The translations under genes were made by a program, and so were the position numbers. Shown here piece after piece: positions 1 through 64,000 of a DNA stretch of 64,000 nucleotides. Position 1 is the first letter of the stretch; each line of letters opens with the position of its first letter. This DNA comes from Methanocaldococcus lauensis (GTDB lineage: Archaea > AGJL01 > Methanococci > Methanococcales > Methanocaldococcaceae), in assembly GCA_902827205.1 (NCBI GenBank), contig LR792634.1:124001-188000 (forward strand). Reading direction: 5' to 3'. The notes under the pieces are model-generated. The model made no database searches. It saw only the letters and a program-made list of their open reading frames with translations, and had not been told where the DNA came from.

Positions 1-207
1 GTATTCCATTATTTGATTTAGTAGTGTAATTATTTCATTTAATGTTACTTTATCATAGACATCTAAATATACAATAGCCTCTGGTCGATTTTCAGCAATA
101 TCTTGTAATTTTCTTAAGGTAACTAACTTTGTTGCAGGAACTGTACTTCTTAATCCTGAAACTATACTCATTTTTTCTTCGTCAGTTAATGGGATTACTC
201 TAACCAT
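1..207 (-). CDS. Conserved hypothetical protein, N-terminal 69 residues only
   Basis: This is an open frame running off the left edge of the window; only the N-terminus is visible. It starts at an ATG at 207 and reads MVRVIPLTDEEK followed by an amphipathic helical stretch, with no stop before position 1. The pattern of short leucine-rich helices could fit a HEAT-like or other helical repeat protein, but I do not recognise the family. It is divergent from nothing nearby; the next gene is on the same strand about 70 bp upstream of it. Confidence 0.6.
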   Translation of the reverse strand, partial: MVRVIPLTDEEKMSIVSGLRSTVPATKLVTLRKLQDIAENRPEAIVYLDVYDKVTLNEIITLLNQIMEY

Positions 208-279
208 CTTCTCCACCACAAAACTTAATAATATAAAATATAAATTATATATATTTAAGATTTTATTTATTCTATTATA

Positions 280-765
280 TTACTTTTTTTGTATATATAG
301 CTTGTCATTTACCCAAAGATCTCCTAATGATTTAAGTTTAGGATAACAATATAAAACCCCAGTATTTAGATCCTTTTCAGATAAATTTAAAAGTCCAGAT
401 AACTCAGCATCTTTTCTTTTTATTTTAAACTTATAGTAAGGTTGTAGTCGTCCCCTTCCAGCATAGTAACAAATAATTTGTACCTCATCAACATCTGTAT
501 TTTTAAAAACATAGTAAGTTATTATTCCAATGTCCCTTTTACTATCTGCGTCTAAATCATAGCCATTATATTTAATATTTGTTTTTATTTGATATACTAT
601 TGCCGTTTTAACTCCATTTATAGTTCTATTCTCAATCTTTATTACATTGTAATTTTTATACAAAACGTCTGGATATTTTAGTGGGAACAAGATTACACAC
701 CCACACATTACTAATAAACTAGTTAATATTAAAATTATTATAGTTAATATTCTATATACCTTCAT
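280..765 (-). CDS. Putative lipoprotein or membrane-anchored protein, 161 aa
   Basis: I do not recognise this protein. The N-terminus (MKVYRIL) is followed by a hydrophobic segment of about 20 residues ending in MCGC, which resembles a lipobox with the last Cys as the lipidated residue, so the mature domain of about 130 residues probably faces outside. A TTG at 786 would add seven residues; the ATG at 765 is preferred because it puts a positively charged residue next to the hydrophobic core. The mature part is rich in Tyr and Lys and contains an acidic DADSKRD loop. It stands alone, facing away from the RNA ligase gene. Confidence 0.6.
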   Translation of the reverse strand: MKVYRILTIIILILTSLLVMCGCVILFPLKYPDVLYKNYNVIKIENRTINGVKTAIVYQIKTNIKYNGYDLDADSKRDIGIITYYVFKNTDVDEVQIICYYAGRGRLQPYYKFKIKRKDAELSGLLNLSEKDLNTGVLYCYPKLKSLGDLWVNDKLYIQKK

Positions 766-885
766 TTTAACCCCACTTACTATCAATATTATTTAAAGTA
801 TAACTATTTATTAAATTTTGTAATTTCCAGTTATAAATAGATTTACCTATGATTATTAAAATAGTAATGTAGGGAGCTGATATCT

Positions 886-2058
886 ATGCAAGTTACAACA
901 TACGACTTAAAAAAAATATCTGAAAAACTTAGATTATCTTTAAAAGATATAAATAAAGCATTTAAAAAGAAAATTTTAAGAGAAGGAGAATATAGAGATA
1001 CAAGAACACTATTATTTAAAAAGAACTTTAAACATATAGAAAAGGGGACTGTAATATTCTTAAACGAGAATCTTGATATAGTTAGAGGTTATCCTAAAAC
1101 TTATAGAGCTTTAACTCTCTATCCTACGATAAAAAAGCATTTTATAGATAAAGTAGTTATTGAGGAAAAATTAAATGGATATAATACAAGAATTGTGAAA
1201 ATAAATGATGATATTTATGCATTAACGAGGAGTGGATACATTTGCCCATTCACTACAAAAAAAGCTAAAAAACTATTAAATTTAGAGATTTTAGATGATT
1301 ATCCAAACTATATGTTATGTGGAGAGATGATTGGATTAAACAATCCCTACACTCCCTATTATTACGAAGAAGTTGATAGAGGTTATGAAAATTTAGGGTT
1401 TTACATTTTTGACATAAAAGAGAGAGAAACTAATAAATCTCTTCCAGTAAAAGATAGAATAGAGCTTTGTGAAAAATATAATCTACCCTATGTTAAGCCA
1501 TTAGCCATTGTAAATAAAGAAAAGGCAGATATTTACATAAAAGAGATTATTAAAGAGTTGGATAAAAAAGGGAGAGAAGGGGTAGTTTTAAAAGATCCAG
1601 ATATGGATGTTCCTCCTTTAAAATATACTACTCACTATACGCAATGTGAAGATTTAAAGTCAGCATTTACATTCTTCTTTGACTTGGGCGTTGATTTTAT
1701 ATTTAGCAGAATTGTAAGAGAAGGTTTTATGAGTTTTGAATTTAGAGAATCTATTGAAGAGAGAAAACAAAGGGCTAAAGACTTAGGAGAATCTATATTA
1801 CTCCCAATGATTGAAACTATTGAGAAAGTAGCAAGAGGAGAAAGAGTTTCAGAGGACTTTGAACTCATATTTGATAGTGAAGAAGATTTGGAGGAATTTT
1901 TAGAGTTTATGAGGAAGATGAAGATGGTTATAAAGATAAAAAATGTTAAAAAAATAAATACTGATGAGGGTTTAAAAATCAAAGTATTAATTGGTAAGAT
2001 ATACAATAAAACTAATGATAAAATTATTAGTTATTTAAATGGAACACTCTGGGAATGA
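886..2058 (+). CDS. ATP-dependent RNA ligase, archaeal Rnl3 (Pab1020/MthRnl) type
   Basis: The 390-residue protein belongs to the nucleotidyltransferase-superfamily RNA ligases of archaea, homodimeric enzymes that can circularise RNA in vitro. The nucleotidyl-lysine motif I is EKLNG with Lys at about residue 95, motif IIIa is FYIFDI at 172-177, motif IV is EGVVLKD at 231-237, and motif V follows around Lys246. A helical C-terminal domain of about 130 residues rich in Glu and Lys follows, as in the Pab1020 family. The start ATG has GGAGCTGAT upstream. The biological substrate is not established for the family; the gene is monocistronic here. Confidence 0.85.
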   Translation: MQVTTYDLKKISEKLRLSLKDINKAFKKKILREGEYRDTRTLLFKKNFKHIEKGTVIFLNENLDIVRGYPKTYRALTLYPTIKKHFIDKVVIEEKLNGYNTRIVKINDDIYALTRSGYICPFTTKKAKKLLNLEILDDYPNYMLCGEMIGLNNPYTPYYYEEVDRGYENLGFYIFDIKERETNKSLPVKDRIELCEKYNLPYVKPLAIVNKEKADIYIKEIIKELDKKGREGVVLKDPDMDVPPLKYTTHYTQCEDLKSAFTFFFDLGVDFIFSRIVREGFMSFEFRESIEERKQRAKDLGESILLPMIETIEKVARGERVSEDFELIFDSEEDLEEFLEFMRKMKMVIKIKNVKKINTDEGLKIKVLIGKIYNKTNDKIISYLNGTLWE

Positions 2059-2172
2059 TAACAATAATTAAAATCAAAAAAATAAAAAATCTTAAATACC
2101 CTAAGTTAAAGTTTAATTGTAATAATATTAAGTTTCTTTATATTATTGAGATAAAATAAAAAGGGGATATCT

Positions 2173-2949
2173 GTGAAGTTAAGCCTAAAGGAGGTTATAT
2201 TAAAAATTGTTTCTCCAATTTGTGCCATTATATTGTGGGAAATTTTGGCTATATATGTAAATAATCCTGTTATATTACCAAGAGTTGAAGATGTTGTTAA
2301 TGTTTTACTACACCCTTTTAATGGTATTTTGGGTACTGGTAGCTTAATAGAAAATACTATTGTTAGTATAAAGAGAGTTTTAAGTGGTTTTTTGTTAGCG
2401 TCAATTATCTCAATACCTTTGGGAATTCTTATGGGTTATTTTACATTAGTTAATAATTTATTAGATACTTTAATAGAACTGTTAAGACCAATTCCACCAT
2501 TGGCATGGGTTCCACTATCCTTGGCTTGGTTTGGACTTGGAGAAATGTCAATGATATTTATTATTTTTATAGGGGCATTTTTCCCAATACTTATAAATAC
2601 TATATCTGGAGTGAAAAGTGTTCCTAAACCGTTGATTGAAGCGGCTTTAACCTTAGGAGCCAAAGAAAAGGATATTTTGATAAAAGTTGTTATTCCTGCA
2701 TCTTCACCAAGTATTTTAACAGGTCTTAGAGTAGGGGCTGGAATTGCTTGGATGTGTGTCGTTGCCGCAGAGATGCTACCTTCAAGTAATGCTGGTTTAG
2801 GTTATCTAATTATGTATGCCTATTCTCTAAGTAGAATGGATGTAGTTATTGCTTGTATGATAATTATTGGATTAATTGGACTTATATTAGATAGAGGATT
2901 AAGATATATTGAAGATAAATACTTCGTTTGGAGAAAAATGATGAAATAA
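2173..2949 (+). CDS. ABC transporter permease, NitT/TauT/SsuC type
   Basis: The 258-residue integral membrane protein has about six hydrophobic segments and the EAA loop [12 protein letters not shown] that contacts the ATPase. It belongs to the permease family of nitrate, taurine, sulfonate and thiamine-precursor importers. The start is GTG at 2173 preceded by AAGGGGAT. The ATPase gene follows after 10 bp, so the two form an operon. No substrate-binding protein gene lies next to them, so the substrate cannot be inferred from the window and a solute receptor must come from elsewhere. Confidence 0.88.
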
Positions 2950-2959
2950 AAGTGATAAA

Positions 2960-3739
2960 ATGAAAGTAAAGTTGAAAGTAGAAAATTTATCAAAAATTTT
3001 TGAATTTAATGGAAACTATGTTAAAGCTTTAGATAATATAAACTTAGAAGTTTATGAAAATGAATTTTTAACAGTTATGGGTCCAAGTGGTTGTGGAAAA
3101 ACTACCCTATTAAGGATTATTGCAGGATTAGATTATCCTACTGAAGGTAGAGTTTTATTAGATGGAAGAGAAGTAAAGGGGCCAGGAGCTGATAGAGGAG
3201 TTGTATTTCAGCAATATACATTAATGCCTTGGAGAACTGTATTAAAAAATGTTACATTTGGTTTGGAGTTGAAAGATATTCCAAAAAAAGAAAGGATAGA
3301 AATTGCTAAAAAATATATAAAACTTGTAGGATTGGAAGGTTTTGAAAATGCATATCCCTATCAACTAAGTGGTGGTATGCAACAGAGAGTGGCTATAGCA
3401 AGAACCTTAGCTAACGATCCAGAAATCGTTTTGATGGACGAGCCATTTGCGGCGTTAGATGCACAAACAAGAAATATTTTGCAAAATGAGTTATTAAAAA
3501 TATGGCAAAAACAGAAAAAGACTGTATTTTTTGTAACACCTAGTATAGATGAAGCAGTGTATCTTTCAGATAGAGTTGTAGTTTTAACAGCGAGACCTGG
3601 AAGAATAAAAGAAATAATTAAAATTGACTTAGAAAGACCAAGAGATAGAACGAGTATTGAATTCCTCGAATATAGAAAAAAGATCTTAGAGATATTAAAA
3701 GATGAAGTTCTAAAAACATTAAAACTTAAAAATATTTAA
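2960..3739 (+). CDS. ABC transporter ATP-binding protein, SsuB/TauB type, with an altered H-loop
   Basis: This 259-residue ATPase partners the permease just upstream. Walker A is GPSGCGKTT at 41-49, the Q-loop is FQQ near 83-85, the signature is LSGGMQQ at 136-142 and Walker B is IVLMDE at 156-161. The switch region reads [10 protein letters not shown] at about 190-199, where the family normally has FVTHSIDEAV or FVTHDIDEAV, so the H-loop histidine is a proline (codon cct). A single base change from cat would explain it. Everything else is intact and the frame is full length. Confidence 0.9.
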
Positions 3740-3743
3740 AAAA

Positions 3744-4562
3744 TTATAAAGTTCTTATTGGAATTCCTCGATCTATACAATATTTTTTTATTTCCTCTAT
3801 TGTATATTCCCTATAGTGTAATATTCCAGCCATTAGTGCGGCATCTGCCATTCCATAGACAAATGCCTCATAGATATGTTCTGGTTTTCCTGCTCCTCCT
3901 GAAGCTATAACTGGAATTTTAACGCTTTTAGATATTTCTCTTGTTAATATTAAATCATAGCCACTTTTTGTTCCATCCTTGTCAATACTCGTCAATAATA
4001 TTTCTCCAGCCCCCAGTTCCTCAACTTTTTTAGCCCACTCAATTGCATCTATTCCTGTCTCTTTCTTACCTCCATATATATAAACTTCAAACCAGCAGTA
4101 GCCATCTTCAACTTTAACTACATTTTTATTAATTTTATTTATTTCATCTTCATTGACATAATGTCTTTTTGCATCAATTGCTACAACAACACATTGAGAG
4201 CCAAATATTTCACTCGCTTCTTTAATTAGATTAGGATTTTTTACTGCCGCTGTGTTTATTGAAACTTTATCTGCCCCAGCCCTTAAAATTTTTCTAAAAT
4301 CATCAATTGATTTAATTCCACCCCCAACAGTTAAGGGAATAAATACTTTTTCAGCTGTTCTCTCTACAACATCAATAATTATATCTCTTTTCTCAGCTGA
4401 TGCAGTAATATCTAAAAACACTAACTCATCAGCTCCCTCCTTATCATAATATTGAGCTAATTCAACAGGATCCCCAGCGTCTTTTAAATTTAAAAATTTA
4501 GTTCCTTTAACTACTCTTCCATCTTTAATATCTAAACAAGGAATTATTCTTTTTGTTAGCAT
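3744..4562 (-). CDS. hisF: Imidazole glycerol phosphate synthase subunit HisF
   Basis: The 272-residue (beta-alpha)8 barrel is the cyclase subunit of IGP synthase in histidine biosynthesis; it uses ammonia from HisH to convert PRFAR to IGP and AICAR. The two catalytic aspartates are visible in [10 protein letters not shown] (Asp11) and VVAIDAKR (about Asp130), and the phosphate-binding half-barrel repeats TVGGGI and ASGGAG are present. It is somewhat longer than the usual 250 residues because of a loop after AIDAKR. It converges with the ABC transporter operon and is not linked to other his genes apart from distant hisI and hisB in this window. Confidence 0.95.
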
Positions 4563-4574
4563 TATTATCCCTTA

Positions 4575-5360
4575 TTATAATTCTTCATTTTTTCTAAGTT
4601 CTTCTTCAGTAGTAATTCCAGAAAGTGTTTTTACTACCTTTAAAGCTCTTAATGAGGCTAAATCTTTCTCTAAATATATATTTGCTATATCGTGGGTAAT
4701 ATTTATTAACTCCTTTGAAAATTTTGTTTTAATTTTCGTAATTGGCATACTCTCTGACCACTGTCTTTCTACATTGGGGTCATAGGATAAAACTCCAATT
4801 ATATCGTCAGATATTTCGCTAAGATCTGTAAGTCCTCTATACTTATTAATTAATATTCCAGTAAGTCCTATACCAAAGTCTTTTAAAAGGTCTATGGTTT
4901 TTAGTGAATTTACAATCGATGGAATACTATCTTCTCCAACCACAATTACTTTATTAACTAAGTTTTCTTCACTACCATAAGCTAAAAGAAGACTACCTTC
5001 AGGAATATTTGGTGGAAAATCATAAACAATAACATCATATTCTTCAGCTAACACTTCAACTAATTTTATAAATTTTTCAATGTCTGTTTTGTATCCAAAA
5101 ACATCAGAAGTCACTCCCGTTGGTATAATTGCTAAGTCTTCATAATTATAAATTATATCCTCTATGGCTGAATTTCCTGCCAAGTATGTATTTAAGTTGT
5201 GGTCTATATCTTCAAGACCAAATACTAAGGATATAGTCCCTCCATATAAATCGCAATCTATTAGTATAGTTTTAACTGACTGACTGAGAATGTAAGCAAA
5301 ATTAGCGGCAATTGTTGTTTTTCCTGTTCCTCCTTGAATATTATAAAATCCTACTTTCAT
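4575..5360 (-). CDS. MinD/ParA-family P-loop ATPase
   Basis: The 261-residue protein has the fold signature of SIMIBI-class MinD/ParA ATPases: a P-loop QGGTGKTT at 9-16, the TILIDCDLYGG switch I region and the VYDFPPN switch II region. The deviant Walker A motif of this family is KGGxGKTT; here the first Lys is Gln9, so the intermonomer signature lysine is absent. No C-terminal amphipathic membrane-targeting helix typical of bacterial MinD is evident. It lies 23 bp downstream of the large secreted protein gene on the same strand, so co-expression is likely, but the cargo is unknown. Confidence 0.75.
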   Translation of the reverse strand: MKVGFYNIQGGTGKTTIAANFAYILSQSVKTILIDCDLYGGTISLVFGLEDIDHNLNTYLAGNSAIEDIIYNYEDLAIIPTGVTSDVFGYKTDIEKFIKLVEVLAEEYDVIVYDFPPNIPEGSLLLAYGSEENLVNKVIVVGEDSIPSIVNSLKTIDLLKDFGIGLTGILINKYRGLTDLSEISDDIIGVLSYDPNVERQWSESMPITKIKTKFSKELINITHDIANIYLEKDLASLRALKVVKTLSGITTEEELRKNEEL

Positions 5361-5383
5361 TTTATCACCAAAATTAAAAATAT

Positions 5384-7516
5384 TTAATTTAAAGGAATAT
5401 CACTTGGTGGATTCACGATTATATACTTATTATGTTCTTTATCTAACTCTTCAAAAATATAACTTTCATTTATTGTGAAATTCTTCTTATAAATTGTAAC
5501 TTTTATTTCTTTATTGTCTTTAATTATTAAATCTGTTCCATTATAGTATATGCTGTTATTTACATATTTACTTAACCATTTTGCTAAATCTTCAAACGAA
5601 ACTATATCAGTTCCGTTTTCTTTTAGATTTAAAAGTAAGTTAGTGTTATAGTTTCTAATATCTGCAACATAAACTCCAAAGTTTTCCTCTTTTGGAGGTA
5701 TATATAGTGTTGAGACAACATTTATTCCATAAATCTCTTTTAGAGGTGTTGGAATCTTAATTATTGGAATTCCATTTTCTATATAAAACCCTTTTTCTCC
5801 AGGAATTACTAAGTATTTTACTTTGTCTTTTATGTCTAATTTCCAGTCAATATCCTCATTTTCTTTCCCTAAAATTGCATCTACTAAGTAATTATCTGAA
5901 CTTTCTAAGAATAATCCATCACAACCACTTGCAAGAGCATAGGCGTAATTTTTTACAAACCAATGATTGAAATATTTATATTTTTCCCACATTTCACTAT
6001 CTTCTTCAGGAGAAACAGGCTCTCCTTCATAATACCATTTTGATGTCTCTTTAGCATTACCATCCCAATATGGCTCGCCGTTGTCTAAATGATAGTAGTA
6101 GTTCTCACTATTAGGACCCTCTTCCCAATAACCATAATCTTCTGTTCCTTTATAACTTATTACTTTTGGATAATAACCACCAATTGGGTCATTTTGGAAA
6201 GTTTCTGGGGCTTTATCAACATAAATTAAAGGATAATAACTTAAAGCCAATATATCAAATTTAAAGTCCTCTGTAGTTTTTAAAAAACTACTCAATTTTT
6301 CAGGATTAAAGTAGATATGAGTGTAGTTTGTATAAAACTTTTTAAACCAATAATCTTTATATAGATATTCCAATTCATCTTCACTAACATCAGATTTTTG
6401 AACGAGTTTTATTCCTTCATTACCCGTTACTATATAACTTACATTTATTCCTACGAGTCTTAAAGAATTTATATGATTTAATTTTTTGTAAATAATCTCA
6501 TCGTCTAACATATCAACTTTAATCTTTCTTTTTGCGACATCTATTGCGTAATCTCCATTTTCATCTGGAATTATTTTATCTATAGCAACGCCTGTAGCAA
6601 GTATATTCTTATAGTATGGAGGAACTTTATTTATATATGCAAATACTCCCCCATTATTTGCTATATACTTTCCAATAATCTTAAGGGTTTTCTTATCATT
6701 TAATGTTGTAGGATATAGGAAGAGAAGTTTATTTTTCTTAAGTTCATAAACTCCATCATTTACTTTTTTATAGTTAATTTTGTAGATTGGAATTTCTTTA
6801 ACATCAACTGGGGGATTAAATATAATTGCTCCATCTTTAGTAGTAACAACATACTTTTTTGGATAAATTATAAAATTACTGTTGTTGTCAATGAATACAT
6901 AGCCATAATAATCTGGAATACACTTTTGTGGGTAAGTATATGTATATTCGTATCTATATTCATCTTCTGGTTCTTTTGGTGGGTTATAGTAGATTACTCC
7001 ATTCATTCCTTCAACGATGTATTTTTTTGGATATAAGATAAAGGTAGCATTTTTTATTAAAACATAACCATCATAGTTAGGGATTTCTGAAGAATTTGGA
7101 ACTTTTACTTTATAGGGTTTTACAAATTCATATTTGCTATAATTTTCTTCTTTTGGGGGGTAATACACTAAACTTCCATTTTCTCTATAAACACTGTATT
7201 TTGGATATACTATAATAACTCCATTGTTACTAACATATGTGTAATTTCCATAATCTGGGATTTTTGATGGAGTATATTTTTTTATTCCTAAATAATACAA
7301 AATATTTTTATTAATTGTATCATTGTCTAAACAAAATATGGTTAATGAATTATTATCATTTAAAAGATATTTAATCTCTTCAACACTTTTAATTTCTGAT
7401 AAAGGAACAAAATTTATGGGAATAGAACTTGCATACTTATATTCAACCTCTGAAGGATAAACAGATGTAACTATTGGGAGAGCCATTAAAATTAAGATTA
7501 TAGCAACTTTTTTCAT
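5384..7516 (-). CDS. Large secreted protein with tandem YPKKY repeats, 710 aa
   Basis: I do not recognise a family. The start is the ATG at 7516, with GGTGAATAGT upstream. A signal peptide ([21 protein letters not shown]) is clear and there is no C-terminal membrane anchor. Residues of about 85 to 265 hold three tandem copies of a unit of about 50 residues with the pattern IPxYxGYVxI, then YPKKYxV, then GxIxYxPPKE; a fourth, diverged unit may follow. The protein is rich in Tyr, Asn and Pro and has many N-x-S/T sequons, fitting an exported glycoprotein. The middle region (about 400-560) is Trp/Tyr-rich. It sits between mptD (5 bp upstream) and the MinD-like ATPase. Confidence 0.8.
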
Positions 7517-7521
7517 ACTAT

Positions 7522-7899
7522 TCACCTGTCATATTCTTCTTTAAAATCTTTTACATACATTAAAGGATAGTCAATTTCTGGGATATATTCAAGTTTTAAG
7601 TGAGCAATAGTATTATTTACTTTAATTTTTAAATCTACATTTAACATTTTCCCATCTAATGAAACATATTTCTCTTCTACATTTTTAATCTTTACCTTTA
7701 TGTCATATACAAAAGGTTGATTTTTCATAGATTCCTCTATAGCCCTCTCTAATAATTCTTTATTTTTTTTACTTACAGGAGTTCCAACAAATTGGTGAAA
7801 TAACGCCCCAAGAGTAATACCTCCTTCAAATACTGCCCTCTCTCTATCTGATAAATTTTTAAAATATTTTTCAAATATTTTACTATTTTCAACTCTCAT
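7522..7899 (-). CDS. mptD: Dihydroneopterin aldolase MptD
   Basis: The 125-residue protein matches the archaeal COG2098 family, shown for the M. jannaschii member to be the 7,8-dihydroneopterin aldolase of the methanopterin pathway. The characteristic N-terminal stretch [17 protein letters not shown] and the C-terminal beta-strands ending in YPLMYVKDF are present. It makes 6-hydroxymethyl-dihydropterin, a precursor of tetrahydromethanopterin. The start ATG lies just past the nadA stop, so nadA and mptD are translationally close, and the secreted protein gene begins 5 bp after its stop. Confidence 0.88.
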
Positions 7900-7900
7900 T

Positions 7901-8836
7901 TTATCCCTTAATACTTAACATTCTCTCAATTGCTACTTTTGCCCTCTTTATAATATCTTTATCTAATTTTATTTCATATATTTCCTCTAATAAACTTTTT
8001 TCTATCTTTTGTAGGGTTATTTTTTTCATCTCATTACATATAGCATCCTCTCTTAAAGGAATTAACACTTTCTTTTCTCCAATTTTTTCAAGTTCGAGTT
8101 CAATTCTATCTATCATCCCTACCTCAGTTCCAATTATAAACTCTTTTTCGTTAGAACTTATAATGATTCTTAACATACCGCTTGTACTTGCAATATAATC
8201 TGCGTTATCTTGCAATTCAGGATTACATTCTGGATGAATTAAAACAATAGCATTTGGATATTTTTCTTTAACTCTCTTTAAGTCTTCAAGAGTAAATTTT
8301 TTATGAACATAGCATCCCCCACCTATTGGGATAGGAATGATTTTTTTATCAGTTCTCTTTTGAACATAGTATGCTAAGTTGTTATCTGGCCCGAATAAAA
8401 CAGTTTCTGCATCTAAGGAATTAACTACTTTGTCTGCATTTGCTGAAGTACATGTAATATCTGCCAACGCCTTAGTTTCAGCGGTAGTATTTACATAAAC
8501 AACTAATGGAGCATCTGGATACTTTTCTCTATACTCTTTTATGATGTCAGGAGGTAGTTGATGAGCCATTGGGCATTGAGTTCCTTCAATTTCTGGCATT
8601 AAAACTTTCTTATCAGGATTTAATATTTTTGCAGTTTCAGCCATAAAATCTACGCCACAAAAGACAATAATATCTGCATCTGTTTCTTTAGCTTTAATAC
8701 ATAACTCTAAAGAATCTCCTAAAAAATCTGCTATTTTTTGAATATCTTTTGGTTGATAATTGTGAGCCAATATTATGGCATTTTTTTCCTCTTTTAATTT
8801 ATTTATGTTTTTTATAATCTCTTCTTTATCTTTCAT
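7901..8836 (-). CDS. nadA: Quinolinate synthase
   Basis: The 311-residue enzyme condenses iminoaspartate with dihydroxyacetone phosphate to quinolinate in NAD biosynthesis and carries an oxygen-sensitive [4Fe-4S] cluster. Cys88 in GTQCPM, Cys204 in HPEC and Cys267 in DAICNEM fit the three cluster ligands. Motifs AHNYQPKDIQ (24-33), YVNTTAETKA (114-123) and TSANADKVV are intact. It has no partner nadB or nadC in the window. It begins an apparent minus-strand operon with mptD and the secreted protein. Confidence 0.95.
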   Translation of the reverse strand: MKDKEEIIKNINKLKEEKNAIILAHNYQPKDIQKIADFLGDSLELCIKAKETDADIIVFCGVDFMAETAKILNPDKKVLMPEIEGTQCPMAHQLPPDIIKEYREKYPDAPLVVYVNTTAETKALADITCTSANADKVVNSLDAETVLFGPDNNLAYYVQKRTDKKIIPIPIGGGCYVHKKFTLEDLKRVKEKYPNAIVLIHPECNPELQDNADYIASTSGMLRIIISSNEKEFIIGTEVGMIDRIELELEKIGEKKVLIPLREDAICNEMKKITLQKIEKSLLEEIYEIKLDKDIIKRAKVAIERMLSIKG

Positions 8837-8860
8837 AATCTCCCTCTTTATATTATTAAA

Positions 8861-9763
8861 TTATATTCTAAATCCATTTTTCTTTAATCTTTCGATAACC
8901 ATATCCCAAGTTGGTAAATTCGTTTGGCAACCTTTTGCCTCAACTACAAAGGAGGCAGTTGCTGAAGCAATTAAACCACATTTTTCTAAATCATATCCTT
9001 TAATGTATGCAGATAAAAATCCTGCTCTATAACTGTCTCCTGCTCCTGTAGGATCTACAACCTTCTCTGCCTTAATGCAAGGAATCTCTATTTTTTTATC
9101 TTTTGTATATATTACACTACCCTTAGAGCCTTTAGTAACTATGAGAATATCTACTCTTTCCAAATAATTTTCAATGTCAAAGTTTAATAACTTAGATGCT
9201 TTTTCAAATTCATACTTATTCATAAACAAAAAGTTTGTATGTTCAATAATTTCTAATAAACTTTCTTTTGAATATAGTGGTAGATCTTGACCAGGGTCAA
9301 AAGAAATTAAATTATTTCCATAAGCCTTTTTAGCACATCTTAAATTAAAATCAGGGTCCCCTGTAGCGATATGAACTATTTCTGTATTGAATTTAGGAGG
9401 ATCTATCTCCTTATAATGCTTAGCCGCTCCCCATAAAAAGAAAGTAATTTGATTATTATCTTTATCTGTAAATATCCACGCTTTTGGAGTTTCTTCCTCA
9501 TCAGAGTAGTAAAGTTTTGAAATATTTATCTTTAAATTCTTTAAATATCTTTCATACCCACTATTTTTAAAATCATATCCTACACAGGATAAAAGTTCAG
9601 AATCTACTCCAAGTTTTTTTATACCTACCGCAGTATTTGCCGCCGCTCCTCCATAGTATTTTCTCGCAGAGGGTATTTGAACTGATGTATTGGGCTCTGG
9701 AAATTTTTTTACATTAAATATATAGTCAAGGGCTGTATGACCAACACAAGTAATTTTTTCCAT
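8861..9763 (-). CDS. PfkB-family nucleoside kinase
   Basis: The 300-residue protein is a ribokinase-family sugar or nucleoside kinase, most like the M. jannaschii nucleoside kinase of broad specificity (MJ0406). The substrate-binding motif YYGGAAANTA lies at 36-45 and the catalytic motif DPTGAGDS at 237-244 with Asp243 as the base. The start ATG has GGTGATAAA upstream. It is separated by 24 bp from nadA on the same strand and diverges from the DUF2111 gene across a 155-bp spacer with TATA-like sequences. Confidence 0.87.
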   Translation of the reverse strand: MEKITCVGHTALDYIFNVKKFPEPNTSVQIPSARKYYGGAAANTAVGIKKLGVDSELLSCVGYDFKNSGYERYLKNLKINISKLYYSDEEETPKAWIFTDKDNNQITFFLWGAAKHYKEIDPPKFNTEIVHIATGDPDFNLRCAKKAYGNNLISFDPGQDLPLYSKESLLEIIEHTNFLFMNKYEFEKASKLLNFDIENYLERVDILIVTKGSKGSVIYTKDKKIEIPCIKAEKVVDPTGAGDSYRAGFLSAYIKGYDLEKCGLIASATASFVVEAKGCQTNLPTWDMVIERLKKNGFRI

Positions 9764-9918
9764 TTTATCACCAACTAAAAATTGACAAAAGTAAAATTAT
9801 AAAAAGATTTATATATTTTAACTGGAAAATGTAAAAATGTAATAAAGTTAATTTAATATTTTAGTAGAAACATACTATTACTTAAATGTTTAACTTAAAA
9901 TTATATAGGGGAGATATT

Positions 9919-10308
9919 ATGATATGCATATCTGAAAATTCTGAAGCAAAGGATTTAATTCCAATAGCCAAATCTATTCATATGTTAGTAAATAAACTTC
10001 CAGTAGCTATGAGGAGTAAAAATAAACCAGGGGTTAGGTTAGAAAAAGGGGAAGTTGTAGATACAAACTATGAAGGATATGTTTTAAAGGTAGCAATTGA
10101 AAAAGAGGATGTTATTAAAGCTACACCTATTTTAGGACCTTATGCTGGCTTACCAGTTATAGTAACCCCTATAAAGGATAATGAAAATAATATAGTTGGT
10201 GCAGTAGGAGTTGTAGATATAACAGCAGGAATATTTGAAGATATATTAACCATTGCAAGAAGACCTGAGCTATATAAATTCTTACCAGAAGATGCATTTC
10301 CAAAATAA
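9919..10308 (+). CDS. DUF2111 family protein, methanogen-conserved
   Basis: The 129-residue protein starts at ATG 9919, chosen over an upstream ATG at 9886 because GGGGAGAT lies just before it. It resembles the DUF2111 family of methanogens, small soluble proteins with a beta-rich fold and the conserved core ILGPYAGLPVIVTPI and VGAVGVVDITAG. No biochemical role is established. It is followed after 25 bp by methanogenesis marker 5 and the small cysteine protein, which suggests a shared role in a methanogen-specific process. Confidence 0.75.
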   Translation: MICISENSEAKDLIPIAKSIHMLVNKLPVAMRSKNKPGVRLEKGEVVDTNYEGYVLKVAIEKEDVIKATPILGPYAGLPVIVTPIKDNENNIVGAVGVVDITAGIFEDILTIARRPELYKFLPEDAFPK

Positions 10309-10333
10309 ATTAATAAAATTTTAAGGTGATGTA

Positions 10334-10789
10334 ATGAAGAAAATATTCATATATCCTCCAAATAGTTTAATATTAACTGATTTAGTTGAAAGATTTGGAC
10401 ACAAGCCATTGAATTTAAATATAGTTATAGGAAATTTAGTTAGAAATCCAGAGATAGATAGCCCACCTATGAACATAACTGATGAAGTTCCTAAGCAAGG
10501 TTTAAAGTATGCCGCTGTTGAAGTGCCTTCTGGTGTTAGAGGAAGGATGGCTTTAATTGGTCCTTTGATTGAAGAGGCTGAGGCAGCTATAATAATGGAA
10601 GATGCTCCAATTGCCTTTGGATGTATAGGATGTCAAAGAACTAACGAATTAACTCTTTATTTAGTTAGAAGAAAGAATATTCCTACCTTAAAAGTTAAAT
10701 ATCCTACAAATGAAGAAGAGGCAGATATCTTAGTAAATAAAATAGCAAATTTCTTAAAAAGTTTAGAAGAAAATGAAGAAAAGAATTAA
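10334..10789 (+). CDS. Methanogenesis marker protein 5
   Basis: The 151-residue protein matches the conserved family annotated as methanogenesis marker 5, which is present almost only in methanogens and has no firm function. The pattern [19 protein letters not shown] at the N-terminus and [13 protein letters not shown] near residue 100 with a CxxC pair are characteristic. Its last codons overlap an alternative upstream frame of the next gene, and the three genes 9919-11045 look like one operon. Confidence 0.78.
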
Positions 10790-10838
10790 AGAATGTATTA
10801 ATTTTTTCATATTCTATAATCAAAAATATGGTGGTATA

Positions 10839-11045
10839 ATGGATTGTCCAAATAAAGAAATAAACTTAAAAAGATGTAATTGCAGTTATCCTTCATGCTC
10901 TAAAAAGGGAATGTGTTGTGAATGTTTGCATTATCATTTAAAAAATAGACAGTTACCTGCTTGCTGTTTCCCACCAGATATAGAAAAAACCTACGATAGA
11001 AGTTTTGAAACTTTTGCAAAACTTGTGTTAGATGGAAAAATTTAG
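10839..11045 (+). CDS. Small cysteine-rich protein, DUF6485-like
   Basis: This 68-residue protein begins at ATG 10839 after GGTGGTATA; a longer frame from 10773 is open but has no better signal. It carries nine cysteines in clusters [17 protein letters not shown] and ACCF, plus a conserved RQLPACCF motif, fitting a small metal-binding protein. Similar proteins occur in many anaerobes with no known function. It ends the marker-5 operon. Confidence 0.72.
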
Positions 11046-11092
11046 ATAATTAATTACTATTTATTATTTGAAGTTGGTTTGATAAATTCTTC

Positions 11093-11307
11093 TTTGTAAT
11101 TCTTTTTTCTCTTAGTATTATTTTCACACTTTCTTTATCTTTATTCACTCAAACAATTATCTATTGTCTTTAATACATCAATTATTAGAACTAGTTTTAT
11201 TCTCTTCATTAATAATCTTTTTTATTCTTAAGTTAATTTCAAACCCATTTAAAAGAGTAGAAGAACACTTTAACGAATTCAAATTTTGGTCAATAATTTT
11301 TTATTAG
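11093..11307 (+). pseudogene. Possible remnant of a small membrane protein in a 337-bp gene-free gap
   Basis: The gap 11046-11382 has no intact gene. Within it, one frame from about 11093 to 11173 encodes a hydrophobic segment (VILFSLSIIFTLSLSLF) and another frame from about 11185 to a TAG at 11307 encodes a second hydrophobic helix followed by a charged tail (NPFKRVEEHFNEFKFW). Neither has a start codon with a ribosome binding site. Together they look like a two-helix membrane protein broken by frameshift and 5' loss. The last 70 bp before 11383 would hold the kae1-bud32 promoter. Confidence 0.3.
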
Positions 11308-11382
11308 CGAAGTTAGATGATAAACTAAGTATAATTAAAGTAAATAATTTTAAGATTAATAATCCAATTCAGGAGTGATACT

Positions 11383-12993
11383 ATGATTTGTTTAGGATTG
11401 GAAGGAACTGCAGAAAAAACAGGTGTGGGAATTGTTACATCTGATGGAGAAATATTATTTAACAAAACTATTATGTATAAACCTCCAAGACAGGGAATTA
11501 ATCCAAGAGAAGCGGCTGATCATCACGCTGAAACATTTCCAAAGTTAATTGAGGAGGCTTTTGAAGTTGTAGATAAAAAAGATATTGACTTAATAGCCTT
11601 CTCTCAAGGCCCTGGATTAGGACCAAGTTTAAGAGTTACTGCAACAGTTGCAAGAACATTATCTTTAACTTTAAAAAAACCTATAATTGGTGTTAATCAT
11701 TGTATAGGGCATATAGAAATTGGTAAATTAACTACAGATGCTGAGGATCCTCTAACACTATATGTTAGTGGTGGAAATACTCAAGTTATTGCATATGTTT
11801 CAAAAAGATATAGAGTTTTTGGGGAAACTTTAGATATTGCCGTAGGAAACTGTTTAGACCAATTTGCGAGATATGTAAATTTACCACATCCTGGAGGGCC
11901 ATATATTGAAGAGTTAGCAAAAAAAGGAGAGAAACTTATAGATTTGCCATACACTGTTAAAGGAATGGATATAGCATTTTCAGGTTTGTTAACTGCCGCA
12001 ATGAGGGCTTATGATTCTGGAGAAAAATTGGAAGATATTTGTTATTCTTTGCAGGAATATGCATTTTCAATGCTTACTGAAATTACTGAAAGAGCTTTGG
12101 CTCATACAAATAAAGGAGAAGTTTTACTTGTTGGAGGAGTAGCGGCAAATAATAGATTGAGAGAAATGCTAAAAGAAATGTGTAAAGGGCAGAATGTATA
12201 TTTTTATGTTCCAGAAATGCAATACTGTGGAGACAATGGAGCGATGATAGCGTGGCTCGGCTTATTAATGTATATGAATGGAAAGAGAATGAGTTTAGAG
12301 GAAACAAAAATAATTCCGAATTATAGGGCTGATATGGTCGAAGTTAATTGGATAAAAAACATTAAAGGAAAAAAGAGAAAAATTCCAGAAGGTTTAATTG
12401 GGAAGGGGGCTGAGGCAGATATTAAAAAAGATAAATACTTAGATTTTGATGTAATTATAAAAGAAAGGATTAAAAAAAGTTATAGAGATTCAAGATTAGA
12501 TGAGAAAATAAGAAAAAGGAGAACTTCAAAGGAAGCAAAATATCTATCAATGATTAAAGATTTTGAAGTTCCCGCTCCATATATTTTTGATGTAGATTTA
12601 GACAATAAAAAGATTATGATGAGTTATATTGATGGAAAGTTATCTAAGGACATAATTGAAGATGATTTAAATATTGCCTATAAAATTGGTGAAATTGTAG
12701 GTAAACTTCATAAAAATAATTTAATTCATAACGATTTAACGACATCTAACTTTTTATATGACGGAGAGATATTGTATATTATTGACCTTGGATTAGGTAA
12801 AATCTCTAATTTAGATGAAGATAAAGCAGTTGATTTACTTGTCTTTAAAAAAGCAATTTTATCAACGCATTATAAGAAATTTGATGAAATTTGGAACAAA
12901 TTTATAGAAGGTTATAAAAGTGTGATTAAAAATTGGAAAGATATATTAAAATTAATGGATGAAGTTGAAAGAAGAGCAAGATATGTAGAATAA
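11383..12993 (+). CDS. Kae1-Bud32 fusion: tRNA t6A transferase with kinase/ATPase domain
   Basis: The 536-residue protein fuses the KEOPS subunits Kae1 (residues about 1-325) and Bud32 (about 335-536). Kae1 transfers the threonylcarbamoyl group to A37 of tRNAs; its metal ligands His106 and His110 (NHCIGH) and Asp284 (YCGDNGAM) are present. Bud32 has the ATP-binding loop GKGAEADI, a lysine at about 360, catalytic HNDLTTSNF (Asp451) and the DLG at 468-470. The fused form is typical of Methanococcales. The start ATG follows GGAGTGATACT. The CRISPR leader begins just downstream. Confidence 0.95.
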
Positions 12994-13257
12994 ATTTATG
13001 CTTTTTGATGTATCTTTCCTCGCTAAAAATTGTTATTTTTTAATTTAGGGGATTTTAATTTAATATTTTTAAATTTTAAAAGATTTTATTAAATTTCGGA
13101 GGGTCGTCTATTTTGATTAATTTGAATATTTGGTTTTATTAAATTATTGAGATTTTTAGGAGATTTTGGTAGTTTATTTTTATCTCTAATTTTCCCCGAT
13201 AAAAAGGTTGATATTAAAAATTTAAAGGATTTTTAAGCAAATAAATAAAAATAGAAA

Positions 13258-13270
13258 AGTTTATATATAA
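13258..13270 (+). promoter_or_regulatory. TATA box of the CRISPR leader
   Basis: AGTTTATATATAA lies about 110 bp before the first repeat. It is purine-flanked on the left (GAAAAG) like archaeal BRE-TATA elements in this window. A start about 25 bp downstream would fall near 13290, inside the loop of the leader inverted repeat, giving a pre-crRNA reading into the array on the plus strand. Confidence 0.5.
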
Positions 13271-13314
13271 GTTCGGAGGTATATAAATAACAAGGGTTAC
13301 TGACCCTCCGAACT
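13270..13314 (+). repeat. Inverted repeat in CRISPR leader
   Basis: AGTTCGGAGG at 13270-13279 and CCTCCGAACT at 13305-13314 form a perfect 10-bp inverted repeat with a loop of about 25 bases. It overlaps the predicted transcription start and could be a binding site for adaptation proteins or form a hairpin. Confidence 0.7.
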
Positions 13315-13379
13315 ATAACCTCCCAACAAAGAAGCATAATAAAGTAATTTTAAAAGTTTATTTCTTCAAATTATGCCCT

Positions 13380-14815
13380 GTCTAAAATCAGACCCCTAAG
13401 GGGATGGAAAGTATCATCAAGTGCTTTTTTAACAATCCTTATACCCTTAGTCTAAAATCAGACCCCTAAGGGGATGGAAAGAAATTCTACAGAAACGTTT
13501 CCATTGAAAGAAAACCCTGAACGTCTAAAATCAGACCCCTAAGGGGATGGAAAGTGTAATTTCAACATTAAACTCATTTGGAATGTCAGCACAAGGTCTA
13601 AAATCAGACCCCTAAGGGGATGGAAAGAATATCTTAGATACCTTAATTAGTTTCTTGGATAGTGAATGTCTAAAATCAGACCCCTAAGGGGATGGAAAGA
13701 TAATCTCGTCGTTTTGAGGATTGTTCATAAAGAATCGTCTAAAATCAGACCCCTAAGGGGATGGAATTTGTGATAGTTAGAGAGTTAAAAAGCTTAAAAT
13801 CAACATTTAAGTCTAAAATCAGACCCCTAAGGGGATGGAATTGCCTTAAATAGGCTTCTTTTGCGTAATGCCTTGTCCAATCGTCTAAAATCAGACCCCT
13901 AAGGGGATGGAAAAATATCGCTCCAAACCGACCACGTATTCGAAAATGTCTAAAATCAGACCCCTAAGGGGATGGAAAACTTTTGTGTTGATAGCTTGAG
14001 ATATGTATGCAGGTCTAAAATCAGACCCCTAAGGGGATGGAAAATTCTAAAATATCTGTTAATTTAGCAACTGCATTTAACAAGTCTAAAATCAGACCCC
14101 TAAGGGGATGGAAAATCATCTTCATATATCACCTCCAAAATTCTTAAAAAATTGTCTAAAATCAGACCCCTAAGGGGATGGAATTTGGTGGGCTAAGATG
14201 CTTATGGGAAGTATGCAAATGCTACCACGTCTAAAATCAGACCCCTAAGGGGATGGAATTAAGATTGTGTATAATGAACTAAATTGCAGTGACAACGTGT
14301 CTAAAATCAGACCCCTAAGGGGATGGAATTGTGGAAAAAGAACTTGCTGAAATAACTTTTAGATATGAGTCTAAAATCAGACCCCTAAGGGGATGGAATT
14401 CATTGGCCGTGTCGGATCAATGAAAAGGGTTATTTGGGTCTAAAATCAGACCCCTAAGGGGATGGAATTATAGAGGGAGCTCCTATCTCAGTTCTCTTTG
14501 TAGGGTCTAAAATCAGACCCCTAAGGGGATGGAAAGACGGGTGTCTAACATTGAACAACGGGAGCTCCGCCTGAAGTCTAAAATCAGACCCCTAAGGGGA
14601 TGGAAAGTCTGGAACATCTCTCTTATCTTCAACACTGCTATTATCTTCAGTCTAAAATCAGACCCCTAAGGGGATGGAAAATAAGAGATTTCACAATAGA
14701 GTTAATACAGACATTAAGAAGTCTAAAATCAGACCCCTAAGGGGATGGAAACATCTAATTGATGATTTTTTATGGCTTTAATTGTTAAGTCTAAAATCAG
14801 ACCCTAAGGGGAAAA
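13380..14815 (+). CRISPR. CRISPR array, 21 repeats and 20 spacers, leader on the left
   Basis: Repeat units begin at 13380, 13450, 13523, 13596, 13668, 13737, 13811, 13883, 13948, 14013, 14084, 14154, 14229, 14299, 14369, 14438, 14505, 14576, 14650, 14721 and 14789. The invariant core is 30 bases: it begins GTCTAAAATC, has a CCCCTAAGGGG hairpin in the middle and ends GATGGAA; spacing is 65-75 bases, so spacers are about 35-45 bases and all differ. The bases after GGAA vary in blocks (AG, TT or AA). The last unit (14789) has lost a C and the ATGG, marking the leader-distal end. The core resembles M. jannaschii repeats, which carry a similar TAAAATCAGACC start. No cas genes are in the window, so the machinery acts in trans. 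Confidence 0.98.
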
Positions 14816-14837
14816 TAATATTAAATTAAGAGGTATT

Positions 14838-14893
14838 GCCGAGCATTGCGAGGCAATGCATCCCGGGTATCCCAATAGGGCGGAGTCCTATGG
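14838..14893. other. G+C-rich structured islet at the distal end of the CRISPR array
   Basis: Between the last repeat and a decayed repeat remnant lies a short G+C-rich sequence in otherwise A+T-rich DNA. It contains a perfect 7-bp hairpin (GCATTGC, loop GAG, GCAATGC) and a second imperfect one formed by CCCAATAGG and CCTATGGG. In Methanocaldococcus such islets often mark structured RNAs, but no known class is recognised and strand is undetermined. Confidence 0.4.
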
Positions 14894-14923
14894 GTTTAAA
14901 ACTCAGACCCCTAAGAGAATAAA
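14894..14923 (+). repeat. Decayed CRISPR repeat remnant
   Basis: The sequence GTTTAAAACTCAGACCCC and then CTAAGAGAAT aligns to the array repeat with a few substitutions. It shows that the array once extended about 100 bp further or that distal repeats were separated by insertion of the G+C-rich islet. Confidence 0.7.
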
Positions 14924-15076
14924 AGTATTTAAATTTTTTATTTTTAATAGCATAAAATATCCATATATAGAAATATATAAATCATTAGGATATATAATAT
15001 AACATTAATTTTTATATAGTTCAATAAAATAAGTAATTCCATCCAGTTTTTTAAAACAAAATTATTGAGGGGAATT

Positions 15077-16669
15077 ATGCATTGGGCTGATGTAATAGCT
15101 AAAAAATTAATTGAAGAGAAAAAAGTAGATAAGTATGTAGTGGCTACTGGAATAACTCCTTCGGGACATATTCATATAGGAAATGCAAGAGAAACACTGA
15201 CAGCAGATGCAATTTATAAAAGTTTAAAAAATATGGATGTTGAAGCAGAATTAATATTTATAGCAGACACTTACGACCCTTTGAGAAAGTTGTATCCATT
15301 TTTACCAAAAGAGTTTGAACAATACATTGGAATGCCTCTAAGTGAAATCCCTTGTCCAGAAGGTTGCTGTGAAAACTATGCAGAGCACTTTTTAAAACCT
15401 TATTTAGAGAGTTTAGATAACTTAGGAATTGAAATAACAACTTATAGGGCAGACAAACTTTATAAAGAAGGACTTTACGATGAAAAAATAAAAATTGCCT
15501 TAGAGAATAGAGAAAAAATAATAGAAATTTTAAATAAATTTAGATCTACTCCATTACCAGATAATTGGTATCCTATCAATGTTGTTTGTGAAAATTGTGG
15601 AAAATTAAAGACAAAGGTTTTAAAATATGATAGTGAGAAAGAAGAAGTTTATTATAAATGTGAGATTTGTGGATTTGAGGGAGTTGTAAAACCTTACAAA
15701 GGTAGAGCAAAACTTCCATGGAGAGTAGATTGGCCAGCTAGATGGAGCATATTCAATGTAACAATCGAGCCAATGGGTAAAGACCACGCCGCCGCTGGTG
15801 GCTCTTATGATACAGGAGTTTTAATTGCAAAGGAAGTTTATAATTATGAACCTCCTAAAAAGGTTGTTTATGAGTGGATTCAATTAAAGGTTGGAGATAA
15901 GGCAATTCCAATGAGTTCCTCAAAAGGTGTAGTGTTTGCTGTGAAGGATTGGACTTACATAGCTCACCCAGAGATTTTAAGATACTTAATTATGAGAAGT
16001 AAGCCAACAAAACACATTGACTTTGATTTAAAGAAAATTCCTGATTTAGTTGATGAGTATGATAGATTAGAGGAGTTTTACTTCAACAATAAAGATAGAG
16101 ATGACTTAAATGAGGATGATTTAGAAAAAATAAGAATTTATGAATTATCTACTCCAAAAATTCCAGAAACTAAGCCTTTTGTAGTTCCATACAGATTTTG
16201 TTCAATTATTGCTCAACTAACCTATAATGAAGAAAAAAATGACGTAGATATGGAGAGAGTATTTGAAATTTTGAAAAGGAATAATTACAATGTGGAAAAT
16301 ATTGATGAATTTAGCTTAAAAAAGTTAAAGGATAGATTATTAATGGCAAGAAACTGGGCCTTGAAGTATGGAGAAAAGTTAATTATAATTGATGAGAATG
16401 AAGCAAAAGAAATATATGAAAAATTGAAGGATAAACAAAAAGAATGGATTAAATACTTTGCTGAAAAATTAAAGACTGCTGAATTTGACGCTTTATCTTT
16501 ACATGAATTGATATACCAAACTGCAAAAGATATTGGTTTAAATCCAAGAGATGCTTTCCAAGCGTCATATATGATTTTATTGGGCAAAAAGTATGGTCCA
16601 AAGTTGGGTTCTTTCTTAGCTACCTTAGGAAGAGATTTTGTATTAAGAAGATATTCTTTATTTGATTAA
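15077..16669 (+). CDS. lysS: Class I lysyl-tRNA synthetase
   Basis: The 530-residue enzyme is the archaeal class I LysRS, unrelated to the class II form of bacteria and eukaryotes. The HIGH-equivalent is HIHIGN at about 30-35 and the KMSKS-equivalent is MSSSKG. A zinc-like knuckle CENCGKLK with CEICG lies at about 175-200. The start ATG at 15077 follows GAGGGGAATT; an upstream TTG at 15065 overlaps that ribosome binding site. The gene stands alone between the CRISPR array and a broken toxin-antitoxin module. Confidence 0.95.
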
Positions 16670-16727
16670 AATTTTATATTTTAATTTTCAAAATTAATTT
16701 TATAGTGATTATTATTTAGATTATGTT

Positions 16728-16940
16728 ATGAGGGATAATATAGGAGTAGTAGAAATAAGGGTTAAAATTCCAGATGGAATGGAAGAGAGATTTATAAAGA
16801 TAGTTAAGGAAATTGCAAAATTTTACAATACTAAAAATCATTTATTTAAACTTTTAGAGGAATTAAAAGGATCTATTAAGACAGATAAAACTTGGAAGGA
16901 TTTAAAGGTGGAAGCTCATGAGCAGAGTTTTTGTAGATAG
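16728..16940 (+). CDS. VapB-type antitoxin, orphaned
   Basis: The 70-residue protein has a basic, amphipathic N-terminus (VEIRVKIPDGMEERF) followed by helices, like the archaeal VapB antitoxins with a short beta-strand DNA-binding element. The decisive context is the overlapping start of a PIN-domain toxin at 16918, which overlaps by 23 bases as in intact vapBC operons. The toxin is truncated, so the antitoxin has no partner here. The start ATG at 16728 has no strong ribosome binding site. Confidence 0.6.
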   Translation: MRDNIGVVEIRVKIPDGMEERFIKIVKEIAKFYNTKNHLFKLLEELKGSIKTDKTWKDLKVEAHEQSFCR

Positions 16941-16992
16941 TTCTGTAATAATTGAGAGTCTTAAAAGAATAAGAGAGCAAACTGTAATTTAA
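16918..16992 (+). pseudogene. Truncated VapC (PIN-domain toxin) remnant
   Basis: A 24-residue frame starts with MSRVFVDSSVIIESLK, the canonical first strand of PIN-domain RNases including the first catalytic Asp, then stops after RIREQTVI. Intact VapC is about 130 residues, so at least 100 residues are gone. No continuation is seen in other frames before the next gene at 17026, pointing to an internal deletion rather than a simple frameshift. Confidence 0.75.
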
Positions 16993-17025
16993 AGTTTATT
17001 AAGGTGCTTAGTGTTGGTGGTATAA

Positions 17026-17811
17026 ATGATAAAAATACATGCATTGGAAGAAGTTAAAGGAAATGTAAAAGATATAGTAGAAAAAGAATTTGAGAAGTTA
17101 TCTAAGGAATTAAAAGAAAAGTATAACGCTAAACTAAGATATGTTGATGAAGATTTAGAAGAAAATGAAAACTTAAAGTTTTATACAAAAATTGGAGAAT
17201 TTGAAATAGAGTTTGATAGTTTTAAAGATTATATAGATTTCTGTTTAAAGTATGGTGCTGATATAGAAGTTATAAAGCCAGCAAAATTAAAACTCAAATC
17301 TAATGAAATAAACGAAGTTTTAGGTTTAGTTATAAGTTTTTTTAAAACATTTGTAGAAACCTACAAGGTTGGATTTAACGTATATATAGATGAAGAAAAT
17401 AAAAAAGAAATTAATGTAGAAGAATACAAAAAAGGAAAATATGACGAAGATGAAATAATTGATTTTGAAGATGAAGGATTTATAAGAGTTAAGGCAGTTT
17501 TTGAAGGTTTTGGAAAAAGTGAAGAAGAGGTTATAAAGAATTTGATAGCCTCTTTAGATATGGAAAATGTAATTATCAATAAAATTAAAACTCAAAATTT
17601 CAGTGACAAAAACTTTGAAGGTTTGATTGGAATTGAGTTATTATGTAAACCTTTTGAAATGTTTGAAATTGCCTATAAATATTTACCTGTTGCAATATCG
17701 GTTCAAAAAGATGAGATTGAGTTAGATTTGGCAGATATTCAAGATATTGGGAATGAGTTGTCTGGAGCCGTGTTTGAATTAAGCCACACTGTAACTATGA
17801 GAAAGAGATAA
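17026..17811 (+). CDS. Conserved hypothetical protein, 261 aa
   Basis: I do not recognise a domain. The protein is acidic (many Asp/Glu runs such as DEDEIIDFEDEG at about 145-156), soluble, without cysteines in metal motifs, and appears to have two alpha/beta halves. The start ATG follows GGTGGTATAA. It lies between the broken vapBC and the 2-oxoacid oxidoreductase genes, a position I believe is also occupied by an uncharacterised gene in M. jannaschii. Confidence 0.75.
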   Translation: MIKIHALEEVKGNVKDIVEKEFEKLSKELKEKYNAKLRYVDEDLEENENLKFYTKIGEFEIEFDSFKDYIDFCLKYGADIEVIKPAKLKLKSNEINEVLGLVISFFKTFVETYKVGFNVYIDEENKKEINVEEYKKGKYDEDEIIDFEDEGFIRVKAVFEGFGKSEEEVIKNLIASLDMENVIINKIKTQNFSDKNFEGLIGIELLCKPFEMFEIAYKYLPVAISVQKDEIELDLADIQDIGNELSGAVFELSHTVTMRKR

Positions 17812-17877
17812 ACTAAACATAATCCATATAAATAAATTAAAGCAAACAAATTAAAATAAAAATTTTGAGGTGATATA

Positions 17878-18699
17878 TTGCATCCTTCTTTAAAGTATAT
17901 GAGAAGAGATAGATTACCACATATTTTCTGTTCTGGTTGTGGTAATGGTATAGTTATAAACTGTTTTTTAAAGGCTATTGAAGAATTAAACATTAAGCCT
18001 GAAGACTACATAGCTATCTCTGGAATAGGTTGTTCATCAAGAATTCCAGGCTATCTGTATTGTGATTCTTTACATACAACTCATGGAAGACCTATAGCAT
18101 TTGCAACCGGTGTAAAGATTGCAAGGCCAGATAAATATGTTGTAGTATTTACAGGAGATGGAGATTTAGCGGCTATAGGAGGGAATCATTTCATTCATGG
18201 ATGTAGGAGAAATATAGATTTAACAGTTATCTGTATAAATAACAACATATATGGAATGACAGGAGGGCAGGTTTCTCCAACAACTCCTTATGGAAAAAAA
18301 GCAACTACAGCTCCTTATGGCTTTATAGAGAATAGTATGGATTTATGTAAATTGGCTATGTCTGCTGGAGCCACGTATGTGGCAAGATGGACAACGGCAC
18401 ATCCAATTCAACTTGTTAGAGCAATTAAAAAAGGCATTCAGAAAAAAGGATTTTCTTTTATTGAAGTAGTTTCTCAATGTCCAACATACTACGGTAGATT
18501 TAATATTTCAAGAAGACCAGCAGATATGATTAAATTTTTAAAAGATAACTCAATTCATATAAACAGAGCTAAAAACCTAAATGAAGAAGAACTAAATGGA
18601 AAAATAATAGTTGGAGAGTTTTTAGACATTGAAAAACCAGAATTTGTTGAAGAATTAAATAAATTAATAGATAGACTAAAAGAAAAAAATAAAGAATAA
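17878..18699 (+). CDS. korB: 2-oxoglutarate (2-oxoacid):ferredoxin oxidoreductase beta subunit
   Basis: The 273-residue subunit binds thiamine diphosphate; the TPP motif GDGDLAAIGGNHF with NNNIYGMTGGQ at about 97-130 is intact, as is the cluster-related CSGCGNG near residue 19. KGOR reductively carboxylates succinyl-CoA in the incomplete TCA cycle of methanogens. The start is TTG at 17878, supported by AGGTGATA just upstream. The gamma subunit gene follows after about 130 bp; the alpha and delta subunits are not in the window. Confidence 0.9.
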   Translation: MHPSLKYMRRDRLPHIFCSGCGNGIVINCFLKAIEELNIKPEDYIAISGIGCSSRIPGYLYCDSLHTTHGRPIAFATGVKIARPDKYVVVFTGDGDLAAIGGNHFIHGCRRNIDLTVICINNNIYGMTGGQVSPTTPYGKKATTAPYGFIENSMDLCKLAMSAGATYVARWTTAHPIQLVRAIKKGIQKKGFSFIEVVSQCPTYYGRFNISRRPADMIKFLKDNSIHINRAKNLNEEELNGKIIVGEFLDIEKPEFVEELNKLIDRLKEKNKE

Positions 18700-18828
18700 C
18701 AAAAACAATAAATCAACAATTATGCATGCAATTTATTTGAATAATTTATCGTATAAATAAACTTAAATAATCTTCTAAAATTTATTATTTCCAAATTAAA
18801 AAATTAAATTGAAAGGGAGAGGGTTAGA

Positions 18829-19365
18829 ATGAGAAAAGAGATAAGACTGTCTGGATTTGGTGGGCAAGGGATAATTTTAGCAGGAGTTATCTTAGGTAGA
18901 GCCGCGGCACTATATGACAATAAAGAGGCAGTTCAAACTCAATCTTATGGACCAGAGGCGAGAGGAGGAGCAAGTAAATCTGAGGTAGTTATAAGTGATG
19001 AACCCATAGATTATCCAAAAGTTATAAAGCCAGACATTTTAGTATGTATGTCACAACAGGCATATGATAAATATAAAAACGACATTAAAGAAGGAGGGAT
19101 TTTATTAGTGGATGAGGATTTAGTTTCTACATCTGAAAAACCAGAAGTTGATGTAAAAATTTATAAAGTTCCATTTACGAGAATTGCTTCAGAAGAGATA
19201 AAACTTCCAATAGTTGCGAATATCGTTATGTTGGGAGCATTAACTAAATTAACAAAAATTGTCTCAAAGGAGAGTATGGAAAAAGCGATTTTAGATAGTG
19301 TTCCAAAAGGAACTGAAGAAAAAAACCTTATGGCATTCAATATTGGCTATGAAAAATTGATTTAA
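18829..19365 (+). CDS. korC: 2-oxoglutarate (2-oxoacid):ferredoxin oxidoreductase gamma subunit
   Basis: The 178-residue protein has the family-defining N-terminus RLSGFGGQGIILAGVILG and the QSYGPEARGG motif at about 38-47. It forms the complex with korB and the alpha and delta subunits encoded elsewhere. It has its own GGGAGAGGGTTAGA leader and a 129-bp spacer from korB, so separate transcription is possible. Confidence 0.9.
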   Translation: MRKEIRLSGFGGQGIILAGVILGRAAALYDNKEAVQTQSYGPEARGGASKSEVVISDEPIDYPKVIKPDILVCMSQQAYDKYKNDIKEGGILLVDEDLVSTSEKPEVDVKIYKVPFTRIASEEIKLPIVANIVMLGALTKLTKIVSKESMEKAILDSVPKGTEEKNLMAFNIGYEKLI

Positions 19366-19376
19366 TGGGATGAATA

Positions 19377-20387
19377 ATGCCAAAAATATTATTTAATCCA
19401 GAAGTTTTAAAGCATAAACCTAAATTTTATCATGTAGAGAATCCAGAAAGAGTTAAAATAATCTTAGAAAATTTGAAATCAAAAGGATACAACGATATAA
19501 TTTTAATGAATGAAAAATCCACAATCGATGAGATTTTAAAAATTCACGATAAAGAGTATGTTGAAACTATAATTAATCTAAGTAATTTAAATTTTACATA
19601 CTATGATACTGACACCTATATATGTAAAGGCACATTAGACGCGGCATTATCAGCATTTAAAATGTCCAAAGATGCTGTAAAGTTATCTTTAAAAAATAAA
19701 GATTTATATTTTGTTTTAACAAGACCTCCTGGACATCACGCTGGAATCTCTGGGAGGGCTTTAGGAGCCCCTTCAAATGGATTCTGTATTTTTAACAATA
19801 TTTGTGGTTCTGCATATTTATTAAAAAAATTTATGAAAAAAGTTATAATAATTGACTTTGATGTTCATCATGGAAATGGCACACAAGAAATTTTTTGGAA
19901 TGATGAAGATATTATTCATATAGACTTTCACCAAAAAGGGATATATCCAGGAACTGGGGATATTTTTGATTTAGGAGGAGATAATGCAAGAGGGACTAAA
20001 ATAAATCTTCCATTTAAATCACATTCTACTGATTCTGATTATATATATGCATGGACTGAGATTGTAGATCCTATATTAAAATACTTTAAGCCAAAAATTG
20101 TTTTAGTTTCTTCTGGTTTTGATGCCTATATGAATGATGGCTTAGCATCTATTGATTTAACTGAAACATTTTATAAGTTTGCTGGCTATAAATTAAGTAA
20201 ATATAGCGTTGTAAGTGTTTTAGAAGGGGGTTATGGGATTGGCTTAAAATATGGTCCAGTATCTTTTTTAGAAGGATACGAGAAATTAAATATAGAAGAA
20301 GACAAATATATATTTCCTTCCGAAGATACTAAAGTAATGGTTGATACAGTTAAAAAGACTATTAGTGAATATTTGGATATATTTTAA
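19377..20387 (+). CDS. Histone-deacetylase / acetylpolyamine amidohydrolase family protein
   Basis: The 336-residue enzyme has all class I/II HDAC active-site elements: RPPGHHAG with His120 and His121, zinc ligands Asp162 and His164 in FDVHHGNGTQ, and Asp249 in SSGFDAY. It probably hydrolyses an acetyl-amide bond; whether the substrate is a histone, polyamine or acetoin-like molecule is unknown. It begins 11 bp after korC and may be cotranscribed. Confidence 0.88.
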   Translation: MPKILFNPEVLKHKPKFYHVENPERVKIILENLKSKGYNDIILMNEKSTIDEILKIHDKEYVETIINLSNLNFTYYDTDTYICKGTLDAALSAFKMSKDAVKLSLKNKDLYFVLTRPPGHHAGISGRALGAPSNGFCIFNNICGSAYLLKKFMKKVIIIDFDVHHGNGTQEIFWNDEDIIHIDFHQKGIYPGTGDIFDLGGDNARGTKINLPFKSHSTDSDYIYAWTEIVDPILKYFKPKIVLVSSGFDAYMNDGLASIDLTETFYKFAGYKLSKYSVVSVLEGGYGIGLKYGPVSFLEGYEKLNIEEDKYIFPSEDTKVMVDTVKKTISEYLDIF

Positions 20388-20416
20388 ACCAAAACTATAT
20401 TTAAGTGAGGGAAATT

Positions 20417-20587
20417 ATGGTAAAGATAAATTACAAAAAATGTGGCTATTGTGGAGCGTGTGTAGGAGTTTGCGAACAACTGGCTATTAATTTAATAGAG
20501 CATATTATAGAGATTGATATAGAGAAGTGTAATAACTGTAATATGTGTGTAATCGTATGTCCATTAAATGCATTAGAGGGAGAATAA
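20417..20587 (+). CDS. 2[4Fe-4S] ferredoxin, probable partner of the reductase downstream
   Basis: The 56-residue protein holds two cluster motifs: [11 protein letters not shown] followed later by a lone Cys ligand pattern, and [12 protein letters not shown]. The first motif ends in Cys-Glu rather than the usual Cys-Pro. The start ATG at 20417 follows GAGGGAAATT. Its stop overlaps the ATG of the geranylgeranyl reductase by one base (TAATG), which strongly suggests it delivers electrons to that enzyme. Confidence 0.88.
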
Positions 20588-21765
20588 TGATGAGAGAATT
20601 AAACGATACTTATGATGTTGTTGTAGTTGGAGCAGGACCTGGAGGATGTATGGCAAGTTATGCTTCGGCAAAGAATGGGGCTAAAACTTTGTTAATAGAG
20701 AAATCTCAAGAAATTGGAGAGCCTGTAAGATGTGCTGAGGCAATTCCATCAATAGAAGAATTTGGTATAAAGCCAAAACCAGAATTTGTAAGAAATATTA
20801 TCAAAGGAGGTATTTTATTTTCTCCTTCAGGAAAAAAGGTTATAGTTACTCAAGATAAAGCACAAGGATATGTCGTAGAAAGGAAAATTTTTGACAAGTA
20901 TTTGGCTATAAGAGCGGCTAAAGCAGGTTCAAAAGTAGCTGTTAAAACAACAGCAATAGGATTAGAAAAAGATGGGGATTATTGGAATGTTATAGTTGAA
21001 TTTTTGGGAGAGGAATACTGTATAAAAACTAAAATTGTTATAGCGGCGGATGGTGTAGAGAGCAATATAGCAGAGTATGCTGGACTGAAAGCAAAAAAGA
21101 AACCTTTGGAAATTTGTTCCTGTGCAGAATATGAAATGGCTAATGTTAAATTATTAGACAAAAATATGATGGAATTCTATTTTGGAAATGAAATATCCCC
21201 AGGAGGTTATGTTTGGATATTCCCAAAAGGAGATACTGCCAATGTTGGTTTAGGTGTGAGGGATAGAAAAAAGAAGGCAATAGATTACTTAGAAGATTTT
21301 ATAGAAAATGGTATGGCAAAGGATAGATTAAAAGATGCAACACCTATAGAATTTAAGGTAGGAGGAGCGCCAGTTTCAGGACCTATAGAAAAAACATACA
21401 CTGATGGAGTTTTAGTTGTTGGTGATGCTGCTGGACAAATAAGTCCTCTAACAGGAGGAGGGATTTATTTAGCTATGGATTGTGGTTTAATAGCTGGAGA
21501 AGTTGCAAGTAAGGCAATAAAAATGAATGATTGGAGTGAGAAAATTTTAAAGGAGTATGAAGATAGATGGAAAGAGAAACATTATGAGTATTTAATGAAC
21601 CACTTAAAATATAGAAAAATTTTAGAAAAAATGAGTGATGATGAATTAGATGCTTTAGCAGAAGCTTTAGGAGAGAGTTTAGATGGTATAGATTTGAAAA
21701 AATTTGTTAAAAGAATAATAACTAAAAAACCTTCCCTTTTAAAATACTTTAAGGATTTGTTATAA
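20587..21765 (+). CDS. Digeranylgeranylglycerophospholipid reductase (geranylgeranyl reductase family)
   Basis: The 392-residue flavoprotein saturates the isoprenoid chains of archaeal membrane lipids. The FAD-binding Rossmann motif [13 protein letters not shown] lies at about 12-24, the second FAD motif [15 protein letters not shown] at about 280-294. The start ATG at 20587 is chosen because GAGGGAGAATA precedes it; the longer open frame from 20545 lies inside the ferredoxin gene. Translational coupling to a ferredoxin parallels the Methanosarcina system in which a neighbouring ferredoxin supports the reductase. Confidence 0.9.
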
Positions 21766-21768
21766 ATA

Positions 21769-22206
21769 TTATTTTTTTGGCTTTTTAACTACTAAAACAG
21801 GACAATGAGCATTTTTAATAACTCTTTCAGCAACACTACCCAATAATATTCTTTCTAATCCAGTCTTTCCAGTCGTTCCCATAACGATTAAATCTGCCTC
21901 TTTTTTTTCAGCATATTCAACAATTTCCTTTGCAGGAACTCCCTCTATCATTTCAGTATGAACCTCTACATCGTTATCTTCTGCCAATTTTTTAATCTTT
22001 TTTAATGCCTCTTCTCCTTCTTCTCTTAACACTTCACTTATTAACTCCCAAGTACCTTCAGCAGGAATTCCAACAAATGGAGAGACATCAACTACATATA
22101 TTGCATAAATTTCAGCATCAAATTTTTTAGCTATTACAATTGCGTGCTTTGCTGCTTCAATTGAAACATCTGACCCATCTGTAGGAACAACTATTTTTTT
22201 ATACAA
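21769..22206 (-). CDS. Universal stress protein (UspA family, ATP-binding type)
   Basis: The 145-residue protein has the ATP-binding signature GTTGKTGLERILLGS (G-2x-G-9x-G-S/T) at about 111-125 and the N-terminal PTDGSD with the adenine-contacting Asp. The start is TTG at 22206, supported by GGTGAAAAC just upstream. It converges with the reductase gene, with only 3 bp between their stops. Confidence 0.92.
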   Translation of the reverse strand: MYKKIVVPTDGSDVSIEAAKHAIVIAKKFDAEIYAIYVVDVSPFVGIPAEGTWELISEVLREEGEEALKKIKKLAEDNDVEVHTEMIEGVPAKEIVEYAEKKEADLIVMGTTGKTGLERILLGSVAERVIKNAHCPVLVVKKPKK

Positions 22207-22258
22207 GTTTTCACCATATATTGTTTTACTTAGATTTTGTTTATTAGTTATTTTGTAA

Positions 22259-22274
22259 TTTATGGATATAAATC
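22259..22274. promoter_or_regulatory. TATA-like element shared by the C/D RNA and the stress-protein gene
   Basis: TTATGGATATAAATCT centres about 24 bp before the predicted 5' end of the C/D RNA at 22290. On the minus strand the same site reads AGATTTATATCC, a good TATA box for the universal stress protein gene about 60 bp away. Confidence 0.4.
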
Positions 22275-22289
22275 TTTTACCATATTATT

Positions 22290-22351
22290 AATGGCTATGA
22301 TGAAAAGAGGGTTATCTGAACTGTGATGAGACTTACCCGAACTGAGCCATT
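22290..22351 (+). ncRNA. Box C/D guide RNA, double guide against 23S rRNA
   Basis: The 62-base RNA has a 7-bp terminal stem (AATGGCT with AGCCATT), box C ATGATGA at 22297-22303, box D' CTGA at 22316-22319, box C' GTGATGA at 22323-22329 and box D CTGA at 22342-22345, the standard archaeal layout with two 12-base guides. The D' guide matches 23S antisense at 57784-57794 over 11 bases and the D guide matches 57755-57764 over 10 bases. By the D+5 rule the predicted 2'-O-methyl targets are the 23S residues at window positions 57790 and 57761, equivalent to E. coli C1920 and G1949. It is too short and G+C-distinct to be coding and lies antisense-adjacent to the ZPR1 gene. Confidence 0.92.
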
Positions 22352-22949
22352 ATTTTTTCTCTTTTTCTTTATCTAAATCCATAATTACAATTCCTTCTTT
22401 TAATTTTTCAACTTCCTCTTCACTCAATATCTCCTCCTCAACGCCTTCTCCAATAATTGCACTATGACCTAATGGGTCAATTAGTATTAAAGTTGCCTCA
22501 TCTTTTCCTTCTTTTAATTTTTTTATTCTCTCTCTAATTTCCTCTGCTTTCTTTTTTTGCTCTTCTGTTTCCGCCCATCTAATTAAAGTTTGTAAGATAT
22601 TATCAACTCTATTTAAAACTCCTTCAACATTGCTAACAAATCCCTCAGCCAATGGGCCAGGTTTTATTTCAACTCCTAACTCAGGAATTTGAATATAGGC
22701 AGAGGAACTTCTAACAACTCTTTTATTTAAATCTTTTTCACTTTTAATTTTTAATTTATATCTTTTTGGTTCTCTAACTTCTAATGGAAACACATCGCTC
22801 CTTCTAAAATTGCATTTTTCACATATCATTGTTGTCTCCAATACAGGACCAAAGTATGGAATGTCTATTTGATGAGTTGTAATTACAAAACTTCCCTTAC
22901 TTCCACAAACTGGACAGTCTAATCTCTGAACATTTTGAGCATTTTCCAT
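22350..22949 (-). CDS. ZPR1-type zinc-finger protein
   Basis: The 199-residue protein has a single archaeal ZPR1 domain: CPVCGSKG at 12-19 and CEKCNFR at about 42-48 form the C4 zinc ribbon, and the region from about 50 to 160 forms the beta-rich domain with PGPLAEGFVSNVEGVL. Eukaryotic ZPR1 acts with eEF1A; the archaeal role is unproven. The start ATG at 22949 has GGTGATAGTT upstream. The acidic Lys/Glu tail overlaps the end of the C/D RNA by two bases on the other strand. Confidence 0.85.
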   Translation of the reverse strand: MENAQNVQRLDCPVCGSKGSFVITTHQIDIPYFGPVLETTMICEKCNFRRSDVFPLEVREPKRYKLKIKSEKDLNKRVVRSSSAYIQIPELGVEIKPGPLAEGFVSNVEGVLNRVDNILQTLIRWAETEEQKKKAEEIRERIKKLKEGKDEATLILIDPLGHSAIIGEGVEEEILSEEEVEKLKEGIVIMDLDKEKEKK

Positions 22950-23087
22950 AACTATCACCTAAGGGAACTTTTAATCAATTTGTTATATAAAATTTTCTAT
23001 ATGGTTTTTAGTAGATAACTTTTATATATTTCTTGTGGAATAAAACTATTCGATAGCGATAATGTAATGATTAATTATGAAAAATGT

Positions 23088-23103
23088 AGGAAAATGATTT
23101 CCT
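23088..23103. promoter_or_regulatory. Candidate operator before the regulator and eha operon
   Basis: AGGAAAATGATTTCCT is an inverted repeat with 6-bp arms (AGGAAA and TTTCCT) located 17-32 bp before the start of the XRE-type regulator. A TATA-like TTTTATATATTT lies upstream at about 23020. The placement suits autoregulation, but binding is not shown. Confidence 0.35.
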
Positions 23104-23119
23104 CTATGTTAGTGAGAAT

Positions 23120-23758
23120 ATGTATAAAAAATTAGAAATCATTGAAAGGGCTATATTGTTAAATCCTCAATATATTCAAACATTCAGGGAAAAATTAAAA
23201 ATTACTCAATCAAAATTGGCAAAAGAAAGTGGAATTAGTCAATCTCATCTTAGTATGTTGGAAAAAGGAAAAAGACAGGCTACTAAACTTATAGCAACTG
23301 CAATAACTCTTGGCTTATTAAAATGTTTTTCCTCAAAAAATATTGAAAACCCGATAATTGAACTTTTAGACACTCTATCCCTATTAAAATTTGAAGATAC
23401 ATTTATTGAATTTGTCTCTGAGATAATAAATAAAGGTGAAAAAAGATATTTGAGAATTATAGATAATTATCCAGTATTGATTATAAGTAGAGAAACCCTA
23501 TTAAATGAAATGAGAAATAGATTAAAAGTTATGAGCATAGAAAGTATTGTATTATCAAGAGGAAAAATAAAAGTTTTTGGCTATCATATAGATAATAAAA
23601 ATGTTGAAATTATTTTGGACTGTTCAGACATTAGAAGATTAGAAAAAAAATTTATGGAAAAAACTGGAAAAAAAGTAATTATTCAAGTGTTTCCAAAAGA
23701 TGAAGTTCCTCCAATCTACTCAACTAATAAAGATTGTATAATAATCCACTACTGGTGA
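23120..23758 (+). CDS. XRE-family transcriptional regulator at the head of the eha operon
   Basis: The 212-residue protein has an N-terminal Cro/CI helix-turn-helix at about 19-60 ([29 protein letters not shown], read across positions 21-49) and a C-terminal region of about 140 residues that I do not recognise. Only 4 bp separate it from ehaA, so it is probably the first gene of the operon and a candidate regulator of hydrogenase expression. The start ATG follows GTGAGAAT. Confidence 0.75.
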
Positions 23759-23762
23759 GAAG

Positions 23763-24029
23763 GTGATTAATATAGTTTTATTATATTTAATATCTTTAAT
23801 AACTTCAATTGTTGTTGCTCTACTCTTAAAAGTTCCTATACTACCCAAAAAAAAGCCTATTAGATTTAGTTTTGAGACATCTATAATATTCCCAACGCCA
23901 ATATTGGCATTAGGAATTGAGGCAATTCTTAGGAATTTGTTTGGAAATTATATATATTTAGCTTTTATTGCTGGCCTATTTGGGGCTTTGTTGTCAAAGT
24001 ATGCTCATAAGTTATTTGGTGAGGTATAA
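23763..24029 (+). CDS. ehaA: Energy-converting hydrogenase A subunit A
   Basis: The 88-residue membrane protein has two to three transmembrane helices and a conserved [15 protein letters not shown] stretch. Assignment as EhaA rests on its place at the head of a run whose sizes and order match ehaA to ehaO of Methanothermobacter. It starts at GTG 23763; no better ATG is available. Eha is the membrane [NiFe] complex that uses ion motive force to reduce ferredoxin with hydrogen, replenishing the methanogenic cycle. Confidence 0.75.
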
Positions 24030-24523
24030 TGGAAATTTTAGATATTATAAAACTTATAATTGCTGGAATTATCTGCTGGATTAACTTCGTTCTCATTGAT
24101 ACTTACTTTGGACTACCAGAAAAGCCTGGAGTTTTAGGGGCTAAAACAATTGGAGAAAAAATTAAAGATATTGGTGGAAATCTGAATGGAGGATACTTTA
24201 TGGGTAATATTGTATGTTCTCCAGATGCTTCGGCAGGAACTTTGTTGGCTTCAATTATGAACTATCTAATGGGAGTTGAAGGTGGGTTAATAGCTGCCTT
24301 ATTAGTTTGGATAGGAAATAGACTATGTGCAGATCCAGGATACGCTGGAACTACTGGTGCTTTAACTATAACTTTAATTATCTATCTTCTAAATCCTATA
24401 ATTGAGGCAAAATATTTTGTTGGGGGAATGATTTTGGCAATATTTTCAATTCAAGGATTTGAGCATAAATATGCCTCTATATTACTTGGAAAAATTGCTA
24501 AAAAGATGAATAGAGGGGAATAA
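24029..24523 (+). CDS. ehaB: Energy-converting hydrogenase A subunit B
   Basis: The 164-residue membrane subunit has about four helices and the conserved soluble loop [16 protein letters not shown] plus [16 protein letters not shown]. Its ATG overlaps the ehaA stop. Position and length match EhaB. Confidence 0.77.
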
Positions 24524-24768
24524 TGGACATAATAGAAGGAGTTATTGGATTTATAGCATTATTAATGGTTTTCAGAATATTTTTAACAAGAAGTAGGGCC
24601 AGAAAATTGTTATATTTATGCTGTTTAAGTTTCTGTATCTCTGCATTAATCGCTCTTTATGTAAAATCTCCCATGGGTGGAATAGTGGCAATAATATACT
24701 TTATATTCTCGACATTGACATCTAATGCCATAGCATACACAATAGAGCAAGTAAAAGATATAGAATAA
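24523..24768 (+). CDS. ehaC: Energy-converting hydrogenase A subunit C
   Basis: The 81-residue protein has two to three transmembrane helices (DUF2109-type). It overlaps the ehaB stop by one base (TAATG). Position and size match EhaC. Confidence 0.72.
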   Translation: MDIIEGVIGFIALLMVFRIFLTRSRARKLLYLCCLSFCISALIALYVKSPMGGIVAIIYFIFSTLTSNAIAYTIEQVKDIE

Positions 24769-24778
24769 AGGTGAAAAT

Positions 24779-25057
24779 TTGGAAATTTTACTAATTGTTT
24801 CTGGAGTTTGTTGTATTCTTGGAGGTTTAGGAGTTATATTACATACAAACCCAATAAACAAGATAATAATGTTAGGCCTGTTAAATGTTGGCTTAATTGG
24901 AATGATTGTTTCATCTTACTATTTGGATATAGCAATAATCTCCTCAATCTGTGAACCAATATCAACAATAATACTACTCCTTGGTTATATGAAATACTTA
25001 ACAACATTAAAGAAAAAGAAAAAATATGGAAGAGAGTTGCCAATATTGTCTAAATAA
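24779..25057 (+). CDS. ehaD: Energy-converting hydrogenase A subunit D
   Basis: The 92-residue membrane protein resembles the NuoK/MrpC-like small subunits (VGLIGMIVSSYYLDIA core; DUF2108-type). It starts at TTG 24779 with AGGTGAAAAT before it; the first ATG would lose the first transmembrane helix. Confidence 0.72.
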   Translation: MEILLIVSGVCCILGGLGVILHTNPINKIIMLGLLNVGLIGMIVSSYYLDIAIISSICEPISTIILLLGYMKYLTTLKKKKKYGRELPILSK

Positions 25058-25069
25058 AAGGGGATAGTT

Positions 25070-25339
25070 ATGGAATATATTGAATATTTACTGTATCTTA
25101 GTTATGTATTGTTGATTATTGGAACTATTGGAGCAATTGTTGGACCTAAATCTAACGATAGATTAATCAGATTACTAAATACAGAAGTAGCCACTTTTGG
25201 AGTTTGTTTTATATTTTTGGCTTATGATGAGGCATTGGCATTAATGACATTCATAGCAGTTAATGCAATTTTAAGTTTAATCTTAGTTAGGGCAATAATT
25301 CAAAATGAGGAATATGAAAAAGAATCTGATATTGAATAA
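25070..25339 (+). CDS. ehaE: Energy-converting hydrogenase A subunit E
   Basis: The 89-residue protein has two to three helices (DUF2107-type) with GTIGAIVGPKSNDRLIR near residue 20 to 36, reminiscent of the MrpG/MnhG-like subunits. The start ATG follows AAAGGGGATAGTT. Confidence 0.72.
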   Translation: MEYIEYLLYLSYVLLIIGTIGAIVGPKSNDRLIRLLNTEVATFGVCFIFLAYDEALALMTFIAVNAILSLILVRAIIQNEEYEKESDIE

Positions 25340-25358
25340 TTAATTTTTAGGTGGAATA

Positions 25359-25820
25359 ATGAAAAAACTTGGTAAAATTTGGAATTATCTCTCAAAGCCA
25401 GAAGTAGTTCCAAGGATTTTCTCTATATTTTTGGCATTAATATTTATATTTGGATTATTAACTCCTCACTACCTAAATAATAACCAACTTTATCCTAAAC
25501 CAATTCCACACTCACAGACATTAAAAACTCCTTTAGCTCCTTACGACAGAGGAGGTATTCCTTTGGAAAAACCAGCATTGATAAAAGCACAGTATCCTGA
25601 ATATGCTCCAAACATTGGAAAGATAACTGCCTACTTAACGCCAATAGCGGAGTGGATAAAAAGTAAAACTTACTACTTTGGAACAACTATAGTTTCAACT
25701 CCTGGAGGAATATTGGATGAGATTCTTTACTATACAAGAGGAATGGATACAGTTCTTGAAAGTACTATACTGTTAGTATCATTTATTATATTCAGTTGGC
25801 TCTTATTCCATAAAGATTAG
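25359..25820 (+). CDS. ehaF: Energy-converting hydrogenase A subunit F
   Basis: The 153-residue protein has an N-terminal helix, a conserved extracytoplasmic or cytoplasmic loop with [23 protein letters not shown] read as two shorter motifs (YPKPIPHS and APYDRGG), [16 protein letters not shown], and a C-terminal helix. This fits the DUF2106/EhaF family related to the C-terminal part of MrpB-like subunits. Confidence 0.74.
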
Positions 25821-25829
25821 GTGATATTT

Positions 25830-26525
25830 ATGGAGAATCCAGTTATTTATTTTTATAATCCAACGATATTAGTTGGATTTACCATTGGTATTTTATCATT
25901 ATTTGCAATTGGTTCACAAAAAGATGATTTACATGCTTTAATATTAACAGATATAGTTGAGTGTGCTATGTTAGTAATTATAGCAGGAGTTGGGTCTGAT
26001 TTATGTGAGGCATTAATTTTGCCAGGGTTAGTTGTTAGTTTAGCAGAACTTTTGGCAGTTTCAGAGATTTTAATAAATAGAAAATTTATAAAATCAAAAA
26101 AACCCAAGTCAAAGGTTTATAAATTGTTTGAAGAGTTCAAACTTCCAATACATACAGGAGATTTAAAATACAATGTCCAAATGGAAGTTTTAAAAACATC
26201 TCCTAAGTTTTTTGCATTAGTTCTTATAATTTATGGAGCAATACTAAGTGGATTTACTGGAGGGGCGGTTATAGCTACTGGACTGTTATTTTATGCTTTA
26301 TCTTTAAGAGTCAGAGGATTGGAATTATCTGAAGAGTTAAAAACTCTCTGGGAGGGAATGGCTGGACTTTCAGGAATTGCATGGGGTTTATGGATTATAG
26401 GATTTTTAGGATTCTTTCTATTCCCAAAAAAATGGCTTTTATTCTTATTAATGGCTGGTTTAGGTTTAGTTTTAAAGGTTGGCTCAAAACTTGGACTTAT
26501 TGGATTTATAGGTGAGGCAAAATGA
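25830..26525 (+). CDS. ehaG: Energy-converting hydrogenase A subunit G
   Basis: The 231-residue membrane protein has about six helices; the N-terminal part with [21 protein letters not shown] resembles NuoK-like folds. The start ATG at 25830 is preferred because GTGATATTT serves as the ribosome binding site and GTG 25821 is within it. It overlaps ehaH by 4 bases (ATGA). Confidence 0.75.
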
Positions 26526-27178
26526 TTGAAAATATTAATGGCATTTTGTTAGGAATTGTTCCATTTGGTGATATTGTCTTTAACTTCACAGAATTTTCAT
26601 TTATTGGATTTATAATTGCTATAATATTTACAGTTATTGCTTATCTAACAAAACCAGAAAAGCAGTTAGAAGCACAAAAATTTAGAGTTGAGGATAAATT
26701 GGAAATTGTTACTCTTAAAGAGTTAAAGATTAGAAGAATGATGGCTATATTTTGTGGATTGGCTACTGCTGGAGCTATGGTAACTTATGATCTATTTGAC
26801 TTTGCATTATTTCTAACATTGGTAGGGATTGCAAACATTGGAATTATTTCTGCTGTAAAAAAAGAGCATGTTTTGAATGCAGGTTATCAGTATGGTTTAA
26901 TAGCGATGATTTCTACACTTCCATTGTTTGGCTCGGCAGGGTTAATACTGGCAAAAACTGGAACTTTATCTATATTTGAGTTATCAAAGACTTCAATATC
27001 TTTATTGTTTGAAAAAATTATATTTGCCTCTGGAATGGCTGGTGAGACAGGAGTTGCTCCATTCTATGCCGCTAAGGCAGAGATGTTTAGAGCCCCTGGC
27101 TCTCCATATATCTTAATGATACACTTATCTTCACTACTGTTAATTGTAAGGACTGTCGAAATTTTATTAACAATTTAA
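26522..27178 (+). CDS. ehaH: Energy-converting hydrogenase A subunit H
   Basis: The 218-residue integral membrane protein has about six helices and the motif [19 protein letters not shown] near residues 178-196, similar to the lysine-bearing helix of antiporter-like NuoL/M/N subunits but in a short version. EhaH is the usual name for this position. It is a candidate ion-translocating subunit. Confidence 0.75.
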
Positions 27179-27187
27179 GGTGAGAAT

Positions 27188-27388
27188 ATGGATGAGGAGA
27201 GAAAATTGGGGCTTTATTTATTGATAATAGGAATCTTATGCGTTATAGGTATGATAATTTACAATGGATTGATAGTATATATTTTGTATGTTATTGCTAT
27301 TCCTTCACTACTTTATGGAATTGGCTCATTACTAATTCCAAAAACTCGTAGAAAGGGAGAAGGAAAATTACCATTTAGAGGTTATTAA
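27188..27388 (+). CDS. ehaI: Energy-converting hydrogenase A subunit I
   Basis: The 66-residue protein has two transmembrane helices and a basic tail (KTRRKGEGKLPFRGY). Assignment is by order and size. The start ATG follows AGGTGAGAAT. Confidence 0.68.
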   Translation: MDEERKLGLYLLIIGILCVIGMIIYNGLIVYILYVIAIPSLLYGIGSLLIPKTRRKGEGKLPFRGY

Positions 27389-27409
27389 AAATAAAAATGG
27401 TGGTGTAAA

Positions 27410-28288
27410 ATGAGTTCCTCACTATTGGGAACATTAAACTTAACATTATTTGCATACTTGGTTGGTTCATTGTTGTTAGGATTACATAGAAAAATAATGG
27501 CGAGAATTCAAGGAAGACCAGGACCACCAATTATTCAGTATCTTCTACATACCTTAAAATTCTATGTAAAGGAGATAACTTTTCCAATCACTGCTGGAAA
27601 TCCTCTATATATATTTGTAGTTTTGTTAGATGTCGCTGTATGGTTATCAGCATTAATTATAGGAATTGACCTCAAATCTTCATTATTGATTATAATAGGA
27701 ATTTATGTCCTACAAAAAATAGTTGAGCATGGATGTGGTTTGTCCTCTGGATCTCCTTATGGAAAATTAGGAGGGGTAAGAAGTGTATTCTCAGCCGCGG
27801 CAGAGGTTCCCTTATTTGCAGTAGTTGCAGCTATATATTTAACAACTCACTCAGTATTAATTTCAGATATTTTAAGATATCAAGAATTACACGGCAGTTT
27901 AATCTTTAAAATGCCAATTTGTGCATTTGCCTTCTTTATATTACTTGTATCAAAATCTCCATACAGTCCATTTGGAATAGTTAAAGGTAAAGATATAGTT
28001 AGTGGATATATGACAGAACATTATGGTTTGTTGGCATCATTGATATACATTGCTGAAGCTATTGCATATTTCGTATTATTGTGGCTGTTTATAGCAATAT
28101 TCATTGGACCAGTAGTTATAAGTAATCCATTATTAACTTTGGTTGCTATGATTTTACTAACAGTAATATTGGCATTTATAAATGGTTTAACTCCTTTATT
28201 AGCCCCTCATCACTCAGTTATGCTTCAAATGACTATTGCAGGTTTGGTTTTGTGCGATGTCCTTTATAGATTATTCATAGGGGGATAA
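27410..28288 (+). CDS. ehaJ: Energy-converting hydrogenase A subunit J (NuoH homologue)
   Basis: The 292-residue protein has about eight helices and is the NuoH-like subunit that connects the hydrogenase arm to the membrane. Family signatures are HRKIMARIQGRPGPP at about 26-40 and the acidic loop SAAAEVPLFAV at about 123-133. The start ATG follows GGTGGTGTAAA. Confidence 0.88.
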   Translation: MSSSLLGTLNLTLFAYLVGSLLLGLHRKIMARIQGRPGPPIIQYLLHTLKFYVKEITFPITAGNPLYIFVVLLDVAVWLSALIIGIDLKSSLLIIIGIYVLQKIVEHGCGLSSGSPYGKLGGVRSVFSAAAEVPLFAVVAAIYLTTHSVLISDILRYQELHGSLIFKMPICAFAFFILLVSKSPYSPFGIVKGKDIVSGYMTEHYGLLASLIYIAEAIAYFVLLWLFIAIFIGPVVISNPLLTLVAMILLTVILAFINGLTPLLAPHHSVMLQMTIAGLVLCDVLYRLFIGG

Positions 28289-28289
28289 A

Positions 28290-28535
28290 ATGAGAGGATA
28301 TATTTACTTCTTTACAATTGCATGCATTATAACCATTATTTATTGCATTCTAATAACTATATTCCAGTTAAATGTTAGTTTAGATCTATTCATATTCTTA
28401 TTACTCTTAATATTAACTATATCAATCACAAATAGAAAAATAGCCTGCAAAATGGAAAATTTAGAAGTATTATTTATGCTTATAATTTTAATATTCTTTG
28501 CCTATGCGTTGTATAAACTTTACATTCCCGCATAA
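28290..28535 (+). CDS. ehaK: Energy-converting hydrogenase A subunit K
   Basis: The 81-residue protein has three predicted helices and no polar motif of note. It begins one base after the ehaJ stop, with GGGGGATAAA as ribosome binding site inside ehaJ. Named by position. Confidence 0.66.
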   Translation: MRGYIYFFTIACIITIIYCILITIFQLNVSLDLFIFLLLLILTISITNRKIACKMENLEVLFMLIILIFFAYALYKLYIPA

Positions 28536-28547
28536 AGTGGTGAAATT

Positions 28548-28838
28548 ATGGATTTATTCTATTTAAATTTAGCGATAATTTCCTTTATAATTGGCAATAT
28601 TATTGGGTTAGAATACAGTTATAGAAAATACCCTAATCCCTATGTAGAAAAAAGTATTGATAAATTGGCGTTATCTTTGGCTATAATTGGAGGAATTTTG
28701 ATAAACACCCCTTTATATATAATTGGAACTTTATTAATTGGCTTTCCATTAGGAATGAGACCAGGATATGGAAGAGTTGAGTTAGTTGTTGGAATAATTA
28801 CTGCCTTAGTAGTGAGAGGCATAATTTCATTAGTTTAA
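28548..28838 (+). CDS. ehaL: Energy-converting hydrogenase A subunit L
   Basis: The 96-residue membrane protein fits DUF2104/EhaL, with three helices and [14 protein letters not shown] near the C-terminus. The start ATG follows GTGGTGAAATT. Confidence 0.74.
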
Positions 28839-28855
28839 TTTATTTGGTGGTAATT

Positions 28856-29269
28856 ATGGAAGAAACATTGAATATTGACAAAAAGTATGTTGAAAATTCG
28901 TTAAAGCAGAAGATAAATGTTCTTAAAGATAATAGATTTTTAATGGATGAAGTTTTTATTCCAATATCTAAAGCGTTAAAAATTGATGTTGATGAGGTAA
29001 TTGAAATATTTCTAAAAAAATTGGACTTTACTTCATGTTATGAACTACACGCCTATGCAGAACAGGCAAGAATGGGTTGTTTAGGTAGAAAGGTTGATAT
29101 TGACTTAGGTTTATGTTGGCTATGTGATTTCTTTGGGTTAATTAAAAAAGAAGAGGCAGATTTAATTAGAAAAAAAGTTGTAGAACTTCATGTTTTGTAT
29201 AAAAAACCTTACGAAGAAGCGTTAGAAGAGGGTAGAAAATTAATTATTAAGTTGCTAAAGGAGGAATAA
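28856..29269 (+). CDS. ehaM: Energy-converting hydrogenase A subunit M (DUF1959)
   Basis: The 137-residue protein is soluble and helical and matches the DUF1959 family that accompanies Eha (motif [19 protein letters not shown] at about 58-76, and LCWLCDFFG). The start ATG at 28856 is chosen over TTG 28844 because GGTGG lies between them. It precedes the small hydrogenase subunit by 2 bp. Confidence 0.78.
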
Positions 29270-29271
29270 AT

Positions 29272-29718
29272 ATGGTAAAAAAGTTGTTTAGAAAGAGGTC
29301 AATCAATGTCTGTATTGTCAATACTGGGGGATGTAATGGATGCGACATAGAAATAGTTTCCTGTCTATCTGCGAGATATGACATAGAGCAGTATGGAATT
29401 TATGTTCATAACAATCCAAAAGAGGCAGATGTTTTGTTAGTTACTGGCCCTGTAACATTACAATGGGCTGAAAGATTGAAAGAAATTTATGAAAAAACTC
29501 CTGAACCTAAGATTGTTGTCGCAGTTGGAGCATGTGCATTGAGTGGAGGAATCTTCAAAGAGGGACATGTAGTTGGAGGAGTTCATAAAGTTATTCCAGT
29601 AGATGCTAAAATTCCGGGATGCCCTCCAAGACCCTCTGAAATAATTGAGGCAATATTAAAAGTGGCTCCAAAGGCGTTGGCAATGAGAGAAGAGAAGTTA
29701 AAAGAGAAAAATAAATAA
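29272..29718 (+). CDS. ehaN: Energy-converting hydrogenase A small subunit EhaN (NuoB-like)
   Basis: The 148-residue protein carries the proximal [4Fe-4S] cluster of the [NiFe] hydrogenase arm. Cluster cysteines are seen in [11 protein letters not shown] at about 15-25, [11 protein letters not shown] near 85 and [11 protein letters not shown] near 120. It pairs with the large subunit encoded 22 bp downstream. Confidence 0.93.
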
Positions 29719-29740
29719 AAAATTATAAAAGAGTGAAATT

Positions 29741-30871
29741 ATGGCAACAGTTCCTATTGGTCCTATTCATCCAATATTAAAAGAACCTTTAAGAATCAAA
29801 TTAATATTAGAGGGAGAAAAGCCAGTTGATGCTGAAATTGAAATGGGTTATGTTCATAGGGGAATAGAAAAAATTATGGAAGGGAAACACTGTCATAAAG
29901 GAATTTATTTGGCTGAGAGAGTTTGTGGAATCTGTTCATTTATTCACACTATGACATTTGCAGAATGTATTGAGCATATTTCAAAAACAGAGATTCCTGA
30001 CAAAGCAAAATATTTGAGAGTAATAGTATGTGAATTGGAAAGAATTCATAGCCATTTAATTGCTTCAGCAGTTTATAACTTATCAATAGAGCATGAAACT
30101 CTTGGAATATGGCTCTTAAATGTCAGAGAAATAATTATGGATTTAATAGAGATGATTACTGGAAATAGAATTAATATGGGTTACATTGTAATTGGAGGAG
30201 TTAGAAGAGACATAAATAGAGAGATGATTGATGATATAAATAAAAAACTCGATACTTTGCTTGAAGAACTAAAAAATATTATTGAAGTGTTTGAAACTGG
30301 TCCATTAATAGCTTTAAGGAGCAAAGGGATTGCTATCCTACCTTATCACGAAATTATGAGAACGAGGGCTGTTGGACCAGTATGTAGAGGCTCTGGGCTT
30401 CCAGAGAGTGATTGGAGATTGAGACATTCAACATACCAAGAACTTAAATTTAAGCCAGTTTGGAGAAAAGAGGGAGATAACTTTGCAAGAATGATGGTTA
30501 GGCATGAGGAAATCTTAGAGAGTGTTAGATTAATTAGAAAATGTTTAGAATTGTATGAAGAGAGTCAGGGAGATATTAGAGTTAAGGTAGATATAAAAGG
30601 AGGTAAGGGTGAGTGGAGAAACGAAGCTCCAAGAGGAGAGCTATTATATAAAATGGAAATTACTGATGGAGGGATTATAAAGAGAATAATGATCAGAACT
30701 CCAACTGTAATGAACTTAGAGGCATATAAGTATATGTTAAAAACCTGTCCAACAGTCTCTGATGCCATATCTGCCTACGCCAGTATAGATCCCTGCATAT
30801 CATGTACTGAAAGAACTATAATTGCTGTAAAAGATGGTAAGGAAGTTCCTATAAACTTTGGGCATATTTAG
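29741..30871 (+). CDS. ehaO: Energy-converting hydrogenase A large subunit EhaO (NuoD-like, [NiFe] site)
   Basis: The 376-residue catalytic subunit has both nickel-iron ligand pairs, [11 protein letters not shown] at about 61-71 and DPCISCTER near 355, so the active site is complete. Group 4 hydrogenases of this kind lack the C-terminal His processing peptide, and the protein ends soon after the second pair (INFGHI). It requires the Hyp maturation system, of which hypF is also in this window. Confidence 0.93.
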
Positions 30872-30881
30872 GGTGGTATTT

Positions 30882-32099
30882 ATGGCATCCTCTTTATGGT
30901 ATCTTTATGAATTTGTTAAAAAAAGATGGATTAAAAATTTTATTAATGCTAAGGTAAATAAAAGTTCTTATATTCCACCAGAAAGGTATAGAAAAGTTCC
31001 TCCTATTGTTAAATTTCCTGAGAGATGTATATCTTGCGAAGGATGTAAAGAAAGTTGTCCTGCCTTTGCAATTGAATTAATTTACAATGAAAATTATAAC
31101 AAAAAAATTCCAAAAATTGATGAAAACTCATGTATTGCCTGTGCCAACTGTGTCGAAGTTTGTCCTACTGGTGTCTTAGAGATAGATAAGCATAGAGTTG
31201 AAACTGAGGGATTGTTTTATAGCAAGCCAAAGTATCACAATCTTATTATAGATGAGGAAACCTGCGTAAGATGTGGAAACTGTAAGAGAGTTTGCCCAAT
31301 AAATGTTATCGACATTAAGGATGGAAAGTATGTAATTGATATTGACTTATGTATTTCCTGTAAAGAGTGTATAAAAGCGTGTCCAATAGAAAATGCCATA
31401 ATAGTCGTTGATGAGAAAAAACTAAAAGAAAAGATTGAAAAGGCATTTGAACTTAAAAATAAAAAGATTACTTATAGATTGGAAGTAGAGGAAAATAAAA
31501 TTGAGGATATTCCTCACATAGTTAATAGTTTGTGTATAACCTGCGGAATTTGTAAGGATGTGTGTGTGGGGGAGATTGATTTAGTAGAAAAAAAAGTAGT
31601 CAATTGTGTAAAATGTGGTTTATGTATTGAAGTTTGTCCAACAACAGCAATAAGATTGAAGGTTCCAATAATTCCAAAGAGGAGAGATATTTGCTATATT
31701 ATTGATGAAGATTTATGTATTGGTTGTAGAATTTGTCAGAAAGTTTGTAAGGTTGATGCAATTAAAATCAGTAAAGAGACAAAACTTCCATACATTGTTC
31801 CAGAATTGTGCGTTAGTTGTGGAGTTTGTGAGAGAGAATGTCCAGTTAATGCTATAAAACCAGTTAAACCAGAAGAGGCAAAGGAAGCTGTTAAAGTTAG
31901 AATAATAGAGGATGAAATAATTGAGAAAATTGAAAATGATTTAATTAACTACACTAAGAAGTATGGAAAGGTTTTAGAAGAGATTGAAAAATTGGCAATT
32001 AATAAACTGAAAGAGGAATTAAGAAAGAAAGTTTATGAAGAAAATAAGAGGATAAAGGAACTTAAGAGGGAGTTTTATGATAAAAGGAATAATATCTAA
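30882..32099 (+). CDS. Polyferredoxin with eight [4Fe-4S] motifs, EhaP-like
   Basis: The 405-residue protein contains eight CxxCxxCxxxC motifs from about residue 50 to 330, for example CISCEGCKESCP, CIACANCVEVCP and CVSCGVCERECP, enough for eight clusters, followed by a Lys/Glu-rich coiled-coil tail of about 70 residues. The start ATG at 30882 follows GGTGGTATTT; upstream TTG is within ehaO. It probably moves electrons between the hydrogenase and ferredoxin-dependent enzymes. Confidence 0.85.
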   Translation: MASSLWYLYEFVKKRWIKNFINAKVNKSSYIPPERYRKVPPIVKFPERCISCEGCKESCPAFAIELIYNENYNKKIPKIDENSCIACANCVEVCPTGVLEIDKHRVETEGLFYSKPKYHNLIIDEETCVRCGNCKRVCPINVIDIKDGKYVIDIDLCISCKECIKACPIENAIIVVDEKKLKEKIEKAFELKNKKITYRLEVEENKIEDIPHIVNSLCITCGICKDVCVGEIDLVEKKVVNCVKCGLCIEVCPTTAIRLKVPIIPKRRDICYIIDEDLCIGCRICQKVCKVDAIKISKETKLPYIVPELCVSCGVCERECPVNAIKPVKPEEAKEAVKVRIIEDEIIEKIENDLINYTKKYGKVLEEIEKLAINKLKEELRKKVYEENKRIKELKREFYDKRNNI

Positions 32100-32568
32100 A
32101 CACTTAGAATTAGAAGATAAAAATATTAAAATACTCCCAAAATTTAATTTAATTTTTAACAAGAGGGAAATTATCGTTAAAGAGGATAGATGTATAAATT
32201 GTGGGAAATGTATAGAGGTTTGCCCAGTTAATGCCATATCTTATGATAAAAGTGGCCTATTTATAAAAATTGATAGGGAAAAATGTATTTTCTGTGAAAA
32301 GTGTAAAAAAGTTTGCCCAACTGACGCGATTGTAATAATAAAATTAAGATGCGAGATTAACGAAACTGCAAAGATCGTTGAAATAAACAAATATGAATTT
32401 ATTGAATATATTAAAGAAAGATGTGCCTCATGTTTAGTATGCCTAAAAAACTGTCCATACAATGCTATTGAGGAGTATGGATCTAAGATAAGGATTGATA
32501 TAAATAAATGTGAGCTATGTGGAAGATGTGAAGAGCTGTGTCCTCTTAATGCTATTATATTGAGATAA
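32077..32568 (+). CDS. Polyferredoxin with four [4Fe-4S] motifs
   Basis: The 163-residue protein has four cluster motifs: CINCGKCIEVCP, CIFCEKCKKVCP, CASCLVCLKNCP and CELCGRCEELCP. It overlaps the previous gene by 23 bases, and GGGAGTTTT precedes its ATG. It belongs to the same operon as the other two polyferredoxins; whether it corresponds to EhaQ is not certain. Confidence 0.82.
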   Translation: MIKGIISKHLELEDKNIKILPKFNLIFNKREIIVKEDRCINCGKCIEVCPVNAISYDKSGLFIKIDREKCIFCEKCKKVCPTDAIVIIKLRCEINETAKIVEINKYEFIEYIKERCASCLVCLKNCPYNAIEEYGSKIRIDINKCELCGRCEELCPLNAIILR

Positions 32569-32584
32569 TTTATAGGTGATTTAT

Positions 32585-33325
32585 TTGATTGAAATAAAAA
32601 AATCTTTAAATGAAATTTTATCAAAGGTAGATGGAGATAAAGAGTATATTAGTGAAGTGGCTCACAAAATAAAGCCAATATCTTACAAATCACTATATGT
32701 CAATGAAAGTAAATGCGTTAGATGTAATCTATGCTATAAAGAGTGTCCAGTAAATGCAATAGAAAAGGCGAAAATTAGAAAGCCTGTAAAAATTATTGAT
32801 GAGAAATGTGTTAAATGTGAAATCTGTGCTCAAACGTGTCCAGTTGGGGCTATATATGTAATAGATGGAAAAGCTGAGATTAAAGATAGAGAAATACATT
32901 ATGTAATAAAAGAAAAAACCATTCCCCATAGAAAAATTAGACTAAAAAATTATTACATAGATAAAGATAAATGTGTAAAATGTGGAATTTGTGCAAGATA
33001 CTGTCCAACTGGGGCTATAAAGGTTGAGATAAGGAAGAGTATTGAGATTAATTTAGATTTATGTATGGGTTGCGGAGCTTGTATGGAAGTGTGTCCAAAA
33101 AAATGTATAAAGGTAGAAAATGAGATAGGGGAAGTTATAAAAACAAAAGACATTGAAGTTAATAAAAACTTATGTGTGGGTTGTTTTGTCTGTGTTGAAG
33201 AGTGTCCAGTCAATGCTATTGAAGAAGAAGGAGGTAAAGTTAAGATCATTAAGGATAAATGCATATTATGTGGAAAATGTGTAAAGGTTTGTCCAGTCAA
33301 TGCTATAAAGATGGAAGAGAAATAA
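32585..33325 (+). CDS. Polyferredoxin with six [4Fe-4S] motifs
   Basis: The protein of about 246 residues has six motifs from about residue 45 to 240, among them CVRCNLCYKECP, CVKCGICARYCP and CILCGKCVKVCP. The start is taken as TTG 32585, five bases after GGTGAT; GTG 32576 would lie inside that ribosome binding site. It is the last gene of the eha operon here; an A+T-rich spacer with a new promoter follows. Confidence 0.82.
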   Translation: MIEIKKSLNEILSKVDGDKEYISEVAHKIKPISYKSLYVNESKCVRCNLCYKECPVNAIEKAKIRKPVKIIDEKCVKCEICAQTCPVGAIYVIDGKAEIKDREIHYVIKEKTIPHRKIRLKNYYIDKDKCVKCGICARYCPTGAIKVEIRKSIEINLDLCMGCGACMEVCPKKCIKVENEIGEVIKTKDIEVNKNLCVGCFVCVEECPVNAIEEEGGKVKIIKDKCILCGKCVKVCPVNAIKMEEK

Positions 33326-33400
33326 TAAAAAATAAATACTAGTAAAACAATATATATCATTATAATATAATATCATTATAGATTATATTGGTGATACATT

Positions 33401-34216
33401 ATGCGATTTACTCTTAAGTTGATATTAATATTGGGAATTTTTGTAATATTCTCAACAGTATATGCAGATGCTCCAAAAGTAGTTAGAGCATATTTAGGGG
33501 TATATGAATACAATGGAACGTATCAAGATCCATTAGGAAATACATTTGAAGGTGAGTCATCATATCATGGACAACATTATTATTACACTGTTTTAATATA
33601 TGAATTAGATAACGGTCAAAAGATTAGACAAGTAATATCATTAAAAGATAATGATGGTGCTACAAATCCAGCACCAACAACAGCTTTATACTGGAAAGAT
33701 CCTGAGGGAAATATTCATCAAATATTTACACAAAGTGGTGGTCAGACATATAATGTTACTCCAATACCTTATAAAGCTGAAATTCCAATAGGTTCTCAAA
33801 TTAGAGTTGTAATGAATGATAATTACAGAGACAATAACTATGCTGATGGACATTGGGATATAAACATTACAGAAAATGGGATAAGATTTGAACATGCTCA
33901 CCAAAGTGGAGGTTTTTGGCATAACGCATCATTTATATTGACTGACCCTGCTACAAATAAATCATGGATAATTCCAATGCCATATAAAAATAGTGGAGGT
34001 AGAGAAGAGTATAGTGGAATAATTCCATTAAATGGTTCTAATGCAATTATATATGATATTTCTGGAAATTCTCCATATACTGGTAAAAGTTACACGGTAT
34101 CTTCACCAAAAGGATTCATTCATAGAGTTAAAGCACCAATTCCAGTAACTGTTTCTATATTAACTGTTGTGTTAATAACATTATTGTTAGTATATACTCA
34201 AAGAAATAAAAAATAA
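33401..34216 (+). CDS. Secreted, C-terminally membrane-anchored surface protein, 271 aa
   Basis: I do not recognise a family. A signal peptide (MRFTLKLILILGIFVIFSTVYA) is followed by about 220 extracytoplasmic residues with several N-x-S/T sequons, three conserved-looking His/Trp patches (SYHGQHYYYT, FEHAHQSGGFWHN, DGHWDINIT) and a single C-terminal helix (VTVSILTVVLITLLLVYTQ) with a basic stop-transfer end. No cysteines occur in the mature part. The gene has its own promoter-like CAATATATATC upstream and converges with rfcS. Confidence 0.78.
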   Translation: MRFTLKLILILGIFVIFSTVYADAPKVVRAYLGVYEYNGTYQDPLGNTFEGESSYHGQHYYYTVLIYELDNGQKIRQVISLKDNDGATNPAPTTALYWKDPEGNIHQIFTQSGGQTYNVTPIPYKAEIPIGSQIRVVMNDNYRDNNYADGHWDINITENGIRFEHAHQSGGFWHNASFILTDPATNKSWIIPMPYKNSGGREEYSGIIPLNGSNAIIYDISGNSPYTGKSYTVSSPKGFIHRVKAPIPVTVSILTVVLITLLLVYTQRNKK

Positions 34217-34254
34217 AAAAATAGTATATAATATAATTTTATTATTTTTTATTA

Positions 34255-37200
34255 TTATTTTTTACCCAGTAAAGCCATTTTTGCAAGTAAAGAACTTAAC
34301 TGAATTCTTTCATTTGCTCCTTCTACTATTCTAAAGTCAGTTTCTCCAATGTAATCTGCCAATTCAACCTTTTTTCTTTCATCAATGTTTAAATTATTTA
34401 TCTCTCTAAACATCTGATTTAATATATCTTCTCCACTCATACCCCACTCAACCATAAGTTTATATAATAGATCTCTTGCCTCCATAAATTTGCCTTCTAA
34501 CGCCAATTCCATCATTTTTTTAACTTCCTCAGGTCTTGCTCTTGAAGATACTTTATAAATAATTTCATCATCTATAACATTACTTAATGCAGCAGCAGTT
34601 TGTAATACATTTATAGCCTTTCTTAAATCTCCTTCACTAACATAGATAATTGCATCTAATCCACTCTCAGTTAATTTTAAATTCTCCTTTTCAGCAATCT
34701 CCTTTAATTTTTTTGCAATATCTTCTTTTTTAAGTGGAGAGAACCTGAAAACTGCACACCTTGATTGAATTGGAGGAATAATTTTACTTGGATAATTACA
34801 GGATAGTATAAACCTACAAACATTTGAGTATTTCTCCATAATTCTTCTTAAAGCGTTTTGAGCATCTGCTGTTAAAGCATCACTTTCATCTAAGAATATT
34901 ATCTTAAATGGTATGTCTCCGATTGGCTTAGTTCTTGCAAATTCTTTTACTTTTGTCCTGATAACATCTATCCCTCTTTCATCAGAGTTATGTAATAAAA
35001 TTGGGACATTTCCAGCAAAGAACATTTCATTATTTGGGACACTAACATCATATACATAGTCGTTATAATCAATAATTTCAATTTTTTTCACTTTTAATGC
35101 ATGTAAATCAGTATAAGCCAATTTATGTAATAGATAGTATATGTTTAATTCTTCTTCGCTTAATTCTTCCTTATTTATCATTTTTAGGATTTCTCTAATT
35201 AATATCTTAGAAACTCTCTCTTTTTTCTCATAAAGTTGATGCCTTAAAACATATCTCCAATTTCCATTTATCTTATCTTCAATTTTTTTCAGCAATTTTA
35301 TAATTATATTTGCTGGCAATAAATCACTTTTCTTCCAATTCATTCCTCCTTTCCATATCAGTCTAACTTCTCTGTTAAATATTGAACTCTCTATTCCTGA
35401 TATTCTCGAAAGCCATGCTATATCAATTAATAAATCTTTTGAAACTGATGTTATTCTAATTACTTCATTCCATTTTCCACAGCCATCTCCATCAGATACC
35501 CCTTTTAAATATGCTACTCTTTCATTAATTGGCAGTTGATATATAAAATAAGGAACTCTTTTGTTTCTTGCTCTTTTGCCATTTCTATCGTAGAAATTGT
35601 CTCTAATAAACCTTGCAATTTGAGTATTTAAAATTCTTATCTGTGTTGCTGAATATCTTGACCTATCAAATCCTGAAGATGTTTTATTTTTATAGGATTG
35701 TAATTCTAATTTATCTACTATTGACTCCAATTTTTTAATTAACTCTGTTTCATGGTTTCCTAATGTGTATATAACTTGTCCAGAAGTGTTATTTTTAAAA
35801 CCTACCGCCCCTTCCGCAGTGTATAAACCAAGCATCCATGCAATATCTTCATTTAGTTCTAAATTATCGACCACTCTAACTCTTGATGTTATTGCTTTTG
35901 GAGAGTATTCTTTTAAACTTATATTTTCCAAATCTCCCTCAATATTTGCAGTAAAACTCAATAAAAAGTCACCTACTTTAATATCACTTGCTTTTTTAGT
36001 TATTAGTCCATTTTCACTAAGCATCATTATAGCGTGGTTTCCAGTTAATTCTAATACAGCTCCTCCTTCAAGATGAACTCTCAATATTTTTTCCACTTTA
36101 TGCCTTATTATCTTTGAGACCTTTGCCCATTTTACTTTATAATTATCATCAACGGTTAAAACTTCTAAGTTATCCACATCTTTATATTCCTCATCTTCCT
36201 CTTTGAAATAAATTTTATCCAACTCTGCAAAGGTTGTTCTTTTAGTTACTCCATTAATTTTTACCAATATTGGAGTATCCTTAGAAACAGATGCATTGAG
36301 CTCTAAAAAGTTTTCTCTCCAATTTTCTCCGAATAAATCTCTTGCTAAACATAAAGCCGCGGTTGTATTGTGCAATATAGTTGGTAAATTACCTCCAACA
36401 AAGTTGTGATATTTTGGAACATGTAAATCATAGATTACGAAATCTCCATATAATTGCTCAATTTCAACAATTTCATCCCAATAGATTTCATTAGATGCTA
36501 AGAATAACACATAGCTAATACAATCTAATAGTTTATTATCTTCAATTTCATTATTGTCTAATTTATTAGCTATTTTATTTAAAATAGCATTACACAACTT
36601 TCTACATTCATTATAGCCTAAAATATTGCTTTTTAATTTAACATTTTTAATTCCCAACTTTTCACAGATATAATTTATTTTTTCTACATCTACAATTATT
36701 TTATCAGAAATTTCTTCGGAAATTATTATTTTATAAATATTATTTACTTTTTCCAATTTAGCGATAACACCATATCTTAATAGTGCGTAACTTAATTCTT
36801 CTGCAAAATCTTTATTTATTGCAGGAATAATTATTTTATCATTCTTTTTAATACCTTCACATTCAATATAAGCATCTAAAAATACTTTTAAAGTATTACT
36901 TTTCATAATATTATTTGGAATCCTTTTATTGGTTAAGCTATATTCTTTAATTACTTCTAATGCCTCTTTTGAAATTATTGTTATATAATTATCTCCCTCT
37001 ATTATCTTAGCATCCTTAAATAAACTTTTTGTAAGTTCTAAGAACTTATTTATAATTTTTTTATTATTGTGAGAAAATATAACCTTACTATCTTTAATAT
37101 ATCCTTCTGCTATATAATAGGCAATCCATCTAACTAAATCAATGTTTTCAATATCTTTACCGTTATTATTATCAAAAACTACATATCTTGGTGTTGCTAA

Positions 37201-37662
37201 CTTATCTCCAACCTTTAAATTTTCTGCCTTTTCCCATTTTATTTCTCCATTTTTGTTGTTTATTAGTAGAGGATGGTAGGTTGTTACTTTTAATTCTCTA
37301 CCCATCTTAGTTTTTATTTTTATTAAAGCTTTGGTTTTATCTTTATACACATACTGCACATTAAATTCTCTAACTTTTCCTTCTTCATCAACTCCTAAAA
37401 CTTTTATATTATCAGTTAAAGTTGCTCCAAATTTTCCATTGCTTATTTCATCAACAACTTCTCCAATCTCTCTAATCTCCCCATTTACAATAACTTTTGT
37501 ATCTCCTGTTAAACACTTTCCAACTCCTGGTGGTCCGCTAAACAAAAGATGGGGCATACTCTTTTTTTCAACATATTTTTTTAATCTCTTTACTATCTCA
37601 TCTTGTCCAACGATTTCATCCAATGTCTTTGGTCTATACTTTTCTACCCATGGCTCGTCCAT
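34255..37662 (-). CDS. rfcS: Replication factor C small subunit with two inteins
   Basis: The 1135-residue precursor contains two in-frame inteins that splice out to leave an RfcS of about 317 residues, the clamp loader ATPase for PCNA. Extein motifs are Walker A GPPGVGK with T after intein 1, Walker B IIFLDESDAL and SRC near QSRCAVF. Intein 1 (residues 50-432) splits the Walker A motif directly after Lys49; intein 2 (458-892) interrupts ELNA and SDERG. The M. jannaschii gene has three inteins, so one insertion site is empty here. Until spliced, the enzyme cannot bind ATP. Confidence 0.95.
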   Translation of the reverse strand: MDEPWVEKYRPKTLDEIVGQDEIVKRLKKYVEKKSMPHLLFSGPPGVGKCLTGDTKVIVNGEIREIGEVVDEISNGKFGATLTDNIKVLGVDEEGKVREFNVQYVYKDKTKALIKIKTKMGRELKVTTYHPLLINNKNGEIKWEKAENLKVGDKLATPRYVVFDNNNGKDIENIDLVRWIAYYIAEGYIKDSKVIFSHNNKKIINKFLELTKSLFKDAKIIEGDNYITIISKEALEVIKEYSLTNKRIPNNIMKSNTLKVFLDAYIECEGIKKNDKIIIPAINKDFAEELSYALLRYGVIAKLEKVNNIYKIIISEEISDKIIVDVEKINYICEKLGIKNVKLKSNILGYNECRKLCNAILNKIANKLDNNEIEDNKLLDCISYVLFLASNEIYWDEIVEIEQLYGDFVIYDLHVPKYHNFVGGNLPTILHNTTAALCLARDLFGENWRENFLELNASVSKDTPILVKINGVTKRTTFAELDKIYFKEEDEEYKDVDNLEVLTVDDNYKVKWAKVSKIIRHKVEKILRVHLEGGAVLELTGNHAIMMLSENGLITKKASDIKVGDFLLSFTANIEGDLENISLKEYSPKAITSRVRVVDNLELNEDIAWMLGLYTAEGAVGFKNNTSGQVIYTLGNHETELIKKLESIVDKLELQSYKNKTSSGFDRSRYSATQIRILNTQIARFIRDNFYDRNGKRARNKRVPYFIYQLPINERVAYLKGVSDGDGCGKWNEVIRITSVSKDLLIDIAWLSRISGIESSIFNREVRLIWKGGMNWKKSDLLPANIIIKLLKKIEDKINGNWRYVLRHQLYEKKERVSKILIREILKMINKEELSEEELNIYYLLHKLAYTDLHALKVKKIEIIDYNDYVYDVSVPNNEMFFAGNVPILLHNSDERGIDVIRTKVKEFARTKPIGDIPFKIIFLDESDALTADAQNALRRIMEKYSNVCRFILSCNYPSKIIPPIQSRCAVFRFSPLKKEDIAKKLKEIAEKENLKLTESGLDAIIYVSEGDLRKAINVLQTAAALSNVIDDEIIYKVSSRARPEEVKKMMELALEGKFMEARDLLYKLMVEWGMSGEDILNQMFREINNLNIDERKKVELADYIGETDFRIVEGANERIQLSSLLAKMALLGKK
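34987..36291 (-). mobile_element. Intein 2 of rfcS (435 aa, with LAGLIDADG homing endonuclease)
   Basis: The element starts with Ser458 (SVSKDTPILV) and ends in NVPILLHN, with Ser as the +1 residue. Block B is LTGNHAIM. The endonuclease motifs AWMLGLYTAEGAV and AYLKGVSDGDGCG are close to consensus, so the endonuclease may still be active. Confidence 0.92.
36367..37515 (-). mobile_element. Intein 1 of rfcS (383 aa, with LAGLIDADG homing endonuclease)
   Basis: The element starts with Cys50 (CLTGDTKV) and ends in LPTILHN, followed by Thr as the +1 residue. Splicing block B is TYHPLL with the conserved His. The endonuclease motifs are WIAYYIAEGYI and FLDAYIECEGI; both keep an acidic residue at the catalytic position but are diverged from the LAGLIDADG consensus. 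The insertion site is the P-loop Lys-Thr junction. Confidence 0.92.
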
Positions 37663-37741
37663 AGTTTCACCATTTAAATTTATTTTAATTATTAGTTAAA
37701 TGTTGATTCTATAATTTATATTTATTGTTGTTATTTTTATC

Positions 37742-38803
37742 TTATTTTAATTCATGCTCTAAAATTTCCCCAAATCTTGATTTAACAATATCCCTTTTAC
37801 CTAAAACTTTAGCATGAGCGTCAAATTCAACGATTGCATAGTCATAAAGTTCTTTTATAGGATAGTATGTCCTTGGACCATCACTTATAGCTATTTTAAT
37901 AATATCCTTTTTTAAATTTTCAATTGGTAAGGCATGAGGAACTCCAGAAACTACTATTAAATCAATATCATCTAAGCTATTTAATATCTCAACAGCCTTT
38001 TCTCCAGTTATTGGATATTCATCTAATCCACCAGTAATATAATCTGGTCTGAATCTTTTTAATATATTTTTTGCATCGTTTCTAATTTTTTTAAGCCCCT
38101 TATTTTCATCTAAGTTTGCAATATTTACGCAGTTAAAATATTTATTTAACACAATTAGAGGATGGACAAATAAATAGGCAGTCTCTTTTTTAGCATTTAA
38201 TACACAAGCTATTTTTGTATCTTTATTTTTCATAGATTTTAATAAATTAATAACTTCCTCAGTATCATCTTCATACGTTGGTTTTATATACTCTCTCTTA
38301 GCCATTCCCCTACTTTTTTCAATTTCTGTTGCTTTTTTTAATAAATATTTCTGCCTTTTAAATTCTTCCTCATCGATTATTCCTAATTTTAGGGCAGATT
38401 CCATTGTTTTTATCGCTCCAACAGTGTTGTCTCCAAAACCACTATGAACTTCTACAGGAATTACTGTTGCCTTTTCATAGTTGGCAAATTCCTCCAAGTT
38501 TTCTCCAATAATCATACTAACACAAGTCCCCACAATTCCAATTAAAGGCTTTTCTTTATTTAACTTATTTTTTAAGTATTCTACGGCATAATCTAAAACC
38601 TTTTTTAAATTTTCAGAAGCACCAAAAACAATGGCATTTTCATCAATATTTGATGTAAATACTCTAACGCCATCTAACTCTAACAGCCTCGCAGTTCTAA
38701 AACAACATCCACTTGGTCCGTGTATAATTATAGCATCAACTCCAATGTCTCTAAGTTGATACATAGCCGCAGCAATAGGAGAAGGTCTTGGATGTATTAT
38801 CAT
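37742..38803 (-). CDS. cfbD: Ni-sirohydrochlorin a,c-diamide reductive cyclase catalytic subunit CfbD
   Basis: The 353-residue protein is a NifD-like component that, with the NifH-like CfbC, catalyses the reductive cyclisation in coenzyme F430 synthesis for methyl-CoM reductase. The N-terminal IIHGPSGCCFRTARLLE with paired cysteines and GIVGTCVSMIIGEN are characteristic. It was earlier catalogued as methanogenesis marker 13 or NflD. The ATG follows GAGGTGAATGC. CfbC is not in the window. Confidence 0.88.
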   Translation of the reverse strand: MIIHPRPSPIAAAMYQLRDIGVDAIIIHGPSGCCFRTARLLELDGVRVFTSNIDENAIVFGASENLKKVLDYAVEYLKNKLNKEKPLIGIVGTCVSMIIGENLEEFANYEKATVIPVEVHSGFGDNTVGAIKTMESALKLGIIDEEEFKRQKYLLKKATEIEKSRGMAKREYIKPTYEDDTEEVINLLKSMKNKDTKIACVLNAKKETAYLFVHPLIVLNKYFNCVNIANLDENKGLKKIRNDAKNILKRFRPDYITGGLDEYPITGEKAVEILNSLDDIDLIVVSGVPHALPIENLKKDIIKIAISDGPRTYYPIKELYDYAIVEFDAHAKVLGKRDIVKSRFGEILEHELK

Positions 38804-38903
38804 GCATTCACCTCAATATACAGTATTATATAAATATCGTTTTTAATATAAATTAGGTTGTATTATTAAATAATTTTTCAAATAATTTTAATTGGTGGGA
38901 TTC

Positions 38904-39425
38904 GTGGGAAAAAAAATTATTGGAATTTTAGATGGAGATAGAGTATTAATTTTTGATAAAAATGGCATATCCAAACTATCATCGAGGCAGTATGGAAATG
39001 TTGAGGGAAATTTTTTAATACTGTCATTAGTTGAGGCATTATATTTAATAAATTTGGGATGGCTGGAAGTTAAAAAAGATAAAAATATAATGAGTTTTGA
39101 AGAACTTTATGAATATGCAAAAAACATTGAAGAGAGATTATGCCTAAAATATTTAGTTTATAAGGATTTAAGAATAAGGGGTTATATTGTAAAAACTGGC
39201 TTAAAGTATGGAGCAGATTTTAGACTCTATGAAAAGGGAGCAAATATTGAAAAAGAGCATTCAGTTTATTTAGTTAAGGTTTTTACAGAAGATTCCTCTA
39301 TACTATTAAATGAACTAACAGGATTCGTTAGAGTTGCTCATTCAGTTAGAAAAAAACTTCTCATAGCAATAGTAGATGCAGATGGAGATATTGTCTATTA
39401 CAAGATGGATTTTGTAAAACCATAA
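38904..39425 (+). CDS. endA: tRNA-splicing endonuclease, homotetrameric type
   Basis: The 173-residue enzyme cleaves bulge-helix-bulge motifs in pre-tRNA introns and rRNA processing stems. The catalytic triad is visible as Tyr in DFRLYEKG (near residue 109), His in KEHSVYLV (near 119) and Lys in [16 protein letters not shown] (near 150). The start is GTG 38904, giving [12 protein letters not shown] as in the M. jannaschii enzyme, with GGTGGGA before it. The rRNA stems at 56.8-61.6 kb are likely substrates. Confidence 0.93.
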
Positions 39426-39452
39426 AAATTATAAAAATTTTGAGGGGTAAAA

Positions 39453-40490
39453 ATGACAATCTTAAAACCAGAAAATGAAAGAAAACTAATAATTGACATT
39501 TTAAAAAAATTTGGAGTTCCAGAAGAAGATGCTAAAATAACTGCTGATGTTTTTGTTGATGCAGATTTAAAAGGATTTACATCTCACGGAATTGGGAGGT
39601 TTCCACAGTATATAACTGCTTTAAAGTTGAGAAACATAAATCCAAAGCCTAATATTAAAATAATTAAAGAAAGTCCATCTACGGCAGTTGTAGATGGTGA
39701 TTTAGGATTAGGACAAGTTGTAGGAAAAAAAGCTATGGAATTAGCTATAGAAAAAGCAAAAAATGTTGGAGTTGGAGTTGTTGCTACAAGAAATGCTAAT
39801 CATTTTGGTATTGCTGGCTATTATTCAGAGTTGGCTATGAATCAAGATATGATTGGTATAACAATAACAAATACAGAACCAGCCATGGCACCTTTTGGTG
39901 GAAAAGAGAAGATTTTGGGGACAAATCCAATTGCTATAGCATTTAAAGGGAATAAGTATAAATTTTCCTTAGATATGGCTACTGCATCAATAGCGAGAGG
40001 TAAAATTTTAGAAGCTTTGAGGAAAAAGATAAAGATTCCAGAAGGTTGTGCAGTAGATAAAGATGGAAAGATAACAACAGATCCAGCCAAAGCATTAGAA
40101 GGATGTATATTACCATTTGGAGGTCCTAAAGGTTATGGTTTAGCGTTAGCTATTGAGATGTTGTCAGCTATTGGTGGGGCAGAGGTTGGAACTAAAGTTA
40201 GAGGAACAGCAAATCCTTATGAAAAATGCAGTAAAGGAGATTTATTTATAGCTATAAATCCAGAGTTTTTTGTTGGAAAGGAGGAGTTTAAAAAGAAAGT
40301 AGATGAGTTGTTAGAAGAGATTAAAACATCAGAGCCAGCAGAAGGTTTTAAAATATTAATTCCTGGGGAGATAGAGGAGAGAAATAAAATGAAAAGAAAG
40401 AATGGATTTGAGATTGATGAAAATCTATATAATCAACTAAAAGAAATTTGCGATGAGTTAGGATTGAATATTAAAGATTATATTGAATAA
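39453..40490 (+). CDS. comC: L-sulfolactate / L-2-hydroxycarboxylate dehydrogenase
   Basis: The 345-residue NAD(P)-dependent enzyme belongs to the malate/L-lactate dehydrogenase family (not the classical LDH fold). In M. jannaschii it oxidises sulfolactate to sulfopyruvate in coenzyme M biosynthesis and acts on related hydroxyacids. Conserved stretches are FTSHGIGRFPQY with the active-site His (about residue 45), TRNANHFGIAGYY (about 109-121) and GGPKGYGLALAIEM. The 5' neighbour is endA, 27 bp away. Confidence 0.88.
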   Translation: MTILKPENERKLIIDILKKFGVPEEDAKITADVFVDADLKGFTSHGIGRFPQYITALKLRNINPKPNIKIIKESPSTAVVDGDLGLGQVVGKKAMELAIEKAKNVGVGVVATRNANHFGIAGYYSELAMNQDMIGITITNTEPAMAPFGGKEKILGTNPIAIAFKGNKYKFSLDMATASIARGKILEALRKKIKIPEGCAVDKDGKITTDPAKALEGCILPFGGPKGYGLALAIEMLSAIGGAEVGTKVRGTANPYEKCSKGDLFIAINPEFFVGKEEFKKKVDELLEEIKTSEPAEGFKILIPGEIEERNKMKRKNGFEIDENLYNQLKEICDELGLNIKDYIE

Positions 40491-40510
40491 AAGATTAAAT
40501 GGTGGAAAAA

Positions 40511-40975
40511 ATGTTAATAAAAGAGGTTATGAAAAAACCCATTGTAGTTTATGATGACGACGATTTAAGTAATGTAATAAAATTATTTAGAGAGAAAAAA
40601 ATTAGTGGGGCTCCAGTATTAAACAAAAATGGAGAGTTAGTTGGAATAATCTCTGAAAGTGATATTGTAAAAACCATTGTTACACATAATGAGGATTTAA
40701 ACCTTATTTTACCTTCACCATTGGATTTAATAGAGTTACCATTAAAAACAGCATTGAAGATTGAGGAATTTAAGGAAGATTTAAAAAAGGCATTAAAAAC
40801 AAGGGTTAAAGATGTGATGACGAAGAATGTTATAGTTGCAAAGCCTGAGATGACAGTCAATGACGCGGCAAAATTAATGGTTGAGCATAAAATTAAAAGA
40901 TTACCTGTTGTAGATGATGAAGGTAATTTAGTGGGAATAATTACAAGAGGAGATTTAATAGAAGCGTTAATTTAA
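40511..40975 (+). CDS. CBS-domain pair protein
   Basis: The 154-residue protein is two tandem CBS domains (about 1-60 and 95-154), each with the VVDxxGxLVGIIT-type strand, making one Bateman module that probably binds an adenosine nucleotide. The start ATG at 40511 follows GGTGG. Function is unknown; it may sense nucleotides or S-adenosylmethionine. Confidence 0.88.
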   Translation: MLIKEVMKKPIVVYDDDDLSNVIKLFREKKISGAPVLNKNGELVGIISESDIVKTIVTHNEDLNLILPSPLDLIELPLKTALKIEEFKEDLKKALKTRVKDVMTKNVIVAKPEMTVNDAAKLMVEHKIKRLPVVDDEGNLVGIITRGDLIEALI

Positions 40976-41069
40976 TTTTTATATTATTTTTTAATTATTT
41001 TAACATATACTATTTTAATTTAGTTAAAAATAATAAAAAACCAAATAAAAATAAAACAAGGTGAAAATT

Positions 41070-42071
41070 TTGATTACAATTCAAACACCATCAAGAATTC
41101 ATATGGGACTTATTGATTTAAATGGGTCTATTGGGAGAGTAGATGGTGGAATAGGGTTAGCGTTAGAAGAACCAAACATAAAAATTAAAGGAAAAGAATG
41201 CGATGAAATAATCATAGAGTTTGATAGAAAATTATTTAAAAAATTTAATTGTGAGTATATAAAAAATATTGAGGATAGAATTTATAATATATCAAATAAA
41301 GTTTTAAAAACTATCAATGAAGAGGGAATATATTTAAAAATTTTATCATTATTTCCTTCTCACTCTGGTTTGGGCAGTGGAACACAGATATCTTTAGCAG
41401 TAGGTAAGTTAATAACTAAGATGTATGGGAAAGATTTAAATGCTTATGAATTGGCTAAGATTACTGGAAGAGGAGGGACTTCTGGAATAGGTATAGGGGC
41501 ATTTGAATATGGGGGATTTTTAATTGATGGAGGGCATAGCTTTGGTAAAGGTAAAGATAAGGAAGAATTTAAGCCATCTTCAGCTTCAAAAGGAGTTAAG
41601 CCAGCACCAATAATATTTAGACACGATTTTGATTGGGAAGTTGTATTAATAATACCAAAGGGAGAACACATCTATGGAAAAAAAGAAGTAGATATATTTA
41701 AAAAATACTGCCCAGTTCCTTTAAATGAAGTTGAAAAAATCTGCCATTTAGTTTTAATGAAGATGATGCCAGCGGTTGTTGAAAAAAACTTGGAAGATTT
41801 TGGAGATGTTGTTAATAAACTACAATATTTAGGATTCAAAAAAATTGAAGTAAATTTACAATCAGATATTGTTAAAGATTTAATTTTTGAATTACATAAA
41901 GAAAAAGATAATAATGTATATTCTGGTTTATCAAGTTTTGGACCTACCGTTTATGCTCTTGGAGATAAAAAATTAATAGTTGAAAAAGCTAACGAAATTT
42001 TTGATAAGTATGGAATTTGTGGGGATATTATTATAACTAAGGCAAATAACAATGGATATAGAATTCAGTGA
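41070..42071 (+). CDS. Beta-ribofuranosylaminobenzene 5'-phosphate synthase
   Basis: The 333-residue protein of the GHMP kinase-like family joins 4-hydroxybenzoate or 4-aminobenzoate to PRPP, the first committed step of methanopterin synthesis. TPSRIHMGLIDLNG at the N-terminus and the glycine-rich PSHSGLGSGTQISLAVG at about 99-115 are characteristic. The start is TTG 41070 with AGGTGAAAAT upstream; GTG 41061 is within that signal. Confidence 0.88.
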   Translation: MITIQTPSRIHMGLIDLNGSIGRVDGGIGLALEEPNIKIKGKECDEIIIEFDRKLFKKFNCEYIKNIEDRIYNISNKVLKTINEEGIYLKILSLFPSHSGLGSGTQISLAVGKLITKMYGKDLNAYELAKITGRGGTSGIGIGAFEYGGFLIDGGHSFGKGKDKEEFKPSSASKGVKPAPIIFRHDFDWEVVLIIPKGEHIYGKKEVDIFKKYCPVPLNEVEKICHLVLMKMMPAVVEKNLEDFGDVVNKLQYLGFKKIEVNLQSDIVKDLIFELHKEKDNNVYSGLSSFGPTVYALGDKKLIVEKANEIFDKYGICGDIIITKANNNGYRIQ

Positions 42072-42075
42072 TATT

Positions 42076-43797
42076 ATGGTGTTTAAAAAATTTCTAAGTA
42101 AATTAATTTCTAAAGACAATTTAGATAAATGGATATTAAAAGCTGAAAAATATTTAGATGAAGGTAATTACCAAAAGGCAGTAGAATGTTACTTAAAGGC
42201 TATATCTGAAAATTATATGAGAGCAATAGATTGGGCTAATCTTGCCTATGCATGCTTTAATTTAGAAGAATATGAAAAGGCTCTTGATGCAATAAATAAA
42301 GCTATTTCTTTGTCTCCTAAAAATTTAGAATTTATATATTTAAAAGGGATGATTTTGTATAAACTTAAAGATTATGATGGAGCATATAAATGTTTTATTG
42401 AAGCTTCAAGAAAAATTAAAAATAGTGATTTGTATGAACTATTGGGAGAACTTTCCTTAAAACTTAAGAAATATGAAGATGCTTTAAATTATTATTTAAA
42501 ATCTTACAAACTAAATGAAAAGAAAATTGACGCATTGTACAATGCGGGAAAGTTATATTTGCTCTTTGGAGATATTGATAACGCATACGAATCTTTTAAA
42601 AAGATCTTAGAAAAAGAGCCAAATCACGAATGTAAAAGAATAGTTAAATTTATAGACGAACTTTTTGAAATTATAGATAAAAACATTTATGAAAATATTA
42701 TTAAGGCAGTTAATTTAATTGAAATTGGAAATTATATAAACGCATTGAAATTCTTAAATAAAATTATTTCAATAGATGAATCTAATGACTTTGCATATTA
42801 CTATAAAAGTGTTATATCTGAAATTTTTGAAGAATATCATAAAGCTCTTGAGTATATAAAAAAGTCAATATCCTTATTTGAAAGAAGTATATTTTATGCT
42901 AAGTATGGAGACATTTTGAATAAACTCAATAGTTCAGAATCTGTAAATGCCTATAATAAATCCATAGAAATATATCCAAATCCTTATGCATACTTTGGTT
43001 TAGGTATTTACTACTATAAAAAAGGGGATTTTGAAAAATCAGCTGAGTATTTTGATAAAATCTTAGAAATAACTACTTACGATATTTCAGGAGATTGTGA
43101 TAAGTTAATACTCTACTCCCTAATTGGAAAGGCAGAGACATCTAATAATTTAAAGTATTATGAAGAAGCTTTATCATACTTAGATAACTTAATTAACAAA
43201 AACTTGGACGATATCGAGTTATGGAAAATTAGAGGATATATCTATTTCAAGTTAAAAAATTACAAAATAGCCTATGACTCTTTTATGAATGTATTGAAAA
43301 TAAATCCTAACGATATTGATGCAATAAAATCTATAATAGTTGTCTATGAAAAAGCAGGAAAATATGATGAGGCTATATCAATGGCTATGAAGCTAAAAAA
43401 ATTATTAGATAATAAGGATGAAGCTGATAAAATTATTAAAAAGTTGATGAATAAAGAGCCAACGAATTTAGACATATTTTCTCCTCTGTTAAATGTTCCA
43501 GTTATTTATTGTAAAATAGATAAGGTTCAATATCACTTTGCCACTCTCTATAAGTATATTAATATTAATCCTATATTAGCATACATTTATCTCTTTTTAA
43601 TTGAAAACTTAAATATAATTGAAGAAATTTATGATGAAGATAAGTCAAAATCTATTAATAATCTTATTGAATATCTAAAAGAAAAATTGCCTATTGAAAT
43701 GTATAAGTATTGTGAATCTCCCGAAAATTATAAGCCAAATGATGAAATTATTAATACTTGCAAGAGAGAATTGTCAAAATTTGGTTTCATTTTTTAA
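42076..43797 (+). CDS. TPR-repeat protein, 573 aa
   Basis: The protein has about ten to twelve tetratricopeptide repeats covering residues 20-460, with the usual G/A-Y-A pattern (for example EKALDAINKAISLSP and DALNYYLKSYKLNE). The C-terminal 110 residues lack repeats. It has no signal peptide and is likely a cytoplasmic scaffold. The start ATG at 42076 follows GTGATATT just after the stop of the previous gene; the frame from 42052 overlaps that gene. Confidence 0.85.
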   Translation: MVFKKFLSKLISKDNLDKWILKAEKYLDEGNYQKAVECYLKAISENYMRAIDWANLAYACFNLEEYEKALDAINKAISLSPKNLEFIYLKGMILYKLKDYDGAYKCFIEASRKIKNSDLYELLGELSLKLKKYEDALNYYLKSYKLNEKKIDALYNAGKLYLLFGDIDNAYESFKKILEKEPNHECKRIVKFIDELFEIIDKNIYENIIKAVNLIEIGNYINALKFLNKIISIDESNDFAYYYKSVISEIFEEYHKALEYIKKSISLFERSIFYAKYGDILNKLNSSESVNAYNKSIEIYPNPYAYFGLGIYYYKKGDFEKSAEYFDKILEITTYDISGDCDKLILYSLIGKAETSNNLKYYEEALSYLDNLINKNLDDIELWKIRGYIYFKLKNYKIAYDSFMNVLKINPNDIDAIKSIIVVYEKAGKYDEAISMAMKLKKLLDNKDEADKIIKKLMNKEPTNLDIFSPLLNVPVIYCKIDKVQYHFATLYKYININPILAYIYLFLIENLNIIEEIYDEDKSKSINNLIEYLKEKLPIEMYKYCESPENYKPNDEIINTCKRELSKFGFIF

Positions 43798-43835
43798 ATT
43801 AATTAATAAAAATTAAAATTTTAAAGGAGAGGGAT

Positions 43836-45341
43836 ATGAAGGTTATTGGGAAAACATCAACAAATTATTTTAAATTTGAGTCTTTAGAGAATGTAAGATT
43901 ATGGGAGTATGTAATTACAAAAAATACTGATAATAAAGAGGTTTTAGGTATTGTAAAAAATGTTACTGCTGAAAACGGAAAGTATATTTGTGAAGCAAAG
44001 GTTATAGGAGTTTTGAGCGATAATAAAATACTTATGAACAGGTATCCAATTAAACCTGATGAAAATGTAAAATTTTGTGAAGATACGATTTTAAACAATA
44101 TTTTTTATGTTAAAAATGGAATTAGTATTGGACATTTATTAACAAGGGAAAATGTTAGGGTTTATTTAGATACAAATTCTCTTGTTTCTCGTCATTTTGC
44201 TATTTTATCAGTTACTGGTGGAGGGAAATCTAATACAGTGTCAGTTTTATGTAAAGAGTTAGGAAAAAAGAATGCAAGTATAATTATCTTTGATACTCAT
44301 GGAGAATACACTACCTTATATCACGAAGATTTAGAAGGAAAAGTTAAAGTGATTGTTCCTAAAATGAATCCCTCAATGTTATCTCCTGATGAACTTTCTG
44401 ATTTGATAGGAATAGATAAAAATGATTTTGAAAAAAGAATTTATCTTGAATATGCTTACTACACAATAAAAAATGATTTTCCAAATATTGAGGGTTTAGA
44501 ATTTATTGAAAAGTTAGAAAATTTATTGTATGAGTGGAGTAAGTCAGCAGAGGTAGGTTGGGATATAAAATATTACAATCCACTAATGAGAAAATATGAA
44601 CGAAGAAAAGTGAGTGAGCAAGATTTTATTAACATTATTTCTTTATATAATTTAATTGGGAAATTTATGATAGATTTTTCATTGTATATTGGAGATAGAG
44701 ATATTATAGAAGAATTTGATATTGGTAAAATAAATGTTGTTAATTTAAGTGGATTGGAAATACATCAAATGAGAACAATTGTAGGATACATAGCTAAACA
44801 TATATTATCAAAGAGAACCCTTTATTTAAAATCATTAAAAGAGCGTAATATTCCAAATGAAAGAATTAGAATGACAGCTTTATCTAATTTAGAAATTATA
44901 GATAAACACTACAAAATTGTTAAAAAACCTGTATTGATTATCTTAGAGGAAGCTCACGTTTTTATACCAATCAATGAAAAAACAGAATCAAGTTTATGGT
45001 TAGGAAAAATAGCAAAAGAGGGTAGAAAGTTTGGAGTAGGGTTGGGATTAATTAGTCAAAGACCTAAAGAATTAGATCCAAATATTTTATCACAAACAAA
45101 CACTAAAATAATTTTAAGAATAATTGAGCCAGAAGACCAAAAATACATTCAGAGAGCTTCTGAAGAATTAGGGGAGGATTTAGCAAAAGATTTGGCATCT
45201 TTGTGTATTGGTGAGGCACTTATAGTAGGAACCGCAATAAATTTGCCATCAGTTGTTAAAATAGATAAATTTGATGGTATATATGGAGGAAAGGATATAG
45301 ATATAGTTGGGGAGTGGATGAATATAAGTGATGAATGGTAA
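43836..45341 (+). CDS. HerA/FtsK-superfamily ATPase
   Basis: The 501-residue protein has a HAS-barrel-like N-terminal domain (1-95), Walker A VTGGGKSN at 126-133, an [10 protein letters not shown] motif, Walker [12 protein letters not shown] at 366-376 and a SQRP motif with arginine finger candidates near 410. HerA ATPases work with NurA in DNA end resection, but neither nurA nor mre11/rad50 is adjacent, so this may be a paralogue with another role. Confidence 0.85.
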
Positions 45342-45354
45342 AAAAGGGATAATT

Positions 45355-45735
45355 ATGGAAAATATTGAAGAAATAATTAAAAATTTAAATTTAAAGTTTA
45401 GAAATATAGATGGAGAGAAGTTAATTATTGCAATTACATGTGATGAAAATAAGAATGTATTGATGACTGCATTTATGAATGAGAAGGCATTAAAAGAGAC
45501 ATTAAAAACTGGTTATATGCACTACTACTCAACGAGTAGAAAAAAATTATGGAGAAAGGGTGAGGAAAGTGGAAATGTTCAAAAATTAAAGGAATTTTAT
45601 AGAGATTGTGACGGAGATGCTTTGTTATTCATAGTAGAACAAAAAGGAGTGGCATGTCACGAAGGTTACTATTCATGCTTTCACTACAAATTAAAAGATG
45701 GCAAATTAACAATTTCTGAGGATTATTATAAATAA
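45355..45735 (+). CDS. hisI: Phosphoribosyl-AMP cyclohydrolase
   Basis: The 126-residue zinc enzyme opens the purine ring in histidine biosynthesis. Metal ligands are in the DCDGDALLF motif and in CHEGYYSCF. It is the single-domain form without the HisE pyrophosphatase. The start ATG at 45355 follows AAGGGATAATT; the frame from 45328 overlaps the HerA gene. Confidence 0.93.
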
Positions 45736-45755
45736 TTTACTCAATGAGTGAAACT

Positions 45756-46835
45756 ATGGACTTTGAAAAATTTAAAGAGAAAGAAATATCAAAAAAAGAG
45801 GCATTAGAATTATTTGAAGATAATGAAAACATTTTTGAACTATTTAAATTTGCTGATTCTTTGAGAAAAGAGGAAGTTGGAGATATAGTGACTTATGTAG
45901 TAAATAGAAATATAAATTTCACAAACATCTGTATTGGTAACTGTAAATTTTGTGCTTTTAGAGCCAATGAATATGATAAACATGCTTATTTTTTAGACAT
46001 AGATGAAATTGCTAAGAGGGCTGTTGAAGCAAAAAAATTTGGATGCACTGAAGTTTGTATTCAGGGAGGATTGCATCCTAAGATAGATACTTATTATCAG
46101 GCAGAGATTTTAAAGGCTGTTCATGAGGCGACAAAACCTTATGGAGATATACATATACACGCATTTTCTCCTATGGAGGTTTATTTTGGAGCAGAAAATG
46201 CTGGATTAACTATTAAAGAGGCTTTAAAAATATTAAAAGAAAGTGGATTAAATTCAATGCCCGGAACTGCGGCAGAGATTTTAGATGATGAGATTAGGGA
46301 AGAACTGTGTCCTAACAAAATAAAGACAAGGGAATGGATATATATAATTAAGGAAGCTCATAAAATGGGAATTCCTACGACTTCTACAATTATGTATGGG
46401 CATATTGAAGAGTATAGACATATAGTTAATCATCTTTTTATAATTAAAGAAATTCAGGAAAAGACTAATGGATTTACAGAATTTGTTCCACTTTCATTTA
46501 TGTATAAAAATGCTCCAATTTATAGAGAGAGAAGAGCAAGAGCAGGAGCCACTGGAATTGAAGATTTAAAGATGTTTGCTATTAGTAGAATTGTTTTTAG
46601 AGGATTAATAAAAAATATCCAGGCATCTTGGGTTAAATTAGGAAAAAAAATGGTTCAAGTATCTTTAAGATGTGGGGCTAACGATGTAGGGGGAACACTT
46701 ATTGAGGAGAATATATCAAGAAGTGCTGGAGCAGAGCATGGAGTTTATATGAGCGTTGAGGAAATTAAAGATATGATTAAAAGGGTTGGATTAACTCCTA
46801 AAGAAAGAACGACACTCTATAAATTATTGGAATAA
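45756..46835 (+). CDS. cofH: 5-amino-6-(D-ribitylamino)uracil-L-tyrosine 4-hydroxyphenyl transferase CofH
   Basis: The 359-residue radical-SAM enzyme is the second subunit of F0 synthase for coenzyme F420. The radical-SAM motif CIGNCKFC is at residues 59-66. HAFSPMEVYFGAEN and the GIPTTSTIMYGH strand match CofH. The start ATG at 45756 follows GAGTGAAACT; an ATG at 45744 is part of that signal. CofG is not in the window. Confidence 0.92.
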   Translation: MDFEKFKEKEISKKEALELFEDNENIFELFKFADSLRKEEVGDIVTYVVNRNINFTNICIGNCKFCAFRANEYDKHAYFLDIDEIAKRAVEAKKFGCTEVCIQGGLHPKIDTYYQAEILKAVHEATKPYGDIHIHAFSPMEVYFGAENAGLTIKEALKILKESGLNSMPGTAAEILDDEIREELCPNKIKTREWIYIIKEAHKMGIPTTSTIMYGHIEEYRHIVNHLFIIKEIQEKTNGFTEFVPLSFMYKNAPIYRERRARAGATGIEDLKMFAISRIVFRGLIKNIQASWVKLGKKMVQVSLRCGANDVGGTLIEENISRSAGAEHGVYMSVEEIKDMIKRVGLTPKERTTLYKLLE

Positions 46836-46843
46836 TTAAGGTG

Positions 46844-47338
46844 ATGGAATTGAATGTAAAGAGGAGGTATTTTTTAAGTAAAAAGGATATAAAAAACTTA
46901 AAAAAAGAGTTAAATGAATTTTTTGAAAATTTGGATGATATTATTCCAAAAAAAAGTAAAGTGGAGGTAGTTATAACAGACAATTTTGACATTATATTGG
47001 TAGATAGAGAACCAATCGCCTTTAAAAAAGATAATAAGATTATTCCTACAATTAAGTTGTTGTTAAAATTTCTACCTAACAAAAATTTAGTTGTAGTTGA
47101 TAAAGGGGCAATAAGATTTTTAATAAAAGGGGCAGATGTAATGGCTCCAGGAATAGTAGATGCAAATGAAAATATTAAAGAAGGAGATGTTGTGTTTGTT
47201 GTTGATGAAGAACACAAAAAGCCAATATGTGTAGGTATTGCTCTAATGGATGGAAAAACAATGAAAGAATCTAAGGAAGGAAGAGCTGTTAAGAATCTTC
47301 ACTATGTAGGAGATAAGATATGGAAATTTATGGGATAA
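46844..47338 (+). CDS. PUA-domain RNA-binding protein, Tma20/MCT-1-like
   Basis: The 164-residue protein has an N-terminal alpha/beta domain and a C-terminal PUA domain (about 80-155, with VDKGAIRFLIKGADVMAPGI read in two parts). This domain pair is typical of archaeal homologues of eukaryotic Tma20/MCT-1 ribosome-associated proteins. The exact start is uncertain among ATG 46844 and TTG 46850, since GGTGATG lies at 46840-46846. Confidence 0.8.
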   Translation: MELNVKRRYFLSKKDIKNLKKELNEFFENLDDIIPKKSKVEVVITDNFDIILVDREPIAFKKDNKIIPTIKLLLKFLPNKNLVVVDKGAIRFLIKGADVMAPGIVDANENIKEGDVVFVVDEEHKKPICVGIALMDGKTMKESKEGRAVKNLHYVGDKIWKFMG

Positions 47339-47339
47339 A

Positions 47340-48080
47340 ATGGATGATAAAAAGTATATATTGATACTATCAATTATTTTAATTATTACATCTATGTTAA
47401 TTTATTTTTTGCATTTTTTAATATTTAGGGATATTGAACATTTATTGAGTTATTTTTTACTACATTTAGCATTTGTTCCTATTGAAGTGTTGCTCGTAAC
47501 AGTAGTCATTGAGAGAATTTTAGAGCATAGAGACAAAATGAAAAAATTAAAAAAACTTAATATGCTTATAGGTGCATTTTTTAATACAGTTGGCGAAGAT
47601 TTATTAAAAATTATCTTAAAGGCAGATAAAGGAAATATAAAAAGTTTTTTAAAAATAACAAATGAATGGGATAACAAATGGTATGAAAAAATGAAAAAAC
47701 TCTTAAAAAATTATAACTATGATTTAGATATTGAAAAAATTAACTTATACGAACTAAAAAATCTATTAGATAAAAATAAAGAGTTCCTTTTAAGATTAAT
47801 GGAAAATCCTCTATTGTTAGAACATGATGAGTTTTCAGAATTGTTATTAGCAGTTTTTCATTTAGCAGATGAATTGCATAAAAGAGAGGATTTAAACAAC
47901 TTACCAAAAAGTGATTTAAACCACTTAAGGAATGATATTATTAGAGTTTATAAATTTTTAGTGATACAGTGGCTAAATTATGTAAAGCATTTAAAAGATA
48001 ATTATCCATATCTATACTCAATATATTTAAGGTCAAATCCTTTTAACGAAGGTTCAGTAATCGTAACAGAAAAGAATTAA
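47340..48080 (+). CDS. Membrane protein with two N-terminal helices and cytoplasmic helical domain
   Basis: The 246-residue protein has two hydrophobic helices within residues 5-60, then a soluble, helical Lys/Glu/Leu-rich domain of about 185 residues. I do not recognise a function. The ATG overlaps the stop of the PUA gene (TAAAATGG), suggesting cotranscription. Confidence 0.72.
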   Translation: MDDKKYILILSIILIITSMLIYFLHFLIFRDIEHLLSYFLLHLAFVPIEVLLVTVVIERILEHRDKMKKLKKLNMLIGAFFNTVGEDLLKIILKADKGNIKSFLKITNEWDNKWYEKMKKLLKNYNYDLDIEKINLYELKNLLDKNKEFLLRLMENPLLLEHDEFSELLLAVFHLADELHKREDLNNLPKSDLNHLRNDIIRVYKFLVIQWLNYVKHLKDNYPYLYSIYLRSNPFNEGSVIVTEKN

Positions 48081-48122
48081 ATATTCATATTTATATATTT
48101 ATTATCTACTATTTACTCTTTA

Positions 48123-48137
48123 AAAAAGTATATATAG
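48123..48137 (+). promoter_or_regulatory. TATA box of the Hfq-like gene
   Basis: AAAAAGTATATATAG lies about 60 bp before the ATG, in good agreement with an archaeal BRE-TATA element. A start near 48155 would leave a 5' leader of about 38 bases. Confidence 0.5.
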
Positions 48138-48171
48138 GTGTTTGAAAATTATTATGGGTTAATTAATTTAA

Positions 48172-48405
<234 letters not shown>

Positions 48406-48600
48406 ATTCCTACTTTTCACTATTTTATTTTTTACTTCTTTATTATTTTAGATTATATAAAATCAAAACACGAAAACTATTTTAGTAAGGTTATTTTATA
48501 TTCATTTAATGATAAATTTTAATTGTCTTAATGTTATATCCTGCTACAACTTTATAATTATAGATTATAATTTAAGTAAAATAAATAATAGGGGATAATA

Positions 48601-48903
48601 ATGCCAAAAATGGTTTTACTTCCAAAAATGACAATGGCTTTGGGAGGATATATTAGAGAAACTACATTTCCTTATGATGACGAAGATATAAAGCCATTTC
48701 CATATAGAAATGTTATAGTAGGAAATCCTACCGATGAACCTATAAAAATAGAAGTTCCCGCTTACGATGAAGATTGGATTGAAAGGCATAGAAAGTTAGG
48801 ATTAATTGTAGTTCCTGTTACAGAAAATGATGATTTTGTTGGATTATTCAAATTAGTTAAAGAGAAAGTAAAAAATTCAAATAAAAATACAAAAAGGGAA
48901 TAA
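48601..48903 (+). CDS. EhbP-like conserved methanogen protein
   Basis: The 100-residue soluble protein has PFPYRNVIVGNPTDEPIKIEVPAYDEDWIE in its middle (about residues 32-61), a pattern I associate with subunit P of the energy-converting hydrogenase Ehb. That recall is the only basis; no other ehb gene is in the window. Residues 24-31 include an acidic insertion (YDDEDIKP). It lies 3 bp before the HAD gene. Confidence 0.5.
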   Translation: MPKMVLLPKMTMALGGYIRETTFPYDDEDIKPFPYRNVIVGNPTDEPIKIEVPAYDEDWIERHRKLGLIVVPVTENDDFVGLFKLVKEKVKNSNKNTKRE

Positions 48904-48906
48904 ATT

Positions 48907-49605
48907 ATGATAAAAGGTATATTATTTGATTTAGATGATACTCTATATAATTCTTCAGAATTTGTAGAAATTGCAAGAAGGGAGGCAGTTAAATCAATGA
49001 TAGATGCTGGTTTAAATGTAAGTTTTGATGAGGCTATGAATATACTAAACAAAATTATTGAAGATAAGGGTTCAAACTATGGAAAGCACTTTGACGATTT
49101 AGTTAAGTCAATATTAGGGAGATATGACCCAAAAATAATAACTACTGGAATAATAACTTACCATAATGTTAAAGTGGCATTATTAAGACCTTATCCACAT
49201 ACTATAAAAACCTTGATAGAGCTTAAATCTATGGGTTTAAAGTTAGGGGTTATAACTGATGGACTAACTATAAAGCAGTGGGAAAAACTTATTAGATTAG
49301 GAATTCATATGTTTTTTGATGATGTTATTACATCAGAAGAGTTTGGCTTAGGAAAACCTCACTTAGAGTTTTTTAAATATGGTTTAAATAGGATGGGTTT
49401 AAAGCCTGAAGAAACAATATATGTTGGAGACAGAGTTGATAAAGATATAAAACCAGCAAAAGAGTTAGGAATGATAACAGTTAGGATATTAAAAGGTAAA
49501 TATAAAGATATGAAAGATGAACATAGCGATTATAGAATAAACTCACTTCAAGAACTTGTAGATATTGTTAAAAAATTAAAAGTTAAAGATGTTAAAAAGA
49601 ATTAG
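48907..49605 (+). CDS. HAD-superfamily hydrolase
   Basis: The 232-residue phosphatase-like protein has motif I FDLDDTLYN (Asp8, Asp10), motif II VITDG (about 116), motif III Lys in FGLGKPH (about 152) and motif IV YVGDRVDKD (about 176-184). The helical cap sits between motifs I and II, as in subfamily I pyrophosphatase and phosphoglycolate phosphatase-like proteins. Substrate unknown. Confidence 0.88.
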   Translation: MIKGILFDLDDTLYNSSEFVEIARREAVKSMIDAGLNVSFDEAMNILNKIIEDKGSNYGKHFDDLVKSILGRYDPKIITTGIITYHNVKVALLRPYPHTIKTLIELKSMGLKLGVITDGLTIKQWEKLIRLGIHMFFDDVITSEEFGLGKPHLEFFKYGLNRMGLKPEETIYVGDRVDKDIKPAKELGMITVRILKGKYKDMKDEHSDYRINSLQELVDIVKKLKVKDVKKN

Positions 49606-49629
49606 AATTTTAAAATTTTGGGGATAACA

Positions 49630-50385
49630 ATGTTTAAGGAGTTTAAGGCATTGTTGTCATTTTTTACAAGGTTTCCTATTTATGTGGAAGATTTTGATTT
49701 TGAGAAAGTTGCGAGTTATTTTTACTTTATAGTTTTAATTGGATACATATTTGGAATTTTTAGTTTGTTTGTTGGTTACATTTTTAGTTTTTTCCTACCT
49801 AATCTTTTAACAGCTATTTTAATTTTGTTTTTTATAGAATATTTAAATGGTTTTCATCACATGGATGGTTTAATTGATTTTGGAGACGGATATATGGCTG
49901 TTGGAGATAAAAAAAAGAAGTTAATGGCTATGAAAGATAGATATATTGGATGTGGAGGAGTAGTTTTTGCAATATTTATCAATTTGATGGCTATATTTTC
50001 TATATCTTACATTTTAGAAATTAATATATTGTATTTACTTGTTGGAGAGGTTTGTGCAAAATTGGGAATGCTCAGTTGTTCAACTTTTGGTAATCCATTA
50101 ATTGAAGGAACTGGAAGATACTTTGTAAAAAAAAGTGATGAAAAATTTTTAACAGTTGGAATAATTTTATCATTGCCTTTAATACTTCTATTTGATGGAA
50201 TTCATAGAAAAGTTGTTATAATTGCTATATTAGTTCCTATAATTACTGGCTTGTGTATGGCTAAAATAGCTAAAAAGCATTTTGGAGGAGTAAATGGGGA
50301 TGTATTAGGAGCTTCAAATGAAATAACAAGGGTTGTTGTATTACTAATAATAATAGCATCAATTAAGGCTGTTTCCAACCCATAG
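49630..50385 (+). CDS. cobS: Adenosylcobinamide-GDP ribazoletransferase (cobalamin synthase)
   Basis: The 251-residue integral membrane enzyme joins adenosylcobinamide-GDP with alpha-ribazole in the last steps of cobamide synthesis. The conserved [18 protein letters not shown] motif lies at about 70-87, and [13 protein letters not shown] near 220. It has about seven helices. The start ATG at 49630 follows TTGGGGATAAC. Confidence 0.92.
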
Positions 50386-50389
50386 TTTC

Positions 50390-50515
50390 ATCGAGAATAC
50401 CATTCTCTCTGCCATAGGCTCATTGGACTTCGGGCTGAACAGAGACAGCCCCATAAAAGGAATTTATAAGCATTTATAATAACCTCGAAGGCAGTGCCTC
50501 CTCATCAGATAATTA
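50390..50515. ncRNA. Candidate structured RNA, G+C-rich island after cobS
   Basis: In a 276-bp gene-free gap an island much richer in G+C than its surroundings shows three perfect hairpin candidates: GAGAAT-ACC-ATTCTC (50403-50417), GGGCTG with CAGCCC (about 50431-50451) and AGGCA-G-TGCCT (about 50490-50500). TATA-like sequences GAATTTATAAGC and its complement lie in the middle. In A+T-rich methanogens such islands are usually stable RNAs. It is not a tRNA, RNase P or SRP RNA, and no clean C/D boxes are seen. Strand is undetermined. The remaining 150 bp to 50661 is plain A+T-rich sequence. Confidence 0.5.
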
Positions 50516-50661
50516 ATAAATAATGGCTCTTGGGATTGTTATTAGAATAATATTAGAAATCGATTGTCTATATCTATTAATAAATAAAGTTAATGTTTGA
50601 TTTTTCAAATAGTAGTTATTGAGATTGTTATAATTTTGTTATTTAATGCGTTATAATATTA

Positions 50662-51666
50662 TTATATAACTCCTGTTTCTTCAGCCAATTTTTTTGCCTC
50701 TTCTCTATTTAATCCATCTCTTAATATAGTCCATCTATTTCTAATCTTGTGAGCTATAGTTAACGCCTCAATAATAATATCTTCATCAAAGCCCAACTCT
50801 TTAGATGTAGTGGGAGCATTAACTTTCTTTAGGGATTCTTTTATTTTTGTAGATAAACCAGATAATTTTTTATTCTCTTTTTCGTGTAAATAACTCATCA
50901 TAATTGTTCCTACACCACACTGCTCTCCATGCAATGAATTTACATTTAAATTATATTTTTCTTTCAACAAATCTAAAGCATGTGAAAAAAGATGCTCACT
51001 ACCAGAAGCTGGACGAGAAGAGTTGGCTATAGCAATAGCTATCCCACTACCAACTAAGGCCTTTACAAGTTTATTTGTATATTCAGACAAATCAGAATTT
51101 AGAACATAGCTAATTAATTCTTTTGCAATAGTTTTTGAAAATATAGCAGAACTTTCACTATATCTTTCTCCCTTTTCTTTATACGCTAATTTCCAATCTA
51201 AAACTGCAGTAATATTTGAAACTATATCTCCCATACCAGCACTTAATAATCTTTTTGGAGATTTTTTTATTATTTCAGTGTCGGCAATAATAGCTATTGG
51301 AGCTTCTACCATAAATGACGGTTGTTTTATAGATACTATAGGAGAGGCAATTCCATCATTTGAGGCAGTTGTTGGCACACTGATAAAGGGAACTCCTAAT
51401 TTGTATGCTAAATATTTCCCAGTATCTATAGATCTTCCCCCACCAACTCCTACTATGCAGTCATATTGAATATAATCTTGTTTTTTTATTGTTTGTGATA
51501 AAATTTTATCGTAGTATTCAATGTCATAGGGAAATTTACAGTATTTTTTTGTATGTTTTCCAGTAACAACTAAAGGATTTTTTAAGTTAAGTTTTTTTAA
51601 AACATCTTTTAGTTTATTAATTGCTCCATCCTCAATAATTGTAAATCTTGGCGTTGTAATTATCAT
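50662..51666 (-). CDS. egsA: sn-glycerol-1-phosphate dehydrogenase
   Basis: The 334-residue enzyme makes the sn-G1P backbone of archaeal lipids from dihydroxyacetone phosphate. The NAD-binding [16 protein letters not shown] and metal-binding residues in [10 protein letters not shown] and [10 protein letters not shown] are present. The start ATG at 51666 ([10 protein letters not shown]) agrees with the M. jannaschii start and follows GAGGGAAACG; the longer frame to 51699 overlaps hypF. Confidence 0.93.
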
Positions 51667-51688
51667 CGTTTCCCTCGTTTTTGAATAT

Positions 51689-53959
51689 CTATGACTCATT
51701 TATTATATATGCAACACCCTGCCCAAAACTAATTCCTCCATCTCCATTAGGAACTCTTTTGTGATATATGAAGTTGAGATTTTCTTTATTAGCATTATTT
51801 AATATTCTCTCAGTTATTATTTTATTATATGAAACTCCTCCAGTAATTCCTATTGTTTCTATTCCATACTTATCTGCTATTTTTTTTACTATATTGAACA
51901 AACCATCAGCTATATAGATATGGGCGTAGTGTGCTATTTTACTTAAAGAATCTCCATATATAAACATCTCATAGGCGTTATAGATTAGTTCTGTTGTATT
52001 AAGTATATTATTTTTTATTTTTGGCTCTACATCAATATTATCTTTAAATTTGTTAGCAATGGGCTCTAATCTTATACTTGGTTCTCCATCATATGTTTTA
52101 ACAAAACAAACTCCTAACAATGAAGAAACTGCATCTAAAACTCTTCCAGTGGATGTTGTTAAAGGGCAGTTTATTTTTTTCTCAAGTTGAAATTTTAAAA
52201 TATTTAGTTCTTTTTCTGAAAAGAAATTATATCTTTTTATAAAATTAAATGCTTCATCCCCTATGGCTTTATATAATATTGATAAGAGCATTCTCAATGG
52301 ATACTTTGTTGCTAAATCACCTCCCAACTGATACTGCTCTTCTAAATGTCCTACTCTTTCCATCTTACCATCTTTAAATAACAAAACTTCCCCTCCCCAG
52401 ATATTTCCATCTAATCCATATCCTACTCCATCTAAAGATAAAATAACGGCATCATCAAAATAGTTGTTATCTCCTAATAAACTATATGCGTGTGCAAAGT
52501 GATGTTGAACTCTAAAAATTTCAACTCCAAATTTTTCTGATAACTCCTCTGCCAATTTTGTAGAGTTATACTGAGGATGTAAATCACATACAATAACATC
52601 AATTTTCTTTGTGTTAGTTAATTTTAAAATTCTATCTATTGCATCTTTTAAATAGCAAAATGTTTCATATTTAGAAGTGTTTCCAATATATTGAGTTAAA
52701 TAAAACTTATTTCTTTTAACTATGCAGGCAGTTGAATTTAACTCAGGTCCAACGCATAGAATATTTTTATCATTATTAACATTAACCTCTATAGGTTCAG
52801 GAGCATATCCTCTTGACCTTCTTAAAAAGACAAATCTATTAGCTACTTTTTTGATAACACTGTCGTCACATCTATTAACTATCCTCCTATTGTGTAATAA
52901 AAAATAATCAGCAATGCCTTCAAGTTTTTTTAATATCTCATCATTATCTTTAACCATTGGTAATCCGGGCAAATTAGCAGAGGTCATAACATAAGCAATT
53001 TCTTTGTCAAATAAAAGATAATGCAATCCACTGTAAGGTAGCATAACACCAATGGTATCCAAGTTAGAAACATACTCTGAAAAATATTTATCATAATTCT
53101 GATTTTTTCTTAAAACAACTATAGGTCTACTTGGAGACAATAAAACTTCTTTCTCAGTCTCATCAACCTCAGCAAATAAATTTATGTATTCTATTTTACT
53201 CATAACAGCAAATGATTGAGTAGGCCTATTCAACCTTTTTCTTAAATTTAGAACTGGTTCATCTTCGCTAACCTTACAACATAGATGAGTTCCTCCAATT
53301 CCTTTTATAGCCAATATATTTCCTTCTTCCAATAACTTTACTGCCTCTTTAATAGCATCATCTTTTTCAGCTATAATATTTTTACCATCACTCAAAAAAA
53401 CTTTTGGACCACAAACTGGGCAACAGGTTGCCTGAGCGTGAAATCTTCTATCTAATGGATTTTTGTATTCTTTTAAACATTCTTCACATAGAGGAAAATC
53501 TCTCATTGAAGTATTTTCTCTATCATAAGGTAGTTTTTCAACAATAGTAAATCTTGGCCCACAATTTGTGCAGGCAATGAATGGATATCTGTATCTTCTA
53601 TCATTTTTATCAAACAGTTCCTTTAAACATTCTTCACATATTGATACGTCAGCAGGGATAGTTCCCTCTTCCTCAACATTAGAGTTTTCACTTTCAATAA
53701 TGTAAAAATCATTAAAATATATAATATCATTACACTCTATAATTTCCAATGAATCAATTCTTGATAATGGGGGCTTTTTATTTTTTAAATCTTTAATAAA
53801 GTTATCAATATCCTCTTTTTTACCATCTAAATATATTTCTACATAGTTACCCATATTTTTTACATAACCTTTTAGATTATTTTTTTTAGCAATCCTATAA
53901 ACAAAAGGTCTAAAACCTACACCTTGAACTATACCTTTAACTTTAATTTTTATTTTCAT
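51689..53959 (-). CDS. hypF: Carbamoyltransferase HypF, [NiFe] hydrogenase maturation
   Basis: The 756-residue protein has the four HypF parts in order: acylphosphatase domain (1-90, motif [12 protein letters not shown]), two C4 zinc fingers (from CEECLKEL to CCPVCGPK, about 110-190), a YrdC-like domain (200-380) and the Kae1-like carbamoyl-transfer domain (390-750, motifs [11 protein letters not shown] and [12 protein letters not shown]). It supplies the cyanide ligands of the active-site iron and is needed for Eha. The start ATG 53959 has GGTG seven bases before it. Confidence 0.95.
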
Positions 53960-54003
53960 AATAAACACCGCACAAAATAAAAATAATTTAAAACGGAAAT
54001 AAT

Positions 54004-54363
54004 TTAGTGATATTTTTTTGCTTCCTTTATAATATATTCCAAAGCTTTAAAACCTTCATCTCTATGCCTTGCAAAAACAGCTATTGACATAACTCTATCT
54101 CCAATATTTAAAAATCCAGTATTGTGATATATCACAATGTCTATAACATCAAACTTATTTTTTACCTCATTTACTATAACTTTTAATTTTTCAAAAATAT
54201 TATCATCTATCTTCATACCTTTTGATGGAATTTTTTTACCATCTATTACATCATATTCTCTAACAAATCCATTAAATGATACAATACATCCAAATTTTCC
54301 TTTATACTTTTCAATATATTCTTCAACCTTATTATTAAACTCTTCAAAGTTGTTAGTAATCAT
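54004..54363 (-). CDS. MoaE-like protein lacking the usual C-terminus
   Basis: The 119-residue protein follows the MoaE pattern: GCIVSFNGFVREYDVIDGKKI, then IYHNTGFLNIGDRVMSIAVFARHRDEGFKALEYII in pieces. MoaE is the large subunit of molybdopterin synthase. Here the chain stops at EAKKYH, where active MoaE continues with a PIWKKE-type segment carrying the catalytic lysine; no frame downstream supplies it. It may be inactive, act in another role or need a partner. Its gene lies between hypF and hisB. Confidence 0.75.
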   Translation of the reverse strand: MITNNFEEFNNKVEEYIEKYKGKFGCIVSFNGFVREYDVIDGKKIPSKGMKIDDNIFEKLKVIVNEVKNKFDVIDIVIYHNTGFLNIGDRVMSIAVFARHRDEGFKALEYIIKEAKKYH

Positions 54364-54382
54364 TTATAACACCAAATTTATA

Positions 54383-54964
54383 TTATGGCAATTTAATCTC
54401 TCCTTTAGTACTTATTATCCCTTTTCTCTCATCAAACTTCGTAGCTAAATCTAAGGCAACACCAAATGCCTTAAATAAAGCCTCAGCCTTGTGATGCTCA
54501 TTTTTTCCGATAACTTCATAGTGTATATTTAGCATTCCATAACTTGCAACTGACTCAAAGAAGTGATTTATATTCTCTAATGATAAATCTCCAATTTTTT
54601 CTCTTTCTGGTTTGTAACTTCCCACGCAATAACTTCTACCACTTAAATCAATAGAAACCATCGCTCTTGCATCATCCATAGGAATTATTGCCCATCCGAA
54701 TCTGAAAATATTTTTCTTTTCAATTTGATTTAAAGCCAAACCTAAGCAAATTCCAACATCTTCAACTGTGTGATGGTCATCAATGTCTAAATCACCTCTT
54801 GCCTTAACAATTAAGTCAAAGCATCCATGTTTTGCAAATGAGGAAAGTAGATGGTCAAAAAAAGGAATTCCAGTGTCTATTTTGTATTTTCCTACACCAT
54901 CAATGTTTATTTTCAAATATACATTTGTCTCCTTTGTCTCTCTCATAACTTCAAAAACTCTCAT
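54383..54964 (-). CDS. hisB: Imidazoleglycerol-phosphate dehydratase
   Basis: The 193-residue enzyme performs the manganese-dependent dehydration in histidine synthesis. The metal-binding motifs [26 protein letters not shown] and [13 protein letters not shown] are present. The start ATG at 54964 follows GGTGAAAGT; the longer frame to 55006 overlaps the upstream fibrillarin gene region. Confidence 0.95.
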
Positions 54965-54993
54965 ACTTTCACCACATAATTTAAAAAATTGTT

Positions 54994-55680
54994 TTATCCT
55001 AACCACTTACCTACAAACATTATGTGATCTTTTTCAAATGGCTCTATATCTACTTCATCGACTATTTTAAATCCATTACTTTCTAAAATTTCTTTTTGTT
55101 CTTTAAATATTTCCTTAGGGTCTTTTGTAACATCTATACTTCTGGCTTTTATTGCTATCATTCCATATCCTCCCTTCTTTAAAAACCATTTAGCATTTTT
55201 TATTAGAATCTCTGCTTGGTTTGGTTGAGCAACATCCTCATAGATGACATCAACTTTCTCAACGATATTTGAATACTCCTGTGGCTTATTCGCATCTCCT
55301 AAAATTGGAATTAAGTTTATTCTATCTTTACATGAATCTAAAAATTCTCTCATAATTCTTGGAGCATACTCAACAGCGTAAATTATTCCTCTATCTGCAA
55401 TGTCAGAGACATGAGAAGGGGTTGTTCCAGCAGATGCCCCTAAATATAAAACCTTTGAATTCCTCTTAATAGGCATGACTTTTAAACCTTTAATTATCGC
55501 CGCACCTAACTTACTCTTATGAGGATTCCAAATTCTATACTCTTCATCATCAACTTTTACAATTTTTTCATCATAAACTTTTTTTCCTTTAACAATTGAT
55601 TTTGTTCCAATTCTTTTTACACCATCTATCAAATCAATTTCATAAACATTTTTAAAGATTTCTTTTATCTTAATGTCCAT
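54994..55680 (-). CDS. flpA: Fibrillarin-like 2'-O-methyltransferase
   Basis: The 228-residue SAM-dependent enzyme is the catalytic subunit of C/D sRNPs, working with Nop5 and L7Ae. Motif [19 protein letters not shown] lies at about 76-93, and the catalytic tetrad region has [12 protein letters not shown] and [10 protein letters not shown]. The start ATG 55680 follows GGTGAATAAA. The C/D RNA at 22290 is a predicted guide for this enzyme. Confidence 0.95.
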
Positions 55681-55761
55681 TTTATTCACCACAGTAAAAA
55701 TTATATCTTAAAATAATCTATTATTTAATATATTAAGTTATTTGTTAAAATGAGGGAAAGT

Positions 55762-55941
55762 ATGGATTTCTTATTATTATTTGGTTTTATGATTTTTATA
55801 GATAGTTTAGTAATTTATAGAATAACAAAGTATTCAAAAGATAAAACCTATAATGATGTAATTAAAAAGATAAAAATGAATTATCTCTATCTAATTTATG
55901 GAGATAAAGCAAAGTATGATAAAAAATTTTCCCAATTTTGA
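55762..55941 (+). CDS. Small membrane protein, 59 aa
   Basis: The protein has one N-terminal transmembrane helix (MDFLLLFGFMIFIDSLVIY) and a basic, Tyr/Lys-rich tail. The start ATG 55762 follows GAGGGAAAGT. Its stop overlaps the start of the next frame, so the two are likely coupled. Function unknown. Confidence 0.6.
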   Translation: MDFLLLFGFMIFIDSLVIYRITKYSKDKTYNDVIKKIKMNYLYLIYGDKAKYDKKFSQF

Positions 55942-56297
55942 TTGGAATCTTAATATTATTTGTAGTTTTATTAAATATTTTTATGTATAATTCAAATATT
56001 AACATTTATAAATTAATTGTAGAAATAGTCTCTGAAAGTTTAATAATCTTATCGTTAGTGATTTTTTGGGAAAATCTAAATATAGAAATAGATGTTTATA
56101 TCTGCAAAAAGGGAATAGGTTTCAAAAATGTATTCGTAAAATGGGGTGAATTTGAGGGCTATTATAAAAAAGATAACTTTATTATTTTAAAAAGAAAGTT
56201 AAAACCAAAGTTTATTCAAAAACTATCAACATCAAAAAATATTTATTTAAATAAAGATGTTGAAGATATTATAAAAAATTTTCTACCTAAAAAATAA
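55938..56297 (+). CDS. Membrane protein with C-terminal soluble domain, 119 aa
   Basis: Two hydrophobic helices within residues 1-42 precede a basic beta-rich domain (KKGIGFKNVFVKWGEF, YYKKDNFIILKRK) that looks like the small PH-like domains of DUF5673-type membrane proteins. It starts at TTG 55938 overlapping the previous stop (TTTTGA), without a strong ribosome binding site, as expected for coupled translation. Confidence 0.6.
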   Translation: MIGILILFVVLLNIFMYNSNINIYKLIVEIVSESLIILSLVIFWENLNIEIDVYICKKGIGFKNVFVKWGEFEGYYKKDNFIILKRKLKPKFIQKLSTSKNIYLNKDVEDIIKNFLPKK

Positions 56298-56307
56298 AAT
56301 GTAAGAT

Positions 56308-56568
56308 AGGTATGGGAGCTATAGCCCGCCTTCTGTAATTTCGGTGACATTCGGCTAAGCGCCTTTCGGCTTGCACCCCGGGCAGGGGAGATGCCCGTTT
56401 CACCGGTTCTCCGGAAGTCCTCAACTTTCACTATCATCGTCATCTCTTCCGGAGCCGTGTCGTTTCTGTTGCATCTCCCGCCCCCTCTCGGGGGCATCTG
56501 CCCATATACGGGGTGGGCGGAACTTCCTCCCCTCATAAAGAGGGGATAGTCACCAGCTCCCTTACCTG
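56308..56568 (-). ncRNA. rnpB: RNase P RNA, M-type
   Basis: The 261-base G+C-rich RNA has the conserved RNase P elements on the minus strand: GAGGAAGTTCCGCCC near the 5' end, AGAAACGACAC in the middle, ACCGGTGAAACGGGC, and ACAGAAGGCGGGCTATAGC near the 3' end. The 5' AGGTAAGGGAGCT and 3' AGCTCCCATACCT pair as P1. The simplified form with few specificity-domain helices is typical of Methanococcales type M. It lies directly downstream of the 5S gene with a TATA-like ATTATATATAG 5' of it. Confidence 0.95.
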
Positions 56569-56624
56569 TCTATATATAATACATAAAAATTCAAATTAAC
56601 CAATAAAAGGTAGTATAATAAAAA

Positions 56625-56743
56625 GAGGCCGGCAGCGTTGCCCCTTTCCCGCCAGATGGCAGTACTCGGGACATCGCTGGGGGGCTTAACTTCCGAGTTC
56701 GGTATGGGTTCGGGTGTATCCCCCCCGCTATGACCGCCGTACC
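56625..56743 (-). rRNA. rrf: 5S ribosomal RNA
   Basis: The 119-base minus-strand RNA contains ACACCCGAACCCATACCGAAC and AGTTAAGCCCCCCAGCGATG as conserved loop B/C and helix IV elements (ends estimated from the pairing of GGTACGGCGG with the 3' part). It follows the 23S gene by about 60 bases and is followed by a TTTTT run. Confidence 0.95.
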
Positions 56744-56800
56744 TCCCTCAATAAATAGTGCCTTTTTTTAGGCCATGCATAGACCCCCACATCCATTTAG

Positions 56801-59824
<3,024 letters not shown>

Positions 59825-59831
59825 TTCACCA

Positions 59832-59855
59832 GGATGTGGGAGCCTATGCATGGCC
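59832..59855 (-). other. 23S rRNA precursor processing stem, 5' strand
   Basis: GGATGTGGGAGCCTATGCAT plus GGCC here is nearly complementary to the segment at 56771-56794 across the whole 23S gene. Such stems carry bulge-helix-bulge motifs cut by the EndA endonuclease, whose gene is at 38904. Confidence 0.75.
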
Positions 59856-59917
59856 CTCATGTTTTTCGGGCCCTTCACCTACAACCTTTTAAGGTTGCAG
59901 GCTGCACATAAAAAAAG

Positions 59918-59990
59918 TGGACCCGGTGGGATTTGAACCCACGGCCTCCGGCTTGCAAGGCCGGCGCTCTCCCAGCTGAGCTACGGGCCC
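59918..59990 (-). tRNA. tRNA-Ala(TGC) in the 16S-23S spacer
   Basis: The 73-base cloverleaf has acceptor GGGCCCG/CGGGTCC, anticodon stem CCGGCC with TGC in the loop, and T-loop GGTTCAAATCC. CCA is not encoded. A T run follows. Confidence 0.97.
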
Positions 59991-60002
59991 ACTTATTCTT
60001 AT

Positions 60003-61630
<1,628 letters not shown>

Positions 61631-61739
61631 AGCCCCGACCCTCCCAGATCGGGGACGCATCTCCTATCGCACCTAATACCATAACATCGTCATATGTATC
61701 GTTTTTAGGTTCAAAACAATTAGGGAAAATAAAAAAAAG

Positions 61740-61812
61740 GGCCGGGACCGGGAATTGAACCCGGGTCAGGGGATCCACAGTCCCCCAGGATGGCCACTAC
61801 CCCACCCCGGCC
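61740..61812 (-). tRNA. tRNA-His(GTG)
   Basis: The cloverleaf has acceptor GCCGGGG/TCCCGGC, an encoded extra G at -1 (61812) opposite C73, anticodon GTG in CTGTGGA and T-loop TTCAATT. CCA is not encoded; a T8 run follows, a likely terminator before the rRNA unit. Confidence 0.96.
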
Positions 61813-61822
61813 ACTCTACCTA

Positions 61823-61910
61823 TGGTGCAGGGGCAGGGATTTGAACCCTGGAACCCCTACGGGACTGGGTCCTAGGCCCAGCGCCTTTGGCCAGGCTTGG
61901 CGACCCCTGC
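61823..61910 (-). tRNA. tRNA-Leu(TAG)
   Basis: The 88-base class II tRNA has acceptor GCAGGGG/CCCCTGC, anticodon TAG in CCTAGGA, a long variable arm (TCCCGTAGGGG) and an encoded CCA at 61823-61825. Confidence 0.95.
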
Positions 61911-61928
61911 ACATTAATACATTATAAA

Positions 61929-61946
61929 TATTTTATAAACTATTTA
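61929..61946 (-). promoter_or_regulatory. TATA-like element before tRNA-Leu
   Basis: The 69-bp spacer between tRNA-Glu and tRNA-Leu contains, on the minus strand, AAATAGTTTATAAAATATT, a candidate TATA box about 27 bp before the tRNA-Leu 5' end. It could start a unit of Leu and His tRNAs. Confidence 0.45.
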
Positions 61947-61979
61947 AATATTTATGGTAAATTAAAATAGGATAAATAA

Positions 61980-62054
61980 TGCTCCGGCCGGGATTTGAAC
62001 CCGGGTCGCGGGCTCGAAAGGCCCGCATGATTGGCCGGACTACACCACCGGAGC
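61980..62054 (-). tRNA. tRNA-Glu(TTC)
   Basis: Acceptor GCTCCGG/CCGGAGC, anticodon loop CTTTCGA with TTC, T-loop TTCAAAT. The discriminator is A and CCA is not encoded. Confidence 0.96.
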
Positions 62055-62062
62055 ACATATAG

Positions 62063-62137
62063 TGGGCCCGAAGGGATTTGAACCCTTGACCACTCGGTTA
62101 TGAGCCGAGCGCTCTAACCAGGCTGAGCTACGGGCCC
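62063..62137 (-). tRNA. tRNA with CAT anticodon (Met, or Ile2 with modified C34)
   Basis: Acceptor GGGCCCG/CGGGCCC, anticodon stem CTCGG with loop CTCATAA. The CAT anticodon fits elongator Met or the agmatidine-modified isoleucine tRNA; the acceptor GGGCCCG is unlike the initiator. The subtype cannot be decided here. No CCA is encoded. Confidence 0.92.
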
Positions 62138-62169
62138 AATAAAAAAATAAAAAACTGATTAAAAATTAA

Positions 62170-62245
62170 TGGCGCCCCCAGCAGGACTCGAACCTGCGAC
62201 CTACGGATTAACAGTCCGTCGCTCTACCAACTGAGCTATGGGGGC
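62170..62245 (-). tRNA. tRNA-Asn(GTT)
   Basis: Acceptor GCCCCCA/TGGGGGC, anticodon loop CTGTTAA with GTT, T-loop TTCGAGT, discriminator G and an encoded CCA at 62170-62172. Confidence 0.96.
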
Positions 62246-62253
62246 ACATAAAA

Positions 62254-62330
62254 TGGTGCCGCGGGGGTGATTTGAACACCCGACAACTGGATCTTCAGTC
62301 CAGCGTTCTCCCAGGCTGAACTACCGCGGC
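62254..62330 (-). tRNA. tRNA-Phe(GAA)
   Basis: Acceptor GCCGCGG/CCGCGGC, anticodon loop CTGAAGA with GAA, T-loop TTCAAAT, discriminator A and an encoded CCA at 62254-62256. It is the first gene of the minus-strand stable RNA cluster. Confidence 0.96.
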
Positions 62331-62363
62331 ACCGAATGTTTGCATTATTATCCATTATACTTC

Positions 62364-62382
62364 ACATATATAAACTTTTCGG
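62364..62382 (-). promoter_or_regulatory. BRE-TATA promoter of the tRNA cluster
   Basis: On the minus strand CCGAAAAGTTTATATATG is a textbook archaeal BRE plus TATA box. Its centre is about 39 bp before tRNA-Phe, giving a start near 62344 and a short leader. It probably drives Phe, Asn, Met and Glu tRNAs and perhaps further genes. Confidence 0.8.
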
Positions 62383-62429
62383 TTTAATATAGTAAAATAT
62401 ATAAATATTATAAATAAGTGAGATTAATA

Positions 62430-62813
62430 TTAATCTATTAACATAGAAAATAACTTTATAATATCTTTTGAACTTAAAACACCAACTATTTTTTCTTCAC
62501 AAGGTGACTTAACATACAAATGGTGGATATTATGCTCTACCATAATATCAATTGCTTTTTCTAATGGAGCTTCAGGACTAATTGTTATTGGATTTACAGA
62601 CATAATTTCTTCAGCTGTTTTATCTAATTCATGATAATGCTTTAATATATCAGTATCAGTTATTATTCCCCAAAACCTTTCTCCATCAGAAACTACAACA
62701 GATGATATATCATATTTTGCCATAGTTTTAATTACATCACATAACTTTGTATCTAAAGATACTTCTACAACTCCCTTTTTCATAATATCTCTAACCAAAT
62801 ATTTAGATATCAT
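62430..62813 (-). CDS. CBS-domain pair protein
   Basis: The 127-residue protein consists almost only of two CBS domains (about 5-60 and 68-125) forming a Bateman module; ligand and partner are unknown. The start ATG 62813 follows GGTGAAGTAT. It is the second stand-alone CBS pair in the window, and not closely similar to the one at 40511. Confidence 0.88.
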
Positions 62814-63034
62814 ATACTTCACCGTAACTTTACTTTTATCATTAAATTTTCAATTAAAAAATTTTCAATCACTAAGTATAAAAGATTTTTCAATATAATT
62901 AATTATTTCAAGTAATCAAATATTAAAATACATATCTTAATAACAACATTCATATAGTCCTTTGACAATAACACTCTATTACTTATCTTATATCATAATA
63001 TTGACAATTATAAATTTATGCTGATGGTGATAAT

Positions 63035-63997
63035 ATGGACGATTTAACTCAATTACCTGGTGTAGGCCCATCAACTGCAGAGAAGTTAAAAGAAGCTGGT
63101 TATACTGACTTTATGAAAATTGCAACTGCAACTATTGGAGAACTTACAGAAATTGATGGAATTAGTGAGAAAGCAGCTGTAAAAATTATAGAAGCCGCAA
63201 GAGAACTATGTAATTTAGGATTTAAAAGTGGAAGTGAAATTTTAAATCAAAGAAAATATATTTGGAAATTATCTACAGGAAGCAAAAATTTAGATGAAAT
63301 TTTAGGTGGAGGCTTAGAGAGTCAGTCAGTTACAGAATTTGCTGGAATGTATGGTTCTGGAAAAACGCAGATAGCTCATCAAGCATGTGTTAATTTACAA
63401 TGTCCTGAGAGAATTTTAGCTGATGACTCAATAAGAGATGAGTTTTTAAATGAACCAAAGGCAGTTTATATTGACACAGAAGGGACATTTAGACCTGAAA
63501 GAATTATCCAAATGGCAGAAGCCTTAGGATTAGACGGAAAGGATGTTTTAAACAATATTTTAGTCGCAAGGGCTTATAACTCAGATATGCAAATGCTTTA
63601 TGCAGAAAATGTTGAAAAGTTAATTAGAGATGGACTCAATATAAAATTAGTAATCGTAGATTCATTAACATCAACATTTAGGACTGAATATACAGGTAGA
63701 GGTAAATTAGCAGAGAGACAACAAAAATTAGGTAGGCATATGGCTACGCTCAATAAATTGGCAGATTTATACAACTGTGTTGTTATAGTAACTAACCAAG
63801 TAGCTGCCAGACCTGATGCAATATTTGGAGCCTCAGAGCAAGCAATTGGAGGACATATAGTGGGACACGCAGCAACATTTAGAATATTTTTAAGAAAAGC
63901 AAAAGGAGATAAAAGAGTTGCTAAGCTATATGATTCTCCACATCTACCAGATGCAGAAGCTATGTTTAGAATAACTGAAAAAGGAATTCACGATTAA
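63035..63997 (+). CDS. radA: DNA repair and recombination recombinase RadA
   Basis: The 320-residue archaeal RecA/Rad51 homologue forms the filament for strand exchange. An N-terminal helix-hairpin-helix domain (residues 5-60), Walker [10 protein letters not shown] at 104-112, Walker [11 protein letters not shown] near 215-224 and the L2 loop [12 protein letters not shown] are all present. There is no intein. The start ATG follows GGTGATAAT. The protein ends GIHD two bases before the window end, so it is complete. Confidence 0.96.
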
Positions 63998-64000
63998 AAA

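Follow-up and report, generated by a model that had tools for sequence, protein, structure and literature searches.

A very probable double-guide box C/D sRNA gene of Methanocaldococcus lauensis with predicted targets at C1920 and G1949 of 23S rRNA

Described systems related to the locus

Box C/D guide RNAs are a well-known kind of archaeal RNA, 489 of which were surveyed by Dennis et al. (2015; PMC4644070). That survey places a hotspot of predicted 2'-O-methylation sites in helix 69 of archaeal 23S rRNA, describes double guides with targets less than 100 nt apart as common, and credits M. maripaludis with only seven C/D RNAs. The sRNA presented here has the same boxes, 12-nt guides, fifth-base rule, pair of targets within 100 nt and helix 69 site. 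No mechanistic difference is apparent; the survey's seven species do not include Methanocaldococcus. The M. jannaschii ortholog, which lies at about 466942-467009 on the minus strand, may already figure on early sRNA lists.

In several bacteria, and not in mycobacteria alone as the preliminary description of this DNA implied when it correctly named the site, C1920 is 2'-O-methylated by the protein TlyA, whose action in helix 69 alters 70S stability and susceptibility to capreomycin (PMC5778110). The product predicted here, a 2'-O-methyl at C1920 in helix 69, is that of TlyA (PMC5778110), but TlyA is a stand-alone protein that uses no guide RNA and also acts on 16S C1409. The literature searched, made up of openly available main texts, yielded no report of Cm1920 in an archaeon and no comparison with TlyA. 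One study of P. furiosus 23S alludes to RiboMeth-seq work on Methanococcales species without showing it (PMC7758197), so measurements of this kind may exist.

Two Rfam families invite comparison with the locus. The first, sR3 (RF01133), matches it with 49.8 bits (E 1.9e-9, gathering cut-off 41 bits), a likeness that lies in the boxes and their spacing. The sRNA contains neither consensus guide of the family, CGGGUCU or CCGUUGGAGC, and only the boxes align; since both guides differ, so must the targets, and sR3 was rejected as a label of orthology because the guide columns mismatch. Under genome-search settings a second C/D RNA of the same genome (G000:C1:1107516-1107568) scores 37.8 bits against sR3, compared with 35.8 bits for the present locus, indicating that the model recognises boxes rather than guides.

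The second family, sR34 (RF01273) of the Thermococcales, carries the same guide, AAGAGGGTTAG, 5' of a box D that reads CCGA or CTGA, and the same C1920 target is therefore predicted for it. In sR34, however, this guide adjoins box D, whereas here it adjoins box D', and the partner guide of sR34, CGTTAGCCAC, is unlike the G1949 guide. No sR34 match at the gathering score was reported in the 64-kb window, by which we mean the whole stretch of DNA analysed. In the phylum set searched (Thermococcales), sR34 is present in 92 of 115 genomes, and AAGAGGGTTAG occurs in all 30 of the sR34 loci read, mostly before a CCGA box. In T. kodakarensis, sR34 has been detected in circular form, along with other sRNAs (PMC9014305). 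At three Thermococcales loci (L238, L242 and L250, near 1590-1642) an sR12 C/D RNA gene (RF01147) adjoins sR34 on the opposite strand.

Anatomy of the locus and complementarity to 23S rRNA

The features of the locus and of its predicted targets are collected in Table 1. We regard the locus as very probably a canonical archaeal double-guide box C/D sRNA gene targeting 23S C1920 and G1949, from which a transcript, an RNP and two methylations are predicted.

Table 1. Positions in the window of the sRNA gene, its elements, its predicted 23S targets and the fibrillarin-like gene
Feature	Position	Strand	Basis or remark
Box C/D sRNA gene including terminal stem	22289..22352	+	Boxes, Rfam match, 32 orthologs
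Possible TATA box TATAAA, 30 nt 5' of box C	22267..22272	+	Only suggestive
Terminal stem, 5' arm TAATGGC	22289..22295	+	Read directly; innermost pairs covary
Box C ATGATGA	22297..22303	+	Read directly
D' guide AAAGAGGGTTAT, complement of 23S helix 69 3' side; predicted target E. coli C1920	22304..22315	+	
Box D' CTGA	22316..22319	+	Read directly
Box C' GTGATGA	22323..22329	+	Read directly
D guide GACTTACCCGAA, complement of 23S near helix 71; predicted target E. coli G1949	22330..22341	+	
Box D CTGA	22342..22345	+	Read directly
Terminal stem, 3' arm GCCATTA	22346..22352	+	Overlaps stop codon of convergent gene
23S target of D' guide	57784..57794	-	Predicted methylated base 57790 = C, E. coli C1920
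23S target of D guide	57755..57764	-	Predicted methylated base 57761 = G, E. coli G1949
Fibrillarin-like methyltransferase gene, C/D RNP catalytic subunit	54994..55680	-	PF01269 at window 55003-55671, 332.5 bits

Boxes C (RUGAUGA), D', C' and D (CUGA) follow one another in the right order and all four are perfect. The elements run from the stem through one linking base to box C, the D' guide, CTGA, a 3-nt spacer (ACT), box C', the D guide, CTGA and the closing arm of the stem, which comprises 7 bp. Boxes C and D' are 12 nt apart, as are C' and D, and this spacing is kept in the orthologs. Direct reading thus agrees with the boxes and 7-bp stem of the preliminary description, whose extent of 22290-22351 places the locus correctly; the stem reaches one base further at each end. 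The gene sits in a gap between two minus-strand genes, the convergent one lying at 22350-22958. A scan for a strict C/D pattern hits this locus alone in the window and nothing in 100 Markov-shuffled windows. Most orthologs have TATA-like hexamers upstream; because their distance varies, the TATAAA noted here is no firmer than suggestive, and comparison of the TATA-like motifs found no consistently placed promoter shared upstream of the orthologs.

The 16S, 23S and 5S genes of the window all lie on the minus strand, so that identities between the guides and the plus strand amount to complementarities to the rRNA. The D' guide makes 11 consecutive pairs with 23S, beginning at the base that adjoins box D'; the D guide makes 10, leaving unpaired the one base adjoining box D (guide base 1, which is unpaired in most species). 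Over positions 2-11 both guides pair perfectly (10/10). The fifth-base rule picks out local residues C2025 and G2054 of 23S, 29 nt apart, the same two bases and the same complementary stretches as had been proposed. Their E. coli numbers, C1920 and G1949, were derived from the universally aligned stretch GUAACUAUAAC...GUCGGGUAAGU, the count being anchored at the E. coli landmarks 1915, 1917 and 1939. For comparison, the threshold adopted for a C/D guide is at least nine consecutive pairs over the fifth-base site (taken from PMC4644070).

Better alternative targets were sought in 16S, 23S, 5S and the tRNAs of the window and rejected, the best pairing at only 7/10 positions for the D' guide and 8/10 for the D guide. 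A core that matches 16S or 23S at 10/10 positions turns up in around 0.2% of random 12-mers from the window. When the guides themselves are shuffled, 0.10% of the D' versions and 0.23% of the D versions match either rRNA perfectly over the 10-base core, which gives a joint chance of roughly 2e-6 before the 29-nt proximity of the sites is counted.

Conservation in Methanococcales and weighing of alternatives

A DNA search recovers the ortholog in 32 of 35 Methanococcales genomes, and the three genomes lacking it are incomplete (81%, 64% and 54% complete). The preliminary description had made its reading depend on conservation of the guides within Methanocaldococcus, and both are kept in all 13 genomes of that genus. 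Structurally complete units number 31. Of these, 30 carry the D' core AAGAGGGTTA and the remaining one has AAGAGGGTTG, in which pairing is preserved through G-U; 25 carry the D core ACTTACCCGA, and the six that deviate all belong to a single genus, g4. In the 17 genomes outside g4 where both loci are available, the D guide is paired at 10/10 positions throughout, and the D' guide in 16, with 9/10 plus a wobble in the other. The two innermost stem pairs form in 31/31 units and switch jointly between genera from CG/GC to TA/AT. Whereas the guides are stable, sequence varies freely in the D'-C' spacer and in the flanks. The evolutionary record of this sRNA is unusually clean, and its pattern is not easily accounted for unless pairing with 23S is under selection. 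Anatomy, complementarity and conservation thus uphold the class, strand, guides and predicted nucleotides originally put forward.

In genus g4, probably the mesophilic Methanococcus, the 23S target of the D guide reads TCGGGCAAGT in place of the TCGGGTAAGT of the other Methanococcales examined, the change being U1951C. The G1949 guide is lost where its target changed; the C1920 guide is kept and its target is unaltered. At the seven g4 loci inspected the D guide is decayed or replaced and its spacing is no longer 12 nt but 11, 13 or 14 nt, and at one of them (L057) box D' reads CTAA. No convincing new target for the altered D guides was found in the 23S stretches searched.

Retention of the D' guide alone in g4 is what would be expected if the sRNA is real but only its C1920 guide serves methylation, the D guide mainly tethering the particle or chaperoning the helix 69-71 region. 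The same reading would accommodate the usually unpaired first base of the D guide and the recurrence, among the matches listed, of only the C1920 guide in other archaeal lineages. We nevertheless consider it unlikely, given that all 17 assessable genomes outside g4 keep an unchanged and fully paired D guide core, which disappears exactly where its target has changed. Far less probable still is that the locus is a chance resemblance or a decayed, functionless sRNA: a transcript that is so far a prediction would be compatible with this, but a joint chance of about 2e-6 or lower, together with guides invariant across two families amid freely varying flanks and D'-C' spacer, leaves the idea barely credible.

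It could also be supposed that a stand-alone TlyA-like protein methylates C1920 and that the sRNA acts as a folding chaperone only. Weak matches to the TlyA family model TIGR00478 do occur in most genomes, as expected of generic methyltransferase and S4-like segments, but across the 41 genomes searched none passes the cut-off, the top score in the genome from which the window comes being 33 bits against a required 185.8, and the geometry and spacing of the C1920 guide suit catalysis. A TlyA homolog competing for C1920 was accordingly rejected on these sub-threshold scores, and we hold this explanation to be very improbable. With no match above the cut-off, RNA guidance is the only evident route to methylation at this residue, and the predicted route is likely to be RNA-guided fibrillarin. 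The host genome encodes all three C/D RNP proteins, namely fibrillarin, Nop5 and L7Ae.

For the preferred double-guide sRNA, we infer the mechanism from the class to which it belongs. L7Ae would bind the C/D kink-turn and the C'/D' kink-loop, after which Nop5 and fibrillarin would join the L7Ae-bound sRNA. Each 12-nt guide would then pair with nascent 23S through its positions 2-11, counted from the box, in a duplex of about 10 bp, and fibrillarin would 2'-O-methylate the residue opposite guide position 5, that is C1920 from the D' guide, on the 3' side of helix 69, and G1949 from the D guide, in the helix 71 region. Since only 29 nt separate the sites, a single particle probably binds the two simultaneously, and it may double as a folding chaperone.

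The C1920 guide in other archaea and its possible meaning

The C1920 guide is not special to this organism: the same guide is found in sR34 and in other archaeal lineages, and is kept across much of Archaea. Its occurrence elsewhere was traced by pattern scans and Rfam searches, the contig scan giving no denominators and including chance bacterial matches. Among the matches listed, complete C/D RNAs with the C1920 guide come from Thermoplasmata, DHVE2, Micrarchaeota and Altiarchaeota. The guide is seen with at least four different partner guides, and in both the D' and the D position.

At seven listed Thermoplasmata loci, and at others, there is a widely conserved C/D RNA in which the D' guide is the C1920 guide and the partner is CCCTATGAGTG. 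A search for the 11-base complement of this partner led back only to the guide genes. One contig (L264) has CTCATAGGG followed by the T-arm-like GTTCAAAT, a sequence which suggests that the second target in Thermoplasmata may be an intron-containing tRNA-Met(CAU). Guides closely resembling this Thermoplasmata pair recur in swapped order, on a Micrarchaeota-labelled contig and an unclassified one; at L162 and L182 it is gccttatgagtg and the C1920 guide that have traded the D' and D places, which illustrates either shuffling of guides or convergence.

On six contigs of the DHVE2 group and related MAGs, a C/D RNA with the C1920 guide at D' lies inside an apparent tRNA-Trp(CCA) intron. ARAGORN finds the tRNA gene only with introns allowed and labels it Arg(cct); the sequence itself looks like that of tRNA-Trp CCA, interrupted by an intron 3' of base 37. 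The D guide of these RNAs (ctaactggagcg or ataactggagcg) matches the anticodon region of tRNA-Trp, so that a single tRNA intron seems to house both a guide to rRNA and a guide for tRNA Cm34.

C1920 lies in helix 69 at intersubunit bridge B2a (PMC5778110). An RNA-guided route parallel to TlyA had been suggested for this one RNA; it holds as a prediction, and a broader one, the C1920 guide being present in several archaeal lineages. We give even weight to the view, and to its denial, that 2'-O-methylation of C1920 by RNA-guided fibrillarin is among the most widely kept archaeal guide targets, that the C/D RNAs carrying the guide have repeatedly changed its position and its partner (the DHVE2-group tRNA-Trp intron included), and that the modification is functionally convergent, at the intersubunit bridge, with that of bacterial TlyA. 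Taken together, the C1920 guides offer a clean case in which to study one guide conserved while partners and host genes change. If archaea do methylate C1920 by means of an RNA guide, even in the probably mesophilic genus g4 where the second guide is missing, then the function of the methyl group is probably independent of heat stability.

Follow-up and report, generated by a model that had tools for sequence, protein, structure and literature searches.

The question raised by this locus is what a short G+C-rich patch represents at the 3' end of a gene that we take to be cobS, a name that goes back to the preliminary description. In the window (the whole 64-kb stretch of Methanocaldococcus lauensis DNA analysed here), positions 50390-50515 have a G+C content of 42.1% compared to a mean of 29.3% (sd 5.7) in 126-base windows outside the rRNA/tRNA/RNase P block, where 1.8% of such windows are equally rich, and the island noticed in the preliminary description is therefore real. 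Outside the same block there are 24 patches at least that rich; 20 of these lie inside long ORFs (120 aa or more, coverage 0.92-1.0) and three (13804-14929) are the CRISPR array, leaving 50390-50515 as the sole rich patch outside rRNA/tRNA genes, long ORFs and the array. The array itself (13500-14820) has repeats GTCTAAAATCAGACCCCTAAGGGGATGGAA with unique spacers, and a long ORF lies directly downstream at 15065. The three hairpins and the TATA-like sequence readable on both strands that had been described for the patch were also recovered, the former on the minus strand (S1, S2 and S3b in Table 1) and the latter at about 50463-50485. Folding of the single copy was weakly better than that of its shuffles (plus strand, z -2.02, 5 of 200 shuffles as good; minus strand, z -1.40, 15 of 200). 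The patch is none of the usual stable RNAs, as had been supposed: ARAGORN found no tRNA in it, Rfam gave no match at gathering scores, and for 50340-50680 no Rfam match appeared up to E = 5. Elsewhere in the window, an sR3-type C/D RNA was found at 22293-22347 on the plus strand (49.8 bits, above the gathering score).

Very likely, an IS607-type element has here been pared down to the stretch with its TnpB guide-RNA scaffold, and the island is a solo copy of this kind, non-autonomous and by now immobile. The unit is larger than the patch that first drew attention, extending from 50369 to about 50521, and it is one of many. A DNA search (E below 1e-15) found 15 further places in this genome and matches in the genomes G001, G005, G008, G009 and G015, and G012 gave a weaker match; five matches with a named source belong to one Methanocaldococcaceae MAG. 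A covariance model of the part from S2 to S3 (R2), built from 26 copies with the window copy left out, found 37 copies in seven of the 41 genomes searched, 17 of them in this genome, and scored the window copy (50366-50455) at 100.8 bits (E 1.9e-20). When the R2 places were compared with the places of TNB domains in the same genomes, a same-strand tnpB adjoined 11 of the 37 copies (four in the present genome, G000, two in G001 and one each in G005, G008, G009, G012 and G015), and the remaining 26, the window copy among them, were solo. In the longer copies the C-terminus of TnpB is encoded on the strand that corresponds to the window's minus strand. A full TnpB of 442 aa with a Cas12f1-like TNB domain is present in G015, and in G009 (locus L056) tnpB is immediately preceded by an ORF for a serine recombinase (PF00239), which identifies the parent element as IS607-type. 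In most solo copies two blocks derived from tnpB survive, without the zinc-finger and RuvC-III codons that lay between them, and in four tnpB copies (L055, L056, L057 and L059) the protein tail runs in another frame while the RNA blocks persist.

The copies share a sharp right end. On the minus strand the right end reads ...AACGG or AACAG, once AATGG, with unique sequence beyond it, and the left end starts with GGG in 16 of 20 aligned copies, preceded by A in 15 of those 16. No inverted ends or duplicated flanks were visible by eye among the copies and no empty site was found; IS607 elements are described as having neither terminal inverted repeats nor target duplications (PMC6188088), and the AG-rich target motifs described for IS607 TnpB (PMC11061315) resemble the A/G context of the left end. 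In the open-licence papers searched, we recognised no literature on this copy family. The flanks hold some further observations. At L037 the sequence past the right end is similar to the stretch that another copy has from S3b to its right end, which looks like insertion of one mini-element into another. At L028 a C/D-like RNA (2229-2284, minus strand) lies directly past the right end, scoring 38.2 bits with sR1 against a cut-off of 45 and also matching related models. The right end of L030 (about 2181-2285; G000:C1:85510-85614) adjoins a decayed HgcC-like sequence, as if this copy had inserted into an HgcC element.

These data bear directly on the idea that the patch is an independent small RNA gene of an unknown class, or a guide of the H/ACA or C/D modification type. 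The G+C-rich island, the hairpins, the TATA-like sequence and the terminus ACAG of the window copy would agree with such a gene. However, this is one of 17 copies in the genome, scattered, with sharp element ends and with relatives attached to tnpB genes; the covariance search of Rfam and the comparison of the cobS flank, both proposed in the preliminary description, gave no family match and no patch at the cobS loci of 13 other genomes. An H/ACA guide, which it had also suggested looking for, is not supported, as Rfam was negative and a terminal ACAG occurs in only 5 of 31 copies (the rest end in ...ACGG, once ...ATGG). We thus regard an independent gene as highly improbable. What stands of the original reading as an RNA candidate is that the structure is kept across species; what does not is that it is a single isolated gene, since the copies are transposon-derived.

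The layout of the window copy is given in Table 1.

Table 1. Features of the mini-element copy at the 3' end of the cobS-like gene (positions in the window)
Feature	Positions	Strand	Basis
Mini-element core: tnpB-derived block, linker, guide-RNA scaffold, right-end terminus	50369..50508	-	Aligned with 30 other copies; R2 match
Last recognisable left-end bases	50509..50521	-	Weak nhmmer match to a left-end model (20 copies), stopping at 50521
Hairpin S1; codons DERALPSR in tnpB copies	50487..50501	-	97.2% of cells paired, one-sided changes only
A+T-rich linker, TATA-like on both strands; stands in for zinc-finger/RuvC-III codons of tnpB	50458..50486		Sequence; alignment with tnpB copies
Hairpin S2	50432..50451	-	95.0% of cells paired
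S2 loop bases CTGTT, pairable with the element's last five bases	50438-50442	-	Complementarity
Stem S3, 5' arm	50412..50420	-	90.3% of cells paired, double changes in 3 pairs
Hairpin S3b, within S3	50393..50407	-	91.9% of cells paired, double changes in 4 of 6 pairs
Stem S3, 3' arm; on the plus strand, stop codon of cobS-like gene (50383-50385)	50377..50385	-	Sequence; alignment
Right-end terminus GGAAACAG; final AACAG in predicted pseudoknot with S2 loop	50369..50376	-	Terminus common to other copies
Putative guide flank, antisense to cobS-like 3' end	50349..50368	-	Inferred from position directly past element end
cobS-like gene; final codons (AVSNP) and stop from element	49630..50385	+	C-terminus compared with cobS of 13 genomes

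The pairing is conserved among the copies. RNAalifold on the whole alignment of 31 copies returned 15 pairs only, and the structure (five helices, 41 pairs) was therefore named and counted by hand. It is paired in 92.6% of cells, compared to 30-47% when the partners are slid by 1-3 columns, a comparison that favours a structure chosen by hand from the same sequences; in the cross-species check that had been proposed, 91.5-92.6% of cells were paired. Pairs with double changes numbered 13 against 7.5 in shuffles. Much of the covariation signal is held by S3b and S3, where five pairs switch type at least 5-9 times on a tree that leaves these pairs out, while S1 has no double changes. Tree-aware sign tests of single pairs did not reach significance because of the few independent contrasts on the tree. 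A further hairpin, S4 (GGGTTG/CAACCC), overlaps and competes with S3 and S5 and was kept outside further scoring.

Complementarity of the S2 loop CCGTT to the terminal AACGG holds in 144 of 153 cells; in the window copy the variant is CTGTT/AACAG, and three of the five ACAG copies have a mismatch in this contact. A joint permutation test was non-significant (1570 of 5000 permutations as good); as the contact is nearly invariant, covariation decides neither for nor against the pseudoknot. A contact between an apical loop and the five nucleotides next to the guide belongs to the annotated features of TnpB guide RNAs, and in ISXfa1 breaking it cut the activity, which was rescued 100-fold when one pair was restored (PMC10711439). 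A corresponding pseudoknot is described for ISDra2 (PMC10097598).

The conserved pairing is also what weighs against a plain DNA fossil, in which what was carried along from one founder is the ends bound by the recombinase together with residual tnpB codons, and the solo copies never made guides. One internal deletion followed by drift of the linker could give all the solo copies, and this genome yielded neither an active TnpA nor an active TnpB of the family, both in agreement with that reading. The repeated double changes in S3/S3b and the position of the pseudoknot, however, are explained neither by protein coding nor by plain DNA ends, and a DNA hairpin could account for the palindrome at the right end (S5) but hardly for S3b. 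We therefore hold the fossil reading to be possible but doubtful, while the identity of the patch as a worn transposon end with an apparent TnpB guide-RNA scaffold is well supported.

The window copy itself is truncated. Its left end is unrecognisable past 50521, where the outer left end of other copies was not found, and the right-end hairpin of other copies is absent, CTATGGGTT being joined directly to GGAAACAG. The right end sits inside the cobS-like gene. In the 13 other genomes cobS ends in a different C-terminus and is free of the element, which indicates that the last codons and the stop of the present gene come from the element; a clean empty site is lacking because the neighbouring genes of cobS differ between genomes. 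It seems that the element has also lost its means of movement here. Two longer tnpB copies in this genome lack 126 residues including the ALDFN segment, which we take to hold the first RuvC aspartate, the other two tnpB-linked copies are fragments, and the sole resolvase match, with three stops, is a pseudogene. The search of this genome gave no intact TnpB or transposase of the copy family, and with defective tnpB copies and a broken resolvase the element is probably immobile here and lacks a nuclease from its own family. In L041 and L042 (G000:C1:1030772-1030987 and 494299-494514), the two longer tnpB copies, the internal deletion is identical, and it was apparently the deleted form that was copied.

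If the element worked as other TnpB elements do, the order along the minus strand would be tnpB C-terminal codons, S2, S3/S3b and the right-end terminus, whose last bases would pair with the S2 loop as a pseudoknot, and the guide would be formed by the bases past the terminus, which are antisense to cobS. An intact element would have its RNA released from the tnpB transcript by cutting; bound to TnpB, this RNA would then guide cleavage at the donor site once the element has left it, and the element would thereby be retained. Donor-site cleavage directed by the guide RNA is the mechanism of other TnpB elements. For the window copy, the transcript could come from read-through of the same-strand gene ending at 50662 or from the TATA-like linker. 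We infer that an RNA is or was made from this copy and acted as guide RNA, but as the genome gave no intact TnpB of the family, the copy is most likely a fossil still able to fold.

A livelier fate can be imagined, in which solo guide RNAs have been exapted, being transcribed and used in trans by another TnpB for regulation or defence. That 26 of the 37 copies are solo and fold, that some have TATA-like linkers, and that HgcC, which has the same layout, is reported to be transcribed in Thermococcus kodakarensis (PMC4247193) would suit this. Yet the genome has no intact TnpB of the family that we could find, nothing connects its 392-aa TnpB of another kind to these RNAs, the flanks differ between copies as random insertion predicts, and the window copy sits as a relic. 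Exaptation thus appears quite unlikely.

The preliminary description had likened the patch to the stable 'high-GC' RNAs of hyperthermophiles, and this comparison proved apt, as HgcC has the same architecture. We searched HgcC (RF00062; gathering score 50 bits) in the same 41 genomes and found 23 matches over the cut-off in eight genomes, with several copies in some. The best scores in the present genome were 25.6 and 20.8 bits, below the cut-off and neither at the window copy, and none of the 37 R2 places had a match over it. Rfam searches of eight loci with a limit of E 1 yielded nothing apart from a weak HgcC match beside L030; direct homology of L030 to HgcC was rejected, as the whole-genome search places most of the match on the neighbouring flank. 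In the 15 of 23 HgcC matches examined (L091-L096, L098, L104-L109, L114 and L115), the RNA ends in ...GGTCAG (once GATCAG, once GGTCAA), followed by unique sequence. In 14 of these copies 97.6% of cells are paired between the loop CTGACC and the final six bases, a nearly invariant contact; over the whole named structure 94.8% are paired, and 8 pairs show double changes compared to 3.5 in shuffles. Of the 23 matches, 5 have a tnpB within about 1.1 kb, and in each of these the RNA is upstream of the gene and diverges from it. In T. kodakarensis there are five HgcC transcripts, three of them sense and starting inside transposase genes (PMC4247193), and the function of HgcC was called unresolved in 2017 (PMC5732400). 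The open-licence literature gave no papers covering both HgcC and TnpB. By analogy, HgcC is probably a second family of solo guide RNAs; calling it outright a TnpB guide RNA is held back by its tnpB-near cases, which are upstream and diverging and not in the canonical position.

A bolder extension is that hyperthermophilic methanogens harbour two unrelated families of free-standing TnpB guide-RNA genes that have lost their tnpB, the IS607-type one and HgcC, and that these still make guides usable in trans by a TnpB elsewhere in the cell. We consider this rather unlikely, but if true, the genome would have a scattered set of guide RNAs built by transposons. The present results replace an 'unknown RNA' with a concrete and testable identity, and they add a putative archaeal IS607-type guide-RNA family with covariation that is unmatched by the Rfam models used here. 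They also provide a natural setting in which solo guide-RNA elements exceed tnpB-linked ones, a direct hypothesis for HgcC, and a case where the end of a mobile element supplies the stop codon of a metabolic gene.

Comparison with known systems places the family as follows. HgcC is alike in being multicopy and G+C-rich, with a leading hairpin loop that pairs with the last bases, unique flanks and mostly no tnpB beside it; it differs as a separate family found, where near tnpB, upstream and diverging. The PATEs of Haloquadratum also outnumber their parents but are of IS605-type origin, and their description in PMC3119063 offers no guide-RNA reading in the part concerned with them. In ISDra2 TnpB of the IS200/IS605 group the omegaRNA likewise overlaps the 3' end of tnpB and the right end, and the bases just before the guide form a pseudoknot with an upstream loop, but the transposase is another one and the locus holds both tnpA and tnpB (PMC10097598). 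The closest likeness is to the reRNA/omegaRNA of IS607 TnpB (ISXfa1, PMC10711439; ISFba1 with RAGATH-18 RNA, PMC11061315). Compared to these described RNAs, our family has another sequence, no Rfam match and no tnpB at most of its places, the window copy has no right-end hairpin, and the guide role is putative; the serine recombinase beside tnpB was found for the family (in G009) and not at the window copy, and the pseudoknot is indicated by complementarity without support from covariation. In both, however, the RNA lies 3' of tnpB on the same strand, here in the copies abutting a tnpB and by the tnpB codons kept in the solo ones, and in both it has stem-loops, bases before the guide that pair with an apical loop, and an end that is the transposon boundary.
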